Positions 1 to 64,000 of a DNA stretch of 64,000 bases are shown here, piece after piece. Below the pieces are notes generated by a model. The model did no database searches. It was not told the origin of the DNA and saw nothing but the letters and a program-made list of their open reading frames with translations. The DNA comes from Hyaloraphidium curvatum (taxonomy: Eukaryota > Monoblepharomycota > Hyaloraphidiomycetes > Hyaloraphidiales > Hyaloraphidiaceae): positions 186,001 to 250,000 of the forward strand of contig JAIVFI010000010.1 in assembly GCA_025558095.1 (NCBI GenBank), in the 5' to 3' direction. The translations under genes were made by a program, and so were the position numbers. The stretch's first letter is position 1. The number at the start of each line of letters is the position of its first letter.

Positions 1-160
1 ACGAGAGCTCGGGGTAGTGAAGGTGGCACGTGTCATTCGACGACCGCCTCGAACAAGTTGAATCACACCGGATCTAGCTCATTCATCACATTATCGATCC
101 AGTAGTGGGGAATCAGCCCTTCTTTCTGGTGTTCTGGTCTGCCCGTCCTCCGACGGCATA

Positions 161-1416
161 GGGGGTCTGATCGTCCCGGTTTCACCTCCAACTCCGAGCT
201 CCGCTCCACTGGCCAGCCCGGCGGCCTCCCCCAAAAATGACCATGGGGACGCGCCTATCGACGCGCCGTCCCCTTTGGGCATGAAGGCCGGCTCGGCGTC
301 GTACCAGCGCGGCGGCCCGCCCGCGCGGCAGCTGCAGCCGCCGACGGCGCGCAGCCCGCGCGGCCGCGACAGCGCCGACTCGCGCGACGGCACCGCCGAG
401 GCGTCGGAGGACGGCGACGGCTCGCCGCCGGGTCGCAGCCCGTCGCCCGGCATGGCCCGCGACGAGTCGTTCGTCGGCATCCCGCGGCACCTGCCCTCCG
501 CGAGGCACTCGATCACGCGGCGCGAGATATGGAAGGGGTTGGCAAACAGGATCCTGTACTCGCGGGCCTATGCCACGCTCTACGTGGTCATGGCGCTGCT
601 GTCGGTCGCCACCATCTACCTCGTGGGTTGCCCGGAACCGTGGACCTGTTGTCTGGATTTCATATCGGGTTGACGACACCACTTCCTTCCTCGTGATTTC
701 CTTCCTTGTGAATGCTTGGATCTTGAAGGCCTCGACCGAGAAATGGTAGGCCTTTGTTCTGGCAGACCTGCATGTGTGGAGTGTCGACGTTTCGCCCCCT
801 TCCGCCCATCACACGCAGCCCCAGCATCACCTTTGTCACGTTCGAGGTGCTCATAAACCTCTCCATGATCTTCGAGATCGCGATACGGATGACGGCCCTC
901 GGACGGGTCGGTAGACCTTGCGTTGGCGCAACGGCTCCGACCTGACATGTCCCCCGGCCCGCCAGCTGTTCTGGAAATCCATATGGAACGTCTTTGACCT
1001 CGCCGTGCTCGTGTTCTGCGTCGTCACGCTGGCCGTCATGACGGCCACGCGGCCGCTGGCCCACCAGACGGACTGCAACCCGGACTCGTGGTCCGAGAAG
1101 GAGGAGGTGCTGGACCTGTTCATGATCATCGTGCGCAACGTCGCGCAGGGCGTGCGGATGCTGTTCATGCTGCGGAAGTGGGTCGTCGTGCGGGTGCCAA
1201 GGCCGGCCCGACCTGAAACTGACGCCTTCCCCCTGCCCGGTTGCCAGAAACCGACAAAACATCTTCTCGCGCCCGCAGAACGTCGACCTCTCGGCGACGC
1301 AGGGCCTGCTCGCGGGCCACATGCCCGCGATCGACGTGGTGCCCTCGAGCCTGCCCTCGAACGGGTACGGCCGGACCGTGGTGTTCGAGGACGACGAGGA
1401 CGACTTTGACATGTAG
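161..1416 (+). CDS. Fungal S1-S4 voltage-sensor-like membrane protein (5' end uncertain)
   Basis: Four exons are read: up to 622, 766-906, 966-1177 and 1248-1416; the last two have matched phases. From the first in-frame ATG (281) the product is 287 aa. The open frame continues upstream to an acceptor-like CATAG at 160, so an earlier exon may lie near or before the window start. The N-terminus is disordered and rich in Ser, Pro and Arg. Four hydrophobic segments follow, beginning YATLYVVMALLSVATIYL, TFVTFEVLINLSMIFEIAIR, NVFDLAVLVFCVVTLAV and the S4-like RNVAQGVRMLFMLRK. The tail is acidic and ends DDEDDFDM. No S5-pore-S6 region follows, so this resembles the voltage-sensor-only ion_trans proteins of fungi rather than a complete channel. 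S4 has few regularly spaced arginines, so voltage sensing is not assured. The 143-bp first intron is the least certain junction. Confidence 0.6.
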
Positions 1417-1552
1417 CCGGCCGCGCTGGGTAGGCGCGGGGCTACGTGCCGGGACGCGGGAGTTGGGAAGACTCTGGGCATGGCACTGAGGAGCACACGG
1501 CACGCATATGCTATCATTCGGCTAGAAAGGTCACGGTCTTGTACAGCGAAAC

Positions 1553-2011
1553 TCATGCCGCTGGAGACGGCGACTGCGAATGCCTCCTCTTCGCCACTTC
1601 CGCGACCATCTCCTTCGCTGCTGCCGGCACGCGGTCAAACATCGATGCGCGCCGCTGCCCCTCGGCCCCTTCGGCCGGCCTCGAAGGCGGGGTGCCGGGG
1701 CCGGAGAACCATTCGGTGATCCTGAGCACGATCGGGCCGGGGTCCGAGAGCCTCCGCTCCTTCTGCTTCTGTTCCACCCGCAGATGCTGTCTTCCGTCTT
1801 GCGGCTTGGTCTCGGTTGCGTCCGGTTCGCTGCCGGCGTCGGCGGGCGATCGCGCACGGGAAGCGCTTCCCTGGGAGGTGCTCGCCCGGTCCGGCGGCGT
1901 CACCCGGCCGTCCCTGCTGCCGCGCGTCGGCGAAGGAGACCTCGACTCGATCGAGACGCGGCGGAGGGTGCCGTTCGAGGACTGCTGCAGCCAGAAGCGC
2001 ACGTCCGACAT
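1553..2011 (-). CDS. Low-complexity basic Ser/Pro/Arg-rich protein
   Basis: A single open frame of 152 aa starts at the ATG at 2011 (MSDVRFWLQQ). The middle is disordered and rich in Ser, Arg and Pro. The end (RRASMFDRVPAAAKEMVAEV) looks helical and contains an RRAS sequence of the type kinases phosphorylate. The gene is convergent with the upstream plus-strand gene. No family is recognised. The opposite strand also carries a long open frame at 1446-2144, as GC-rich sequence often does. The minus frame is preferred for its compact start and its ordered beginning and end. It could still be non-coding. Confidence 0.35.
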   Translation of the reverse strand: MSDVRFWLQQSSNGTLRRVSIESRSPSPTRGSRDGRVTPPDRASTSQGSASRARSPADAGSEPDATETKPQDGRQHLRVEQKQKERRLSDPGPIVLRITEWFSGPGTPPSRPAEGAEGQRRASMFDRVPAAAKEMVAEVAKRRHSQSPSPAA

Positions 2012-2422
2012 GGCGCCGGTCCGCGATGAGTCGACGAAAGCCACGGCGGGCACGGGCTCGTGCAGGTCGCGGTTGCGCGAAACTCTAGGTGGCGTCGTCC
2101 GTGCGGCTTTGCGAAGCTTCTTCCGCCGCTCACGTCTCATGTAGGGGCGGAGGAACGCGCGGGAGCTCTGCAAATATGCACTGCGAAGTGCATCGCTGAC
2201 ACAGCCTTGAGTGCATCAACGCGGCGATTCAACGCCAGTGGCAAAGCAACCGACCTGTTCGAAACGAATCCTGCTGCCAGATGCTCGCTAGAAGATCATC
2301 CTGGTCTTCCGCTTCTCTGGACTCGACCGGAGATTTGGCGTGTTTGAACCCGCCGCCCGCCCTCGCCTTCCCCTGCCCGTGCCACCATCGGGCAAAATAC
2401 GCTGCGAGCCCAAATCGCGGCC

Positions 2423-4954
2423 ATGCCCGCCCGGGACGTTTCCGCCGCGCTGTCTGCGCTGCCTGCCGGGATCTCGGACGAGTCGCGCGAGTACATCGCG
2501 GCGATAGCCTCGGAACACGAAGGGGACGCCGGCGAGCTCCGCGACGCCATTGGGCCGCTCCTCGAGGACGCCGGGATGGCCGGCGGAGACATCGACGAGC
2601 TGTGTGCGAAGCTGTCCAAGGCGGAGTTGGGCAACGGGCACGCTGTACCGGTGCCGGAGGACACCGGCCCGCGACGTCTCCCGGTGCCGCACGAGTCGGG
2701 GGAGAACGGCGCCAAGACGGCGACCAAGCGCGGTCCTTCGCCGAAACCGGGGAAGAAGTCCGTGTCTCCCTCCCGCGGAAAGGACAAGAAGGGGTCGGCG
2801 GCCCCGAAGGAGAAGGAAAAGGACAAGGACAAGGAGAAGGACCGCCCGTCTCCCTCGCCGTCCCCCGCCCTCCGCGAGCCCGCCGTGGTGGCCACCACGC
2901 AGGTCTCCCGCTTCTACTTGGAGAGCATCGACACGGACAACAAGGACGTCGACCTGCCCGGGGTCACCCTGACCATCGACGGCGCCGACTTCGTCCGCGA
3001 CGCGAGGCTTCAGCTCACCGCGGGCGAGCACTACGGCCTCGTGGGCCGGAACGGGACCGGAAAGACGCAGCTGCTCCGCGCCATCGGACACGGGAGGCTG
3101 CTCGGCTGGCCGAGGACGGTGTCGGTGCTGTACGTCGAGCAGGAGCTGGTCGGTTCCCGCGAGAAGGAATGCCTCGAGAGCGTGCTCGAGGCCGACGTCG
3201 AGAGGACGATGCTCAAGAGCGAGGTCGCGCGGCTGGAAGCCGGGCTGGAGGACCACGCGGACCCGGAGGCGGTGTCGCGGGCGGTGAAGGAGGTGCGCCT
3301 CGAAAGGTTGCGGCGGGCGCTGCAGGAGGCGCAGGACATTGCCGACAAGCGCTCCGGAGCGCGGGGATGGGACGCCCGCAAGGTGCTCCTCGAGAAGGAA
3401 AAGGACCTGGCAACGGCCGAAGCAGAAGGATTCGAGCACGTGCGCGACGCCGCGCGGGCGCAGGAGATGCTGCAGGCCCTGTACGAGCGGCTCGCGCTGA
3501 CGGACTCTGACGAGGCCGAGGCCAAGGCGATGGAGATCCTCGTCGGCCTCGGGTTCTCGGAGGAGCAGATATCGGAGCCGACCGCGAACCTGTCGGGCGG
3601 GTGGAGGATGAGGCTGGCGCTTGCCAGGGCGCTGTTTCTCGACGTGGACGTGCTGCTGCTGGACGAGCCGAGCAACCATTTGGGTAAGATGGACGCTGGA
3701 TGAGGCAGGGTCGTTGCTGATCGTCGGCGCGGCAGACCTCGGAGCGACCTTGTGGCTTCAGCAGTACCTGGTCTCGCGGCGCGGTCAGCAGACGGTCGTC
3801 GTCGTCTCGCACGACCGCTACCTGCTCAACGCTGTCGCCCAGCACATCATCCTCCTCAAGGATAAGACGCTCAAGTACTACATCGGAAACTACGACGACT
3901 TCGTGCGGGTGCGCGAGGAGACCCTGACCAAGAAGCTCAAGCAGCAGGAGCTCCTGGACAAGAAGCAGGAGAACCTCAAGGCGCAGGTGGAGCGCAACGT
4001 GGCGCTCGCGAAAAAGACGGGGGACGACAAGCGGCTCAGCCAGGCCGCGTCGCGCAAGAACCGCCTCGACAACTTTGGCCTGCTCAAGCTCGAGGACGGC
4101 AAGCGGTGGAAGATGAGCAAGCACGGGTACTACCGGCAGGGGGTCGAGTTCGAGGGCAAGGACAAGGACATCGTGTTTGATCTCGAGGACCCGGAGCCGC
4201 TGCGGGGCCACGGGCCGGTGCTGCAGCTCCGCGCCGTGTCGTTCAAGTACGACCCGGACCCCGCCGCGCCGGACGTCGTGGACGGGGTGACGCTGGACGT
4301 GGACCCGGCGTCGCGGATCGGGATCATCGGCGGCAACGGCGCGGGCAAGACCACGCTGCTGCAAATCATCCTCGGCGCGCTCAAGCCTACAAAGGGCTCG
4401 GTCGAGCGCGATCCGAGGCTGCGGGTGGCCTACTTTGCGCAGCACCACGTGGACGAGCTCGAGCTGGACCGGACGGCGTTCGAGTACATCTCAAGCCTGT
4501 ACCATTTCGACAAGGAGCAGGAGGTGCATGACTACCTCGGGCGGTACGGGGTCGCCGGGCGGCTGGCGCTGCAGCCCATCGGGACCCTCAGCGGCGGGCA
4601 GAAGGCGCGGGTGGTGCTCGCGAGGATCATGCACGACCCGCCGCACGTGCTGCTCCTGGACGAGCCGACGAACCACCTCGGTGGGATGGCCTTGTCGTCC
4701 AGCGGGGGGCACTCGTGCTGATGCTGTTTGCCCTTTCAGATGCCAGCTCCATCGAGGCGTTGGTCGCCGCCGTCCGCGAGTACGCCGGCGGCGTGGTGGT
4801 CGTCACGCACGACGTGAGCTTCCTCAAGGAGGTCGCGGACGACGTCTATTCGCTGCGCAAGGGCCGGCTGGAGCGGCTCGAGGGCGACGAGGGGCTGGAG
4901 GCGTTCCTGGAGAAGATGACCAAGGCGGTGGCGAGGAGGGGGAAGGGGAAGTAG
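2423..4954 (+). CDS. ABC-F family ATPase (translation-associated, soluble)
   Basis: Three exons (2423-3683, 3736-4680, 4740-4954) give 2,421 nt and 806 aa. The first ~150 residues are disordered with a Lys/Asp/Glu-rich run, and no membrane segment is present. Two ABC domains follow. The first has Walker A GRNGTGKT, signature LSGGW and Walker B VLLLDEPSNHLD. The second has GGNGAGKT, LSGGQ and VLLLDEPTNHLD. The linker between them is the long charged helical region expected of ABC-F proteins, which act on ribosomes or in Gcn2 signalling rather than in transport. Assignment to the GCN20, ARB1 or another subgroup is not possible by eye. Both introns fall in the same place, after the first base of the Asp codon following NHL, once in each domain. 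Confidence 0.9.
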
Positions 4955-5329
4955 GTCGTGTACGTTGTGTCCATACTCAGGCGCACAGCTTGCCGCACCT
5001 GAATTCGAGGATCCGGCCGGCCGCGCAGAGATCCCCACAGCAGTTTCTCCCTCGAAACCCCGACAAGTGCAGCGACACTGCACGTTTACGTCAGCGGACT
5101 GATCTTTCGTTTCTGGGCGGCGAGGACGTGCGCCAGAAAGACCCTGGACTCGAACATGATTCGCAGGAAGCCCAGTAGCAAGACGGGTTGCATGTCTGCT
5201 GCGACCTTGAGGGAAGCCTCCCGGGAGTTGCGGGGGGACACTTCGGTGCTGTGCGCACCAGCCTGCCACCCGGCGTCCCGCCTCGCCAAGCCCTCGGCCC
5301 CCTGCTGGCAGCATCGAGTTTCCGCTACG

Positions 5330-7579
5330 ATGCGCGCCTCCACTGGCGCCGCCGCCGCCGTGCTCTTCTCGGCGGCCCTGCTCGGCGCCGCGCGGGGCGA
5401 CTACGGTGCGCGACGGGCGGCGACCCGCGGCCGCGTGTAGCTAACGCGGCGAATCGCAGTTCTCAGCGAGGCCACCCCGTCGACGCCGCCGCCGCTGCAG
5501 CCGACGGTCATCATGCCCGGCTCCGGCGTGGGCGCGAGCGTGCCGGCGAACCCCGTGCGGCGCGACGCCGCCCGCGCCGAGCCGCTGGGATCCACGGCCT
5601 TCACCGGCGTGTACGCCATGCCCGACGTACCGGACGACCTGCTCCCGTCAGTCAGCCTGGGCGACGATTTTGCTTTCGTCGGCGTCAGCCCCGAAGGACT
5701 CGTTACGAAGTTCGTTTTTGACGACGTTAACATCGGACTGCAGGTTCGTCCGGTTCGGCAGCGGCCTGCGTCTCTTTCCTGAAGCGTCTCCCCTCCAGGT
5801 GGACAGCTTCGTCGCCCTCTTCGGCCAAGCTGACCCAGTCGCCGGCGGGAGCGCCGTTGTCCACCACGTCGGGCATCCGGGCGCTCCCTACGTGTGCAGC
5901 GGCGTCGGCGGAGAGAGCAAGACCTGCACGCTGCCCTGGACGACAACCACGGAATCCGCGAGCGCGTCGGTGCCTGCGAGCAGCACCCTGGACCCTCCGC
6001 CATCGGCTTCGGCTTCGGCGTCAGAAACCGCGACGGTGATCGCTCCACCAACAAATGAGCCCTTGTCGACGACGGAAACAACAACAGATGAGCCGCCGAG
6101 CTCGACTACCACCTGGAGCTGGACATGGGACTCTAGCTCAACTCCGAGCGGCACGGAGACTGCCAAAGTCACCGTCCGACCTATGACAACCGAAGCGTTG
6201 GAGCCGACCACCACTCTCCCGCCCCCGCCTCCTCCTCCCACGAGCACCCCTGCACCCCCTCCGCCACCGCCGCCCACCACTGCCGTACCTCCCCCGCCGC
6301 CGCCGACAACGACATTCGAGCCGCCCCCGCCGCCGACGACGAGCAAGGTTGTTCCGACGACCACGGCACCGCCTGCAACGTCGGCCAAGTCCGTGCCGAC
6401 GACGCGGCCCCCGGTGCCCACAAGCAGGAAGGCGCTCAAGGCGACCACGCGCAAAAGCTCGAGGAAGCGGAGCACCTCCAGGCGCAAGCTGACGACAACC
6501 AAGAAGACCGCAAAGACCACGACGCGGAGAAAGACCACCACCAAGAAGGTCGTGCGCAAGACGACCAAGAAGGGCGCTCCGGTGACGGGCAAGAAGGTGC
6601 TCGCCACCGCGATCGTCACCGCCAAGGCCCTCGGCCGGCGCAACCGGGCGCCGATCGGCCGCCGCGCCCTGCAGCGGCGCTACATCTTCGGCGACGACGA
6701 CCGCGAGCGGCTCAACGATCCCTGGCGGGGCCGTGTGCCCTACAAGCTCGTCGGCCTCGTCGGCAACCACTGTGGGCGCTCCGACCCGGAGTGCTCCGTT
6801 CCGATGCTGACCGGAAGCCCTGCACAACAGGCACCGGCACCCTCGTCGGCCCCCGGCACGTCCTCACCGCCGCGCACTGCGTCCACACCGGCGGCCCGCT
6901 GGGTGACTGGATCCCCAATCTGAGCTTCACCCCCGCGTACGACGTCGGCGCTCCGACGAGGGCGCCGCACGGCACGCTGCCGTGGGCGTTCGCGACGACG
7001 ACGTGGCAGTGGATCCGGAGCAACCAGAGCTGGGAGCACGACCTGGCCATCGTGGAGCTGCGGAACGACACGGGGCTGGGGTGGATGTCGTACGGCCACC
7101 ATTCGGGGTTGGTGGCGGCCTGGACCATGAACAGTGAGTGGGAGGGGGCGAACAGCCGGTCCGGTTGGGAGCTCATGTCCGTTCCAGTCAATGCATACGG
7201 CGGCGACCAGCCGGGCATCATGTTCTACGACCACGGCACGCTCGCGGCCGTCAACGCCGACACCTTCACCTACCGGGAAATCGACATGGTGCGCCCCCGT
7301 TCGACCGCACGCTCCTGCCCCGCGCCCTGACCGCCCTCCCATCTCCAGGTGCAAGGCGCCTCGGGCGGCGCCCTGTACACCATCGACGGCGATGGCAACC
7401 GCGTCATCTACGGTGTCAACTCGTGCACGGCCTGGCGGGCCGGGGACGTCCGCGGCCGCAACCAGTTCTTCGCGACGGGGCACACGGCGCCGAGCTACAA
7501 CCAGGCGGTGCGGATAACCGCGGCGCAGTTCGCGCGGGTGTGCGGATGGATCGGGGCGGGGGTGCTCACGGGGTGCTGA
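5330..7579 (+). CDS. Secreted trypsin-like (S1) serine protease with Pro/Thr and Lys/Thr-rich stalk
   Basis: Five exons (5330-5405, 5460-5743, 5799-6771, 6831-7288, 7349-7579) sum to 2,022 nt and 673 aa. A signal peptide (MRASTGAAAAVLFSAALLGA) is followed by a short ordered region. A Thr/Ser/Pro mucin-like stretch with PPPPPP runs comes next, then a very basic Lys/Arg/Thr block. The protease domain is C-terminal. The catalytic triad is His460 in LTAAHC, Asp515 in HDLAIVEL and Ser602 in GASGG. The fourth exon begins inside the Cys codon before TGTLVGPRHV, which restores the usual disulphide partner of the His-loop Cys. The arrangement of preprotein, stalk and GASGG site resembles glutamyl-endopeptidase-like S1B enzymes. 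The substrate is unknown. The stalk suggests wall or matrix retention (inference). Confidence 0.85.
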
Positions 7580-8215
7580 GGGAGCTCCAGAGGGAGCCGG
7601 CTGTCGTTCGAGAGGGCTGAGGTCGGCGGTCGATGGGTGCTGCTCGTCTGTTCATGTTGGTGTTGGAAATGAACCTGTCTCTTCTGAGCGACTCTGGTTC
7701 TCTGAAAACGGAATGCTATCATTGTCGGCGCCCAAGTCAACATCTCCGGCGACATCCGAGGGTACCCAATTGGAGACTGTTCTCAGGACTACCGGAAAGC
7801 TCTGACTCAACCAAGGACGCAAGGACGCGAGCACCGCCCGACCCTCGGGCCCCAAGCAATTTGCTGCGGCCGAGGCGGGATTTGCGAGCTTGGCGGCTGG
7901 CGCGCGGGCGGTGCTGATTGAAAAACGGCCCCTCACGGCCTTCCGCCCCGAGTCTGCGCCGGCTTTCGCGGAGAGCCATTGTCTGCTGCCGGGTGCGCTA
8001 TTCCGGCGGGTTTCGGCTTTTGACGACGCCGGAATCTTGGGTTCCGAGTTGTGTGGCAAATCAGCAAGGACGCTTTGGGGGTCAGCTGACGTACGCAGCC
8101 GCTTGCCCGCCGTGGCGCAGCGGGGCCCAAGAGCTGAAAAAGGCCTTTGGGACGCTCGCTGTTCGCCCCAGGCCCATTTTTGAATACCGCTATACCACTC
8201 CAACGCCCGCGCCGC
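7580..8215. other. Intergenic stretch, no gene seen
   Basis: These 636 bp separate the end of the protease gene from the GH20 start. Open frames here are short and in frames unrelated to either gene. It presumably holds the protease terminator and the GH20 promoter. No repeat or conserved element was recognised. Confidence 0.5.
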
Positions 8216-10213
8216 ATGGGGAAACCCGAGGCGCCGCTTCCCGAGCCCGCCATGACCGACGCCCTGCAGCTGTACTCGGCGCACCCGCCGGCCGCCGCCG
8301 ACCTGCTGCCCGACGGCTACCACGCGCTCGACCCGCACCACTACCACTGCTCCGACGCCGCGTGCGACGGCGACTGCGAGGCGCCGCGGCCGCGCAGAGA
8401 ACGCGCGGCCTTCTGGGCGTTCGCGGCGTCGGTCGAACTCACCCTTCTGGTGCTCGCCGCCGCCGTGCTCGGCCTCTACGTGCTGCTGCCGACGCTGCGG
8501 GCCCCCACCGCCTCCCCGGCACCCGCCAACGCCACCGCCGACTTTGTCGACCCCGTCTTCCCAGAGCTGGACAATGACTTCCAGGGCCGTGCCTCCGCAG
8601 GCCGCGCCTCGTCGAGCCCCGGCTTCGTCGGCCTGGCCGCGTGGCCGGCACCCGCCGCCTGGTCGGCGGACACCCGCACGTACCGCGTGCTCAACGCCCT
8701 CTGCATCCAGCGCATCGCCGTCGCCAACACCTCGGCCGGCCCGTCGGACGCCTTTGCCCTCATCTCCGAGGCCGTGCAGCGCGCCCAGAGCCGCATGCAG
8801 AAGCTCGTGCCGCTGCCGGCGCTGGCCACCCACCCGCTGTGCGTCGACGTCGCCATCACCGACCCGTCGACCGACGCCTGGGGCGCCGGCGAGCGCTACT
8901 CCCTCCAGGTGCCCTCCTCGGGCGCCATCCGCATCACCGCCGACACAGCCGTCGGCGCCCTCCGCGCGATCGCCACCCTGCCGCAGCTGCTGGGCAAGAA
9001 CGCCGTGCGCGCCGTCGCCGGCAGATCGGGCTCGCCGCTCGCCTGGGCCATGCAGCCGACCGTCGTCAGCAACGACAAGCCCGCGTACCCGTACAGGGGC
9101 ATCATGGTCGACACCGCGCGCCACTACATCCCCCTGACCGACCTGCGCCGCACCCTCGACGGCATGGAGGTCGCCAAGATGAACCGCCTGCACCTGCACC
9201 TCTACGACAGCCAGTCCTTCCCCCTGCGGTGGCCCGGCCCCGACGGTCAGGGCAAGCTGTGGCAGCTCGGCGCCTTCAAGGACGCCGCGGGCAACCCGCT
9301 GACTTACTCGGCCGAGGAGCTCGCCGAGCTGTCGCGGTACGCCGCCCGCCGCGGCATCGTGCTGGTGCCCGAGTTCGACGTGCCTGCGCACACGGACGTG
9401 TTTGTGCTCGCGTACCCGGACAACATGGCCTGCAAGCCCGACATGGCGAGGCCCTCGGGGCAGCTGCAGATCTTGCGGGACTCGACCTACCCGCTCGTCG
9501 CGGACCTGCTCGCGTGGGGCATGGACACGGCCTTCCCCTCGTCGCCTGCGATGCACGTCGGCCAGGACGAGGTGCACAAGTGGTGCTTCAACTGGGACGA
9601 GATCGTGCCCAACGAGCAGTACTCCTTCCTCGCCAGCGCGTCCAGGTTCCAGGGCATGCTCACCGACGAGATCGTCAACAAGCGCGGCCGCACCCTCATG
9701 GCGTGGGAGGACCTCGTGACGCCCAGCACGATGGACGGGCAGGGCCTGAACGCCGAGGGCGGAGTGCCCGACGACGGCACCGTGGTGCCGCGGAGGGACA
9801 GCCTGCTCGTCGAGGCGTGGCGCTCCATGGACACGTACCGCTGGCTGCTCGGCAAGGGGTACCGCACGCTCTTCTCCGTCAGCAGCTACTGGTACCTCAG
9901 CTGCGGGCAGTGGTGCAACCCCGGGACCGGGAGCATCTCCATGACCTGGGCCTACAACGCGCCGTTGCCGGCTACGGGGACGAACCCCAACGCGGCCGGA
10001 GGCGAGGTAGCCTTTTGGACTGAAGAGACAAACGCCCAGGTCTTGGACAAAGTCATCTGGCCCCGCGCTGGTGCTGCTGCTGAGCGTCTGTGGTCGAACC
10101 CCGGCGCGGACAGGAGCAGGAAGCTCTGCACCGAGGCCAGAACAGCCGAATTGAACAGGCAACTCGCGGCCGTGGGGATCGACGCCTGGCCGGCGTCGAC
10201 GGTGATGAACTGA
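8216..10213 (+). CDS. Beta-N-acetylhexosaminidase, GH20, type II membrane protein
   Basis: Uninterrupted 665-aa frame from ATG 8216; a second in-frame ATG lies at 8252. It has a cytoplasmic tail of about 60 residues and one membrane segment near residues 62-92 (VELTLLVLAAAVLGLYVLL). A Ser/Ala/Pro linker follows, then the GH20 fold. The N-terminal zincin-like domain precedes the barrel, whose motifs are YRGIMVDTARHY, KMNRLHLHLYDSQSFP and VPEFDVPAHT. The catalytic Asp-Glu pair is in HVGQDEVHKW (about Asp451-Glu452), with NWDE nearby. The enzyme removes terminal N-acetylhexosamine from chitooligosaccharides or glycans. A membrane anchor suggests action at the cell surface or in the secretory pathway. 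The gene has no introns, unlike most of its neighbours. Confidence 0.93.
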   Translation: MGKPEAPLPEPAMTDALQLYSAHPPAAADLLPDGYHALDPHHYHCSDAACDGDCEAPRPRRERAAFWAFAASVELTLLVLAAAVLGLYVLLPTLRAPTASPAPANATADFVDPVFPELDNDFQGRASAGRASSSPGFVGLAAWPAPAAWSADTRTYRVLNALCIQRIAVANTSAGPSDAFALISEAVQRAQSRMQKLVPLPALATHPLCVDVAITDPSTDAWGAGERYSLQVPSSGAIRITADTAVGALRAIATLPQLLGKNAVRAVAGRSGSPLAWAMQPTVVSNDKPAYPYRGIMVDTARHYIPLTDLRRTLDGMEVAKMNRLHLHLYDSQSFPLRWPGPDGQGKLWQLGAFKDAAGNPLTYSAEELAELSRYAARRGIVLVPEFDVPAHTDVFVLAYPDNMACKPDMARPSGQLQILRDSTYPLVADLLAWGMDTAFPSSPAMHVGQDEVHKWCFNWDEIVPNEQYSFLASASRFQGMLTDEIVNKRGRTLMAWEDLVTPSTMDGQGLNAEGGVPDDGTVVPRRDSLLVEAWRSMDTYRWLLGKGYRTLFSVSSYWYLSCGQWCNPGTGSISMTWAYNAPLPATGTNPNAAGGEVAFWTEETNAQVLDKVIWPRAGAAAERLWSNPGADRSRKLCTEARTAELNRQLAAVGIDAWPASTVMN

Positions 10214-10427
10214 ACATTGGCATATGGAAACGAGTCTGATGCATCGACATGACATGATTTATTCTATACCTATCGATCGGCATATGTAGCATGCCCCATC
10301 TCAACATACACCGTGACGATTTGAACTGGTTCGCCGAGCTCGGTCAGGAGATCCACAGTTCACGACTTCCTGTCCATTACTTGGTACTCGAATGCAAGGC
10401 TCCTTGCAACAAAATGCCGATACACTG

Positions 10428-12543
10428 TCATTCGGGCACAACGTTGGCGGCCACGACGAAGCCCGGCGCCGCTCCGGCCTTGGCATCCTCGCCCGCCGGC
10501 CCCTCGCCGCCCTGCACTTTCCCCGCCCCTTCCTTCGCCTCGGCCTCCTCCAGCTCCCGCCGCTCCTTCTCCGCGTCCTCCCGATCGAGGTACCGGAAGA
10601 ATCCGTACAGCAGCGCCCCCGCGACCGCGCTGACCACCGCCAGGCTGCCGTACATCCACACGAGGTACGGATCCTGGCTGATGGGCACCAGCGCGAACTG
10701 GATCGCCGATCCGAACGCCGAAGTGAGCAGGAAGAGCGCCATCACCACGGACTTCATCGTCTCGGGGGCGCGCGAGTAGGCCAGCTCCAGGCCGGTGATG
10801 GACGCAAAGATCTCGGAGCAGGCGATGAAGAGATAGGCCGGGATCTGCAGCCAGACGCTGACCGACGACGGCGACCCGGCGTTGTCGGCGTTGTAGATGC
10901 TCTGCTGGACCCACGCGCTCCAGGCCATCCCGGCGGCAGCGAAGAAGAAGCCGAGCGAGATGCGGAAGACGGGGCGCAGCCGGATGTGCATCTTCATCAG
11001 GCCCGGGTAGACGACCCGGTCGAACAGGGGGATTCCAACAATCACGAAGAGCGGGTCGAGGTTGACGATGACGTCGTTGGGCACGCCGTTAGTCTCCATG
11101 CTGCCGGCTTGGGAGATGAGGTTGTTGGTCATCTGCGAGTAGACGACCCAGTAGAAGGGGAAGAAGACAAAGACCTTGCACGCGCCGAGGGCGCGGTACA
11201 GGTCCTGCACAAAGTGCTCGTCGATGTTGGTGGGCTTGTCGGGGTCCGCGGCCGTGACCAGCTTCGTGCCCGCGCCGGCTCCGGCGGGATCCATCATCTT
11301 TGCCCGCACGGCGGATGCGCAGGCGTCCCAATCCCCCTTGAACTTCCCGTACACCTCGCGGACCACCCTCCATGCATCGACGAGCACGGGCGAGCCGCGG
11401 CGCGGGCGGTCCGCCTTGATGGTGCCCGACTTCCATCCGACGAGGAGCACGACGATGACGAGGAGGAATACGAGGGAGGGCACGAGAAACGCTAGCCAGA
11501 AGCCCACGTACATCTCGGCGTACGTTGCGGCAAAGACCCCGGTTAGGGAGCCGACGTTGATGGCGAGGTAGAAGTAGTTGAACACCGTCTGAGGCACGAA
11601 TGAGAGACGCGAAGGAGGAAAAGTTCTTGCATTTGCGGCCCACCTGGATGGTCAGACCCGGGTCGACGACCTCCTGCTGTCCATTCTTCTTAGTCCTCAC
11701 GAAAGGCACCTTGTAGGGGTATTGGTCTGCGACGAATGGCGACACGTTGGTCTTGATGCTCCCCGTGGCGACCCCGAGCACGATCATGGAGATGATGAGC
11801 CCCGCGAGCGCCGCCGAGGTCGACGCGGCCAGCAGCGGCGGCACCGAGGTGCCCACGAGCACGGCGAGGCCGAGCACGTAGACGCCGCAGAAGAGGAGGA
11901 TGGTGCGGAACTTGCCGAGGCCCCAGGCGTCCGAGACGACGGCTCCGAAGATGGGGGAGAGGTAGCAGAGGAACTGGAAGGTTGTGGTGAGGGCCGTAGC
12001 TGTGGCTTGACCCAGACCCAGGCCGCCACGCTGGCCACTCTCGTTGGTGGGGTACGGAAGAGAGATGTAATTCTGCAGTCGGAGCGCACCATCGATCAGG
12101 GTTGATACAATCAGCGGGCCTTTCGCGCCGCCCACCTGGAAAGGGGCGCTGACTCCGTAGTATGCGAACCGTTCCGCGAGCTCGGCCAAGACCACGAGCC
12201 AGGCAGATAGCGGCAGCATGTCTGCGACCGTCGGCAGGACCTTCAGCTGCTCGTCGGTCGGCAGCGGCCCCGGCGGCGTCGCGGGCTGGGCGAGCGGCGG
12301 CGCGCTCGGCTCCGTCGTCGCCACGCCGGCACGAGTGACCGTCAGCGCGAGGCCGCCCGCCAGCGAGTCCTTGAGGGTCGCTGTGCGCGACATCGTGTCG
12401 CCGGCGCGGGCGAGCGTCTCCTTGCGGGCGCGCTGGAGGGTCGCCACGGTCGGGTCGGCGGGCGGCGCCCGGCGGCGCAGGCTCGCGACGGGGTCGGCGG
12501 GCGCCGTGGCCGCGAGCTCGGCAGCATCGTCGACGCGGGACAT
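10428..12543 (-). CDS. POT/PTR2-family proton-coupled oligopeptide transporter, copy 1
   Basis: Three exons (12543-12136, 12072-11644, 11588-10428) give 665 aa. The start at MSRVDD is supported by the same start in the paralogue at 34.7 kb. About 130 residues of disordered N-terminus precede the membrane domain, which begins ELAERFAYYGVSAPFQ. POT hallmarks include that ERFAYYG motif and SGSIKTNVSPFVADQY. A long cytoplasmic loop lies mid-protein, and the second half keeps the FASITGLELAYSRAPETMKS motif. The tail is charged and variable. The first intron (12073-12135) is 63 nt, divisible by three and free of stops, so an unspliced reading would look like a 21-residue insertion. The paralogue and family alignment show it is an intron. 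It probably imports di- and tripeptides at the plasma membrane. Confidence 0.9.
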
Positions 12544-13021
12544 GTCGTTGATTTGGAATGGGACTACGTTGATTGCATGGAGCGAGGCAGAATTGGTGGA
12601 TGACTCCAATCCTCACTCGGCGGGCGGTCCAGGCCCGGCAACGTCCCTCATCTGCACCCGCCGTGTCGAGGACGCTAATCCCCGACCCCGAGACCAAGAA
12701 CGGATTGGCCACAAGGTGGCTTCCGATTGCGAGCATCTTTCCCGCGCTTATTGGCATCGAGGGTGTGCCAGACCGAAGGTTCGGACTGGGACTCGACCTC
12801 ATTCACTTCACCCCCTCCCTTTCGTGCCTAGCTACAGAGCAACCTCAAGGAGACCAATCACTGAGATGCATCCCCGTAGCAGGAAAGGCGCCAGCATCCG
12901 TTCCGGTTTCCCGTCGCGGTCATTCCCAATGCTGATTGCCCCCAGCAGCGGGCGACCCAGCAAAGTCCCCGCATTTCCCCGACCGAATCCCGGCCAGACG
13001 CGGCGCCTCCCTTGCCGCGTG
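12544..13021. promoter_or_regulatory. Divergent intergenic region between POT copy 1 and cytochrome b561
   Basis: These 478 bp lie between two genes transcribed away from each other, so both promoters must be here. No long frame in the region resembles a protein. No specific operator was recognised. Confidence 0.45.
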
Positions 13022-13930
13022 ATGTCCGACGCGCCCGCGGCGCCGGCGGACGCAATGCACGCGCGGCTGCGCCTCCCCGGCGTGCCGGGCCCGCTGCGCG
13101 CGGCGCTCTTCCACGGCGGCACGATCGCGGCGCTGTTCCTCAGCCTGCTGCTGCTCGCCCTCGCGTTCTTCTTCGCGCCGTTCGCGCTGTTTTCGTGGCA
13201 CCCAATCATGATGGCGTGCTTCGCGTTCCTGGCCGTGTGGGGCGCGCAGGTCTTGGCGGCCCCCGACGGCGCGAAAGTCGCGGACGCCGACGCGGACGAC
13301 GGGCCCGGCAGCGGACGGGACAGCATTTCCGACCTGCTGGGAAACCGCCCCGACACGGCCGCGGACCCCGAGCCCGGCCCGGAGCCGGACCAGGCGCCCG
13401 TGCTCCCCGCCGCCGCCAAGTCGTCCCTCCGCCTTCTGCCCCTGCCGCTGCTCCCCTGGTGGTCCGACTCGTCGCGCTCGGAGCGCTTCCCGCTGCACCT
13501 GGGCGCGCAGATCGCCGCTCTCGCCTGCGGGCTGCTGGGGCTGGCGGCCATCGTGGCCAACAAGATCATTGGCGGGAGGAACCACTTCAAGAGCTACCAC
13601 TCGGTCTTTGGCCTGATCACCCTGATCCTCTTCTTTGGCCAGGCGGTCTTTGGCCTGCTCGTGCGCAACGACTCGCGCGCCGCGGCCTACTTCCGCTCCG
13701 CGCACGGGCCCGCCGCCTTTGCCGCCATGCGCCGCCTGCACCGGATCAACGCCGTCGCGGCCGTGCTGCCCATGGCGGCCGTGACGCTGTCCCTCGCGGC
13801 GTACGAGAACTGGACCGCCGACGCGGCCCGCGCGGCTTTCGGGGACGCGGGGCCGGCGATGCAGGGGGTCATGGTCGCCGCGGCCGTGCTGGCGTTCGTG
13901 GGGGTGCTCGCGCAGGCGCCGTGGAGGTGA
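13022..13930 (+). CDS. Cytochrome b561-domain transmembrane protein (CYB561D-like)
   Basis: A single exon of 302 aa. The first membrane segment follows GPLRAALFHGG. Candidate haem ligands are the His in FSWHPIMMACF, the His in FPLHLGAQIAAL, the paired region NHFKSYHSVFGLITL and the His in MRRLHRINAVA. This order of histidines across helices is typical of eukaryotic cytochrome b561 proteins that move electrons across membranes, usually from ascorbate or to ferric iron. A disordered acidic loop of roughly 90 residues is inserted between the first and second conserved helices, longer than usual. The membrane location is not evident from the sequence. Confidence 0.8.
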   Translation: MSDAPAAPADAMHARLRLPGVPGPLRAALFHGGTIAALFLSLLLLALAFFFAPFALFSWHPIMMACFAFLAVWGAQVLAAPDGAKVADADADDGPGSGRDSISDLLGNRPDTAADPEPGPEPDQAPVLPAAAKSSLRLLPLPLLPWWSDSSRSERFPLHLGAQIAALACGLLGLAAIVANKIIGGRNHFKSYHSVFGLITLILFFGQAVFGLLVRNDSRAAAYFRSAHGPAAFAAMRRLHRINAVAAVLPMAAVTLSLAAYENWTADAARAAFGDAGPAMQGVMVAAAVLAFVGVLAQAPWR

Positions 13931-14046
13931 TGGATTGATTATGGAGCTGCCGTTGTATTGCTGCTGGGGACAAATGGGGTGCGAACCGCAAATGACTCTC
14001 TATCAGCAAAACCACCAACATCCTTCCGTGGCCGCACCGCGGCACT

Positions 14047-15884
14047 TCACAGCTTCGACTTGATCCCCACCGCCCTCGCCAGCTCGCCGGGCCAGTTCCA
14101 CGGCGACGCCAGGTAGATGTACGCGCTCGCGTCTCCCACGTGGTCCATCTTGAACCTGCAATCTGGATGTCAGCACGTGCCCCGGTCCCCCGCATGAGCG
14201 ACACGCACCCGGTCCTCCAAACCCCGCCGTGGAACGAGCAGTGGCTCATGAGCTCGTACGGGTTGCGCAGCGGGATGCTCGGGTTGGCCACCGAGTCCGG
14301 GTGCAGCAGGTCGTGCAGCAGCAGCGCGAGGGTGATGCTCCTCGAGGTGTCCGGGGCAAAGATCTCGGCGGGGACGAAGTTGGCGGCGCCCCCGTACGCG
14401 AATCGGAAGAGGGTATTGTGGGTGACGCTCTCCGTGAACGTCATGGGGGCGACGTTCGAAGAAACCCGCACCCGGGAGTCCTCCCGGGCCACGATCGCGC
14501 GCCAGTGCTGCAGCCGCTTGGCCAGCGCGTAGTTCGGGCCCTGCCGCGTCATCAGCGCGTCCACGACCGCGAAGGTGTGCTCCCCCCCCGACGCGGGGTC
14601 GGGCACGCTGATCTCGGGCCGCACGTTGGCGGCCAGGAACGGCCTCAGCAGCGTCGAGAGCCCGAGGGAGGCGTGGTTCCGCCTGGCGGCCTCGAGCGCC
14701 TCGACGGGGATCACGTGGCAGTCGGTCGGGGTGCAGAGGTACGAGAGCATGGTCTGGGCGGGGAAGGCGGCGGCGACGGAGGAGCCGATGGCGTCCATGG
14801 CCAGGGAGACCTTGACGTGGGGAGCGCCGTCGAGGTAGGCGTAGTTGCCAACGACGATCCGGTGGGCCGGATCCTCCTCCACGAGAGGGGTGAGCAGGCT
14901 GAGCAGCCACTGCGGATGGGGGGCGGGATCAGCGATCAAACATCCGGGCAGACCGGGACCAGCCACCCACATTGCGAATCTCCGGCGTCTCCGTGATCAT
15001 GTTCTGCCCCATGCCCGTACCTTTCTCCGTGTCCGCGGTCGCTCCCGGTCGGATGGCGTACCGGAACCTCCCTCCGGTCTTTTCCGCCGCCTTCTTCTTG
15101 AGGTACCGGAAGATCCCCCTCCACACCTTGGGCCTGTCCAGGTCCACCCCGATCACGCTCACCCCCAGGTCGATCAGCTCCCTGAAATGCCCCATGGCCG
15201 CGCCGCACCCCAGCAGCACGAACGTGACGTTGCCCCTCCCGCCGGGCCGGTACCTGATCGCCTCGAGCCACTCGGCCTGGTTCCGCACCAGCGCCTCGAT
15301 CGCGTGGCCCGCAGACGGCTCAATGGTCCCGTAGTCCTCCCACTTCCGCGCGGCGGCGAGGAGCGAGTCCCCCGAGAGCTCGGCGCCCTTGTACGGCACG
15401 CGGTAGGTCTGCGGGGCGGAGGGGCCGCGCTCGAGGACGATCTCGCCGGTGCCGAAGGGCTGCTCGCGGTACCGGTCCATGGCCTCCCGCAGCGATACGG
15501 TGGGCTGGCCGGGGCGGACGAACTCGAACTTGTCGTGGCAGTACTCGAGCCCGGCGCGGGCCATCTTGAGCGTCTGCGGTGCAAACGGACTGATCAGCCT
15601 CCGATAGGCCCCCCGAATGCCGCGGAATCGCAACCCACGTCCTCCCTGCCGCCGACAACGGCCCTCTCGACGTGGCCGACGACGTGCTTCACGTATCCGT
15701 CGCGCCAGTTCCGCTCCTTCATCACCCTGTCGGCGGCGTCGGGGTCCACGGCGCCGACGGCTGCCGCGAGCGTGGCCTTGTTGCCGTACGTCGAGCCGCG
15801 CTCGGCCGCGCCGGGCTTGGCGGAGGGCTCGGCGGGGAAGACGATGCCCTCGTCGGGGTTGCGCGGGTCCGCGTGTTTCGGCAT
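14047..15884 (-). CDS. Conserved orphan protein with Rossmann-like core
   Basis: Four exons (15884-15639, 15573-14971, 14909-14209, 14155-14047) sum to 1,659 nt and 552 aa with all phases matching. The N-terminal region contains NKATLAAAVGAVDPDAADRV. A Rossmann-like nucleotide-binding strand-turn-helix follows: VTFVLLGCGAAMGHF, then SVIGVDLDRPKVWRG, where the Asp after the second strand would fit NAD or SAM binding. Later parts include VVGNYAYLDGAPHVK, LSYLCTPTDCHVIP and a C-terminal PWNWPGELARAVGIKSKL. I do not recognise a named family, though the pattern looks conserved rather than random. It could be an oxidoreductase or methyltransferase relative. No signal peptide or membrane segment is obvious. 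Confidence 0.75.
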
Positions 15885-16132
15885 CGCGGGTCCGGGCGGG
15901 CTTGGGGAGAGGCTCGGGCTCCGGAGGCGCTAAACACCTGATGCTAGAGCGGAATCAAGTCGACGAAAGAGGAGAGCCCGTGAAATGGCGGGTCGGATGT
16001 GCGTGCCGGCTGCCCCAAAAGTGGCGGCCGGGCGGCGATGTCGGCTGGCTGGCCGACTTCCACGATCCGGGCGACCGCCGATTGTGTATTGAACGGTTCG
16101 CCCTCTATAAATCGAAGCCGTATCTAATGATG

Positions 16133-17203
16133 TCAATGGGGCGGCGCGGGATCGTCCGCCTCGCCCCCGGGATCCCACCGCACGCGCAGCGGGCAGCACT
16201 TTGCCCTCCTCCTCATGTACCCGCACGTCGCGTTCGCCTCCCGCAGCATGGCCTCGTAGTACCCCCTCGACTTGGGCCACCCCATCGCCGACCCCCGCGC
16301 AAACTTGCGCTCGGCCTCCTCGCGCGATTTCCACATGTAGTGGTACAGCGCCGCGTCGGCGTGGGTCGGGTTGGCCAGGTGGTACGGCGCCTCGCCCTTC
16401 CCGGAGCGCAGCACGGCGTCGGCGCCGGCGGCGTTGGCGGGGGGCACGGAAGCGCCGGGTTTCAGGACGGGGTGGTGCGGCGTGCGCATCCCCGCGAGGG
16501 TCTCGCACCGCACGATCGCCTTGAAGGCGGCCGACTTGAGGTGGCCGCGGGGCAGGCACGACGCGTAGCTGGCCAGCGCGCCGCCGGCGGGCCGCACGGC
16601 GTGGTCGCCGCCGGGGAAGACGACCCAGTTGAGGAAGACGGCGGTGCGGCCGGCGAAGCGTGGGGAGGCGAGGAAGGCGGGCAGCGACGGATGAGGGCCG
16701 GGCATCACGACGAACTCGTCCACGTCGATGAAGGCCATCCAGCCGCCGGGCGGGCAAAGCGGCACGCAGCGGGCGTACGCGTTGCCCTGCGGTGAGTCCG
16801 GGAACGGCACGGGCGAGTGCGTGCCGGCCGCGGCGTGCACCTCGACGTCCGGCGCGTCGAGGAACGCGGGCCGCGGGCCGTCCGCGATGCCGTCGTCGAA
16901 CAGCACGAATTTCGAGACGCCGATGAGGCGGTGGAAGTCGAGCCACTCGGGCAGATCGGCCTCCGCGTCCTTGGCGATCGCGCAGATGTGCACCGGCGGG
17001 AAGGCCGGCGCGGGCCGCACTCCGCCGCGGGAAACGGCGAGGGAAACGAGGGACACCGCGGCCGCGCACAGGACGGCCAGGACGCGCGGCCGCGGCAGCC
17101 CCGGCCCCATCCGCCGGAGGGGGGCAGGAGTTCGGTTGTGAGACCTCTCAACGCCCCGGGATTGTGTCGACATCCTGTCGAACATTACTGGCTGATTGGA
17201 CAT
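16133..17203 (-). CDS. GT92-type (DUF23-like) glycosyltransferase, type II membrane protein
   Basis: Single exon; the frame allows starts at 17203 (356 aa) or 17110 (325 aa, MGPGLPRPRV). A membrane anchor (VLAVLCAAAVSLVSLAV) directly follows the second start, which favours it. The catalytic domain begins VHICAIAKDAEADLPEWLDF and continues with GVSKFVLFDDG. It has the metal-binding DxD-like motif in MAFIDVDEFVV and later FLNWVVFPGGDH. These are the usual landmarks of GT92/DUF23 transferases of the Golgi. Acceptor and donor sugars are not predictable from sequence. The start region abuts the divergent acetyltransferase gene; the upstream candidate start codon would overlap that gene's ATG in the sequence CATG at 17201-17204. 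Confidence 0.8.
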   Translation of the reverse strand: MSNQPVMFDRMSTQSRGVERSHNRTPAPLRRMGPGLPRPRVLAVLCAAAVSLVSLAVSRGGVRPAPAFPPVHICAIAKDAEADLPEWLDFHRLIGVSKFVLFDDGIADGPRPAFLDAPDVEVHAAAGTHSPVPFPDSPQGNAYARCVPLCPPGGWMAFIDVDEFVVMPGPHPSLPAFLASPRFAGRTAVFLNWVVFPGGDHAVRPAGGALASYASCLPRGHLKSAAFKAIVRCETLAGMRTPHHPVLKPGASVPPANAAGADAVLRSGKGEAPYHLANPTHADAALYHYMWKSREEAERKFARGSAMGWPKSRGYYEAMLREANATCGYMRRRAKCCPLRVRWDPGGEADDPAPPH

Positions 17204-17714
17204 GGCCTGGACGATCCGGCCACTAAAGAGCGAAGCCGAGGTCCGCACGGCAGCGGAGCTCGAGGCCCTCGGCTACCCCGAGGACGAGGCCGCCTCCCTC
17301 GACACGCTCCTCTTCCGTTTCGCGGCGTGCCCACAGCTCTTCCTCGGGGCATTCGCTCCCGACGGCGATGAGCTCCTGGGCTTCATTGTGGCCACCCTCA
17401 CCGCGTCGCTGAGGCTGACGCACGATTCGATGGGCACCCACGAGCCCGGGGGGACAACCGCCGCGGTGCACTCGGTCTGCGTCGCCAAACAGCATCAAAG
17501 GCGGGGCATCGCGCTCGCGCTGCTCGCTGCGTTCCGCCGGCAGTGCGATGACCTCAATAAGGAGGGGTGGAAGGTGGAACGGATCGCGCTGATCGCCAAG
17601 GAAGGGGTCGTGCCCCTGTACGAAAAGGCGGGGTTCGTGCTGCTGGGCAGGAGCGAGGTCGTGCACGGGCAGGACCCGTGGTTCGAGCTGCAGATGGAGC
17701 TGGGGAACCCGTAG
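17202..17714 (+). CDS. GNAT acetyltransferase, arylalkylamine N-acetyltransferase (AANAT)-like
   Basis: Single exon, 170 aa. The pattern GYPEDEAASLDTLLFRF followed by PQLFLGAF is characteristic of the non-vertebrate AANAT-like group (yeast Paa1 relatives). The middle SMGTHEPGGTTAAVHSVCV contains the family's substrate-loop and beta-4 features. The acetyl-CoA loop is QHQRRGIALALL (Q/R-x-x-G-x-A). VVPLYEKAGF is the usual C-terminal GNAT helix and strand. It should acetylate primary amines such as polyamines or aromatic amines in the cytoplasm. It is divergent from the glycosyltransferase, with 91 bp or less between the coding regions. Confidence 0.9.
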   Translation: MAWTIRPLKSEAEVRTAAELEALGYPEDEAASLDTLLFRFAACPQLFLGAFAPDGDELLGFIVATLTASLRLTHDSMGTHEPGGTTAAVHSVCVAKQHQRRGIALALLAAFRRQCDDLNKEGWKVERIALIAKEGVVPLYEKAGFVLLGRSEVVHGQDPWFELQMELGNP

Positions 17715-17821
17715 GGGGAAGCTGGGGCTCGAGCGGTCTCCGATTACGACAAAGCCGACCAACTCGCTATAGTTCCAACGACCGCGTCTCGGCCCCTTTT
17801 TCCATCTGCCGCCTTCCATGC

Positions 17822-20800
17822 CTAAATGCCCAGGCTGTCCTCGAGGTACCTCACGTACGCCTCGCCCTCGAGCGGATCCCTGGTCCATAGCGTCGGCACC
17901 TCGCTCCTTTTCCTGTTCCTCCGCCGCCCCTCGTCCCACTTGTTCCTGTGCGGAATGTCCCCCCTGAACTCGCCCGCGTGGGCGAGGAACCCGTCCACGC
18001 CCTCGGGCACGAACTGCAGGTCAACCGTGACGTTGGCCCCCCCGAGCGCGCCGACCCCGCGGTACATCTTCGCGCCGGCCAGCAGCGCGCGGACGGCGGG
18101 GTCGGCGAGCACCGCGCGGATCTCGGGCAGGGGGTCGTGCGGGTCGGCCAGGGCCGGGGAGGTGTCGGAGAAGGGGGAGTAGGGGAGGGTGCGCTCCAGC
18201 TGGCGGCGCCGGCCAAAGACGCTGGTGAGGACGGGTTTGATCGACGCCAGGAAGAGACGCGAGGCTAGAAAAGAACGGCGTTGGAGGGCGTCGGGAAGGA
18301 GTCCTTTGTGTGCCGACTCACCGGTGCCGAGCAAGTCTCCCAGGTCGACCTCGAACCCCACGGTCCATGGGCGACTCGCCAGCTCGCCCCTGATATCGCA
18401 GTAGAACCTTCCGGCCGCCGCCGTCGCGCCGCTGATCCGGAAGTCGAACCCGGCCGACATCATCGAGATCGTGAAGAAGTTCAGCGCCTTGGCGATGGCG
18501 TCGAGGACCTTGGACGCGATGTCTGCGACGCCCTTTGCGACCTCGAGGACGCCCTGCGCGACCGTCATGCCGACCTGCGCGACCTCGTTGGCGACCCGGG
18601 CGGCGGCGCAGCCGACGTCGCAGATGGCGTCCGAGATCACCTCTGGAGAAGGAGGTCAGGGCACGGTCACAGGCAAAGCGGCCGAGCGACCGACCGCGGA
18701 TGGTGTCCCACGCCCGGCAGATCCAGATGATGATCTGCTTCACGAGCTCGCACATGCCGGAGATGAACTGCAGCGGATCGGATCAGAAGATGCACGGTCG
18801 GCTTTGGCGCTACGCACGTTCTTCCCATGGCAGAACAGGTCCCACCAGGGGCACGGCGACGGTTCGGGGCACTTGATCTGCATGGCCCAGCCTGGTTTCG
18901 CGAAATGAGCGTCGGGGAGCAAGCGCGGCACGCGGAGCCACGCACTCGTGCACCCCCAGTACTCTTTCACTTCCTTGACGCACTGGTCCTTCCTGCAGAC
19001 TAGCGTCCGACGGTCCGTCAGCAATCCATCGGATGCGGATGGCAGAACGCGGGGATGCTCACCCGACAGCAGTGTCCGCGAGACGTCCCCGCGGGCCCTC
19101 TCGACGGATGCCTGCGCCTGCGAGACAACGTCGAGTTCAGTTCCAGAACGAGACTGCGTGTCGATCGACCAACCTCTCCTAGCTTCCGTACTCCGTCCTG
19201 ACACCAGGCCGATATCTGGGCAAGCACCTTGGAGACAAACTTCTGGGCTGGAGACGAAGGGCAGCAAGGTGAGACCTTGCAACGACGCACTCAACAGTTA
19301 TGCGAGACGCACCAACGTCCAAACCTCTGCGAATCGGCAGAGGGATTAGCCAAAGCCAGCAGAGCACAGAACGCGAGAACGTACGCAAACTCCACGTAGG
19401 CACCGACGCCCATAGACGGCCAGCCCTTGAGACTGAGGTCCGCCGAGATGTTGGCGCGGGCGGACAAGCCGAAGAACTCGCGCTCCAGGAACAGCTTGAG
19501 CCGGTTGGGCATGACGATGTCGACGATCACGGATTGCTGCGGGGTTCGCTTCAGGGTCCGCGTTCGGACGGATGCGCAAGAGAAGCTCACCGAGACAACG
19601 CCGCCGAAGAGCGAGATAAAGGCGGACCCCTGGATCGTCGGGAGCACCATCTTCTGCCCGCGGGCGTCGATGTACACGAACGGCCCCTCGTTGAGCGCGC
19701 TCCTGTTCTTTGCCAGGATGAGGATGTCGCCGCCGATGCTGAAAGCGGGATATCAGAGCGATCCATCGAATTGCGCACGGCACCTACGTGAGCGGCGCTG
19801 CGGACACATCGACCAAGAAGCCGTTGGTCGGATCCACCGCGATCTCGGCCTTTCCTTTGTAGCCTGCGCCGGGCCATCAGCACGAAGGCACTATCGCCGG
19901 CTTCTCGGGACCCACCAAACATGTTGAAGGCACCTTTGATGTTGATTCCCCGAGGGAAGACGATGCCGGGGACGGGCTCCTGCTCCGAGATCATGGAGTA
20001 GGAGGCGGTGAGGATGCCGGGGAACCCGGTCTCGGCGAGCACGGAGGGCAAAGTGACAGCGCCGTCGACAAAGGCGTCAAAGATGCTCTGGAGGACGATG
20101 TTGCGCATCTTAATGCCAAACCTGAGGGACGTTGGTCAGCCCAGGATCAGGCTTGGAAGCGAAGTGTCTCACCAGTTGTTGTCCGGGTTCTGCGGGTCGA
20201 TTCCGACGTAACTGAGGCAGCTTGCGTCAGGGTTGAAAACACACAAAGTCCAGCAGTGTACTCACCCCGATCCGGAGATGCACTTCGTCCTTGGCTTCGA
20301 AGCAACGAGCATGCAGCACCTGCAGCCGCAGGGAGAGGTCGACCGGTCCTCGTAGTAGGACCTCGCCTTGTCGCGCGCGCACATGAGTCTCTCCGTCGAT
20401 CCCGGCCCCCCGTTGGCCCTGTCCGCGTTGGGATCGAGCACCTGCTTGATCTCCGCCTCGGTCCAGTCCGTGCACCTGAATGTCCTGGGCGGCGGCAGGT
20501 CGTTGGCGTAGCACGGCTGCGGCCCGATCGCGATCTCCCCCCCGACGGTGAAGGCCGGCATCGGGAGGCCGAGGATGGGGGAGGTTGCGGTCACGCCCAT
20601 GGCGACGACGATGTTGCCGACGGCGAAGCGCGGGATGCCAAAGGCGTTGGACCACATGCCGACCATGTAGCCCTTGAGCTCCACCTTGGGAGGCGTGAAG
20701 ATGGCGGCAACTTCGACCTGCAGGCAGTCCTCCCGTTAGATGCACTGCCGCACCGATCCGGCAAGCCAACTCACTCCAAAAGTCAGCGACTGCTTCGCAT

Positions 20801-23800
20801 CGACCTTGACGCTCATCTCCCCCGTGAACGCAAGCCTCGTCTTCTTCCCCAGCACGAGCTCGAAGCCGACCTTGTTGAGCATCCAGTCGTCGTTGATCTT
20901 CAGGTTCACCACCGCGGCGCTCGCGGCGAACTCGTCCGACTTGACGCGGATCGCCGCGCGCAGGCGGGCGCTCCCGAGCAGGCCCCTGAAGGTGATGCAG
21001 ATGCTGTCGCCCTTGCAGTCGGCAGGGAAGCCGAAGTCCGCGGCGACGGTGAGGCCTTTGGTGATGGAGGTCTCCTGCGCCAGCGATGGGGTCGTCCTGG
21101 AGACGTGGGGATCAGCAAGCAGCTCCCCGAAGAGAAGGGCAGGGTCACCATTTCCAATCCGCGTTGCTGTTCAGGTCCACGCTCGAGTACGAGAGGATCG
21201 CGAACACCGCCGTGCCGGCGTTGGACGGCGCCACCGGCACCGCGTTGAAGTTCATGTCCTCGCTGCCGCTGCATGCGACCGGAACGGTCAGCCAAGCCCG
21301 GCGACGGCCCGCGACGGCGGAACCCACAGAGCCGTCAGCAGCGTGCTTATCGAGCTGAACGTCCCCGCCTCGATCACCAGCGCCGCCGCCGCGGTGCGCT
21401 TGGACTCGATCGTCCCCGCCTGCATCTCCATCGTCGCCACGGGCACGAGCGACGGCGAGCCGCGGACGCGGAACTGGTAGCTGCCCTCGCCGGCGAGCAC
21501 GGCCTGCATGAAAAAGTCGTTGATGAAGAGGTTGCCGATCGCCTGGTTGACGAAGGAGAGGTCCGCGGGGATGACGGAGGTCGCGAGCTCCGTGAGGATG
21601 GCGCCGAGGGGGAGGCGGCCGCTCTCGAGGGTGATGACGAACTTAGGCGCCCGGGGGACGAGCGCGTGCGCTGCCGGCACGGCGCCACGTGTTGCCGCGC
21701 GGGATCGCCTCCGGCGGCCGGGCACGAGCCGGTCCGGCTCCATGGTACCCGGCACCGCGAGCCGATCCTGTCCGACCGCGTCAGCCCCTTACGCTCGACC
21801 CCGGCCCAGGCAATCCACCCACCTCCCCCCTCTCCTGCATCTCGCTGCTCCACACCACGCTCCTCCTGCTCATGGAGACCTCCACCGCCGCCCGCGCCGA
21901 CACCGCCTGCCCCGCGACCTTCCACACGCCCGTGACGGCGAACGTGAAGCTGCTGGACCCGTTGGCCCGCTGGTACGACGCCTCGAAGAGCACCTCCTCG
22001 AGCCGGAAGTTGCCGCCGTCGAGGGAGATGAGCTCGCCCTTGGCCACCGTCGCGATTCTGCCGGGCGGAACGGGAGCGTCAGCGCAGAGTCCGGGGCGGT
22101 GCGAGGGGGTACCCGCATCCCGATCGAATGGTCGCACGGCGCCCCGGCACCGGGCGCGCACACGCTCCCGTACACGCTCTTCAGCGTGCCGACGGTCCGC
22201 AGTTTGGCCTGCAGCGCGGCGTCCGGGACCTCCACCGCCAGCCCCATCGAGTCGAGGAGCTGCCAGAGGCCCCATCCCAGCCCGTCGAAGTTGGCGTCGA
22301 TCCGCAGGCTGGCGTTGGTGGCGGTCAGCGTGGCAAGGGGCCCGGCGGTGCCCTGGAAGGCGGGGGAGCGGATGCGCGCGGTGCCCGTCGCGGTGCTGCG
22401 GGATCGGAGGTGAACAGACCGCCCCGGATCGCACCGCGGAAGGGAACGCACTAGAGCCCGAACTCGTAGGTGACCCCCAGGGTGATGGACGTGACGACGA
22501 CACCCCCCGCGATGGGGATGTCCGACAGCGACGCCGCGAAGCGGCCGTACTGCGCCGCCCCCGACCTGTCCGTCTGCAGGAAGAACGCCGTGACGTTCAG
22601 GGCGGGCAGGCCGCCGATGCACTGCGCGCAGATGGCCGCGGCGGCGTTCAGGTCCGAGGTGGCGAAGAGGTCCGAGGCCGTGACGAGCTGCGAGGAGGCG
22701 ACGTCCAGGCACAGCGAGGACGAGCCGATCGACACGGCCAGGGGCGGGAACTGCCCCGAGATCCCGAAGATGGCGTCCGTGGCCCCCGAAACGACGTCCG
22801 AAAACACCGCAAAGTCGTCGTCGGACATCTGCGCGCCCGCCGCGGCCGTGGAGTTGACCGCGTACACGCCGTCCGAGGCGCAGCGCTGGCACAGCTCGAC
22901 GTACGAGTTGCACGAGGCCTGCTGGCCCGCGCGGGTGGTGAAGGTCGTGCGGGTGCGGGAGCGGGTCGCGGAGGCGGTGGCGGAGGTGGATCGGGTGAAG
23001 GTGGTGGTGGTGGACGTGAGCGAGGTCGAGGTCCGCGTCGCCGTCGACGTCATCGGCATCTCCGCCGTCGTAGTCGTCGACGGCTTGGGGAGGCTCTTTC
23101 CGGCAATATCGGAGCACTTGTAGCACCAGCTCTGCGGATCGAGGTAATCGGCCGCCGTGCAGACGACCGGGTTGTTCCGCAGCCCCGTCGCGTTGGCCTT
23201 TCCCCAGAGCTCGGGGATGTCGATCCCGAAGTGGCACGCGCCCTCGCCGAAGCACCGCACATCGCCGTCCACCAGGGCGACGAGGATGTAGTACCCCTCC
23301 TCGGGCAGCGGGCAGACGCGGTAGTTGTGGTACAGGGCGGTGACCTCGGTCACGTTGAGCACGCGGCTGCGGTGCAACGGGGGCATCAGCCGATGGAGGG
23401 GAAGGGCGGCGGAGGAACCCACTTGTAGATCCGGATGTCGTCCAGGGAGCCCTGGAAGGAGGGGCCTCCGATGGATACGGCGCCGCCGCCGGTGCCGACG
23501 GCGACCCCGTTGACCTGGAGCGCGCGGACGGGTCAGTGACGCCAGCCGTAGCCCACCCCCCCGCTGTGGCGTGTGCCCACCGTCTGGTCGAACGTCTTGA
23601 CGGCATCGACGTAGAATTCGCCCTTGAAGCCGATGCTGCCCCCGAGGGTGAAGACAAGGTGGTGCCAGGTCCCGTCTGCGAAGCTGTCCGGGGGTTTGTA
23701 GAAGGCCGTCATGCTGTTGCCGCTGTTGCTCGGGTTGGTTGCAGCGAAGATGAGGAAGCCGTCCGAATAGCGCAGGTTCCACTTTGTGCCGCCCCGCAAA

Positions 23801-24253
23801 AAGGTCTGGTCGCCGGTTTTCACGGCCGTTTTGAACCAGAAGCTCAGGCTGAAGGCCGAGGCCATGTTGCCGACGGCCGAGGGCGCGGTGAAGTATCCCG
23901 AGCCGTCGAACCTGAAGGTCTTGCGGGCCGGCCACGTCGCGGGGAGGTCCTCGAGCGCCGGCTGGTTACCCGCCAGCGACGTCGGCCAGTCGCTGAAGCA
24001 GGATGCCAGCGTGTCGGCGCTGCGGGTGGGATCGTGCAGCCACCTGGCCTTCAGCGACCGCGGCGCGATCGCCATGGCAAAGGCATCGCAGGGGCCGTCC
24101 TGGGCGGCCTGGAGGGGCGGCGATGGGGGGGGGGTCAGCGGTGACGGCGGGCGGCGTCCGGGGGGGACCGACCGCTCTTGGCGCGGCGCCGGCGAAGAGA
24201 GCCGCGGCTGCCAGCAGGAGCAGGCCCGCGGCCCGCACTCCCCGTGCCGGCAT
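17822..24253 (-). CDS. Giant secreted LamG-domain protein, 22 exons, 1,735 aa
   Basis: Exons by my reading: 24253-24173, 24108-23581, 23514-23423, 23366-22452, 22395-22138, 22057-21823, 21767-21328, 21268-21149, 21096-20775, 20717-20266, 20211-20173, 20121-19916, 19863-19788, 19738-19591, 19536-19385, 19326-19313, 19247-19192, 19117-19063, 18999-18818, 18767-18695, 18642-18322, 18264-17822. They total 5,208 nt with all phases matching. A signal peptide precedes a concanavalin-A-like/LamG domain (FRFDGSGYFTAP, GTWHHLVFTLGG, LDDIRIYNRVLNVTEV). A short Cys region and a Ser/Thr-rich mucin linker follow. Next are about 1,000 residues of beta-rich sequence with no family I know, including GYMVGMWSNAFGIPRFAVGN and GGDILILAKNRSALNEG. 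The C-terminal part has a CxxxxC-rich module and amphipathic helices. No transmembrane or GPI signal closes it. Function is unknown; surface or matrix adhesion is an inference from LamG. Confidence 0.75.
19313..19326 (-). other. 14-nt microexon of the LamG gene
   Basis: This 14-nt coding segment lies between an intron with donor GTACGT and one with donor GTGCGT. It is required for the frame: exon 15 ends in phase 2 and exon 17 begins in phase 1, and only these 14 nt join them. The join gives FAGLDVAQKFVSKV. A neighbouring 39-nt exon (20173-20211) is similarly small. Transcript data would settle it. Confidence 0.5.
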
Positions 24254-24419
24254 CGTGCTCCTCGGGTGCCGGTGGCCGCGGGAGGCCTTGCCTTTTTGGT
24301 GGCCGGGCGGCGCGATTGGGCGGTCCAGGCTGCGGCCGATGCGGTTTCCCTACGACGATGACCGGCGGCTGGAGCGGACACACCATTGCGCCGCCGGCCT
24401 CTCTCGCTCGCACATCGCG
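24254..24419. promoter_or_regulatory. Bidirectional promoter between the two giant secreted genes
   Basis: Only 166 bp separate the start codons of the 1,735-aa LamG gene (minus) and the 876-aa secreted gene (plus). Both promoters and both 5' leaders must fit here, so the genes are probably co-expressed. No named element was recognised. Confidence 0.55.
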
Positions 24420-27400
24420 ATGCGGCTGCTCGCGCTGGCGGTGTTGGCCCTCGCGGCGGGCGCGGCCGCGGACGATGGCGGCGCGGCCGCGGACGATGGC
24501 GGCGCGGCGCACGACTACGACCCCGACGCCTTCCACGCCCGCATGCGCACGGCCAGCGGCTTTGCCAACCACGTCGTGTACGCCCCGCACGGCTCGCACG
24601 GCGTGTGGGCGCACGGCGACTCGCTCGTCGTCGAAGGCGGCGGTGTGGGCGGGGAGGAGGAGGGCGGAGAGGGCGGGGAGGCGGAGGCCGCTTCCGGGGG
24701 GGATCGCCATGGCGGGGAGGCCAGGCTCGGCAGGCGGGACCGCGTGCTGGACGACATCGAGCCGGCGCTACTGCCGCGCCGCGTGATCCGCCGGGTGGCC
24801 GGGTGCCCCGCAGCCGCATCGTTCTCGCTGTCGCCCGACAGGCTCGACGCCGGTGGGTCCGCCTCCCCTCGCGCCCCGGCTTTCCGCTGACCCGCTCCTG
24901 CCCACTCCTGCCCACTCCTGCCAGGTGCCCCTTTCGACCTGCGCATCGCCAACATGGAGGCCGTCGGCATCGACTTTGGCGACGGCGTGCCGCAGTTCTT
25001 TGCCTTTTGGAACGCGTCCGTCGTCGAGATCAACGGGCAAGCCACGACGACCCTGACCACCGTCGGCGACCAGCCCGTCACGACCTCGGGCGCCGGATTC
25101 GACGGGTGCTTCCCAACACTTTCGGTCCCGCTCGCGGTCACCGCCACGCTGACCCAGCTCGGCGAATCGGCGACCATGACGCCCAACGTCGCCGGGAGGT
25201 GGGGCCATCCGCCACCAACCGCACCCTTCTGATCGCGCCGCATGCCAGGTACTTTGTCGACGCCACAGTCAGCCCCGGCCTGCACTCCACCCGCTTCCCC
25301 TTCCAAATCACCACCGTGGGTCCCCCGTGTTTTCCGCCCCCTTGAAGTCCTCTCACCCCCGCCTCCCCATCGCAGACACCCTACACCTTTGTCCCCCCCA
25401 CCGACTACGTCGCCCCCCCCGTGCAGACCCCCACCGCCACCGTCCCGCAGCCGCGGGACTGCGCCGACCCGCCCCGCATGGCCGGCGGCCTGCGGACCGA
25501 CTTCCCCATCTACACGGGCAACGTCGCCGGTGCGCCCGTGACGGTGACGCTGGACAACGTGCGGGAGAGCGTCGTGTCGTGGACCGAGGGGCAGAAGACC
25601 ACGACGTACGAGGCCGTCTACCGCGCGGGGGAGATGCGCACCTTTTCGACCTACACGACCGCGTCGGGCAAGACCACGGCGACCTCCACGAAGATGGTCA
25701 CGGTCGCCGGCGGCAGGATGGTCACCACCCGGCGGTACGCCACCACGGCGCTCGACAATTCCAGGGACGGCTGCATCGCGCGCCTCGTTGATGCGGCCAA
25801 CTGGGTCGTGCCGGCGGCGGGGGTCGCGGACGATGCGGTGATGCTGCTCGCGGGGAGGGTCGGGGACGACGAGGTGATGGGCGTGGGGCTGGTGGGTTGC
25901 CCGCCTTCCGATGGGCTTCAGGCACGGGCTGACACGAGTCGTTGCGGCAGATGGCGGGGGCGATGACCACCCCCGTGTTCCCCTACCCGACCGACGTGCC
26001 CCTGCCCACCCGGCCGACCTCGATCCCCGCCACCTCCTGCTCCCCGTTCTACGCCTACGTCACGCCCACCTCGGTGACCCCCGGCCAGGTGGTGACCCTG
26101 CAGCTCTTCAACGTCCCCGCGACCCCCGTCCGCCTCCTCGCCTCGGGCTACTCGACCGTCTACGAGGCCCGCTACGCCGCCACCGTGCTCTCCAACTTCC
26201 TCGCCGTCTCGGCCGTGCCCACCCGCACGTGGACCGCCACCGTGCGCACCCCCGGGTGCGTCAACATCTCCACCAGCGTGACGGTGGCAGCGCAGACGAG
26301 GTTCCTGCCGCTGACGGCGGCGCCGAGCCCCACGGCCGTGTACCAGGTCCGCGCGAGGGCGAGGGACTTTGGGCGGCCGGGGGGGGGCGAGGTGGAGTCG
26401 GTGCAGACCTTCTACGTGGGGTCGCTTCTCGCACTCCCAAGCGCACGCGAAGCTGACGCATGCACGCCGATGGCAGCTCAACCGCGGTCCCAACACACCG
26501 GAATCCGTGCTCGCCCGGTCCTACCCTTGCCTCGTCGGCCCGCTGCGCACGCGCACGGCGATCCGGTACAGCAACGCGACGTGGGCGGCGCGGTTCTACA
26601 GCCTTGCAAGGAACACGAGCCGCGGGGTCACGACGACGCGGCTGACGTGGACGCTGGGGACCAACGGGAGGGGGAGGATGAGCTTCATCGCGAGGGACTA
26701 CGCCGCGCCGAGGACCAGGCTGGGTGGGTGCGCCGTGCGGCGTGCGGATGCGGAGGACGGAGCTGACCGCGTTCCGTCCGGGCAGACATGTACGAGACCA
26801 ACGCCTTCCGCCTGCCCCGCCCGGCGGACTGGTCCGTCGAGTGGACCGCCACGGGCGCCTTCACGGGCCGCACCATGCCGCCCTTCACCGTGACTACGGA
26901 CTACATCGTGGGCTTTGCTGCGACCGCACCCGCACGCACCAATGCGCTGACCTTCCGCCGCCGCCGCCCGCGCAGGCCGACGGCCTCCTCTTCCCCAACG
27001 GCACCGCTGTCCCCTCCTCCCGCGCCGACCTCCGCATACGCCACAGCGTCACCGTGCACCCGTACTGGCCGCGCACGCCCAAGGGTTCCCGCCCGACGGT
27101 GGCGTTCAACGTCACCGCGCCCACGTACGGGAGCATGGACAACGTCACCATGCTCTGCGCGCACCCGGGGGCGAAAAGGGCCGCGTTCGTCGTCGTGCCG
27201 ATGGGCGCGCTGAAGGAGCGGCCGGGGGAGGCGGACCTCGCGGCCGCGGTGTCGAGCGCAAGGTGGACGTTCGTGACCGACAGGGCGGGGCGGTGGGTGC
27301 CGCGCGCCCGCGCGGCGATCTACCCGCGGTCGCTGGGGCCGCTGTCGGAGATCGCGGCGAGGTGGGCGTCGGATGGGGACGGCGGCGGGATGCGGACGGG

Positions 27401-27482
27401 GGGGGAGAACCCGAACGCGCCGAAGGGGAGCCCGCCGGCGGCGGAGCTGGAGAGGCAGCTGGCGGCGTTCAGGCAGGTGTGA
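24420..27482 (+). CDS. Secreted orphan protein, 8 exons, 876 aa
   Basis: Exons 24420-24852, 24925-25198, 25249-25315, 25376-25891, 25951-26415, 26477-26723, 26786-26907 and 26976-27482 sum to 2,631 nt with consistent phases. The protein starts with a signal peptide (MRLLALAVLALAAGAAA) and a duplicated ADDGGAA unit. The rest is Thr/Ser/Pro-rich with repeated beta-sandwich-like stretches. Examples are FPTLSVPLAVTATLTQLG, GAPVTVTLDNVRESVVSW, TPGQVVTLQLFNVPATPVRL, RTAIRYSNATWAARFY and PADWSVEWTATGAFTG. These look like several divergent immunoglobulin-like or mucin-associated modules, but I recognise no family. The C-terminus is charged and lacks a membrane anchor. Head-to-head pairing with the LamG gene suggests a shared extracellular role (inference). 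Confidence 0.7.
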
Positions 27483-27630
27483 AAAACTGTGTCCGTTTTT
27501 CTGCTGTGGTGCTTTGGAGACGGAGATTCGGTGTTCGATCTCCGTGGAGTAAAGTGGTGATGACCGACACGTGGCTCGACGCGTCACCAGCAGCGGGGCG
27601 CGCTCTCCGACCGCCCGCCTTCGCCGCCGA

Positions 27631-29063
27631 ATGTCCGCCGACGGCGAGTCGTTCTCCACGCCGCCGCCGTCGCCCGACCCGGACGGCGGCTCCGCGGTGC
27701 CCCCGGTCGCGGCGGCCGCCACGGCCGCGCCCCCGAAAAGGGCCGGCTTCTACCACTGCGCCGTCTGCCTGCACGACATCCTGCCGTGGCGCGGCCCGAC
27801 CTTCCTCAAGGACGCCTCGGGACGGCCCGCGTGCACGCACATCTTCTGCGCCAAATGCGTCGAGCGCGCCGGCGGCAGTTGTCCCGTCTGCCGGCAGGCG
27901 TTCAAGGAGGCGTCGGAGCTGGCCGAGTTCCCGCTGCTGTGGAAGCTGTACCGCGAGGCGGCCGTGGACTGCCCTTCGGGGTGCGGGGCGCGCTGCGAGG
28001 CGCAGGATCTGCTCGCGCACTGCGAGGCGTGCGAAAAAAGGACGGTCTGCGGCAAGTGCGAGGCGGTCGTGCTGCCGCCAGAGACGCTCGAGGTCGGCGA
28101 GATTGGATCGAATGCGGCTCGGTCGAATGCTGACGTGGACGGCAGGACCACCTCGAGGCCCACTGCCCGGAGACCGAGACCCAGTGCAAGTCCGACCGTT
28201 GCCATTTCAAGTGTGCCCGCAGGCAGATGGAAGATCACTCCAAGGACTGCCCGCGGAGGATCGTGGGATGCACCTACCCCTTTTGCGGGCACACGGTCAG
28301 TGATCGCCTTTCGCATCGGACCGCAATCGCTCACGGTCGCTTTTGCAAACAGGGTCCTTTCGAGGAGCAGGAGAGCCACGTCCAAGGAGGCACCCAGCAG
28401 CACCTCGTGCTTGCCCTCAACCAGCTGTCTGTCGTCGAGAAAAAGCTAGGAGGTATCCGATCCCCTTCTACGGTTGCAGATCAGCCGCCCTGACCCCACC
28501 TTTCAGACTCGAGCAAAAGCGTGGAGACGCTCAACTCCATGCTCCAGGCCACGATCACGAGGCGCGCCCGGATCCTCGTGAAGAAGTCGGACAAGGCCCC
28601 GGCGTACCCGGCGCTCAGCACGGCGACCAAGTGGGACGATCTGCCGCCCGTCAACTCTTCCCGGGTCTTCGAAGCATTCGGCTTGACCTTCAAGATGTGC
28701 ATCAACACTACCAGCTCCCCCGGGGAAGTGGGCCTTTTCTTGCACTTCGTACCCAAAGAGGTCAAGTGGGCCGTCGTCAAGTGGAGGGCATGGATTCAGG
28801 GAAACGTCGAGCATTCCGTCGGACCCTGCAGGGTCCTGCTCACGACGAAGCAGGGCTGGGGCTTCCCAAAAGCGATAAAGAAAGAGATGATGACGACGGA
28901 GACCGGGGTTCTGAAGCAGCTACGGGGAGGGGACTATCTTGAAGTCCGCGTCGAGCTCTACGTGCGCGACTCGGGAAGCAACGAGGAAGTCGAGGAGGGC
29001 GGAGAGGAACGAGTCGGACGGAGCCTCGACAACGAACCTCCTTGGCCCGAGGCACCTTTCTGA
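27631..29063 (+). CDS. RING finger / TRAF-type zinc finger protein with C-terminal MATH-like domain
   Basis: Four exons (27631-28092, 28146-28295, 28353-28452, 28507-29063) give 422 aa with matching phases. A disordered N-terminus precedes a RING-type motif starting CAVCLHDI, with CTHIFCAKCVERAGGSCPVC supplying the remaining ligands. Cys/His-rich TRAF-type zinc fingers follow (CPSGCGARCEAQDLLAHC, CKSDRCHFKCARRQMEDH, CTYPFCGHT). A short coiled segment leads to a C-terminal beta domain resembling MATH/TRAF-C (FKMCINTTSSPGEVGLFLHF, KWRAWIQG). The likely role is an E3 ubiquitin ligase or adaptor in the cytoplasm. It begins 148 bp after the stop of the preceding secreted gene, on the same strand. 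Confidence 0.82.
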
Positions 29064-29113
29064 TGCGCGGATCGGCATGTTCGAAGAGATTCAGCGCCAG
29101 CATCCACGAACTG

Positions 29114-30751
29114 CTACTTTGACCATCCCTTCGTCCAGTCCCCTCGGTTGGCCTTCTTCCACTTGCTCTGGTTCTCCCGTTCGGCGTCCTTCAGCAGTTG
29201 GTCGACGTCCAGCCCCTTCGGCTTCTCGCCGGCGAACGGGTTGCCAGGTCTCGCCGCCGTCGGAAATGGATTCGAGGCCTGCGACGCCTGTTGGCTCCCC
29301 GGCGGCGACGTCCTCTTGGCGGACGACGTGACCGTCGCCAACCGCGCGTGCACCTCGAACCTGCCAGTGTGGTCCTTCATCCCATGCGCCGGTTTGGCCT
29401 CCGGCTTCGGCACGGGCCTCGCCGCTGCCTGGTGCACGCCGAACCCGCGCGAGCGCACCTGCACTTCCTCCACGACCGGCACCTCCTTCCTGGCGATCCG
29501 CCAGAAGCACAGCGTCCGGCCCGATTTCTCGCGCCAGACCGGGGCATCTTCGTCCCTAAAGGTCCGTTCGAAGGGATCCTCGGCGCCTTCGGCTTCCCGC
29601 CTAACCGTGCGGACCGTGTTACGCGTGCCGGCCACCCACACCTGCTCGACGACGGGCCGCGGACCCGGCTTCTCGTCCTCGACGTAGCGCCTGTTCTCCC
29701 AGCGTCCCTTGAACGGCGCGGTGGAGGCTCCGCCGAGGACGTAAGATCGCAGGTCTTCGTCGTGCTCTTCTGCGGCCAGGGAGGCTCCTTGGATTGCGAA
29801 GGTGAGGTCGATGTCGGTCGTCGGGTCCACCAGCGCCGCGCCGAGGAACTTGCGCACCATGGCCTCGCCCTTTTCCTTCGGGTCGCCTCGGGTCGGGTTC
29901 CACCAGGACCTCGTCTGCCGCTGCGGGTCGGATTCGGGAAAGATGGAGTGCGCGGGGTCCAGGACGAGCCAGCCGGACTCGAAGTTCTTGAGCAGCGGTT
30001 TGATGCCGTCCCCGTACGAAACGTAGGTCCGGGAGAGGTCAATGGCAAGCAGGGCAGGAAACCGTCTGATCAGCGGGATCGAGTGGTCCGTGATTCCGGT
30101 GCCAGAGAGGTTCAGATACTGCAGCTTCGAAAGGCCTCGCGGACCGTCCGAGAAGTCGTCCAAGTCCTCCTCCTCGAGCTCCGAAAAGGGCCGCTTGCCT
30201 GCCGCGGCAGACGTGGCCCTCGCCAAGGTCCCGAATCCGAGGTCGGAAACTTCGACGTTGCCGGCCAGGTCGAGGAGCTCGAGCTTTACCAGCTGGCAGA
30301 GCATGGGCATATCCGCGTCCTTGAGGTTCGCGTTCCTCAGTTCCAGCCTTTTCAGGTGGACCAGGCCGGAGACGCGTCGTACACGCAGTGCAATCTGCGC
30401 GTCTTCGCGGGAGAAAGACGCGCCGGAATGGAGAGCAGTGCCGGTCGAAGACACGGGCATGTCGCGGACCGCCAGGGAAAAGAAGCTCCTCGGCAGCCTC
30501 GCGCCGTAGTGGCGCTCAAAGGCCGCGGCAGCCCTCGAAGACCACGCAAAAAGGCGTCTCTGCCGCGCCTCGGCGAAAAGCAGCGCACCGCATGTGTCCC
30601 AGGGCAGCACGTCGAAGCACTCGTACGGGAAGGTGTCGTCGAGGTACGGCGCGAGCGAGGCGCACGTGAGAGCCCGGAGCGACGGGATTCGCCTTTGTGA
30701 CGCGTGGGAATGCTCTTCTGCGCCATCTGACGAGAGATTGAAGGGCTCCAT
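29114..30751 (-). CDS. Leucine-rich-repeat protein
   Basis: Single exon of 545 aa from ATG 30751. Residues ~20-80 form a helical region (RALTCASLAPYLDDTF). LRR units follow: LVHLKRLELRNANLKD, LVKLELLDLAGNVEVSDLGF, LSKLQYLNLSGTGITD and FPALLAIDLSRTYV. The second half is charged and low in complexity, ending with a basic tail (KWKKANRGDWTKGWSK). LRR proteins of this type are usually adaptors, for example F-box/LRR. I see an F-box-like start only weakly. The gene is divergent from the Sel1-MYND gene, with 68 bp between start codons. Confidence 0.72.
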   Translation of the reverse strand: MEPFNLSSDGAEEHSHASQRRIPSLRALTCASLAPYLDDTFPYECFDVLPWDTCGALLFAEARQRRLFAWSSRAAAAFERHYGARLPRSFFSLAVRDMPVSSTGTALHSGASFSREDAQIALRVRRVSGLVHLKRLELRNANLKDADMPMLCQLVKLELLDLAGNVEVSDLGFGTLARATSAAAGKRPFSELEEEDLDDFSDGPRGLSKLQYLNLSGTGITDHSIPLIRRFPALLAIDLSRTYVSYGDGIKPLLKNFESGWLVLDPAHSIFPESDPQRQTRSWWNPTRGDPKEKGEAMVRKFLGAALVDPTTDIDLTFAIQGASLAAEEHDEDLRSYVLGGASTAPFKGRWENRRYVEDEKPGPRPVVEQVWVAGTRNTVRTVRREAEGAEDPFERTFRDEDAPVWREKSGRTLCFWRIARKEVPVVEEVQVRSRGFGVHQAAARPVPKPEAKPAHGMKDHTGRFEVHARLATVTSSAKRTSPPGSQQASQASNPFPTAARPGNPFAGEKPKGLDVDQLLKDAERENQSKWKKANRGDWTKGWSK

Positions 30752-30819
30752 CGAAAGTGGCCCGTGAAATTCCGGAGGTTGCGAGGTGATGAATCGAATT
30801 CGCGGCCACCAAGAGTGCG

Positions 30820-32608
30820 ATGGAGCCCGATGTCCTGAAGAAATGCAAAGCATGCTCGCCTTCGGAGCTTTGCTCGGAATGTACGAGGGCTCTGGAGGTC
30901 CTTGGAAGGCAATGCAAGCCCCCGCGACGCCACTCTTCCAGCACCGAAAAGCTGGTCGCCTTCGCCGAGGAGATCCTCAACGCCAGAGAGCCTCCTAAAA
31001 ACGACGTCGCCTGTGCTCTTGAAAGCTTGCGCCGGGCCTCGGCTGCTGGTTTTATTGCCGCCTGCGTGTACCGCGCCAAGGTGTCCTTTGCCGAGAGACT
31101 CGGGGACCAGATCAACAAGGACTCTGTGGTGGTGGATCTCTTCGCCGTGGTGGACAGAGCACTAGAGCTTGGGGTGGCCTCCCCCGGCCCGTTGTTGCAG
31201 AATTTGGCTCTCGCGGAGGAGGCGGTCTTCTACTCGTACTACGTTTTCAAGGAAACGCCAATTGGCGAGGCCATCGGCCGACCTTTCATTCCGCAGCGAT
31301 TGGATGCGCTAGAGAGAATCATTTCCGTTGCGATGAAGTACGCCCAGGTTCCCGAGCCCCGTTCCGCAAGGGTGGCGAAGGAAGCTCGCATCACGAAGGA
31401 AGCTCGCATCATCATCTCCAGGGCGGTCAGCACCGTGTACGAGATCACGCGCTTCATCGTCAGCAATCCTGGATCTCCTCTCGAGACGAAGTACACGGCG
31501 CAGTGGATCTTCGACGTGCTTCAGAGCGCGATCGACGCCGGATGCAACGATGAATCGATCAAGGGCGGCATGACGACCGCTGATGCGATGCTTCATCAGG
31601 GAGAGATGCTCCTAGAGTGAGTGGTTACCGACAAGAGCGCGGTTGCGGAATCGTAATGCGCGCTCCGCGCCAGAGGAATCGATGGCGCAGCTCCAGACCC
31701 TCGGAGGGCTGCGAAGACACTCCACCGCGCTGCTGAGCTCGCAGGCTTGCTTCCTCCTTTCATGCGGATACCGGACTGGGAACGGGGTGCCGTTGGACAA
31801 GATCAAAGCTGACTACTGGCTCGACCGCCACTTCGAGCTGATCGACGACGACGACCCCGAGTGTGGCCCGTACAAAGCTCTGCACCAAGTTGGCTACTTT
31901 GGATCCACGTCGGAGACCGACACAGTCCGCATGAGTATGCTGAGCGCCATCGCTTCTGCTTGTTCGATCGGGGAGGATGATGCGAAGGCCATTCTGGCCG
32001 GTAGCGATCCGCAGAAGCTCGACCGCGCTGCCATTTTCGGCGTCCTCAACTGGCTCATTGCCAGTGGCCAAGCGGATGGTGCCCTGCTCCTTGCTAGGCG
32101 GATCTCGAGGGCTTCGTGCGTGGACGACGGGGTCGCGGTCATCGAGGCCATCATGGCGAAAGTGACCCTCAAGAAGAACCGTACGATGCCGCCCGAGGTG
32201 GCGATCCCGGACGAGCCCGACCTTTTGCTCCTGCGCTGGATCCTCTGCGACTCGGAATCCGCAGAGCCCGCCGCCGATGTCATGTCCCGCGCATCGCACG
32301 TTTCGGAACGCTTCCGTCGGCTTGCGTCGAATCTCAGCCTTCTCGGTGGCCACGGAACGCCCGTCAGCACTCCGGCACCAGGCGAGGGGAAACGGGAGCA
32401 GCTGGCCAAGCTGGCGTGCCTGGGTTGCGGGAAGGTATCCGACAAGAAGAGGTTCCAGCGGTGCAAGGCGTGCGGATCGGCGGCGGTGGTCTACTGCGGG
32501 CCTGCCTGCCAGAGGAAGGACTGGAAGGGACCCGAGGGCGTGCATGGGGTGACGACGGGCTGGCGGGCCGGCAAGAGCGAGTGCGCCAGGATCGGCGAGA
32601 TGAAGTGA
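30820..32608 (+). CDS. Sel1-like repeat and MYND zinc finger protein, with an apparent frameshift
   Basis: The first part (30820 to ~31618) begins with a Cys cluster (KKCKACSPSELCSEC) and helical repeats. A 58-bp intron (about 31619-31676) fits the local consensus and continues in frame as a Sel1-like unit, LLEGIDGAAPDPRRAAKTLHRAAELA. The next Sel1 unit, SSQACFLLSCGYRTGNGVPLD, is one frame over. The join lies at about 31735-31741 and no intron fits there. The remainder runs to 32608 and ends with a MYND finger (CLGCGKVSDKKRFQRCKACG, then VYCGPACQRKDW). The MYND end carries an insertion before its last Cys. The shift may be a sequencing error, a real lesion, or evidence of two genes (the second starting at ATG 31682). 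MYND-Sel1 proteins are protein-interaction adaptors. Confidence 0.6.
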
Positions 32609-32972
32609 CGGAGCGAAATCGGAGGGCGGCGATACGGAAACCAGATATAGATTTCCCTGAGCACGGTGTCAAACATGACGAGCGAGTCGAGCAATGGTAC
32701 TCCACGTTCCAGTGTCCAAAGCCAGCAGGTTCGCGGCGCACGAGTAGCGGGAGCAGGGAATCGACCACGGGGGAGTTCCCCAGAAGTTCGCAGCTAGAAT
32801 AGGCCCATCAGGATACTCGTTGACGTCGCAGACTGGTGCCAGCCCACTGCAGGTGTTGTTCACTCGGCAGGGATGGAACACGGGACCTGGCAGGAAAGAT
32901 GTAGGAGCAGACTGATTGTACTCAGACCGTGATGGCAAACACGACGACGTGCTCAGCAATGTGGTTCGCCGC
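32609..32972. other. Convergent intergenic stretch, nothing recognised
   Basis: These 364 bp lie between the ends of the MYND gene (plus) and the PDK-like gene (minus). Short open frames overlap both strands but none continues or resembles a protein. It presumably holds both 3' ends. Confidence 0.45.
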
Positions 32973-34519
32973 CTAGTCCTTGATCTTGAGGTTGGAGACG
33001 TCGCCAATGTCACGCAGGGTCAGGTACGTGTCGCACCCGTAGCCGTACATGGACTCGATCGCGAGCGAGCCACCAAAGTACTTGGCTGGCGACGGATACC
33101 AGTCAGAGCCAGACCACTTTCCTGGCAATGACCCCGCAAACCCACCGTAGATGTTGCTCATGGGCAGCCCGAACCCCAGCCCCGCCATCGGCCCGCCCGT
33201 GCCCCTCTCCATGCTCTCCCTCATCACGTCCGCCAGCACCATCCCGCCCCTGTCGAACCCCTCGCTCTCCTCCGCGGCCTCGTGCGACACGGTCGTGTAC
33301 GAGTACTCGAACGCCTTGGTCACGTCGTCGTACGGGATCCCGCCCCCGCGGTCCGAGATCCGGAACGTGACCACGCCCGGTCCCGGCGCCACCGTGACCA
33401 CCACGGGCGGGTACTCCTCCGACGCGCCGACGGGGAGCGTCTCCCCTTTGCGCCTCCGGAGCGCGCGGCGGTGCTCGATCGTCGCCCGCGCGGCGTTCTT
33501 GACGAGCTCTGTGAGCATGTACTCGAGGTGCACGGGGATGTAGGCGAACCGCGTGTCGGCGGGACCCTCGACGACCACGTCGGGGCTGGAGCCGTAGTTC
33601 GCCTCGGCGAGGTCGGACACGATGTGGGCCACATCGCGGACCAGGCCCAGCGGGTCCAGCTTGGTGTTGACGATGCCGATCCAGCCGTCCATGGGGTGGT
33701 GCAGCGCCAGGTGGTGCTCCGCCAGCACGCGGATTCCGATCCGCGCGTGGATCATGCGGTCCAGCCACGCGGCGATTGCGGGGCGGGTCATGTAGCGGTC
33801 GCACTCAAGGAAGCCGCGGGCCAGCTTGGGCACCACGTCCGCGTGCGCGCCGACGAGGTCCGTCAGCATCGAGGTGAAGCTCGCGTCGTCGTCGGCGGTC
33901 TCGATCGGGGGGAAGGAGAGGATGCGGTCGAACGAGTCGCGGTAGAGGTTGTATACGTTGCGGATGTAGGGGTTCAGGCCGACGATGAACGGCAGCGTCT
34001 CGATCGCTGGACATCAAACACGCGAAGGGACACGAAAAGGAATTTTGCGGTCGTAAGAGTCGGCTTCCGGCCGCGTTTCGGGCGTAACCGACCTCGAACG
34101 CGTCTCGCGAGCCGCTTCGGCAGCTCCTCCCGCAGCCACTTTGAGCTCTCGACCAGGCCCTCCTTCCCGCGGCCCAGCCGCAGCAGGTCCTTGAGCGTGA
34201 TCGGCGCGATCTCCTTCTTGGCGTACTCGTCCAGCGCCGACGAGAAGTACGGGTGCATGGCGCGCGGGGCGGGGCCGGGCGCCTGCGGCGCGGCGTCGTC
34301 GGCGGGGTGGAAGCGCGCCTGCCGCGACATGGCCAGGAAGGGGTGCGACGGGTCGTCGGGCGCGATGTTGCTCGTCGACGGCGGCGGCCGGTCGGGCGCG
34401 TCGCGGCGCGCGGCCGCCGACGCGGAGAGCGCGCGGCGGAAAGGGGCGACGCGCGGGGCGGCGCGGAGCGGTGCCGCACACAGGGCGCACGCGGCGCTGG
34501 CGGCCTTTCGGGGGCGCAT
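32973..34519 (-). CDS. Mitochondrial pyruvate or branched-chain keto-acid dehydrogenase kinase (PDK/BCKDK family)
   Basis: Two exons (34519-34093, 34006-32973) give 486 aa. The basic, Ala/Arg-rich N-terminus looks like a mitochondrial targeting sequence. The helical domain has LRLGRGKEGLVESSKWLREELPKRLARRV and continues across the intron as LPFIVGLNPYIRNVYNLY. The ATP-binding domain carries the GHKL boxes: N-box ELVKNAARATIEH, G1 DRGGGIP and G2 GLGFGLPMSNIYGGFAGS. The enzyme phosphorylates the E1 subunit of a 2-oxoacid dehydrogenase in the matrix and switches it off. Choosing between PDK and BCKDK needs a tree. The 86-bp intron is one of the longer ones here. Confidence 0.9.
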
Positions 34520-34689
34520 CGCTGGGGAGCGCGTGTTCGATGTCTCCGCCCGTTTGCCGGTGCGTGTGGCGATCTGATCTGGTCGATCAGCATAGGTCGA
34601 TCAGCAGACATGATCAATCATCGTTCGAGTCATCCAGCAATTTTGAGCTTTCCACATGCAACCTGCATAGCAACTTCCGAGGCGACGAC
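34520..34689. promoter_or_regulatory. Divergent promoter region between PDK/BCKDK-like kinase and POT copy 2
   Basis: The start codons of the kinase (minus) and the transporter (plus) are 170 bp apart, so both promoters are compressed here. No specific motif was identified. Confidence 0.45.
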
Positions 34690-36814
34690 ATGTCCCGAAT
34701 CGACGATGCCGCGGAAATGTCCGCGGCGGGACCGTTCGACCCGGTCGCAAGCCTACGCCGCCGGCCGTTGCCTGCCGCCCCCACCGTGGCAACGCTGCAC
34801 CGGGCCCGCAAAGAGACTCTGGCCCGCGCGGGCGACACGATATCTCGCACGGCAACCCTCAAGGACTCGCTGGCGGGCGGTCTCGCCATGACCGTCGCTC
34901 GTGCCGGCGTGGCGACCACGGAGCCGACCGCAGCTTCGTTGGGCGAGCCTGCTGTCCCGCCCGGCCCGCTGCCGACCGAGGAGCAGATGAAAACGCTGTC
35001 AATCGTCGCAGACACGCTGCCTGTGTCCGCTTGGCTGGTGGTTTCGGCCGAATTCGCCGAGCGATTCGCGTACTACGGAGTCAGCGCTCCGTTCCAGGCA
35101 GGCAGCTCCCAGTCCTGCTGTTGGAAATGTCTTGATCAATCTGGGCCTTCTGACAGAACTACATCTCCATTCCCTACCCGACAAATTCAGACGGCCAGCG
35201 CGGTGGCCTGGGCCTGGGTCAAGCCACTGCCACAGCCGTCACTGCCGGGTTCCAATTCCTCTGCTATATTACCCCGGTCTTTGGCGCCATTGTCTCGGAT
35301 TCCTGGGGCCTCGGCAAGCTCCGAACTATCCTCCTTTTCTGCGGCGTCTACGTGCTCGGCCTCGCCGTGCTGGTGGGCACCTCGGTGCCTGCGCTGCTGG
35401 CCACCTCGACCGCGGCGTCCCTTACCGGACTCATCATCGCCATGGTCGTGCTCGGCATGGCCACAGGTGGCATCAAGCCCAGCGTGTCGCCCTTTGTGGC
35501 CGATCAGTACCCGTACAGGGTCCCTTTCGTAAGGACAAAGAAGAATGGGCAGAAAGAGGTCGTCGATCCAGGCCTGACAATCCAGGTGTGCTGTCGAGCT
35601 GCATGCATCCGCCGCTCCGTTTCCTCACCTTGCAAGCTTCATGCCGGCAGAGGGTCTTCAGCTACTTTTGCCTCGCGCTCAACGTAGCCTGCCTGACCGG
35701 CGTCTTTGCCGCAACTTACGCCGAGATGTACGTGGGCTTCTATCTCGCGTACCTGCTCCCCTCGCTCGTTTTCCTTTTCGTCATTGCCGTGCTTCTCCTC
35801 GGGTGGAAATCAGGAACCATCAAAGCGGATCGCCCCCATCTCGGCTCATCCGTCCTCGTGGATGCGTGGAAGGTAATCCGCGAGGTGTACGGCAAGTTCA
35901 AGGGGGATTGGGAGACTTGTGCTTCCGCAGTGAGGGAGAAGATGATGGATCCTGCGGGACCTCCTTCGGGCACAAGCCTCTTGACAGCTGCGGACCCCGA
36001 CAAGCCGACCAACATCGACGACCGCTTCGTCAGGGACCTGTACCGAGCCCTCGGCGCGTGCAAGGTCTTTGTCTTCTTCCCCTTCTTCTGGGTGGTCTAC
36101 GCCCAGATTACCAGCAACCTCATTTCGCAGGCCGGGAGCATGGAGACCAACGGGGTGCCCAACGACGTCATCATGAACCTGGATCCCCTGTTCATGATCG
36201 CCGGCATCCCGTTGTTCGACCGGGTCGTTTACCCGTCGCTGATGAAGATGCACATCAGGTTGCGGCTCGTGTTCCGCATCTCGCTCGGCTTCTTCTTTTC
36301 TGCTGCAGCGATGGCGTGGAGCGCCTGGGTTCAACAAGCGATCTACAACGCCGAGGATGCCGGAGCGCCGGGTTCGATCAGCGTTTGGCTGCAGGTACCC
36401 GCGTATTTCTTTATTGCGTGCTCGGAGATCTTTGCGTCCATCACGGGCCTGGAGCTGGCCTACTCGCGTGCTCCCGAGACCATGAAGACGGTCGTCATGG
36501 CGTTGTTTCTCCTCACATCAGCATTCGGATCGGCGATCCAGTTCGCCCTGGTTCCGATCAGTCAGGATCCTTACCTCGTTTGGATGTACGGTGGGCTGGC
36601 CGTCGCCAGCGCGGCCGCGGGGGCGCTGCTGTACGGATTCTTCCGTTACCTGGATCTGGAGGACGCGGAGAAGGAGCGACGGGAACTGGAAACCGCGGAG
36701 GCAAAGCAAAGGGTCGCGAGGATGCCAGGAGGGTTGGCATCGGAAGGCAACGATCGGAAGGCCGAGACGGCATCGTCCATCGCCGTCGTCGCGGTCAAAG
36801 ATGTGCCGGAGTGA
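34690..36814 (+). CDS. POT/PTR2-family proton-coupled oligopeptide transporter, copy 2
   Basis: Three exons (34690-35097, 35157-35585, 35651-36814) give 666 aa. Exon lengths 408 and 429 are identical to copy 1, so both genes share the same intron positions. The protein is closely similar throughout: MSRIDDAAEM start, EFAERFAYYGVSAPFQ, GGIKPSVSPFVADQY, FASITGLELAYSRAPETMKT. The first intron (35098-35156) begins GC rather than GT: the sequence is TTCCAG then gcaggc, ending ctgacag. No GT donor gives an open frame, and the downstream frame is intact for 530 codons. A functional GC-AG intron is therefore more likely than a broken gene. It probably imports di- and tripeptides. Confidence 0.86.
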
Positions 36815-37063
36815 AGAAGGTGGGCAAAAGATGGATTTTGTTCCCAACAAGCCCCTGCACGAGTGCTCGATTCCGAGTCCGAACGGGATTTGACCACGCT
36901 TCCATCCGAAGCTGCTGGGACGTGATTCGCGGGCGTCTTTGCCCGTCGCAAGATTTCCGGCCTCAGCTGCGCCTTCGGCTTGGCATCGCGGTGCGCTTTG
37001 CGTCAAATTGACTGGAGTGACTGGGACTTTCGCCCCAACCGCTCTCGACCCCTCCTTAGGCCG

Positions 37064-39326
37064 ATGAAACCGGCAAGAGCGAAGGCTGCGGCTGGCGTCA
37101 GGCCGTTGACTTCGTACTTTCAGCGACTACCTTCAAGGTCTGCGTGGCGGAGGCGGTGCTCCGCGGCCCGAATGACCGTCGAACCGACCCCGCAGTGCCG
37201 GCAAGGAGAACGCTTCGAGAACTGGACCTGCCTCCGGAGAGTCGGGGGAGTCGAGGCCGGAGCTGAGCTCGGCACAAGGCTCGTCGCAAGGCGGTCCTCT
37301 TGCGGCGCCTGCGGAGCCTGGGGGAGGCGGAGACGCTGGACGCGACGGTCTGTCGAGGGACGCGGGAGCGCCGGCGCACGACGCGCGAACCGGCTATCCG
37401 GACGATGGCGACGCGGTTGTGCAATGCTCCCTTCCGGCGGAACGCCCAGTCGGCGGCCTTTTCGAGCCTCACGAGGAGCCCGACGGAGCCGCGGACGGAA
37501 GTGACATGGCCCTGGACCCTCACGACCAACCGCTGGTCCTGGACGGAAGGCTGTCGGAAATAGCCTCGGAGTCGAGTTCATCTGCCGAGGACAACGACAG
37601 CCAGGAGGAAGAGGACCTACCCGACCTCGGCGCCTTGTTCGGCCCGTCCCGCTTCGACGACTTTTCCGCGCGTCGTCGGCACGAGTCCAGGGCCACAAGG
37701 AACCCCGCGCCTCTGTACACTGGATTTCCTGAACCCGTCGACGTTGGCGGTGCCTTGCAGTCTCCGGTCGTTCGCAACACATCGACGTCGTACGATTTGG
37801 CGAGCCTTTTGAAGGAAAGGAAAGCCGCTGAGCGCCGGCAAGAGAAACTGCGACAAAGCGCGGAATCGGTGTCGGGTGGGGACGATGCGCCGGCGGGGTT
37901 TTCGGACCCTCCGAGCCCTCGGGACTTGTCGGCAGATCCTGGAAGGGCCGTAGCAGATTCGGTACTCCAGACACGCTGTTCGACTGGATCCCAACTGATC
38001 TTTCTTCTGCCTGCCAGAGTGTGGCAGCTCGGCAGATGCTCGGAACCCTGTCTCTGTTTGACCAAGATTACGTGCTGCCGAAGCAGACAGGGCGGCCTTC
38101 GCAAATGGCAAGCCCGAGCCCTGCTCGCCGCTTGTCCAGCAAGCGGACTCGCATTTCGGCGTTGGCGGACCGCGTGCGTTTGGGCCATGTCCTGCGGCGC
38201 AAAGAGAAAGCCATGGTTTGCGACTCAGGTGAGCCGGTGTTCGGCTACGCCTGGTGCTGGGTCCTGACCTCCGAGATTGCAGTGCGATCCCAGTCGGTCG
38301 ACTCTATGGAGGTGCAGAGGCTTGCCGCCGAAGTCCTGATCGAACACCTTCGCGGCCGGAAGGAGAATCTGTCGCGCTCGCTTCTCGAAGGTGCCTGGGG
38401 AGATCGCCTCCTGGAGGCCGCGGTGCTGGACGATGGTACCGGGGATCCGGACGGCGCTACGGCAAGACCGTCGCTTCCTCAACGTGAGTTTAGTGCTTTT
38501 GCGTGGTGTCATTGTGCTGAGGCCGGATGGCAGGTTTCGAGCATCGCTGGAGCGCGCACGTCCAGGAACTGCTCGCTGCTTCCGTTGCTGGCTACGAATC
38601 CGCAGGTTCCGTGGCAGCCGATCGATCGCGGGCAGCTGCGCTTCTCGTGGCAGGCAGCTTGGATTACCGCTTGGCGCCCACGACGGTCCTTTCTTCCTCG
38701 ACGGCATTGCGACGGCTCATGCTTGTTTCGCCTGTGGACGATCTCGAGCGGTCGTCGCTCGCTGCCAAACTCAACGCCTTCTGTGCGAAGACCGCCGCCG
38801 AACCCATCCTGGTGCTCCGGCGCCTGCACTCCTCCCTGGATTCCGTGCGGCAGGTGAAGGCCCTGTTTTCGCAGTCGGCGATGGGCCACGACGGGGCGGC
38901 CACCATTGCAGATGCCATCCGCGACTTGGCGAACCAGGCGCTTGCCGACAGCCCGGCGGAGGCCGGCAGCGGAGCGGACCGATACCGACGGCTGGCGGCC
39001 GCCATCGAGCTGGCGTTCCACGCGATCGGCTCGGTGGCGTCCGTTCGGGGCGGTGCGATGGAGCTGGGAACGCTGCTCGAGACCGTCAAGGGGGCGTACC
39101 GGAGGATCAACGACAGCTCGGGGGCGCATCTTGCCCGGACGGAGGTCTGTGTTCGGGGATTCGGCCTTTGTGGCTGGGACTGATGCTTCTTCCGCGGCAG
39201 GCCAAGCACATCATGGTCAACTTCCGCATCTGGATCGAGAACAGTTCGGGGCCGGCGGATCCGACGGAGGGCTCCAATGCGGTCGCACCGCCCAGGCAAA
39301 CGAGCCTGCTTCGATACCTCTCGTAG
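37064..39326 (+). CDS. Nuclear-type orphan with PIP-box-like and KEN motifs
   Basis: Five exons (37064-37137, 37196-37875, 37971-38483, 38534-39144, 39201-39326) sum to 2,004 nt and 667 aa. The junction at 37875/37971 is the least sure. The first exon encodes GVRPLTSYFQR, which resembles a PCNA-interacting (PIP) box without the leading Gln. The second begins SAGKENAS with a KEN box. An acidic Ser/Glu-rich region follows (SSSSAEDNDSQEEEDLPDLG), then a basic helix (SYDLASLLKERKAAERRQEKL). The C-terminal half is helical and predicted folded, and the protein ends RQTSLLRYLS, another PIP-like sequence. PIP plus KEN suggests cell-cycle-controlled work at replication or repair sites (inference). I cannot name the family. 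Confidence 0.6.
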
Positions 39327-39480
39327 TTCGGAACCATGTCGATACCGGAGATACCACGCTCAGGATAGATGCAACCGAGAGGGAAGCAAAGCAGCAATTC
39401 AATCGGCGTGGCAGTCTACATCTTTGTGCAGGATATTAGATTACCCCCCGTCCATCCCCGATCCCCCCCGGGAAGGCGCC

Positions 39481-41229
39481 TCAGCGCGCCGGGCACACCA
39501 CGGGCCCCGTCGGCGCAAACGGATCCGTCCGCTCCGTCCTGCCGAACCCGGGGATATCGTACTCCCAATACAGGGTGTAGATGGTATCCCGCCCCCCCCT
39601 CGGGGCGATCGTGTAGGCGTCGTTGGTGTAGGCCACGCCCGAGGCGAGCCAGGGGAAGGACATGTGGTAGTCGAAGATGCGCAGGGACGAGGCGACGTCG
39701 TCGCCGGGGGAGCCGTAGGTGGAGCACCATTTGATCATGCCCTGGGGGTGGGGAGGGTCAGCGACGAGGGCAAGATGCGCGGAATAAAGGGCTCACGTCG
39801 GGGACCCGGGTCCAGTCCGTGGGGACTCCGGTCTGGGCTTCGCCCACGTTGGTCAGCTCGCAGACAAAGACGTCGTTGCCGCCGTAGATTTCCATCGAGT
39901 AGTACTTGCGCAGGCCGCCGTTAGGCACGTTTTTGGGCACGTCGGGCGAGTCGCCCTCGGCCCAGTAGCTCGTCCACAGGCCGCGGCCTGAGGGGTACAC
40001 GCCGGCGATGAAGATCCGCTGGTGGTACACGACGATGTCGCTCATGGTCTCGGTGCCGGGGCCGCCGTACTGGCGGTTCCAGAGGATCCGGCCGTCGGCG
40101 GCGTTGAGCTGCGAGATGAAGATGTCGCCGCCGCCGCGCGAGTAGTCGCCGGCCACGGCGCCGTAGGTGGTCCCGCCGACGTAGACCGTGTCCGAGTAGG
40201 TGTCGACGGCAATCCCGGCGGGCACGTCGCGCGCGCGCGACCCCACGAGGCGCGACCACATGATGTTGCCGTTGCTGTCAAGTTTGGAGGCAAAGACGTC
40301 GCCGCCACCGAGAGGGACGTTTCCCCCGAGCCAGCTCGTCGTCGAACCTGTGACGTAGATGTTGCCGTGGCCTGGCGACCGGAAGTCAGCGAGGCTCGGC
40401 GGCAACGGGCCTGACCGACGACCCACCGTCAAAGGCGATCCCGCTGGCGCCGCGCCCCGGCATCGACTCGCTGCCGGCGAGCCCGATGTGGGAGCACCAC
40501 TTCAAGAAGCCTCCGGGAAAGGCGCGGCAGACGACAACGTCCCAGTCTGTTCGCGACGCGGGCTTCTTGCGGCAGCCCGTGAGCGAGACCGAGGCGGTGG
40601 TCTGCCCGCCAAAGAACAGGTCGCCGTCGCGGCCGAAGGCGATGGTGTTGAGGCGCAGCGTCCTCCCGGCAGGGTCCGGGTTGCCGATGAAGATCTGGCG
40701 GACGAGAGCGCCGAATTGCTGCCGGACGGGAAGGGACGGTAAGGGGTGGGCTGCTGGGCAGGAACTCGGCAGGACCCACGCTAACGACGGCGATCCAGTG
40801 CTGGCCGTCGCTGCGGCCCAGGATGTACAGCTGGTTCGCCGCGGGCAGCCAGGCGATGGCCAGGCCCTCGTCTGCCGACGGCGTGCCGACCGAGAACTGG
40901 CGCACCAGGCGGCCGTTGCGCGGCGAGTTGAGGATGGCGACCTTGAGGTCGACGCCGCCGCAGCCGGAGCGGGCGCCGCGGCGGGCGCGCAGGCCGCGGC
41001 ACGGCGCCACGCCGATGGCCGACGAGTGCAGCACGGCGGCGAGGCCGCTCGTCGGGTGGATGTCGTGGCCGACGAGGACGTCGTCGGCGGCGGTGCCGAT
41101 GCCGGCCGTGTAGCCCGGCACGTACGCGGCGGCGGGGAGCGCCAGCAGCGCGGCCAGCGCGGCCAGCGCGAGCACGGCGAGGGTGGCGGGGAGCGGCAAA
41201 AGGCGGCGCACCGCGGCCGCGGGGGCCAT
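39481..41229 (-). CDS. Secreted or membrane-anchored SBBP beta-propeller protein
   Basis: Four exons (41229-40780, 40718-40427, 40371-39797, 39741-39481) give 1,578 nt and 525 aa. The N-terminus has a hydrophobic stretch (LAVLALAALAALLALPAAAY), either a signal peptide or anchor. Repeats of SBBP type follow: GGGDVFASKLDSNGNIMWSR, AGIAVDTYSDTVYVGG, GGGDIFISQLNAADGRILWN and GHGNIYVTGSTT. This pattern forms beta-propeller blades and is commoner in bacteria than in fungi. Cys pairs near the ends could form disulphides. A surface or wall role is likely. The presence of introns argues against recent bacterial transfer, although an older transfer is possible. Confidence 0.75.
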
Positions 41230-42486
41230 CGCGCCGTCCGCCGTCCGCCGCGCCGCGGGGTCGTCAAGCGCCGAGTGCGATGGGCGCTGCGGAGCACGGG
41301 CCCGCCTGTGGCGCCCGATATGGCAGCGCAACGGCAGGGGAGCTTTGCAAGGACGGCGAGGCGGGGCTGGGGTTGGCTGAGCGGCGGTTGTGGCTTGGGT
41401 CTGCGGTCTGGTCCTCCGAAACCTCCCTCGGATCCCCTGCTGTCCTCACAAGCGTGCCGAGACCGCGCCGGAAAGTGCGCAACGGTGCAAGCTGATGGGC
41501 ATCCTGCGAGTCCAGCATGCTGGTTGTGGTGGGGTGGTCTTGGGTGTTCCCCGCCCCCGTTGTGCCAGGGCCCTAAATCCCCCGACAACTGCTGCGGTTT
41601 CGTCCCCCGGCCCGTCTTGGGCGAGGGTCCTGAACTGAGGGTTCCTTGGTTGGACGGATGGAGAAAAGGCGCACTCGTCCGAGCCGTTTCTGGCTGCTTT
41701 GCGACGGTTGTCTCCTGCGGCGTCCCCGAGCGGAATCCATGCCGCAGGCAAGCCCGAGGCGGAGGCGGCGGCCGCTCCGCTTCTAGTACCCGGCCGGCCG
41801 CTGATGTCGGGCCAATCGTCGGTTCGACAAGAGCTTCCAGAGGAGCACCAGAGGTTGCCGGAAGCGAGGTTGCCGCCTCCTCGAGGGGTGTCGGCGGAGG
41901 GGCGGCGCGAAAAGCGATCGCCGCCGCGATCGGTCTCCTCTTCCTGCGGCGGCGGCCCCGTATCAATGCCAGGCGATTTATTTTGGATTCGCGACGGCAT
42001 GGATAGGAAAGGAGCGGGTCCGCGCCCAACCCTGTCCCTCTCGCACCGATGAGTCACATGGCAGGCGCCGGACTCCTGGGGTGCGAAGGCAACGGCGCTC
42101 CGAGCCGTCTCCGGACAAGACGGCTTTGCGTCCTGTCCGGTGCGACCCCGAGCGCGGAAGAGCTCATGCGCGAAGCGCGGCACCGCCCCGCGGCGCGTCG
42201 GTTCGTTCGCGGCAATTGAAAGGAGATCGCGGCAACCTGCGGCCGCCCCGCAGCCGCGGCCTTTCTCCCACGGCAATATGCCCTCGTTGACTGGTCGCCC
42301 GCAGAGGTCGCCCCTGTCCCCCGGGACTTCGCCCACCGAGTGCGAGTGAGGGCGTGATCGGCGGGAACCACTTGACTAAGCGTCAGCGCTGGCACCACTT
42401 TGCAGCCTGAACATCCCACCCCTCCTCGCCCTCCGGGCACCTCCTCATCCCTCCTCCTCGGGCCGCCGGCATCGTAGGCCGCAGCC
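41230..42486. other. Long intergenic region between SBBP gene and SWEET gene
   Basis: About 1.26 kb separates two genes transcribed away from each other. Long open frames exist on both strands (for example minus 41446-42336) but are rich in Arg, Pro and Gly with no recognisable motif and no plausible splicing. They read as GC-rich noise. This is the longest gene-free stretch in the window and must carry two promoters. It contains several G/C homopolymer runs but no repeat unit I could define. Confidence 0.5.
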
Positions 42487-43665
42487 ATGTCCACCTGCGA
42501 CCCGTCAAACACGGCCTGCGTGACGGTGGGGCCGCCATCGCCGCCCGAATCTTGCTTTTGCCTGACTCGATTCCCCCCCGGACCCCGCCCCATTTCGACG
42601 GAACCACAGTTCCTGTCGATCGTTGCGCCGCTCATCGGGAATATCTTCGCCTTGGGATTAACTTTGGCCCCGCTCCGGGCGGTGCTGCAAGTTCAGAGGA
42701 CCAATGTGCTCGGGGAGATGAACCCCGCCTTTCCCATCGCCATGATACCCAACTCGGTGATCAATTTGGGTGGGTTTCGGCCGTGGGAGCCCGGGCGGGC
42801 CGTGGGAGTGCTCGCAGGCCGCGGAAGAAGCTGCCGGCTCGCCGGCTTCGCGAGAACCCCTCTCTGACCCTTCCTCCCCTCCCCCTCTCCTCCCTCCGCT
42901 CCTGTACTTCTTACTACAGCGTACGCCTTCCTTTTATCGAACTGGTGGATCGCCGCGCCCAACCTGACGGGCCTGGCCTTCGGGCTGTACTACGTTCTGG
43001 TCCTCCTGCGGGCCATCCCCGCCCCGCGCTTCCCCCGCTATGCCCTGGCCTTGTGCGGCCTCACCTTCATCTCGTGCTTCATCTCCTCCCTCTCGCTCAT
43101 CCACTTTGAGCCCCTGAGTTTCGATACGGCCCGCCTGGTGCAGGGAATTTCGGCCACCTGCTTCATCGTGCTCTTCTACGCCGCGCCCCTGTTAACAATG
43201 TATCAGGTCATCAAGGAGCGGGACTCCAGTTCGATCAACATTCCGATCGCGCTGGCGATCGGCGTAAATTCGGCGTTCTGGTTCCTCTACGGCACCTTCA
43301 TCCGCGATCCATTCGTTTGGGCTCCAAACGTGCTCGGCTTCGCCAGCGGCATCGCGCAGGTCGCCCTCGCCCTCGTCTTCCCGCGCACCAAGGCCGGAGG
43401 CAAGTCGTGGATGACCATGCGCGGGAAGCGGTTCTGGCGCACGCTGGGCCGCTCGTCGGCGCAGGCGGACCCGGGGGAGATGGAGCGCGCGGGGACTGTG
43501 GAGCTCGGTTCCGGCGGCGGCGCGGAGGAGGGGAAGAAGATCGAGGAGGCGTCGGATGCGGAGTCGGAGAGGACGGCGGATCCGGAGGCGGCGTCGCAGA
43601 GGGTTGAGACGCCGTCGCCCAACACGGCCGGATCGGAGGAGCCCGAGGTCCGGGTGGTGGATTGA
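42487..43665 (+). CDS. SWEET-family sugar transporter
   Basis: Three exons (42487-42525, 42610-42769, 42920-43665) give 314 aa. The first intron (42526-42609) is 84 nt, divisible by three and stop-free. I treat it as an intron because it has a CTGAC branch and ACAG acceptor and because splicing yields a normal SWEET start. Two MtN3 repeats are visible. The first is VAPLIGNIFALGLTLAPL, MNPAFPIAMIPNSVINLA and WWIAAPNLTG. The second is VQGISATCFIVLFYAAPL, SSSINIPIALAIGVNSAFWFLYG and PNVLGFASGIAQ. The Pro/Asn residues that gate the pore are present. SWEETs are bidirectional sugar uniporters. They are rare in Dikarya but found in early fungi, which supports the lineage guess. The long C-terminal tail is acidic and disordered. 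Confidence 0.88.
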
Positions 43666-43980
43666 TTTACAGGACTGGACGGTGGCTTTGCGGCCTATTT
43701 CGCTCTGTCGGCTGCAGGCCTGCGGATACCCCTGGCATATAAGCTAGAGCTCAAGAGTTGTCATTGTAGAGATAGACGCTAGACACTTCATCATGTCACG
43801 CAGCGGGAATGGACCTTTGGGCGGAGGACCCACGCGATCGACCTCGCCACACGGCGCCCGGGAGACAGTCCAAACCCATCTTCCACTGAACACGCGTTTT
43901 CCACGTAGGGCTTTGAAGAAGAAGGCCAGAGCCGTGAAGTAACTTACGCTTCCAACTCCCAGCCCAGCTCCCAGCCGACG
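43666..43980. promoter_or_regulatory. Upstream region of the SMP-30-like gene
   Basis: These 315 bp follow the SWEET stop and precede the lactonase-like ATG. Just before that start is a pyrimidine/purine run (cccagctcccagccg). A minus-strand frame spans it but is antisense to the lactonase gene. Nothing else was recognised. Confidence 0.4.
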
Positions 43981-44917
43981 ATGTCCGTCCCCGTGTTCGC
44001 AGCAAAGACCGCGCTCACCGGTCTTACGTTCGGCGAGGATCCAAGGTGGCGCAACGGCAAGCTTTTCTATTCCGACTTTTACAGCTACTCCGTGCGCACA
44101 TATGATCCCGCTACGGGCGCCAACGAGGTCGTGCTGCAGCTCCCCAAGGACAAGGAGATCCCCTCGGGCCTGGGCTGGCTCCCCGACGGCACGATGCTTG
44201 TCGTGACACTGCAGGGATTCAAAATCATCGCCGTCGCGAAGGATGGAACAGTCTCGGACTATGCGGACCTCAAGGACATCGCGACTTGGTGGCCAAACGA
44301 CATGGTGGTTTCCAAGAATGGCACTGCCTACGTTGGCAACTTCGGCTTCGACCTTTTTGCCAGCCACGAGCAGGGCGAAAACGGTCGCCCCAAGAACTTC
44401 AAGACCGGAACGCTTGCCATCGTTCATCCGGGTGGCCGCGTCGAACGCGGGCCGGACGACCTGTACTTCGCAAACGGCTGCGTCATCACGCCCGACGAGA
44501 AGACGTTCATCATCGCCGAATCGTTTGCCAACCGCGTCTCTGCTTTCGACATCAAGGAAGACGGCTCGCTTACCAACCGGAGGGTGTTTGCCGAAACGCC
44601 CGGCACGATTCCCGACGGCATCTGCCTCTGCGAGGACGGCACGGTCTGGGTCGGTGGGTGCACCTTGTCGCATCCGCACTTCCTGGAGCTGACCGGTCGC
44701 AGCCAACCCCTCCGGAAATGAACTGCACCGCTGGGCCGAAGGCGGCAAGATTACCGGAACAATCAAGACCTCGCAGCCCAGCTTCGCCGTCACCCTTGGA
44801 GGGCCGGAAATGAAGACGGCATTTGTGATTACTGCGCCGGGATCGGGAGACCCCACCTCGACGGCGGGGAAGATCGAGGTCGTGGAGACGGACGTGGCGG
44901 GAACCGGGAGCCCGTAG
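43981..44917 (+). CDS. SMP-30/gluconolactonase/LRE-like lactonohydrolase
   Basis: Two exons (43981-44653, 44703-44917) give 295 aa; the join restores VWVANPSGNELHRWAEGG, a standard SMP-30 motif. The six-bladed propeller landmarks are GEDPRWRNGKLFYSDFYS (with the metal-binding Glu), IPSGLGWLPDGTMLVV, WWPNDMVVSKNGTAYVGNFG (metal-binding Asn/Asp), FANGCVITPDEKTFIIAES and PDGICLCEDGTVWV. Such enzymes hydrolyse sugar-acid or aryl lactones using one divalent metal. No signal peptide is present, so it is probably cytoplasmic. It is convergent with the BAHD acyltransferase gene, with 29 bp between coding ends. Confidence 0.88.
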
Positions 44918-44946
44918 GGAGCGTGTACCCAGAAACTTGACGTCCA

Positions 44947-46311
44947 TCATCCGACCACATCGCAGTACTTCCGCAGTTCCTCCCCCGCCTGTCCCCTGAG
45001 CGCCTCCCAGCCGGCATCCAGCGCCCCGAAGTACGCATCCAGCCCTACCGGCTCCCCGGGAGCCGGCACCAAGATCAGCAGCCCGTCCCAGTTCGCCGGC
45101 GGCACCCTTACCGCGGCCGGCAGCCCGACGCCGAACGCATCGATGTCCTCCAACCCCAGGCCGGCCCAGCGGGTCACGGCAAAGTCGGGTCCAAGGAAGC
45201 TGTTGAAACCCGGGAGCACGGTCGCGGGGTCGGGTGAGGCACGGAGGAAGGCCAGGGCCGAGGCGGCGTGCGACGCGCCGGTGGCGGCGAGGGCGACGGC
45301 CTTACGCACGGCTGCTGCGTCGTCGCCCAGGGGCAAGGTGACGAGGTCGCCAGCGCAGAGGGAAGCAGTTGCGTAAATGTTGAGGCAAGGTAGCCAGGTG
45401 GCCGGGAGGCCGCATGCGACGCGGCCATTGAAAGCCATTCCGAGGCGAACGGCCTGATCCGCGGCGAGCGAGCGTGCGTGCGTGGCGGCCCGCCAAAAGA
45501 GCGCCACGAGGGCATCGTTCGTGCTTATCCACGGGGTGTCACCGGCGGAGAGGGTGGCGGTGGCGTCGGCCTTGAGCTGCGCCAAAGACGATGCTGAGAA
45601 CCGGAGAATCTTGGTGGAGAAGGGCGGAAGGGCAGGCGGCGTCGATCCAGCAGCAGCCGCAGGTGGCGCAGGCGACGGCAGCTTGTACTCGGGGTGTTCG
45701 CCCGGCTTTGCCGGCATCTTCCCGGCCAGCGCCTTGTCGAGCAAGCTGCGATCGTCAACCACCGGTTCCGCGGTGTTCCCAGCTTCGCCGCCTAGCAGGC
45801 CGCGGCACTCGTCGGCGATTCGCCTCAGCAATGCAAATCCTCCGGCACCATCCGTGAGCCGGTGATGAACCGTGAAACCGAGTGACGTTCCACCGTCCGC
45901 GAGCACAACTGCGTGAAGGACGACCAACGGGCCTCCCGGCGCCGGGAACGGCGAGTCCGGAACGAGACCGGCCGGCGTTGCAGAGTGGGCGAACTTGGCT
46001 GCCGCGATCGAGGCGAAGCTGACGTCCGAGCGTGCCCCGAAGCGGACCGGCACGCCGTCCGAGGACGGCACGACATGCAGCCCACCCTTTTCGCGCAACC
46101 GGCCGAAGAGCGTCGGGGCCTCGCGCTGCAGCACGGTCTTGGCCGCATCCGCAAGTGCCTTGCCGAGTTTGGACGCGTCCGGAGCGGGACCCTTGGGCGC
46201 GTAGAGAAGGACGACTCGCGTGTAGACCGGCGGCATCACCGCGTCGAACGGCGTCAGTTTAACCTCTGATGCCGGCAGCGGCGCATCCGGGATCACGATG
46301 TGCTCCTCCAT
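44947..46311 (-). CDS. BAHD-superfamily acyltransferase
   Basis: A single exon of 454 aa. The catalytic HxxxD motif is in FTVHHRLTDGAGG. The second family motif, usually DFGWG, is represented by DAFGVGLPAAV near residue 400, with FGVG replacing FGWG. FRRADL-like and channel residues are less clear. Fungal members include acetyltransferases of secondary metabolism. The enzyme transfers an acyl group from a CoA donor to an alcohol or amine in the cytoplasm. Convergence with an SMP-30 lactonase is suggestive of related metabolism but is not evidence of a cluster, because no backbone synthase is nearby. Confidence 0.85.
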   Translation of the reverse strand: MEEHIVIPDAPLPASEVKLTPFDAVMPPVYTRVVLLYAPKGPAPDASKLGKALADAAKTVLQREAPTLFGRLREKGGLHVVPSSDGVPVRFGARSDVSFASIAAAKFAHSATPAGLVPDSPFPAPGGPLVVLHAVVLADGGTSLGFTVHHRLTDGAGGFALLRRIADECRGLLGGEAGNTAEPVVDDRSLLDKALAGKMPAKPGEHPEYKLPSPAPPAAAAGSTPPALPPFSTKILRFSASSLAQLKADATATLSAGDTPWISTNDALVALFWRAATHARSLAADQAVRLGMAFNGRVACGLPATWLPCLNIYATASLCAGDLVTLPLGDDAAAVRKAVALAATGASHAASALAFLRASPDPATVLPGFNSFLGPDFAVTRWAGLGLEDIDAFGVGLPAAVRVPPANWDGLLILVPAPGEPVGLDAYFGALDAGWEALRGQAGEELRKYCDVVG

Positions 46312-46529
46312 GGATCGTGCCTCGCCAAGTCACGGTGCAAAAGCGGTCGAAAGGCGGCGATATGAAGCTCAGGGACTGGGGATGTTGTCACCCATCGAGT
46401 GATCACGCCACCAACGGGTTCCTCGGCGATCCGATTGCATTCTTTCTCTAGACAGTGCCGACCGCCGCTCCGACCCCTTACCGCCGCCGATCCGCCAGCC
46501 CAACCATGGCCGAGTCCCTCCGCCGCCGA

Positions 46530-48287
46530 TCACTTGTAGAAGTCGAAGTCGGTCGACGCTGCCCCGGAATGAGCTCCGTGCCCAAGCGAACCGCGCAGGA
46601 GGTAGACGTACGTTTGCTCACGTGGCTCTTGTACCCCGCCTCGATGTCCTTGGCCAGGATCACGTACCGGTTCTTGCGCACGGCCTGCATGCCGGCCTCC
46701 TGGCAGATGGCGGCGATCTCGGCGCCCGAGATCTTGTCCGGCCGGGAAATAACTTCGGGCGACGTCGTCAGGACTGTAAGAGCAGTAAGAGGCGCAGACA
46801 ACCCACAGTCCTCGAGGTCCACCTCCTCGCTCAGGTTCATCTTGCTCATGAGCGTGGTGAAGACAAGCCGCTTCTGCCGCCGGTCGGGGAGCGGGAACTC
46901 GATTTTCCGGTCCAAGCGGCCCGGTCGCAGCAGTGCGGGGTCGAGGGTGTCGGCGCGGTTTGTCGCCATGATGACCTGCGAGTCCGAATGAGCGCCAAGG
47001 GAAAAGAGTGCTGAATTGACAACGTACCTTGACGTTGCTCGTCTGGTCGAAACCGTCCATCTGATTCAACAGCTCCAGCAGGATCCGCTGCACCTCGCGG
47101 TCGGCGCCCGTCTGCGCGTCGAAGCGCTTGGTCGCGATGGCGTCGATCTCGTCGATGAAGATGATCGACGGCGAGTTCTCCCGCGCGAGGCGGAACACGT
47201 CGCGGACCATCCGCGGGCCCTCGCCGAGGTACTTTTGCACGAACTCGGAGCCGACGACGCGGATGAAGGAGGCGGTGGTATGGTGCGCGACGGCCTTGAC
47301 AAGCATGGTTTTGCCTGCGGCCCGGATCGTGAGCCAACGAAAATGGAAGGGGCCCGTAGGGTACCCACCCGTCCCCGGCGGCCCGTACAGCAGCACTCCC
47401 CGCGGCGGATCGATGCCGATCTGCCGGTACAGGTCAAAGTGCGTGAGCGGCAGCTCCACGGCCTCCCTGATCTCCTGCTTCTGGATATCCAGCCCTCCGA
47501 TGTCCTGGTACGTCACGTCCGGCTTCTCCGTGTCCCCGAGCATCGCGATCGACGAGTCCGCCTCCGGCGGGAGCACGTCCACGAGCGCGTTCGAGTGCCG
47601 GTGCAGGGCGACGGAGGAGGAGGGCTTCAGGAGCTCGCGATCGATGGTGGAGAGGATGCGAACGAGGTAGTTGGAGCCGGTGGTGGAGCCGGCGATGCCG
47701 GTGTAGGCATCGATGGGTTCAAGGAACTGGCCGATGACGAGGGGCACGGATTGGATGCGCTTGACCTCCTCCTGCAGGGCGGGCCCGGATAAGCAAAGGG
47801 CGCCAAGAGCACACCCGGGGGAGCCGAAGAATAATGCCACGAGCCGGAAAATGCCGTCCCGGTGCCCGGAACGCGTGTGCCGCCAGAGATCTGCCCCGCT
47901 CCGGCCCCGGCTGGCCCGACGCGTCCAACACCCCGAGCAGCTTCCCGCCCCGCCATTCCGCCCCTCCGGTCTGCGCCTCTTAAATGCACGGGTCCGAGCC
48001 CCACCTGCGCGCGGATCAGCTCGCGCTTGAGGTTCTTCTGCTCGTCCTTGATGTACTCCTCCTGCAGCTCGAGGAACTCGAGCAGCCGCTCCAGCTTCTT
48101 CAGCCGCGTGTACGGGTCCTCCTCGGCCAACACTTCGAGCTCGTCGAGCTTGTCCTCCGTAAGCGGGGCGTCCTGAGGGCGGGCACCGCGAATATTGGGC
48201 ACGCGTCGGTAAGCGTTCCCCGCAGGCCCGGCGCGGGGCGCGCACCTCCTCGGCCGCCTTGGCGACTTTGATGCCGATCTCGTCCAT
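46530..48287 (-). CDS. RPT3: 26S proteasome regulatory ATPase subunit Rpt3 (PSMC4)
   Basis: Seven exons (48287-48246, 48172-48005, 47771-47369, 47314-47028, 46975-46807, 46752-46612, 46558-46530) give 1,239 nt and 412 aa. The coiled coil ([20 protein letters not shown]) and the OB-domain text [21 protein letters not shown] are diagnostic of Rpt3 among the six Rpt subunits. The AAA module has Walker A GPPGTGKT, split by an intron after the first base of the second Gly codon. Walker B is IIFIDEID, the Arg-finger region is [12 protein letters not shown], and the protein ends DFDFYK. The final FYK matches the Rpt3 HbYX-type tail. One substitution pair (VAHHTTASF) differs from the usual VAN sequence. 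The second intron, 233 bp, is unusually long here. Confidence 0.96.
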
Positions 48288-48375
48288 GGCGGCGGCAGCG
48301 CCGGGCGGCGCGTGGGTATAAGGGCGCCGGGTCCGCGCCTGTTTCGCGGAAGCTGAACGCTGGCCGCTGCTAGAC

Positions 48376-48393
48376 TGGATGACTTCCAAAACC
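48376..48393 (+). repeat. Left terminal inverted repeat of Harbinger-like element
   Basis: This 18-bp sequence matches the reverse complement of 49737-49754 exactly, and the next ~20 bp match imperfectly. It begins 88 bp upstream of the Rpt3 start codon, so the element sits in the Rpt3 5' flank. Confidence 0.8.
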
Positions 48394-48513
48394 GCATTTT
48401 GGTGCGCTAACCAATTTAGTTTGCCCCGGCGTTTAACCCCAACTTTGACCGCGCACCAAACAGTTGACTTCCGAAACCTGTTTGCCCCGTCCCGTCCCGG
48501 ACGCCGTACAGCC

Positions 48514-49209
48514 ATGGAGGACGACTTCAGCGTGTTTCTATTGCTTGCCGCGGTTGCGGAGGAGGAAGAGAAGCAACGCGCAGTCGAACGGGCCCGGCGC
48601 GTGCTGCTCGCGTACCGACTGCGGCAGACACTCCGCACCCGGAATTACGTGATGGTAGCGGACCTGGAGGACCCGGCGCATTCGTGGTGGCCGAAGTTCT
48701 ATCGCGACGCGTCGGATTCGGCCTTCGTTAGCGAGCTCGGTCTCAACCGAGCCGCGTTCGAGGAGCTTCTTGTTGCGTTCGACGGCGCGTACGTCGTAAA
48801 GTCTGGAGACGGGAAGCCGGGCCGGCCTCCGAAGCTACCGGACAAAGCGGCAGTTTTGGCTCTTTTGCTCTGCTTCTACTCGAGCCGGGGGGAGCGGAAG
48901 GAGTTGTGCACGAAGTTCGGCGTTCCCCCGGCCACCAATTCCCGGGTCCTGGACAATGCTGAGCGCGCTCTTTACGAGGCCCTGGAGCACGTTGAATCCG
49001 CTGCAATCACGTGGCCTTCAAAGGCGCAGCAGCTTGAGTGGATCCGCTTGGCCCGCTCCACGTTGGGCGGCATCGGCTTATTTCCTGCCATGGTAACCCA
49101 CATCAGATCGGTGCCAAAAGCAACGGCAAAAAGACGCTTACCGGTCGGCTTCTTCGCGCCTTTGAGTTCGTTGTACTTGCGCCGGATTGTCTCCACTTGG
49201 CGCTCATAG
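48514..49209 (+). pseudogene. PIF/Harbinger (DDE_4-type) transposase, N-terminal remnant
   Basis: The frame from ATG 48514 encodes 231 aa. The first ~160 residues match the N-terminal part of Harbinger nucleases: WWPKFYRDASDSAFVSELGL, a GRPPKLPDKAAVLALLLCFY helix, and ELCTKFGVPPATNSRVL, then ITWPSKAQQLEWIRLA. A catalytic DDE domain should follow. Instead the sequence runs into the Myb-like gene on the other strand and the remaining residues are not transposase-like. The plus frame overlaps the 3' part of that minus-strand gene, which is consistent with an internal deletion that fused them tail to tail. It is unlikely to be active. Confidence 0.7.
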
Positions 49210-49472
49210 CCTTCCCCCATCCGAGCATTGTGCTTTGCGAGAGCAATTTTCCATTCTTCGATGCCAGAAGGTAACTCTTCTTCGATACAATCAAGCATGA
49301 CTTGGGGAGAAGGGTCAGATGCTGTCCTGCGGGGGAAAGGCTAGACCAACTTACTGCTGATCTCGTAGTCCTTCATGGTCTTCCCCCGCGTCTTCTTGCT
49401 CGCTTCCACCTTCTTCTTGGCCTCTTTCCTAGCCTTCCTTTTCTTTCTCTCGCCCTCCTTGGTCCGCGCCAT
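48972..49472 (-). CDS. Harbinger-associated Myb/SANT-like DNA-binding protein
   Basis: Three exons (49472-49355, 49300-49142, 49084-48972) total 390 nt and 129 aa, phases matching. A very basic N-terminus (KEGERKKRKARKEAKKK) precedes the Myb-like domain DYEISIMLDCIEEELPSGIEEW. It continues RQVETIRRKYNELKGAKKPTG and, across the second intron, NKPMPPNVERAKRIH. This tryptophan-spaced helix pattern followed by the K-L-x-x-x-K-K-PTG linker is typical of the second protein of Harbinger elements, which helps transposase reach DNA. The C-terminus overlaps the transposase remnant on the opposite strand and may be truncated. It appears intact otherwise. Confidence 0.65.
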
Positions 49473-49736
49473 GGTGTGCTGACAGGGTGGATCGCCAGAA
49501 TTCAGGACGGGGCATGGAAGCTCATAGAACATTCGGCGACGCTACCTGCTGGTCCCTGCGAAGTCTCGAGCCGATCCCGGCCCACAGCGCGCGTGGAGAG
49601 GACGTCGAAGTGATTTGGTGTTTGTGTTTTGCCCGGCGGACCGGTTGTCCAGACGGGTTTGGTGTCTGCGCAAATTGGGCGGTTGCCCCGACGTTTGGTT
49701 TGGTGTTTGCCCCACGCGCTAGCGGACACCAAATAG

Positions 49737-49754
49737 GGTTTTGGAAGTCATCCA
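49737..49754 (-). repeat. Right terminal inverted repeat of Harbinger-like element
   Basis: The reverse complement of this 18-bp segment equals the left terminus at 48376-48393. It defines the right end of the element. Confidence 0.8.
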
Positions 49755-50008
49755 CTGAACCGCCTGTCCCCTTGACCAACGCAGCGATCTAAAGATCAAA
49801 GCAGCTTCCAACTTCGCAGATCTTCAAAGAGTGTCAATGGCTAGCTGGATATTGACATGGGACATCCAAACGTGGCCTGCCAAGTCAACAGCTCTATCAT
49901 TCCCAGCCCAGCAACTGGCGAGGCCTCAACAGCAGTTCGAGCAACAAAATACCAAGGCCGCTCTTCGTTCCATCTGAATGTTCGACGACCATGTAGCGGC
50001 AGCACCAC

Positions 50009-50466
50009 CTATACCGCAGGCGTGCTCTGCGCCTTCAAAGCTGCCGCCACCTGCCCCGAAATCTGGTTGACGGCATCGGCCGAAAGGGTCCCGTCCGTCG
50101 AGCCGAAAACGCTCTGAAGCGCCGTGAGCGCCTTCTTGACCGCGTCCGGGTGCTCCGCAAAAGACTCCTCCAGGGCCTTCTTGCTGTGGCGCGTTCCCGT
50201 CCGCGTTACCCCGCGCAGCCCAGCATTCGCCGCCGGGAGACCCACATTGTGACCGGATCCGTCGCTCCCAGCTTCTTCAGGGCCGCCTCGAGCTTCTCCT
50301 TGGTCTCCTTTGGGGCACCTTCGAACTCCTTGCGCAGGATTTCGGCCACCTTCTTGTAGCGCTCCTCTTCCGCGTCCGGTGGCGGCTTGTCGCCGTTCGC
50401 CAGGGCAGCGTCTTCGGCCTGCTGGCCACGGATTGCGGAGGAGGGCTGGATGTCCTCGGAAGCCAT
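50009..50466 (-). CDS. Small charged helical protein
   Basis: Two exons (50466-50246, 50183-50009) give 131 aa. It is predicted almost entirely helical: AEEERYKKVAEILRKEFEGA, ETKEKLEAALKKLGATD, KKALEESFAEHPDAVKKALTAL and ADAVNQISGQVAAALKAQ. No signal peptide, membrane segment or catalytic motif is visible. I do not recognise the family. The regular heptad spacing and matched exon phases support a real gene. Confidence 0.6.
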
Positions 50467-50662
50467 AGCTTTAGAGGTCGGGACGGGAAGTTTGGTGGAC
50501 CCTGCCCAATAGTCCCTGACCGCCAAGGACGTTCTCGCTTTTTCACTGGTGCGCTGATAAGCCTAGCACCAAAGTGTCCCGGGACGTTGATCATGCCGAA
50601 AGCATTTCATTACGATGCCCTTGGGCGCCGATCTCACAAAGGGCTTCCCGATCACTCCCAGG

Positions 50663-51656
50663 TTACAGCTTCGACACGCCGTTCCAATCCAGCCTCCACT
50701 CCCTCGACACGGGCTTGGGCCTTCTTGCGTTGAAGTCGAGCACCGCGATCCCCCTGGCGTTCACCTGCACGCCCTCCCCCGCCAGCGTCTGGTCCTCGAT
50801 GCACATCATCATACCCTCCGCGACCGTCTCGGCGGGCACGCTCCGCCGGATCACGTCTTCCTCGCTCTCGTCCGGGTAGCTCCATTTCTTCAGCTCGGGG
50901 TCCCTCAGAGCAGTAAGAACCAGGGGAGTCATGACGGCGCCAGGAAGGACCGCGTTGACACGGATGCCGCGGGTCTTGCCGAGGGGCTTGAGGGAGCGGG
51001 TCAAGTGCAAAACACCGGCCTTCGCAGAAGCGTAAGCGGCCAGGCGGAGCACCTCGTGGATTGCCGCCATCGACGCAGTATTCACGATGACGCCGGGCTT
51101 GCCCTCGCGGTTGAAGATGTCGATCGCGAGCTTGGTGCCCAGTATGACTGCCCGGAGATTGACGTCCAGCATCTTGACGAACGCGCGGGGATTGGGCCCG
51201 TCAACGAACGACTCGGATTCGGAGATGCCGGCGTTGTTGACGACCACGTCGAGGGTGCCGAAAGCATCTGCAGCGGATGTTCGCTCGAGGGTAGCCTGGC
51301 TCGTTACGGACGACATACCGATCGCGGTCTTGAAAGCTTTCTCCACGTCGTCCATCGACGAAAGGTCCGCATTCACGAAGATGACCCTCTGTTCCCCTAG
51401 TCAGTTGCGCGCCGGAGCTCGCCAAGCGGGCGCGACCGACCTTCTCGGCCTCCGCCTTCGACGTGCCCCGTTCCTCGAGCAGCTTCCGCGTCTTTGCCAG
51501 CACTTCCGCCCCGAGCTTCTCGTTCCGATCCACCATCGCGACCTTGGCCCCCTTGAGCGCGAGCTGGATCGCCAGGAGCGAACCGAACCCCGACGCAGCA
51601 CCCGTCACCAGGCACGCCTTGCCGGCCACCTGGTACGTGTTTGCGCGGGATCCCAT
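50663..51656 (-). CDS. Short-chain dehydrogenase/reductase (classical SDR)
   Basis: Two exons (51656-51441, 51388-50663) give 313 aa. The nucleotide-binding motif is TGAASGFG (TGxxxGxG), and an Asp follows the second strand (AMVDRNEK), which favours NAD over NADP. NNAG is present (DVVVNNAG). The catalytic Ser lies in VNTASMAA and the Tyr/Lys pair in YASAK. PGAVMTPL follows as the usual substrate loop. A short insertion (GMSSVTSQATLERTSAADAF) precedes NNAG. The substrate is not predictable. It is divergent from the GPI-type secreted gene, 250 bp apart. Confidence 0.9.
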
Positions 51657-51906
51657 TGCTGCGGAGGGCTCGGTGCTGCTGATTGGCTGTGGATAGCCGC
51701 GATGAAGCAACTGGTTTGTGGGAGACGCGTCGGAGGCAAGGCCTGTGATTCTGGCGGTGTCAGCGGCACTGTTTGCGCGCGTGCAACCTCCAAATCCCGG
51801 GACCAAACAAGGCGGGCCGACCGTTGTTACCGCAGCAACCGGCGCTCTCTCGCACGGGCAAGGCACCCTTCGTCAAGTTTCGGACCATTCCCGCCCCGCC
51901 GCCGCC

Positions 51907-53748
51907 ATGCGCCGCCCCATCGCGTGCGCCCTGCTCCTCGCGGCCCTCGCTGCCCCCGCGGCCGCACAGCCCGCCGCCGGCGCCGCGTGGCCCATGTGCT
52001 CGTCGGCGACGCAGCAGTACTGCATCGCCGCCGCAACCCGCGACGGCGAGCCGCTCGATGGAGCAAACAACGGCCCGTACGAGGGCGGATCCCTCGTGGC
52101 CCACGCCGCGCTGACGGACACAAACACCGTCGCCTGGGGCATCCTCTGGTCAATCGACGAGAATTCGCTGCCCGGATCGACAAAGGGCTCGATGATGGTG
52201 CGCCCGGTAAACATCCCGGATCCCCGCTGAGCTGACCCTGCACGTCAACAGTCCATCAAACTCCGGCTGGGCAAGCTGAACCCAATGTACACCATGGCGC
52301 GGGCCATGTCGTTCCGTGTCGACAGCGTCTCCGGCTCTGCGGCCACGAACTTTGAGGTGCGTTTCCTGGCTTGCTTGCCGGAACCCAACGCCATATTGAC
52401 TCGTCCTCAACCGCCCCCCCCCCCTAGATCACATTTGTCGGATCCCCCATCGTCGCGGAGTGGCTGACAAAGACCGGCACCGCCAACTGCTACGACGATC
52501 CCGAGAGCTGCGACAACCCGACCGTCCGGGCGGACGTTGCCTTGCGCATGTTCACGGGCATTACCAACAACATGGACGGCTGGTCCGATGCGGCCAAGTC
52601 GATGTTCGGAGGGATGTACATCTCCACCAACGCGCAGTACGTGCAGCGCGTGCTCGACACCACGAAGTGAGTTCGTGTCGGCTCATCGAAGGAGTCGCGT
52701 TTTCTAAGCTCGCTTCTCAACCAGGCTCGACGGCGGGGGCAGTGTGTGGGGCCTCCAGCTCGCCAACCCCCACCTCGGCATCAACGGTACCAACACCACG
52801 GGCGAGTTCAGCGCCTGGATCCCCGAGAGCTACTACACACAGCAGGCGGCCATCTCGGCCTCCTCGGCCGCGAGCAACGGCCTGGTCGCCCAGATCGTCG
52901 GCAGGCAGTGGACCCAGGGCGCCGACGGAAAGTGGACCTCCGCACCCGGCACCGTCTCGATCGCCTCGGGCAGCAAGCTCATGGGCTCCGGGGTCTACAC
53001 CCGCGTCACCCAGGTGCCCTACTCTAGCCCCCGCCTGGCTTTCAACTCCAAGACCGGCCAGTTGGCCGGGAGCAGCGCGACCAACTACGTCCCGTCGGAC
53101 CCGCCCGTCCTGACCCAGCTGACTCAGGCGAGCGGCATCGTCACCATCGCGTTCCGCCCCCCGTACTTTGACGGCAACGCCGAGATCACCTCCTGGACCG
53201 GGTACTGCGAGCAGGGCGGCAAGATCTACAGCCACACCATCGAGCAATCCTTTGCGCGCGCCGTTGCCGTGGCCGGCATGGGCGAAGGCACGGCGTACTG
53301 CTGGGTCAAGGCCCGCAACATGGGCGGCGAGTCGCTCGAGAGCGAGACCGTGGTAGTCGGCGTCTCGGAGGCGCCCCCGATCTTTACGGAGCCGGCGAAA
53401 AGCACGTCGGCCACTGCCCAGGCCACGTCGGCTTCGGCCTCGGCGTCCGCCTCTGCTTCCGCGTCTGCTTCGGCGACGTCGGCTGCGGCTAGCTCTGCCG
53501 CAGCCACTTCGAGTGTCGTTGCGGCCACCTCTTCGGTAGCTGCCGCCACCAGGTGAGAGCCTAATGCAATTGCTGCCTGCCACGAGGCACTGATTGCGCC
53601 TCAATCCAGCTCCGGCGTCGTTCCCACGACGACGACCATCGCCAGAACCACGACGAGCATTCCCAGCGCAGCCTCGGCTTCTTCCATCGTGCAGCTCGCG
53701 CTCGCGGTCTTCGCGGCCCTGATCGGCGCCGTGGCGCTGTCGAACTAG
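51907..53748 (+). CDS. GPI-anchored-type secreted protein with Ser/Ala-rich stalk
   Basis: Five exons (51907-52197, 52252-52356, 52428-52666, 52725-53552, 53610-53748) give 1,602 nt and 533 aa. A signal peptide (ACALLLAALAAPAAA) is followed by a Cys-containing N-terminal domain. Next is a beta-rich region that includes a fibronectin-III-like stretch (PPVLTQLTQASGIVTIAFRP, AEITSWTGYCEQGGKIYSH, TAYCWVKARNMGGESLES). A low-complexity Ser/Ala/Thr stalk (SASASASASASA) then leads to a C-terminal hydrophobic tail (VQLALAVFAALIGAVALSN). That ending fits a GPI-attachment signal. The protein is probably a cell-wall or surface protein. I know no name for the N-terminal domain. Confidence 0.78.
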
Positions 53749-54015
53749 ACATGCAGTTTTTCCAAAAGGCGTTTCCGCGGGAGAGAGTATAGTTGAGGCT
53801 ACCCGGCAAACTGGCTGTAGATCTATCAAGTTGTTATGACCTCTTTCAGTACATGGAGACAATGATCAGAAACAGACAAAGCCACCGTGCCAAAGCTTGC
53901 GCGCCATGCGCCCAGAGAGTGCCCGCACCAAGTCCCGCCTCCAACCTCCCGGTCCGCAGCTACCGCGACGTGATGGGTTTGCGCTTGATGTGCGGATGCC
54001 CCCTAGAGACAAATG

Positions 54016-57000
54016 TCAGCCCATCGCGTGCATGATGAAGGGCGGGGAGATCACGCACTCGTCGTCCTTTTCGATTCGGAAGAAGTGGTCGGCGTGGTTA
54101 CTCGCCCCCAGGGCGCGCATGAAGTCCTCGTCGTGCGTGATGACGATGAGCTGGAAGTTGGCCTGCTTCTTGCGGTCCTCGACAATGTCGCTCAGGCTCT
54201 GCGCCAGGCTCATCATGTTCTCGTGATCGAGGTTGGTTGTGGGCTCGTCCAGCGCCAGGATGCCCGAGTTGATGCAGAAGGTCTCGGCGAGCGCGAGCCG
54301 GATGATGAGCGACGTGAGGACCTTCTGGCCCGCGCTGCAGCGTCCGCGCATGTCGAGCTCGGTAGTGTCCTTGACCATGACGACGCGGTAGTTGTAGGAA
54401 CGGTTGCCCTTGGCGGACTCGGCGTCCGCGCGGATCTCGATGGTCTGGATGTCGTTGCCCTTGTACGTCTTTTGCCACAGCTCCTTGATGATCTTGTTGA
54501 TCTCGTCCATCTTCATGGAATGGTATTTCATGATGGCCCTGCAACGTGGCGAGGGTGAGGCGATGCAAGGGATGACATGCAAGGACTACTCACGCGTCCA
54601 GGGCCTTGGCGTACTTCTCAAGGTCGATGTGCGCCATCTCCTTTGTCTTGAGGGCAATCAGATGCTCGGACCACTGCTTCTCGATGTTCTTGTAGCTCGT
54701 CGAGAGCTGCTTGTTGAGCTGCCGTTCCTGCTCCTCGAGCTGCTTGAGCCCGCCCATGATGTGCGCCCGCTCTTCAACCAGCGCTTCGTGCTTCTTCTTG
54801 AGCTTGGAAAACTGCTCGGCCAAGGTGCTCTTGTCCAACCTCTCGCGTTCCTTCTTGAGCTGCTCGTACTCGCGGGACGTCGACACCAAGTCCTTCTGCA
54901 GTTTACGCAACCGCAGGTTGTCTTCAACGTTCCGGCGCTCCACGGCCTGCTCGGACGCGCGCTTGTCCAACCGCGTCGCTTCCTCCGCCACGTGCTGCAG
55001 CTTGAGCTGAACCTGTGCGACATCGGCTTCGTTGCGCTTCAGATCGCTGTCGAGCCGAACGAGCTTCTCCGCGATTCCCTCGTTGATGAACCTGAGTTCG
55101 GTTAAGAAAGTCAAGAAACATCTGGCGTTTGTCCCGACAGAACCCGCCTCTCGATTTCTCGGTCGTACGTCTCCATGCGATTGAACGAATCCTTGAGCTT
55201 CGATGCTTCCTTGGACGCTTCTTGCTCCAGCTGATTGGTCCTCGAACGCAGCTGACCAAGCTCGTTCTCGAGATCAAGCTTCCCCGGCTCCAGGTCCTCA
55301 ATCTTCTCTTCCAGACTCCGAATGGAGCCTTCGCGGCTCGAGGTGTCCTCCTGCAGCGCGTAAACCTCCTTCTGCTGGCGTTCGTGTTCCGCTCGCTGGT
55401 TGCGAAGAGCCTGCAATCGGTCGGTGGCATCGCGGACAAGCTCGGACTTGTGCTGGATGTCCTGCTGCTTGACCCGCGCGTTCTGGTTCGTTTCCTTGAT
55501 TTGGTTTCGCAGGCGATCGCTGGAAGTGAAAGTCAGACGGAAACATCAGCCGGTACCACTCGCGGACTGACCAGGCATTTTGGACCTCGCTCTGTTTCTC
55601 CCGGAGCTCCTCCATGGTCGCAGCAGAACCCGACGACGCGAGCTCCGCGTTGAGCTTCACGACGTCCTCCTCAAGGACCCTCAGCTCCTTGATCAAGCGG
55701 CCGACGTCCTCCGTCCTCCGCTTGAGATTCTGCGCCTGTTCTTCCTCGGCCTTCAGCTTGGCCATCTTCGACTGCCGCTCCTCGACCAGCGCGACGGCGT
55801 CGTTCTTCCGCTTCTCGTTGATGTTAAGCTCCTGGCGGGTGCGAGGGATCTCCTCGTCTCGTAACTTGATGGCCTCCTCTTTGGTGGCTATCAGCTCTCG
55901 CATCTTGAGAAGCAGGGGCTCCCTCTCCTTGAGGTTCTGCTCCTGTTCCACTTTTGCCACGGGGAAACTGTCCCTTGTTTTCTGCACCAGCTTGAGGATC
56001 GTCTCCTCTTCCTGATCGTCGCGGAACTTGCGGCTGCAAGTGAAACAAGTGTGCGACTTCACCATCCGGTTGAGGAACTTGTCGTAAAGCTTGACCATGC
56101 TGTCGAAGGAAGCGATGCCTCTGCCGCAAAGGACAGTGTCAGAGCAGGCCACAGTTTCAACAACGGCAACCCAACTCCTTGAGCTCGAGAACTTCCTTCT
56201 CCTGGTCCGCGAGAGCTTGGTCGAAGTGGTCGATGTCCCGATCGTCGAGTACGTGCTTCAGAATCTGGCTCTTCTTCGCGAACTCGGCCTCTGCCTTTCC
56301 CAGCTGCGACTTCGACATGGTCATCTTGGTCTCCCACTGCGAGAGGTCTCGGTTCGATTCTTCGAGCAGAGTCGCCGCCGTCCGCAGCTCCGCCTGCTTG
56401 GCGCGAATGACCCCCATAACGTCGCTTTCGAGCGACCCGCCGGAGGACTTGCGAGAAAACTGCGCTTCGAAATCGCGGACGCAACCGTCCTGCTGTTGCT
56501 TCAACGAGTCGGATTTCCGCTGCTTCTCAAGCGTCTTCAAGCTCAGCCGGGCCTTTGTTTCGGCCAGCGAGTTTGCAAGGGTTATTTCCTCGTTGACGGT
56601 CTTGAGCTCGTGCTCTTTGGCTGCCAACTGGTTCCCGAGCTCGCGGAGGGTCCTGTCGACGTCCATCTTTCTCATCTGCTCCTGCGCGTTCTCCAGCTCC
56701 AGCTTGTGGGTGTTTAGCAGGGACTCCTGCTCGGCAAAGTCGGCGTTGTCGAGCGTGCTTGCCGCCAGCTGCCTCTTCAAGTGGTCAATCTTGGCTTTGT
56801 TCGCCGCCTTCGGAAAAGTCAATTAAGAGACCGTCCAACAACGCAGCCCGTATAGCACAACGACTCACGATTTGTCTCTTTTCCCCATCGCGCTCGCTCT
56901 CGAATGTGGTGATCTTCTTCTGGAGCTCCTGCATTTTCTGCTGCACCACTTCCTCGTCCTTGCGACCTTTGGTCCGGATCTGCTGGACCCTGTTCTCCGC

Positions 57001-58447
57001 TTCCCGTAGGCTGGCCTTGAGCTTATCGGAAAACTCGGCAACGTCGGACTCGGAGAGCGGGAAGTGATCGAAGCCGCGGAAGCCGTGCTGAGCAGACAAG
57101 CTCGTCACCAAGGCGGCGCGATCGGCGATCTTCTGCGCTTGAGCATCCGATTCGGCCTGCATCTTGCCCTTCTTTGTGAGCATCCTGGTCGCCGCAGTCT
57201 GGAGATCGGCGAGCTTCCGCTCCTCCGTCCTTTTTGATTCATCCAGTTGCGCCTTGACGCCGTCGAGATTCGCGTCCTGCTCCTTGTAAGTTTCCAGGAC
57301 CCGCGTAAGCTCCTCGTCCGAATCTGCGTAAAGCGATTCAAGGATGCTTGAGCCATCGGCCTTCAATGGAAGAAAAACGGCACCAACCTCCTAGCTCTTC
57401 GATGCGTTCAGAGATCTCCGTCACCTGCTTCTCGATACTCTGCTTCTCCACAAGCTTCATGTTGATGCGGACGTCCAGGCCCCCGATGTTGGTGAGGGTG
57501 TCGCCAGTGCTCTTGAGCTGCTCCATGACCGTCGCAATCTCCCCACCGTCCATTTCGGTGATGCGTTCCTTGGCGCGCGCAACCTTGTCTTCGACGTCCG
57601 ATAAGGTCGTCTTTACGTTCTCGAAGCGCTCCTTGTCCAACTTCAGGAACTCGAGCTTCTGCGTGTCCAGCTTGAGCTCCTGCGCCTGCTCCTTGCGGAG
57701 GTCCTTGATGGACTGCAAAGCCTTGGTGTACTTTGTGGCAGCGAAGATCTCATCGAACTTCTTCTTCAGAATGGCGGGCTCGGAAAGGGGCCTGGCAGAG
57801 CGCATGAGCAGAGATCGTCGGCTCGCAGCTTCCAAACGAACCAGTTCGATTCCTCCTGGTGGACGAAAATGACGTTCTCCAGGATCGCGCGGCTGACGCC
57901 CAAGTGCTGGGGAATGTCCGTGTCCAAATCGAGGCATCGGTTCGAGGTGCTGATCTTCTCCATGTCCGAGTTCCTGGCCACGAGCGCCGACTCTAGCGTC
58001 TTGAACGTGACAGAAGCCTTCTTCTGGGTGAGCTGGAGTGAACGCGTCGCGACCATCTCCTGGCCCGTCACAGATCGGAACTTGAGCTTGATCTGCGCCC
58101 TGACCTCGGTTTCACCGGCGACCTGAGGCACTTAGAGCGTCAGGAACGATCGCACAGGGCATCGGTTCGGCCGGCCAACCTTGGGGTCATTGATAAAGGC
58201 TCCTCCCCTACTGTTCGGAGGCAGATCTCCAGTTGTGATGTACTTCAGGCACTCGATAATGGTCTGAAGCGACGTGAACCTTCGTGAGCCGGGTCGGCCG
58301 CTGGGGCCCGCCCGCGCGCCGTACCGTCTTTCCGCTTCCATTGTGCCCGACGATGAGGGTCAGAGGCGTGTAGAACGCTACGACTTCCTCGTTGTGCGGG
58401 TCGAAGGAGCGCACTCCGCGAATGAGGAGCTTCTCGATGGAAGACAT
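54016..58447 (-). CDS. RAD50: DNA double-strand-break repair ATPase RAD50
   Basis: Ten exons (58447-58325, 58263-58180, 58122-57842, 57791-57425, 57360-56869, 56807-56171, 56118-55572, 55519-55139, 55091-54594, 54538-54016) sum to 3,933 nt. The product is 1,310 aa, the usual Rad50 size. Walker A is GHNGSGKT; the early text [22 protein letters not shown] and [16 protein letters not shown] is standard. Two long coiled coils flank the zinc hook CFTC at about Cys686 and Cys689. The C-terminal half has the ABC signature CSAGQKVL and Walker B ILALDEPT, ending with the [12 protein letters not shown] strand. The protein works with Mre11 and Nbs1/Xrs2 in the nucleus at DNA ends and telomeres. It is one of the most intron-rich genes here. 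Confidence 0.96.
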
Positions 58448-58687
58448 CCTCGCCCTGGCGCCGGCACGCGGCACGGGTCGATGTTCGTTCCGCCTGCGCT
58501 TGGGCCGCGCAACAGCGCACGATGCGCCCTCTAGAGAGAGACCGCGTGGTCGCGCCGAAGGCGCGCTCCGTTGCTCTAAGGTGACCGTCGTCCCGTGCGT
58601 TCACGTCGTTTTGGAGAGTGGCTCTGCCTCGCGACATAGTCGCCCTTGTATGTAGTATGACAAACGTCGGCACCATCAGCAACCAGA

Positions 58688-60604
58688 TTAGTCTCTTGCG
58701 AATACATCGAGGCAAGAGCTACGTGCGATGTCCTCTTCCAAAGCTTCGACTTCCGTGCTGATGCCCTGCAGATCGTTCCTGCCAAGCGCAGATCGCAGCC
58801 TCTCTGCCGACGTCTCCATCCGAGAGAGAACCCAGAGGAATCCCCGCTTGGCATTCGCGTCTTTGCGATCACCGTGCGCTATTGCCGCAGTCGCTGTTCT
58901 CAGAAGCACCTCAAGCCTCCGCCCTCGTCCTTCCGCTACGAGTAGATTCAATCTCCGGAGATCATATGTGGCTTCCTCGGACATGTTGTCGGGATCTGCA
59001 GCTTGCCGCTCCAAAAGATCGGCAACGTGCGAAACGCAGAAAACGACGTGGGCTAGAGCTCTGCAAATGGTCTTGGCGGCTTGCACGGTAGTCGAAGACC
59101 GGTGCAAAGTGTCCGGCCACATCAACTCGACACCAGCGCTGAAGAAAGGTTCACCAAAGCCCAGGCCTAGCGCAGCCTCCGAAGCTCTTCGCAAGACGCT
59201 GGTCAGAGTGCCCAAGAGCCGCATGCACACCGCCAGAGGGTGGAAGCGCGAACGGTAGGCCCCGACGCCTGATACAACTGGTGCCAGGGATGAGCTCACT
59301 TCCGACGCTCTCGCAAAGAGAAACACGACCACTTCAATGAGCCTGCAGCACACGGCACTGCATATGTTGAGTTCAGCGTTGCTTGCTTCGCCGTGCGACA
59401 CGCGGTCGCGAACGCGTGGCCCGGCTGGAAGAACAAACAGATCATGGGCAAGATTCTGCGAGGGGTTTATCTCCATCAAGGCCGATTGCTCGGGTCTACG
59501 CACCATAAATCCTTCTCCCATGTGTTGTCGCAACGTGTTCGCTCTCCCTTCCCCTTCACCTGTTAGGCTTCCAGCGAGGAGGGCGTCTAGATCAAGATAC
59601 TTGGCCCCGGCCTCCGCAGTCAGCAGCAATGTCTCCGGCAGGGAGTTCATCGAAACGAATGTGTGACGGAGATGCTCCTCAAAAAGCGGAAGCAGAGCAG
59701 AAACTAGCTCCAGGCTCGAAATGCCCGGCGATGAAACCATTTGCCATGATGGCAGCGTGCTTCGTAGAGTGAACGGGCTGGCGGCGAAAAAGCCACATAG
59801 ATTCACTGCCATCGGTCGCCAATCCTCGCCTTCGCAGCTGCCTGAGCCATCACAGTAGAAGCCGTGCAAGGATGTCTTGTACGACGGCGAAATTGTCAAA
59901 TGGCATAGCTTGTCGGCAACACTATCGAGAATCAGCAGCAATAGACTCGCGTACGCCCCAGCGCTGGGACCAAAATCGGAAGCATGGGCAAATCCGTGCC
60001 ACGATATGTTCCGCAGGTTGAACGACTGCACGGGCCCGATGAGAACTTGCAGAAATGCGGCCGTCTCTCGCCCCAGAGCCGCCACTAGTGGTTGCATGAG
60101 GAGGACATCTCTCAAGAGAAAGGGGACCTGGGGCTCAGCGATACCTGCAACCGCTTTGAGCACATCCTTGAGGTAGCGCTCGATAGTACTCGTCAACAAG
60201 AGCAAGGAAAGGAGCTGCCTCCCAGGGTCTCCAGGGTCTCCATGCGGACGCGCAGTTCGAAGGATGACTTCGACGTCGTGGGGCAACGACGCAGCTTTGA
60301 TGTCCTTTCCAGACCCGAGAGCGGAATGCGCAAGGATAGCTGCCTCATGCACTGCCCGGATCGTGCCATCGTTGAGCGGGAATGTCGCCTCCACGTCCCG
60401 CGAGAGACGTTCCAGCACAACGGCAGCGGTGGAGCCAAGGGACGAGGTCGGACGCGGTTCGACGCAGAAATAGCCGAGCGCTGGCGTGTGAGCCGGGCTG
60501 TCAAATCCCTTGCAGGAAGAAAACGCCAGAGTCCCGGCTCCACTTTCCGTCTGACTGGGCCGGAGCGCCCTTTTTCGCCGGCCTTTTGAGGCCATCGGAG
60601 CCAT
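58688..60604 (-). CDS. ERMARD-like DUF4209-domain protein
   Basis: Uninterrupted 638-aa frame starting at ATG 60604. The central [33 protein letters not shown] and [12 protein letters not shown] resemble DUF4209 proteins, whose RNxxxHG motif is retained. Human ERMARD belongs there. The function in that family is unclear (endoplasmic-reticulum-associated). Weak hydrophobic segments occur ([11 protein letters not shown]-like region near residue 450), but a membrane topology is not certain. Its start codon overlaps that of the eIF3i gene on the opposite strand. It has no introns, unlike that neighbour. Confidence 0.6.
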
Positions 60605-60605
60605 G
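60602..60605. promoter_or_regulatory. Overlapping divergent start codons (CATG)
   Basis: The minus-strand ATG of the ERMARD-like gene (60604-60602) and the plus-strand ATG of eIF3i (60603-60605) share two bases in the sequence CATG. Each gene's 5' leader and promoter must therefore lie inside the other gene or its first intron. Confidence 0.6.
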
Positions 60606-61943
60606 GTGGGCCAGGGAGTCGAGATTCTGCGGCGGAACTCGTCTCATGCGGCGTTGCCGGCGACAGAGGCCCATCCTGCTCCACGGCCACGAACGCGCCC
60701 TGACCCGCGTGCGGTACAATGTCGACGGCGATTTGCTCTTTTCGGTGGCGAAGGACAACAAGCCGACGTGCTGGTTCTCGCACAACGGAGAGCGGCTGGG
60801 GACTTTCGACGGCCACAACGGCGCGTGCTGGGACATTGCCGTGAACGGTGGGCTCCTTTTCGTGGCACGGATCTTGCGTCAGCGGACATTGACAAAGGCT
60901 CTTCTTGCGGCGGATCCCCCTCTCTGTTCATCGATTTGCCTTGACGGTCGATGTGCGCAGACGAGTCCACGCGGGTCCTCACCGGCGCCGGTGACAACAC
61001 CTGCAAGCTTTGGGACATCCGGACGGGCAAATGCCTGTTCACTTGGGACACGAGGAGTGCGGTGCGGTCCGTGGACTTTGGCATGGGAGGTCGGATAGCG
61101 CTTTTCACGACGGACGCGACGATGGGGAACACTTCGGAACTCAACATTGTCGAGATTGCCGAGGACCCGGCGGACCGTGCGTTTTCATCGAGGCTGAATT
61201 GCGCTTCCGGATCGCTGATTGGGAATGCTGTCTTCAGAGACCAACGAGATCATCCTGACCATTCGGATCCCCAAGCCGAAAGCGACAATCGCCCGTTGGG
61301 GTAATCTGAACCGAGTCATCTTTACCGGGCACGAGGACGGGACGGTCACGCAATGGGATCCCGAGGTAGGTTGTCGTGCACTTTTGGCGTGGACGTCTCG
61401 CTTACGTTTCGTCAGACCGGGGCTGCGATCGACAAGGTCCGGCCGCACACCGCTGCGATCCAGGACCTGCAGTTCGACTCGTTCAAGAGCATGTTCATCA
61501 CGGCGTCGAAGGATCACACCGCGCAGCTCCACGACGCCGAGACGCTCAAGCCACTGAAGCGGTTCCAAACGGAGCGGAACGTGAACGGGGCCGCAATCAG
61601 CCCCATCCGGAATCACATCATCCTCGGCGGCGGGCAGGAGGCAATGAGCGTAACCACGACGTCGGCCAGGGCCGGCAAGTTCGAGGTACGCTTCTTCCAC
61701 GCCGTTCTGGAGGAGGAAATCGGGCGCGTCAAGGGACACTTCGGCCCGATCAACACCGTGGCATTCCACCCCAATGGGCGGAGGTACGTGGCAGTTACGA
61801 GCGCTGTCTTTTCGTCGTTTGACACGGTCCTGTCCGCCAGTTTCGCCAGTGGCGGAGAGGACGGGTACGTGCGGATTCACCACTTGGATCCGGACTACTT
61901 CACGTTCAAATTCGACGACGAGAAGCTGCCTGCCGAAAATTGA
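60603..61943 (+). CDS. TIF34: Eukaryotic translation initiation factor 3 subunit I (eIF3i / TIF34)
   Basis: Six exons (60603-60605, 60667-60847, 60961-61176, 61238-61365, 61416-61783, 61841-61943) sum to 999 nt and 332 aa, the family's normal length. The first coding exon is only the ATG; splicing joins it to AGG CCC ATC, giving [14 protein letters not shown], the conserved eIF3i start. WD40 units follow, with landmarks [66 protein letters not shown] and [16 protein letters not shown]. The protein is a WD40 propeller within eIF3 on the 40S ribosome. A downstream ATG at 60646 would give an unusual basic N-terminus and is less likely. Confidence 0.93.
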
Positions 61944-62170
61944 TCTGATTGATGTATACCTTGCCTGAATCGATGGCGTGAAAAGCGAGTATGCGAAACT
62001 TCGTCGGATTCGACGACGCTGCAGTCAACAACGTTCAACCCTACGCTTGGCACCAGCACATCGCACCGCTAGACGACGAGAACGTTGATTCTTTGCCGTC
62101 GCTAGCACCTAGCCGCCCTTTTCGGCGGTGTCATTCTCTTTCGTGCCCTCTGGGGACGGTCTTCCCCGTC

Positions 62171-63673
62171 ATGGCGTCTCTTCTCGGACGGCTCTTCCGC
62201 GTGAGTGGACACCTTTAATGCTCTCTCATGGAAGCCATCTGATGTCTTCGCGATAGAATCCTCATTTCCATGCTCCGTTTTTGAGGACTCTGGGCTATTC
62301 ATCGCAGGGAGGTTCGGAGATTGGTGAAGCGTTCGTTACGGCCGAGCGCATCATCAATTCGGGGTCGGAAACGCGCCGAGCGTGGTGGGAAGCGTGGTCG
62401 AGCATGGCGAGATTCGTCCAGGTTGGGGGCGAAGAGAGTCTCGCCAGGGGTCACTTCGTGAGCGGTCGAGTCCTCGCTCCGTCAAGCAAACGTTGATCTG
62501 AAACTCCGCAGACCTCTGCGCGGGCCAGCTTGCTGCGTGCCACGGAGTACTATCGGGCATCGACGGCCTTCTCGGACTCGACGGACCTGAACACTCGGGC
62601 GGCGTACCACAACATGCGGTCCTGCTACGAGCATGCCGCCGACATTGCCCCGTTGAGCGTTGTCAGGACTATCATTCCCGTAGCAACGAGCTCGGGGACG
62701 ATCGACGTTCCGATCGTGTACCACCAATGCGCAGCTGCGCGGCGGGAACCCCGGCCGACGGTCCTCGCAGCGGCGGACGATTTTCTTGAGGAGACGGAAT
62801 TCTCTGTTGCCCGGCCGATGTTAGAGCGGTCTTTCAACGTCCTGACCTTTGAGGGCCCGGGTCAAGGGAGGCTTTTGAGGGACAGCGGACTGCCCATGAG
62901 AACCGATGGATGGGGCGAGATAGCCGAGGGACTCATCAAGTGGTGCGAAGCACGGGAAGATGTCGATTCTTCCAAACTGGTGGGTGATTTCGCTGGCGCA
63001 AGGGTCGCCTCCTTACGTATTGCTACAGGTCCTTTTTGGCCGGGGTTTTGGAAGTTACGCGGCTTCCAAGGCTGCCAGCCACGATTCTGTTGCTGCGAAG
63101 GTCGCAGCCCTTGTTTTGGATCCCGGAGCGACGGACCCCGAATCAATGCTGCAGGGAGCGATCGATGCGGCCGGCTCCCCGGACTTCCTGGAGCTCTACC
63201 GGAAGGCGGACCTGACCGGCATCGACCACTGGTACCGCACCCACGTCTCCACGCCGTCGGACGCGGCATTCGAAGAGGTGCCCGGCTACGATGCCTTGGA
63301 CATGCGGCGCTTCTACTTCGAGAAGCGATTCGTGGCGTTTGGATCGATCACCCTCTCGAGTTACCTGTCGTCGATCAAGGCGTTTGACGCCGCAGCATTC
63401 GCGGGTCAGATCAGGTGCCCAGTGCTGATCTGTACGAACGATTCCATCCCGGCGGTGGCGCAACGCTCGACCACTCGCCTCCTGGACTCTCTCAATGGGA
63501 CGCGAGACAAGATGATTTTGGCGTTCGATTCCCGTCGCGGAGAGTTTGGAGATTGCCAGCCGGTTGGCCACGAGGCGTTCTACCGTCAGGTGTCCTACTG
63601 GCTCAAGGATGTGCTTTTCCGCAACGGGCGCTGGGAAGGGGAACGGAAGGAGAAGGTTGCCGCGAGCGTCTGA
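62171..63673 (+). CDS. Alpha/beta-hydrolase (DUF1100/dihydropseudooxynicotine-hydrolase-like) lacking the nucleophile serine
   Basis: Four exons (62171-62200, 62308-62457, 62512-62979, 63029-63673) give 430 aa. The helical N-terminal cap fits the family pattern: GGSEIGEAFVTAERIIN, WWEAWSSMA, SLARGHFTSARASLLRATEYY and NMRSCYEHAADI. The hydrolase core follows (IDVPIVYHQ, FNVLTFEGPGQG, PVLICTND). At the nucleophile elbow the sequence is LFGRGFGSY, where related enzymes have GxSxG. The position of the serine holds Gly. A His is present in PVGHEAFYRQ. Unless another residue serves, it may be a non-catalytic homologue. The missing Ser lies three codons into the last exon's fold, and splicing cannot restore it in my model. 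Confidence 0.75.
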
Positions 63674-63770
63674 CAATGACGGTGTTCTATTCGGACGGCC
63701 CAATCTGAAAATCTTCCCACCATTTCCTGCATTGCTGTCGTCCAATGCTTGTGTGATTCAGCTCGGAACT

Positions 63771-64000
63771 CTACGTGAGAGTCGATCCCATCGGGTTCGC
63801 CCACGCCTGGAACGAAGTCACGAGCTCGTCGAGCTGGCTCGGCAACGTTCTCTGGTTGAAGCCATGGATATTTCAGAAAGCCAGAACAAAGTGCGTTCCC
63901 AATGCTCACCTGAATGAACGCGACGGCGTACTCGCTGAAGGGCACACCGATGTGGGCCGAGTCCTTTTCGAGTCCCTGCTTGATCAGCTCCGCGGTGCGC
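63771..64000 (-). CDS. 3' end of an unidentified gene (truncated by window)
   Basis: Two exon pieces on the minus strand (64000-63910 and 63851-63771) are separated by a 58-bp intron. They encode RTAELIKQGLEKDSAHIGVP, then FSEYAVAFIQ, and end RTLPSQLDELVTSFQAWANP and a short tail before the stop at 63771. The start lies beyond the window. The fragment is too short to name. Confidence 0.55.

Follow-up and report, generated by a model that had tools for sequence, protein, structure and literature searches.

Do the two large genes that diverge from a short spacer in this DNA encode proteins that act together outside the cell, or are they neighbours that were merely copied together? We analysed the window, the whole stretch of 64,000 nucleotides (G000:C10:186001-250000, GC content 65%), and searched the genome that contains it (31.9 Mb in 55 contigs, with the window copy on contig C10). 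This genome encodes a near full-length alpha-aminoadipate reductase in two exon blocks (profile positions 2-651 and 670-1363) and has several strong matches to chitin synthase (PF03142), so the host is most likely a fungus. The initial annotation described the locus as a head-to-head pair of secreted orphan genes with a shared promoter, and suggested an extracellular adhesion or matrix system. The gene models obtained in this study are as follows.

17822-24253, minus strand: minus gene, 21 exons, 1,718 aa, single terminal stop
24253-24173, 24108-23581, 23514-23423, 23366-22452, 22395-22117, 22057-21819, 21670-21328, minus strand: exons 1-7 of the minus gene
21268-21149, 21096-20775, 20717-20266, 20211-20173, 20121-19916, 19863-19788, 19738-19591, minus strand: exons 8-14 of the minus gene
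19536-19368, 19247-19174, 19117-19063, 18999-18818, 18767-18695, 18642-18322, 18264-17822, minus strand: exons 15-21 of the minus gene
24254-24419, no strand: intergenic spacer between the start codons, 166 bp, candidate shared promoter region
24420-27482, plus strand: plus gene, 8 exons, 876 aa
24420-24852, 24925-25198, 25249-25315, 25376-25891, 25951-26415, 26477-26723, 26786-26907, 26976-27482, plus strand: exons of the plus gene

The plus gene agrees with the initial annotation in extent and length, and the gap between the two starts is exactly 166 bp, as first described. The minus gene, previously given 22 exons and 1,735 aa, is retained as a multi-exon gene of secreted type, with the exon number and length revised to those listed above. 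Coding bias and splice consensus guided the spliced models of both genes, which were then adjusted manually against the paralogs. The introns of the minus gene are of the GT-AG type, including intron 1 with a weak GTCGGT donor, apart from one GC-AG intron (window 22058-22116, minus strand, donor GCGGGT..CAG), whose donor was inferred because it restores residues conserved in the copies on contig C8. GC-rich DNA nearly always offers an automatic path that stays open in phase, and the weight of the gene models therefore rests on conservation among paralogs. The exons of both genes match the translated paralogs on C8 (two copies) and C34 exon by exon. Comparison of the C10 and C8a copies revealed 532, 391, and 681 differences by codon position in the minus gene (dN 0.36, dS 0.75), and the corresponding values for the plus gene are dN 0.36 and dS 0.64. 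For both genes, the paralog differences are concentrated at third codon positions, with dN below dS. The exon matches, the third-position bias and the low dN together argue that the gene models are more than chance.

Elsewhere in the window, two closely similar membrane-protein stretches (10443-11600, minus strand, and 35648-36676, plus strand) look peptide-transporter-like by eye. At 6315-7570 on the plus strand, a stretch rich in Thr, Pro and Ser precedes a segment that resembles a trypsin-like serine protease (motifs TAAHC and GASGG by eye), and the product is possibly another secreted protein. A search of the window against Rfam gave no match.

DNA and protein searches of the genome located the two-gene unit at four places: C10, C8 twice (about 262-272 kb and 278-289 kb, forming an inverted repeat), and C34 (about 202-214 kb). 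The genes stand head-to-head in all four pairs, and both are kept as open models in every copy, although the C8 models are approximate in their C-terminal exons. The fetched C8 and C34 loci contain nothing that matches the genes flanking the pair in the window, and the duplicated unit therefore appears to consist of the two genes. Further distant matches to the conserved core of the minus protein, about nine in number, were found on C22, C38, C1 (four), and C3 (three), bringing the core family to about 13 genes; because the search scored the best candidates only, these counts are lower bounds. The orphan status proposed for both genes is thus ruled out by relatives within their own genome, namely three further copies of the pair and the more distant core-family genes. 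The core-family gene on C22 (C22:512001-520500, locus L051) carries a long acidic tract after a signal-like segment, and its upstream neighbour, in the same orientation, resembles a GFA/CENP-V-type protein by eye and does not belong to the plus family.

The spacers of the four pairs measure 166, 378, 349, and 354 bp, and a motif search found nothing common to them beyond GC-rich 8-mers. Short gaps between genes look ordinary in this genome: the next gene downstream appears to begin about 150 bp past the plus gene. The shared promoter of the initial annotation is left unproven by these results, since the four spacers hold no specific common motif and a 166-bp gap is not unusual here. Short spacers lacking a specific shared promoter motif would also be expected if two unrelated secreted-protein genes had become adjacent by coincidence and been copied together with no functional link, and the linkage could simply be inherited through segmental duplication. 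The core family also has its distant relatives, and searches of this genome with thresholds up to E<=10 yielded no plus-family gene beyond the four pairs. However, no plus-family gene was detected without its minus gene, both genes remain open in all copies, and dN is below dS in the comparisons made. We consider coincidence quite unlikely.

Analysis of the minus protein indicated the following features.

24103-24253, minus strand: putative signal peptide by hydropathy, first ~29 aa, in exon 1 and the start of exon 2
23342-23907, minus strand: LamG head domain, residues 95-242 (Laminin_G_3, PF13385; Pfam, E=5e-20)
22931-23089, minus strand: Ser/Thr-rich mucin-like stalk by composition, residues 327-379
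19630-22912, minus strand: conserved beta-rich core, apparently an undescribed family, residues 386-1267
18479-18767, minus strand: Cys-containing segment of amphipathic helical character by periodicity, residues 1441-1519
17906-17914, minus strand: putative basic Kex2-like site RKR by sequence, upstream of the C-terminal peptide SEVPTLW

Much of the initial description of this protein is borne out. Both genes begin with hydrophobic, signal-like N-terminal segments, as do their paralogs (hydropathy), and hydropathy revealed no C-terminal membrane helix in either protein. The LamG domain scores 72.6 bits against a curated cut-off of 27.6 and covers profile positions 2-150 of 151, and the mucin linker corresponds to a stretch of 55 residues with a Ser/Thr content of 58%. 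The long beta-rich region likewise stands: residues 400-1390 have amphipathic-beta periodicity, with z=+4.3 relative to shuffles. Amphipathic-helix periodicity at 100 degrees (z=3.0) characterises the C-terminal ~330 residues. AlphaFold2 predictions on single window exons were uninformative (pLDDT 38.5 and 40.7). The minus C-terminus reads RKRSEVPTLW in C10, RKRSEVPTLW and RKRSEIPTLW in the C8 copies, and RRRNDVPTLW in C34, so that the consensus R[KR]R[SN][ED][VI]PTLW is kept in 4/4 copies.

The minus protein beyond the LamG domain (~1,400 aa) has no match in Pfam or PDB. Searches with the core came out negative against Pfam and NCBIfam, against PDB (queried with the sequence and also with a three-row profile), and against the GTDB prokaryote and IMG/VR viral contigs, in line with the earlier description of the beta-rich sequence as unrecognised. 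The core thus apparently represents an undescribed protein family of ~900 residues; the collections searched were Pfam, NCBIfam, PDB, prokaryotic, and viral, and other fungi may encode members annotated as hypothetical proteins. A literature search on laminin-G proteins in chytrids found no matching paper in the library searched. The only PDB line for the core, a DNA glycosidase with E=0.41, is put down to chance.

The two periodicities would also suit a secreted carrier of lipids or other hydrophobic ligands, in which the amphipathic-beta core and the amphipathic helices form a hydrophobic groove and the head serves only for targeting. Alternating hydrophobicity is, however, common among beta-sheet proteins generally, and the core resembles no solved lipid-transfer protein and no Pfam family, which makes a carrier function quite unlikely.

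The plus protein carries two further features.

24420-24470, plus strand: putative signal peptide by hydropathy
24471-24782, plus strand: possible propeptide ending at the basic site PRR, a conserved site and putative cleavage point

The basic site PRRVIR is present in the plus protein of 4/4 copies and could release a propeptide. Searches with the plus protein gave no recognised domain in Pfam, no viral match, and a best PDB hit at noise level (E=0.7). The repeated beta-sandwich modules suggested in the initial annotation were not recovered: residues 276-430 resemble residues 431-605 weakly in a profile comparison (HHalign probability 38%), which detected no other internal repeats in the plus protein or in the minus core.

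Comparison of the four minus proteins revealed that the head is replaced or diverged between copies while the core and the partner are conserved. Between C10 and C8a, the head shares 36% aa identity (dN 0.68, dS 0.73, dN/dS about 0.9), in comparison to 68% for the core (dN 0.27, dS 0.74, dN/dS about 0.37). Against PF13385, the C8a head scores 13 bits (E=0.11) and the C8b head gives no match; we tentatively regard the C8 head as a diverged, LamG-like domain. In the C34 copy, an HpiC1-like jelly-roll (PF22825, 8.5e-23) forms the head, and behind it come two modules that resemble the proprotein-convertase P-domain (PF01483) at scores under the curated cut-off; the stretches scanned contained no protease domain alongside these modules. 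Among the distant core-family members, one on C3 carries an F5/8-type-C-like head and a Ricin_B-like C-terminal module, both below threshold, and the N-termini of others are long and acidic or Cys-rich. The divergence of the heads may reflect relaxed constraint rather than diversification.

The two C8 pairs form a mosaic. Between C8a and C8b, the head shares 64% aa identity (dS 0.80) and the C-terminus of the minus protein 82% (dS 0.44), while the core is 99.3% identical (dS 0.029) and the plus body 99.9% (dS 0.002). At the DNA level, the head and spacer are about 60-78% identical and the core and plus body 94-100%, introns included. Perfect identity extends over as much as 2,335 bp, whereas 2,000 permutations gave no run longer than 159 bp, and the identity of the inverted repeat stops about 19 bp beyond the plus stop codon. 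The simplest account of this pattern would be an old duplication followed by recent gene conversion of the core and the partner. The escape of the head and spacer could reflect selection, or simply homology too low for conversion to proceed, and the near-identity could in part be an assembly or polishing artefact of near-identical inverted arms. A large inverted repeat with core-family genes also occurs on C3 (217001-225500, locus L054, and 228301-236800, locus L055; 98.1% identity across 8.4 kb), where the searches detected no plus-family gene. Inverted duplication, seen on C8 and C3, may be a habit of the core gene family.

Secreted-type sequence, the Cys-containing segment, the mucin-like stalk and the lectin-like modules would all be at home in structural proteins of the extracellular matrix or cell wall, as would the long acidic N-terminal tracts of the distant core-family members. 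In such an arrangement, which has no role in recognition, the core would polymerise or coat the wall, with the heads anchoring it to glycans and the plus protein as a co-secreted structural partner. A purely structural function would not in itself lead one to expect such divergent heads next to scaffolds that are nearly identical, and we regard it as possible though on the unlikely side.

We give about even credence to the reading that the locus is a two-gene cassette for two secreted proteins, an extracellular adhesion or recognition pair with a variable head on a homogenised scaffold. The minus protein would present an N-terminal lectin-like head, binding carbohydrate or a surface, on a mucin stalk over a large beta-rich scaffold and a helical C-terminal region. 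Its partner, the plus protein, would undergo processing at the conserved basic site. Both products would be secreted, co-expressed and physically interacting, recognition would be their biological role, and gene conversion would account for the C8 mosaic. The signal-like N-termini of both proteins, the lack of a C-terminal membrane segment, the differing heads of lectin or jelly-roll type, and the duplication and retention of the pair appear to fit this cassette better than the alternatives considered. The paired extracellular system of the initial annotation is upheld to that extent, with adhesion itself staying at the level of inference. The interest of the locus lies in an apparently undescribed family, a cassette that is copied and kept as a unit, and a mosaic whose putative binding head and intergenic region are the parts least homogenised. 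If the heads define binding, the copies form a natural series in which to study how surface recognition diversifies in a fungus, and the core offers a new scaffold fold to solve.

Comparison with known systems places the parts of the locus differently. The C10 head is a bona fide member of the Laminin_G_3/ConA-like lectin proteins, above the cut-off, and the minus protein differs from these in its other ~1,400 residues, which belong to no Pfam family, and in the replacement of the head in its paralogs. In Dictyostelium, tgrB1 and tgrC1 are paired diverging genes with a single shared promoter that encode transmembrane proteins with TIG/IPT domains (PMC12324515), and polymorphism is uneven along tgrB1 (PMC11088635). 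The fungal locus shares with this system the adjacent divergent genes for large extracellular proteins, the duplicated pairs, and a variable extracellular part beside a conserved rest; paralog divergence within one genome serves here as a proxy for population polymorphism of the binding region. Unlike the Tgr proteins, the fungal pair lacks a C-terminal hydrophobic segment, and neither protein has a Pfam match to TIG/IPT domains at E<=5. A specific function in fungal self/non-self or partner recognition seems unlikely to us; two co-encoded secreted proteins would then diversify the head by module replacement and sequence divergence, with gene conversion keeping scaffold and partner uniform, as a functional analogue of TgrB1/TgrC1 unrelated to it. 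By arrangement, TgrB1/TgrC1 is the closest analogue of the fungal cassette, a relation of analogy rather than membership.
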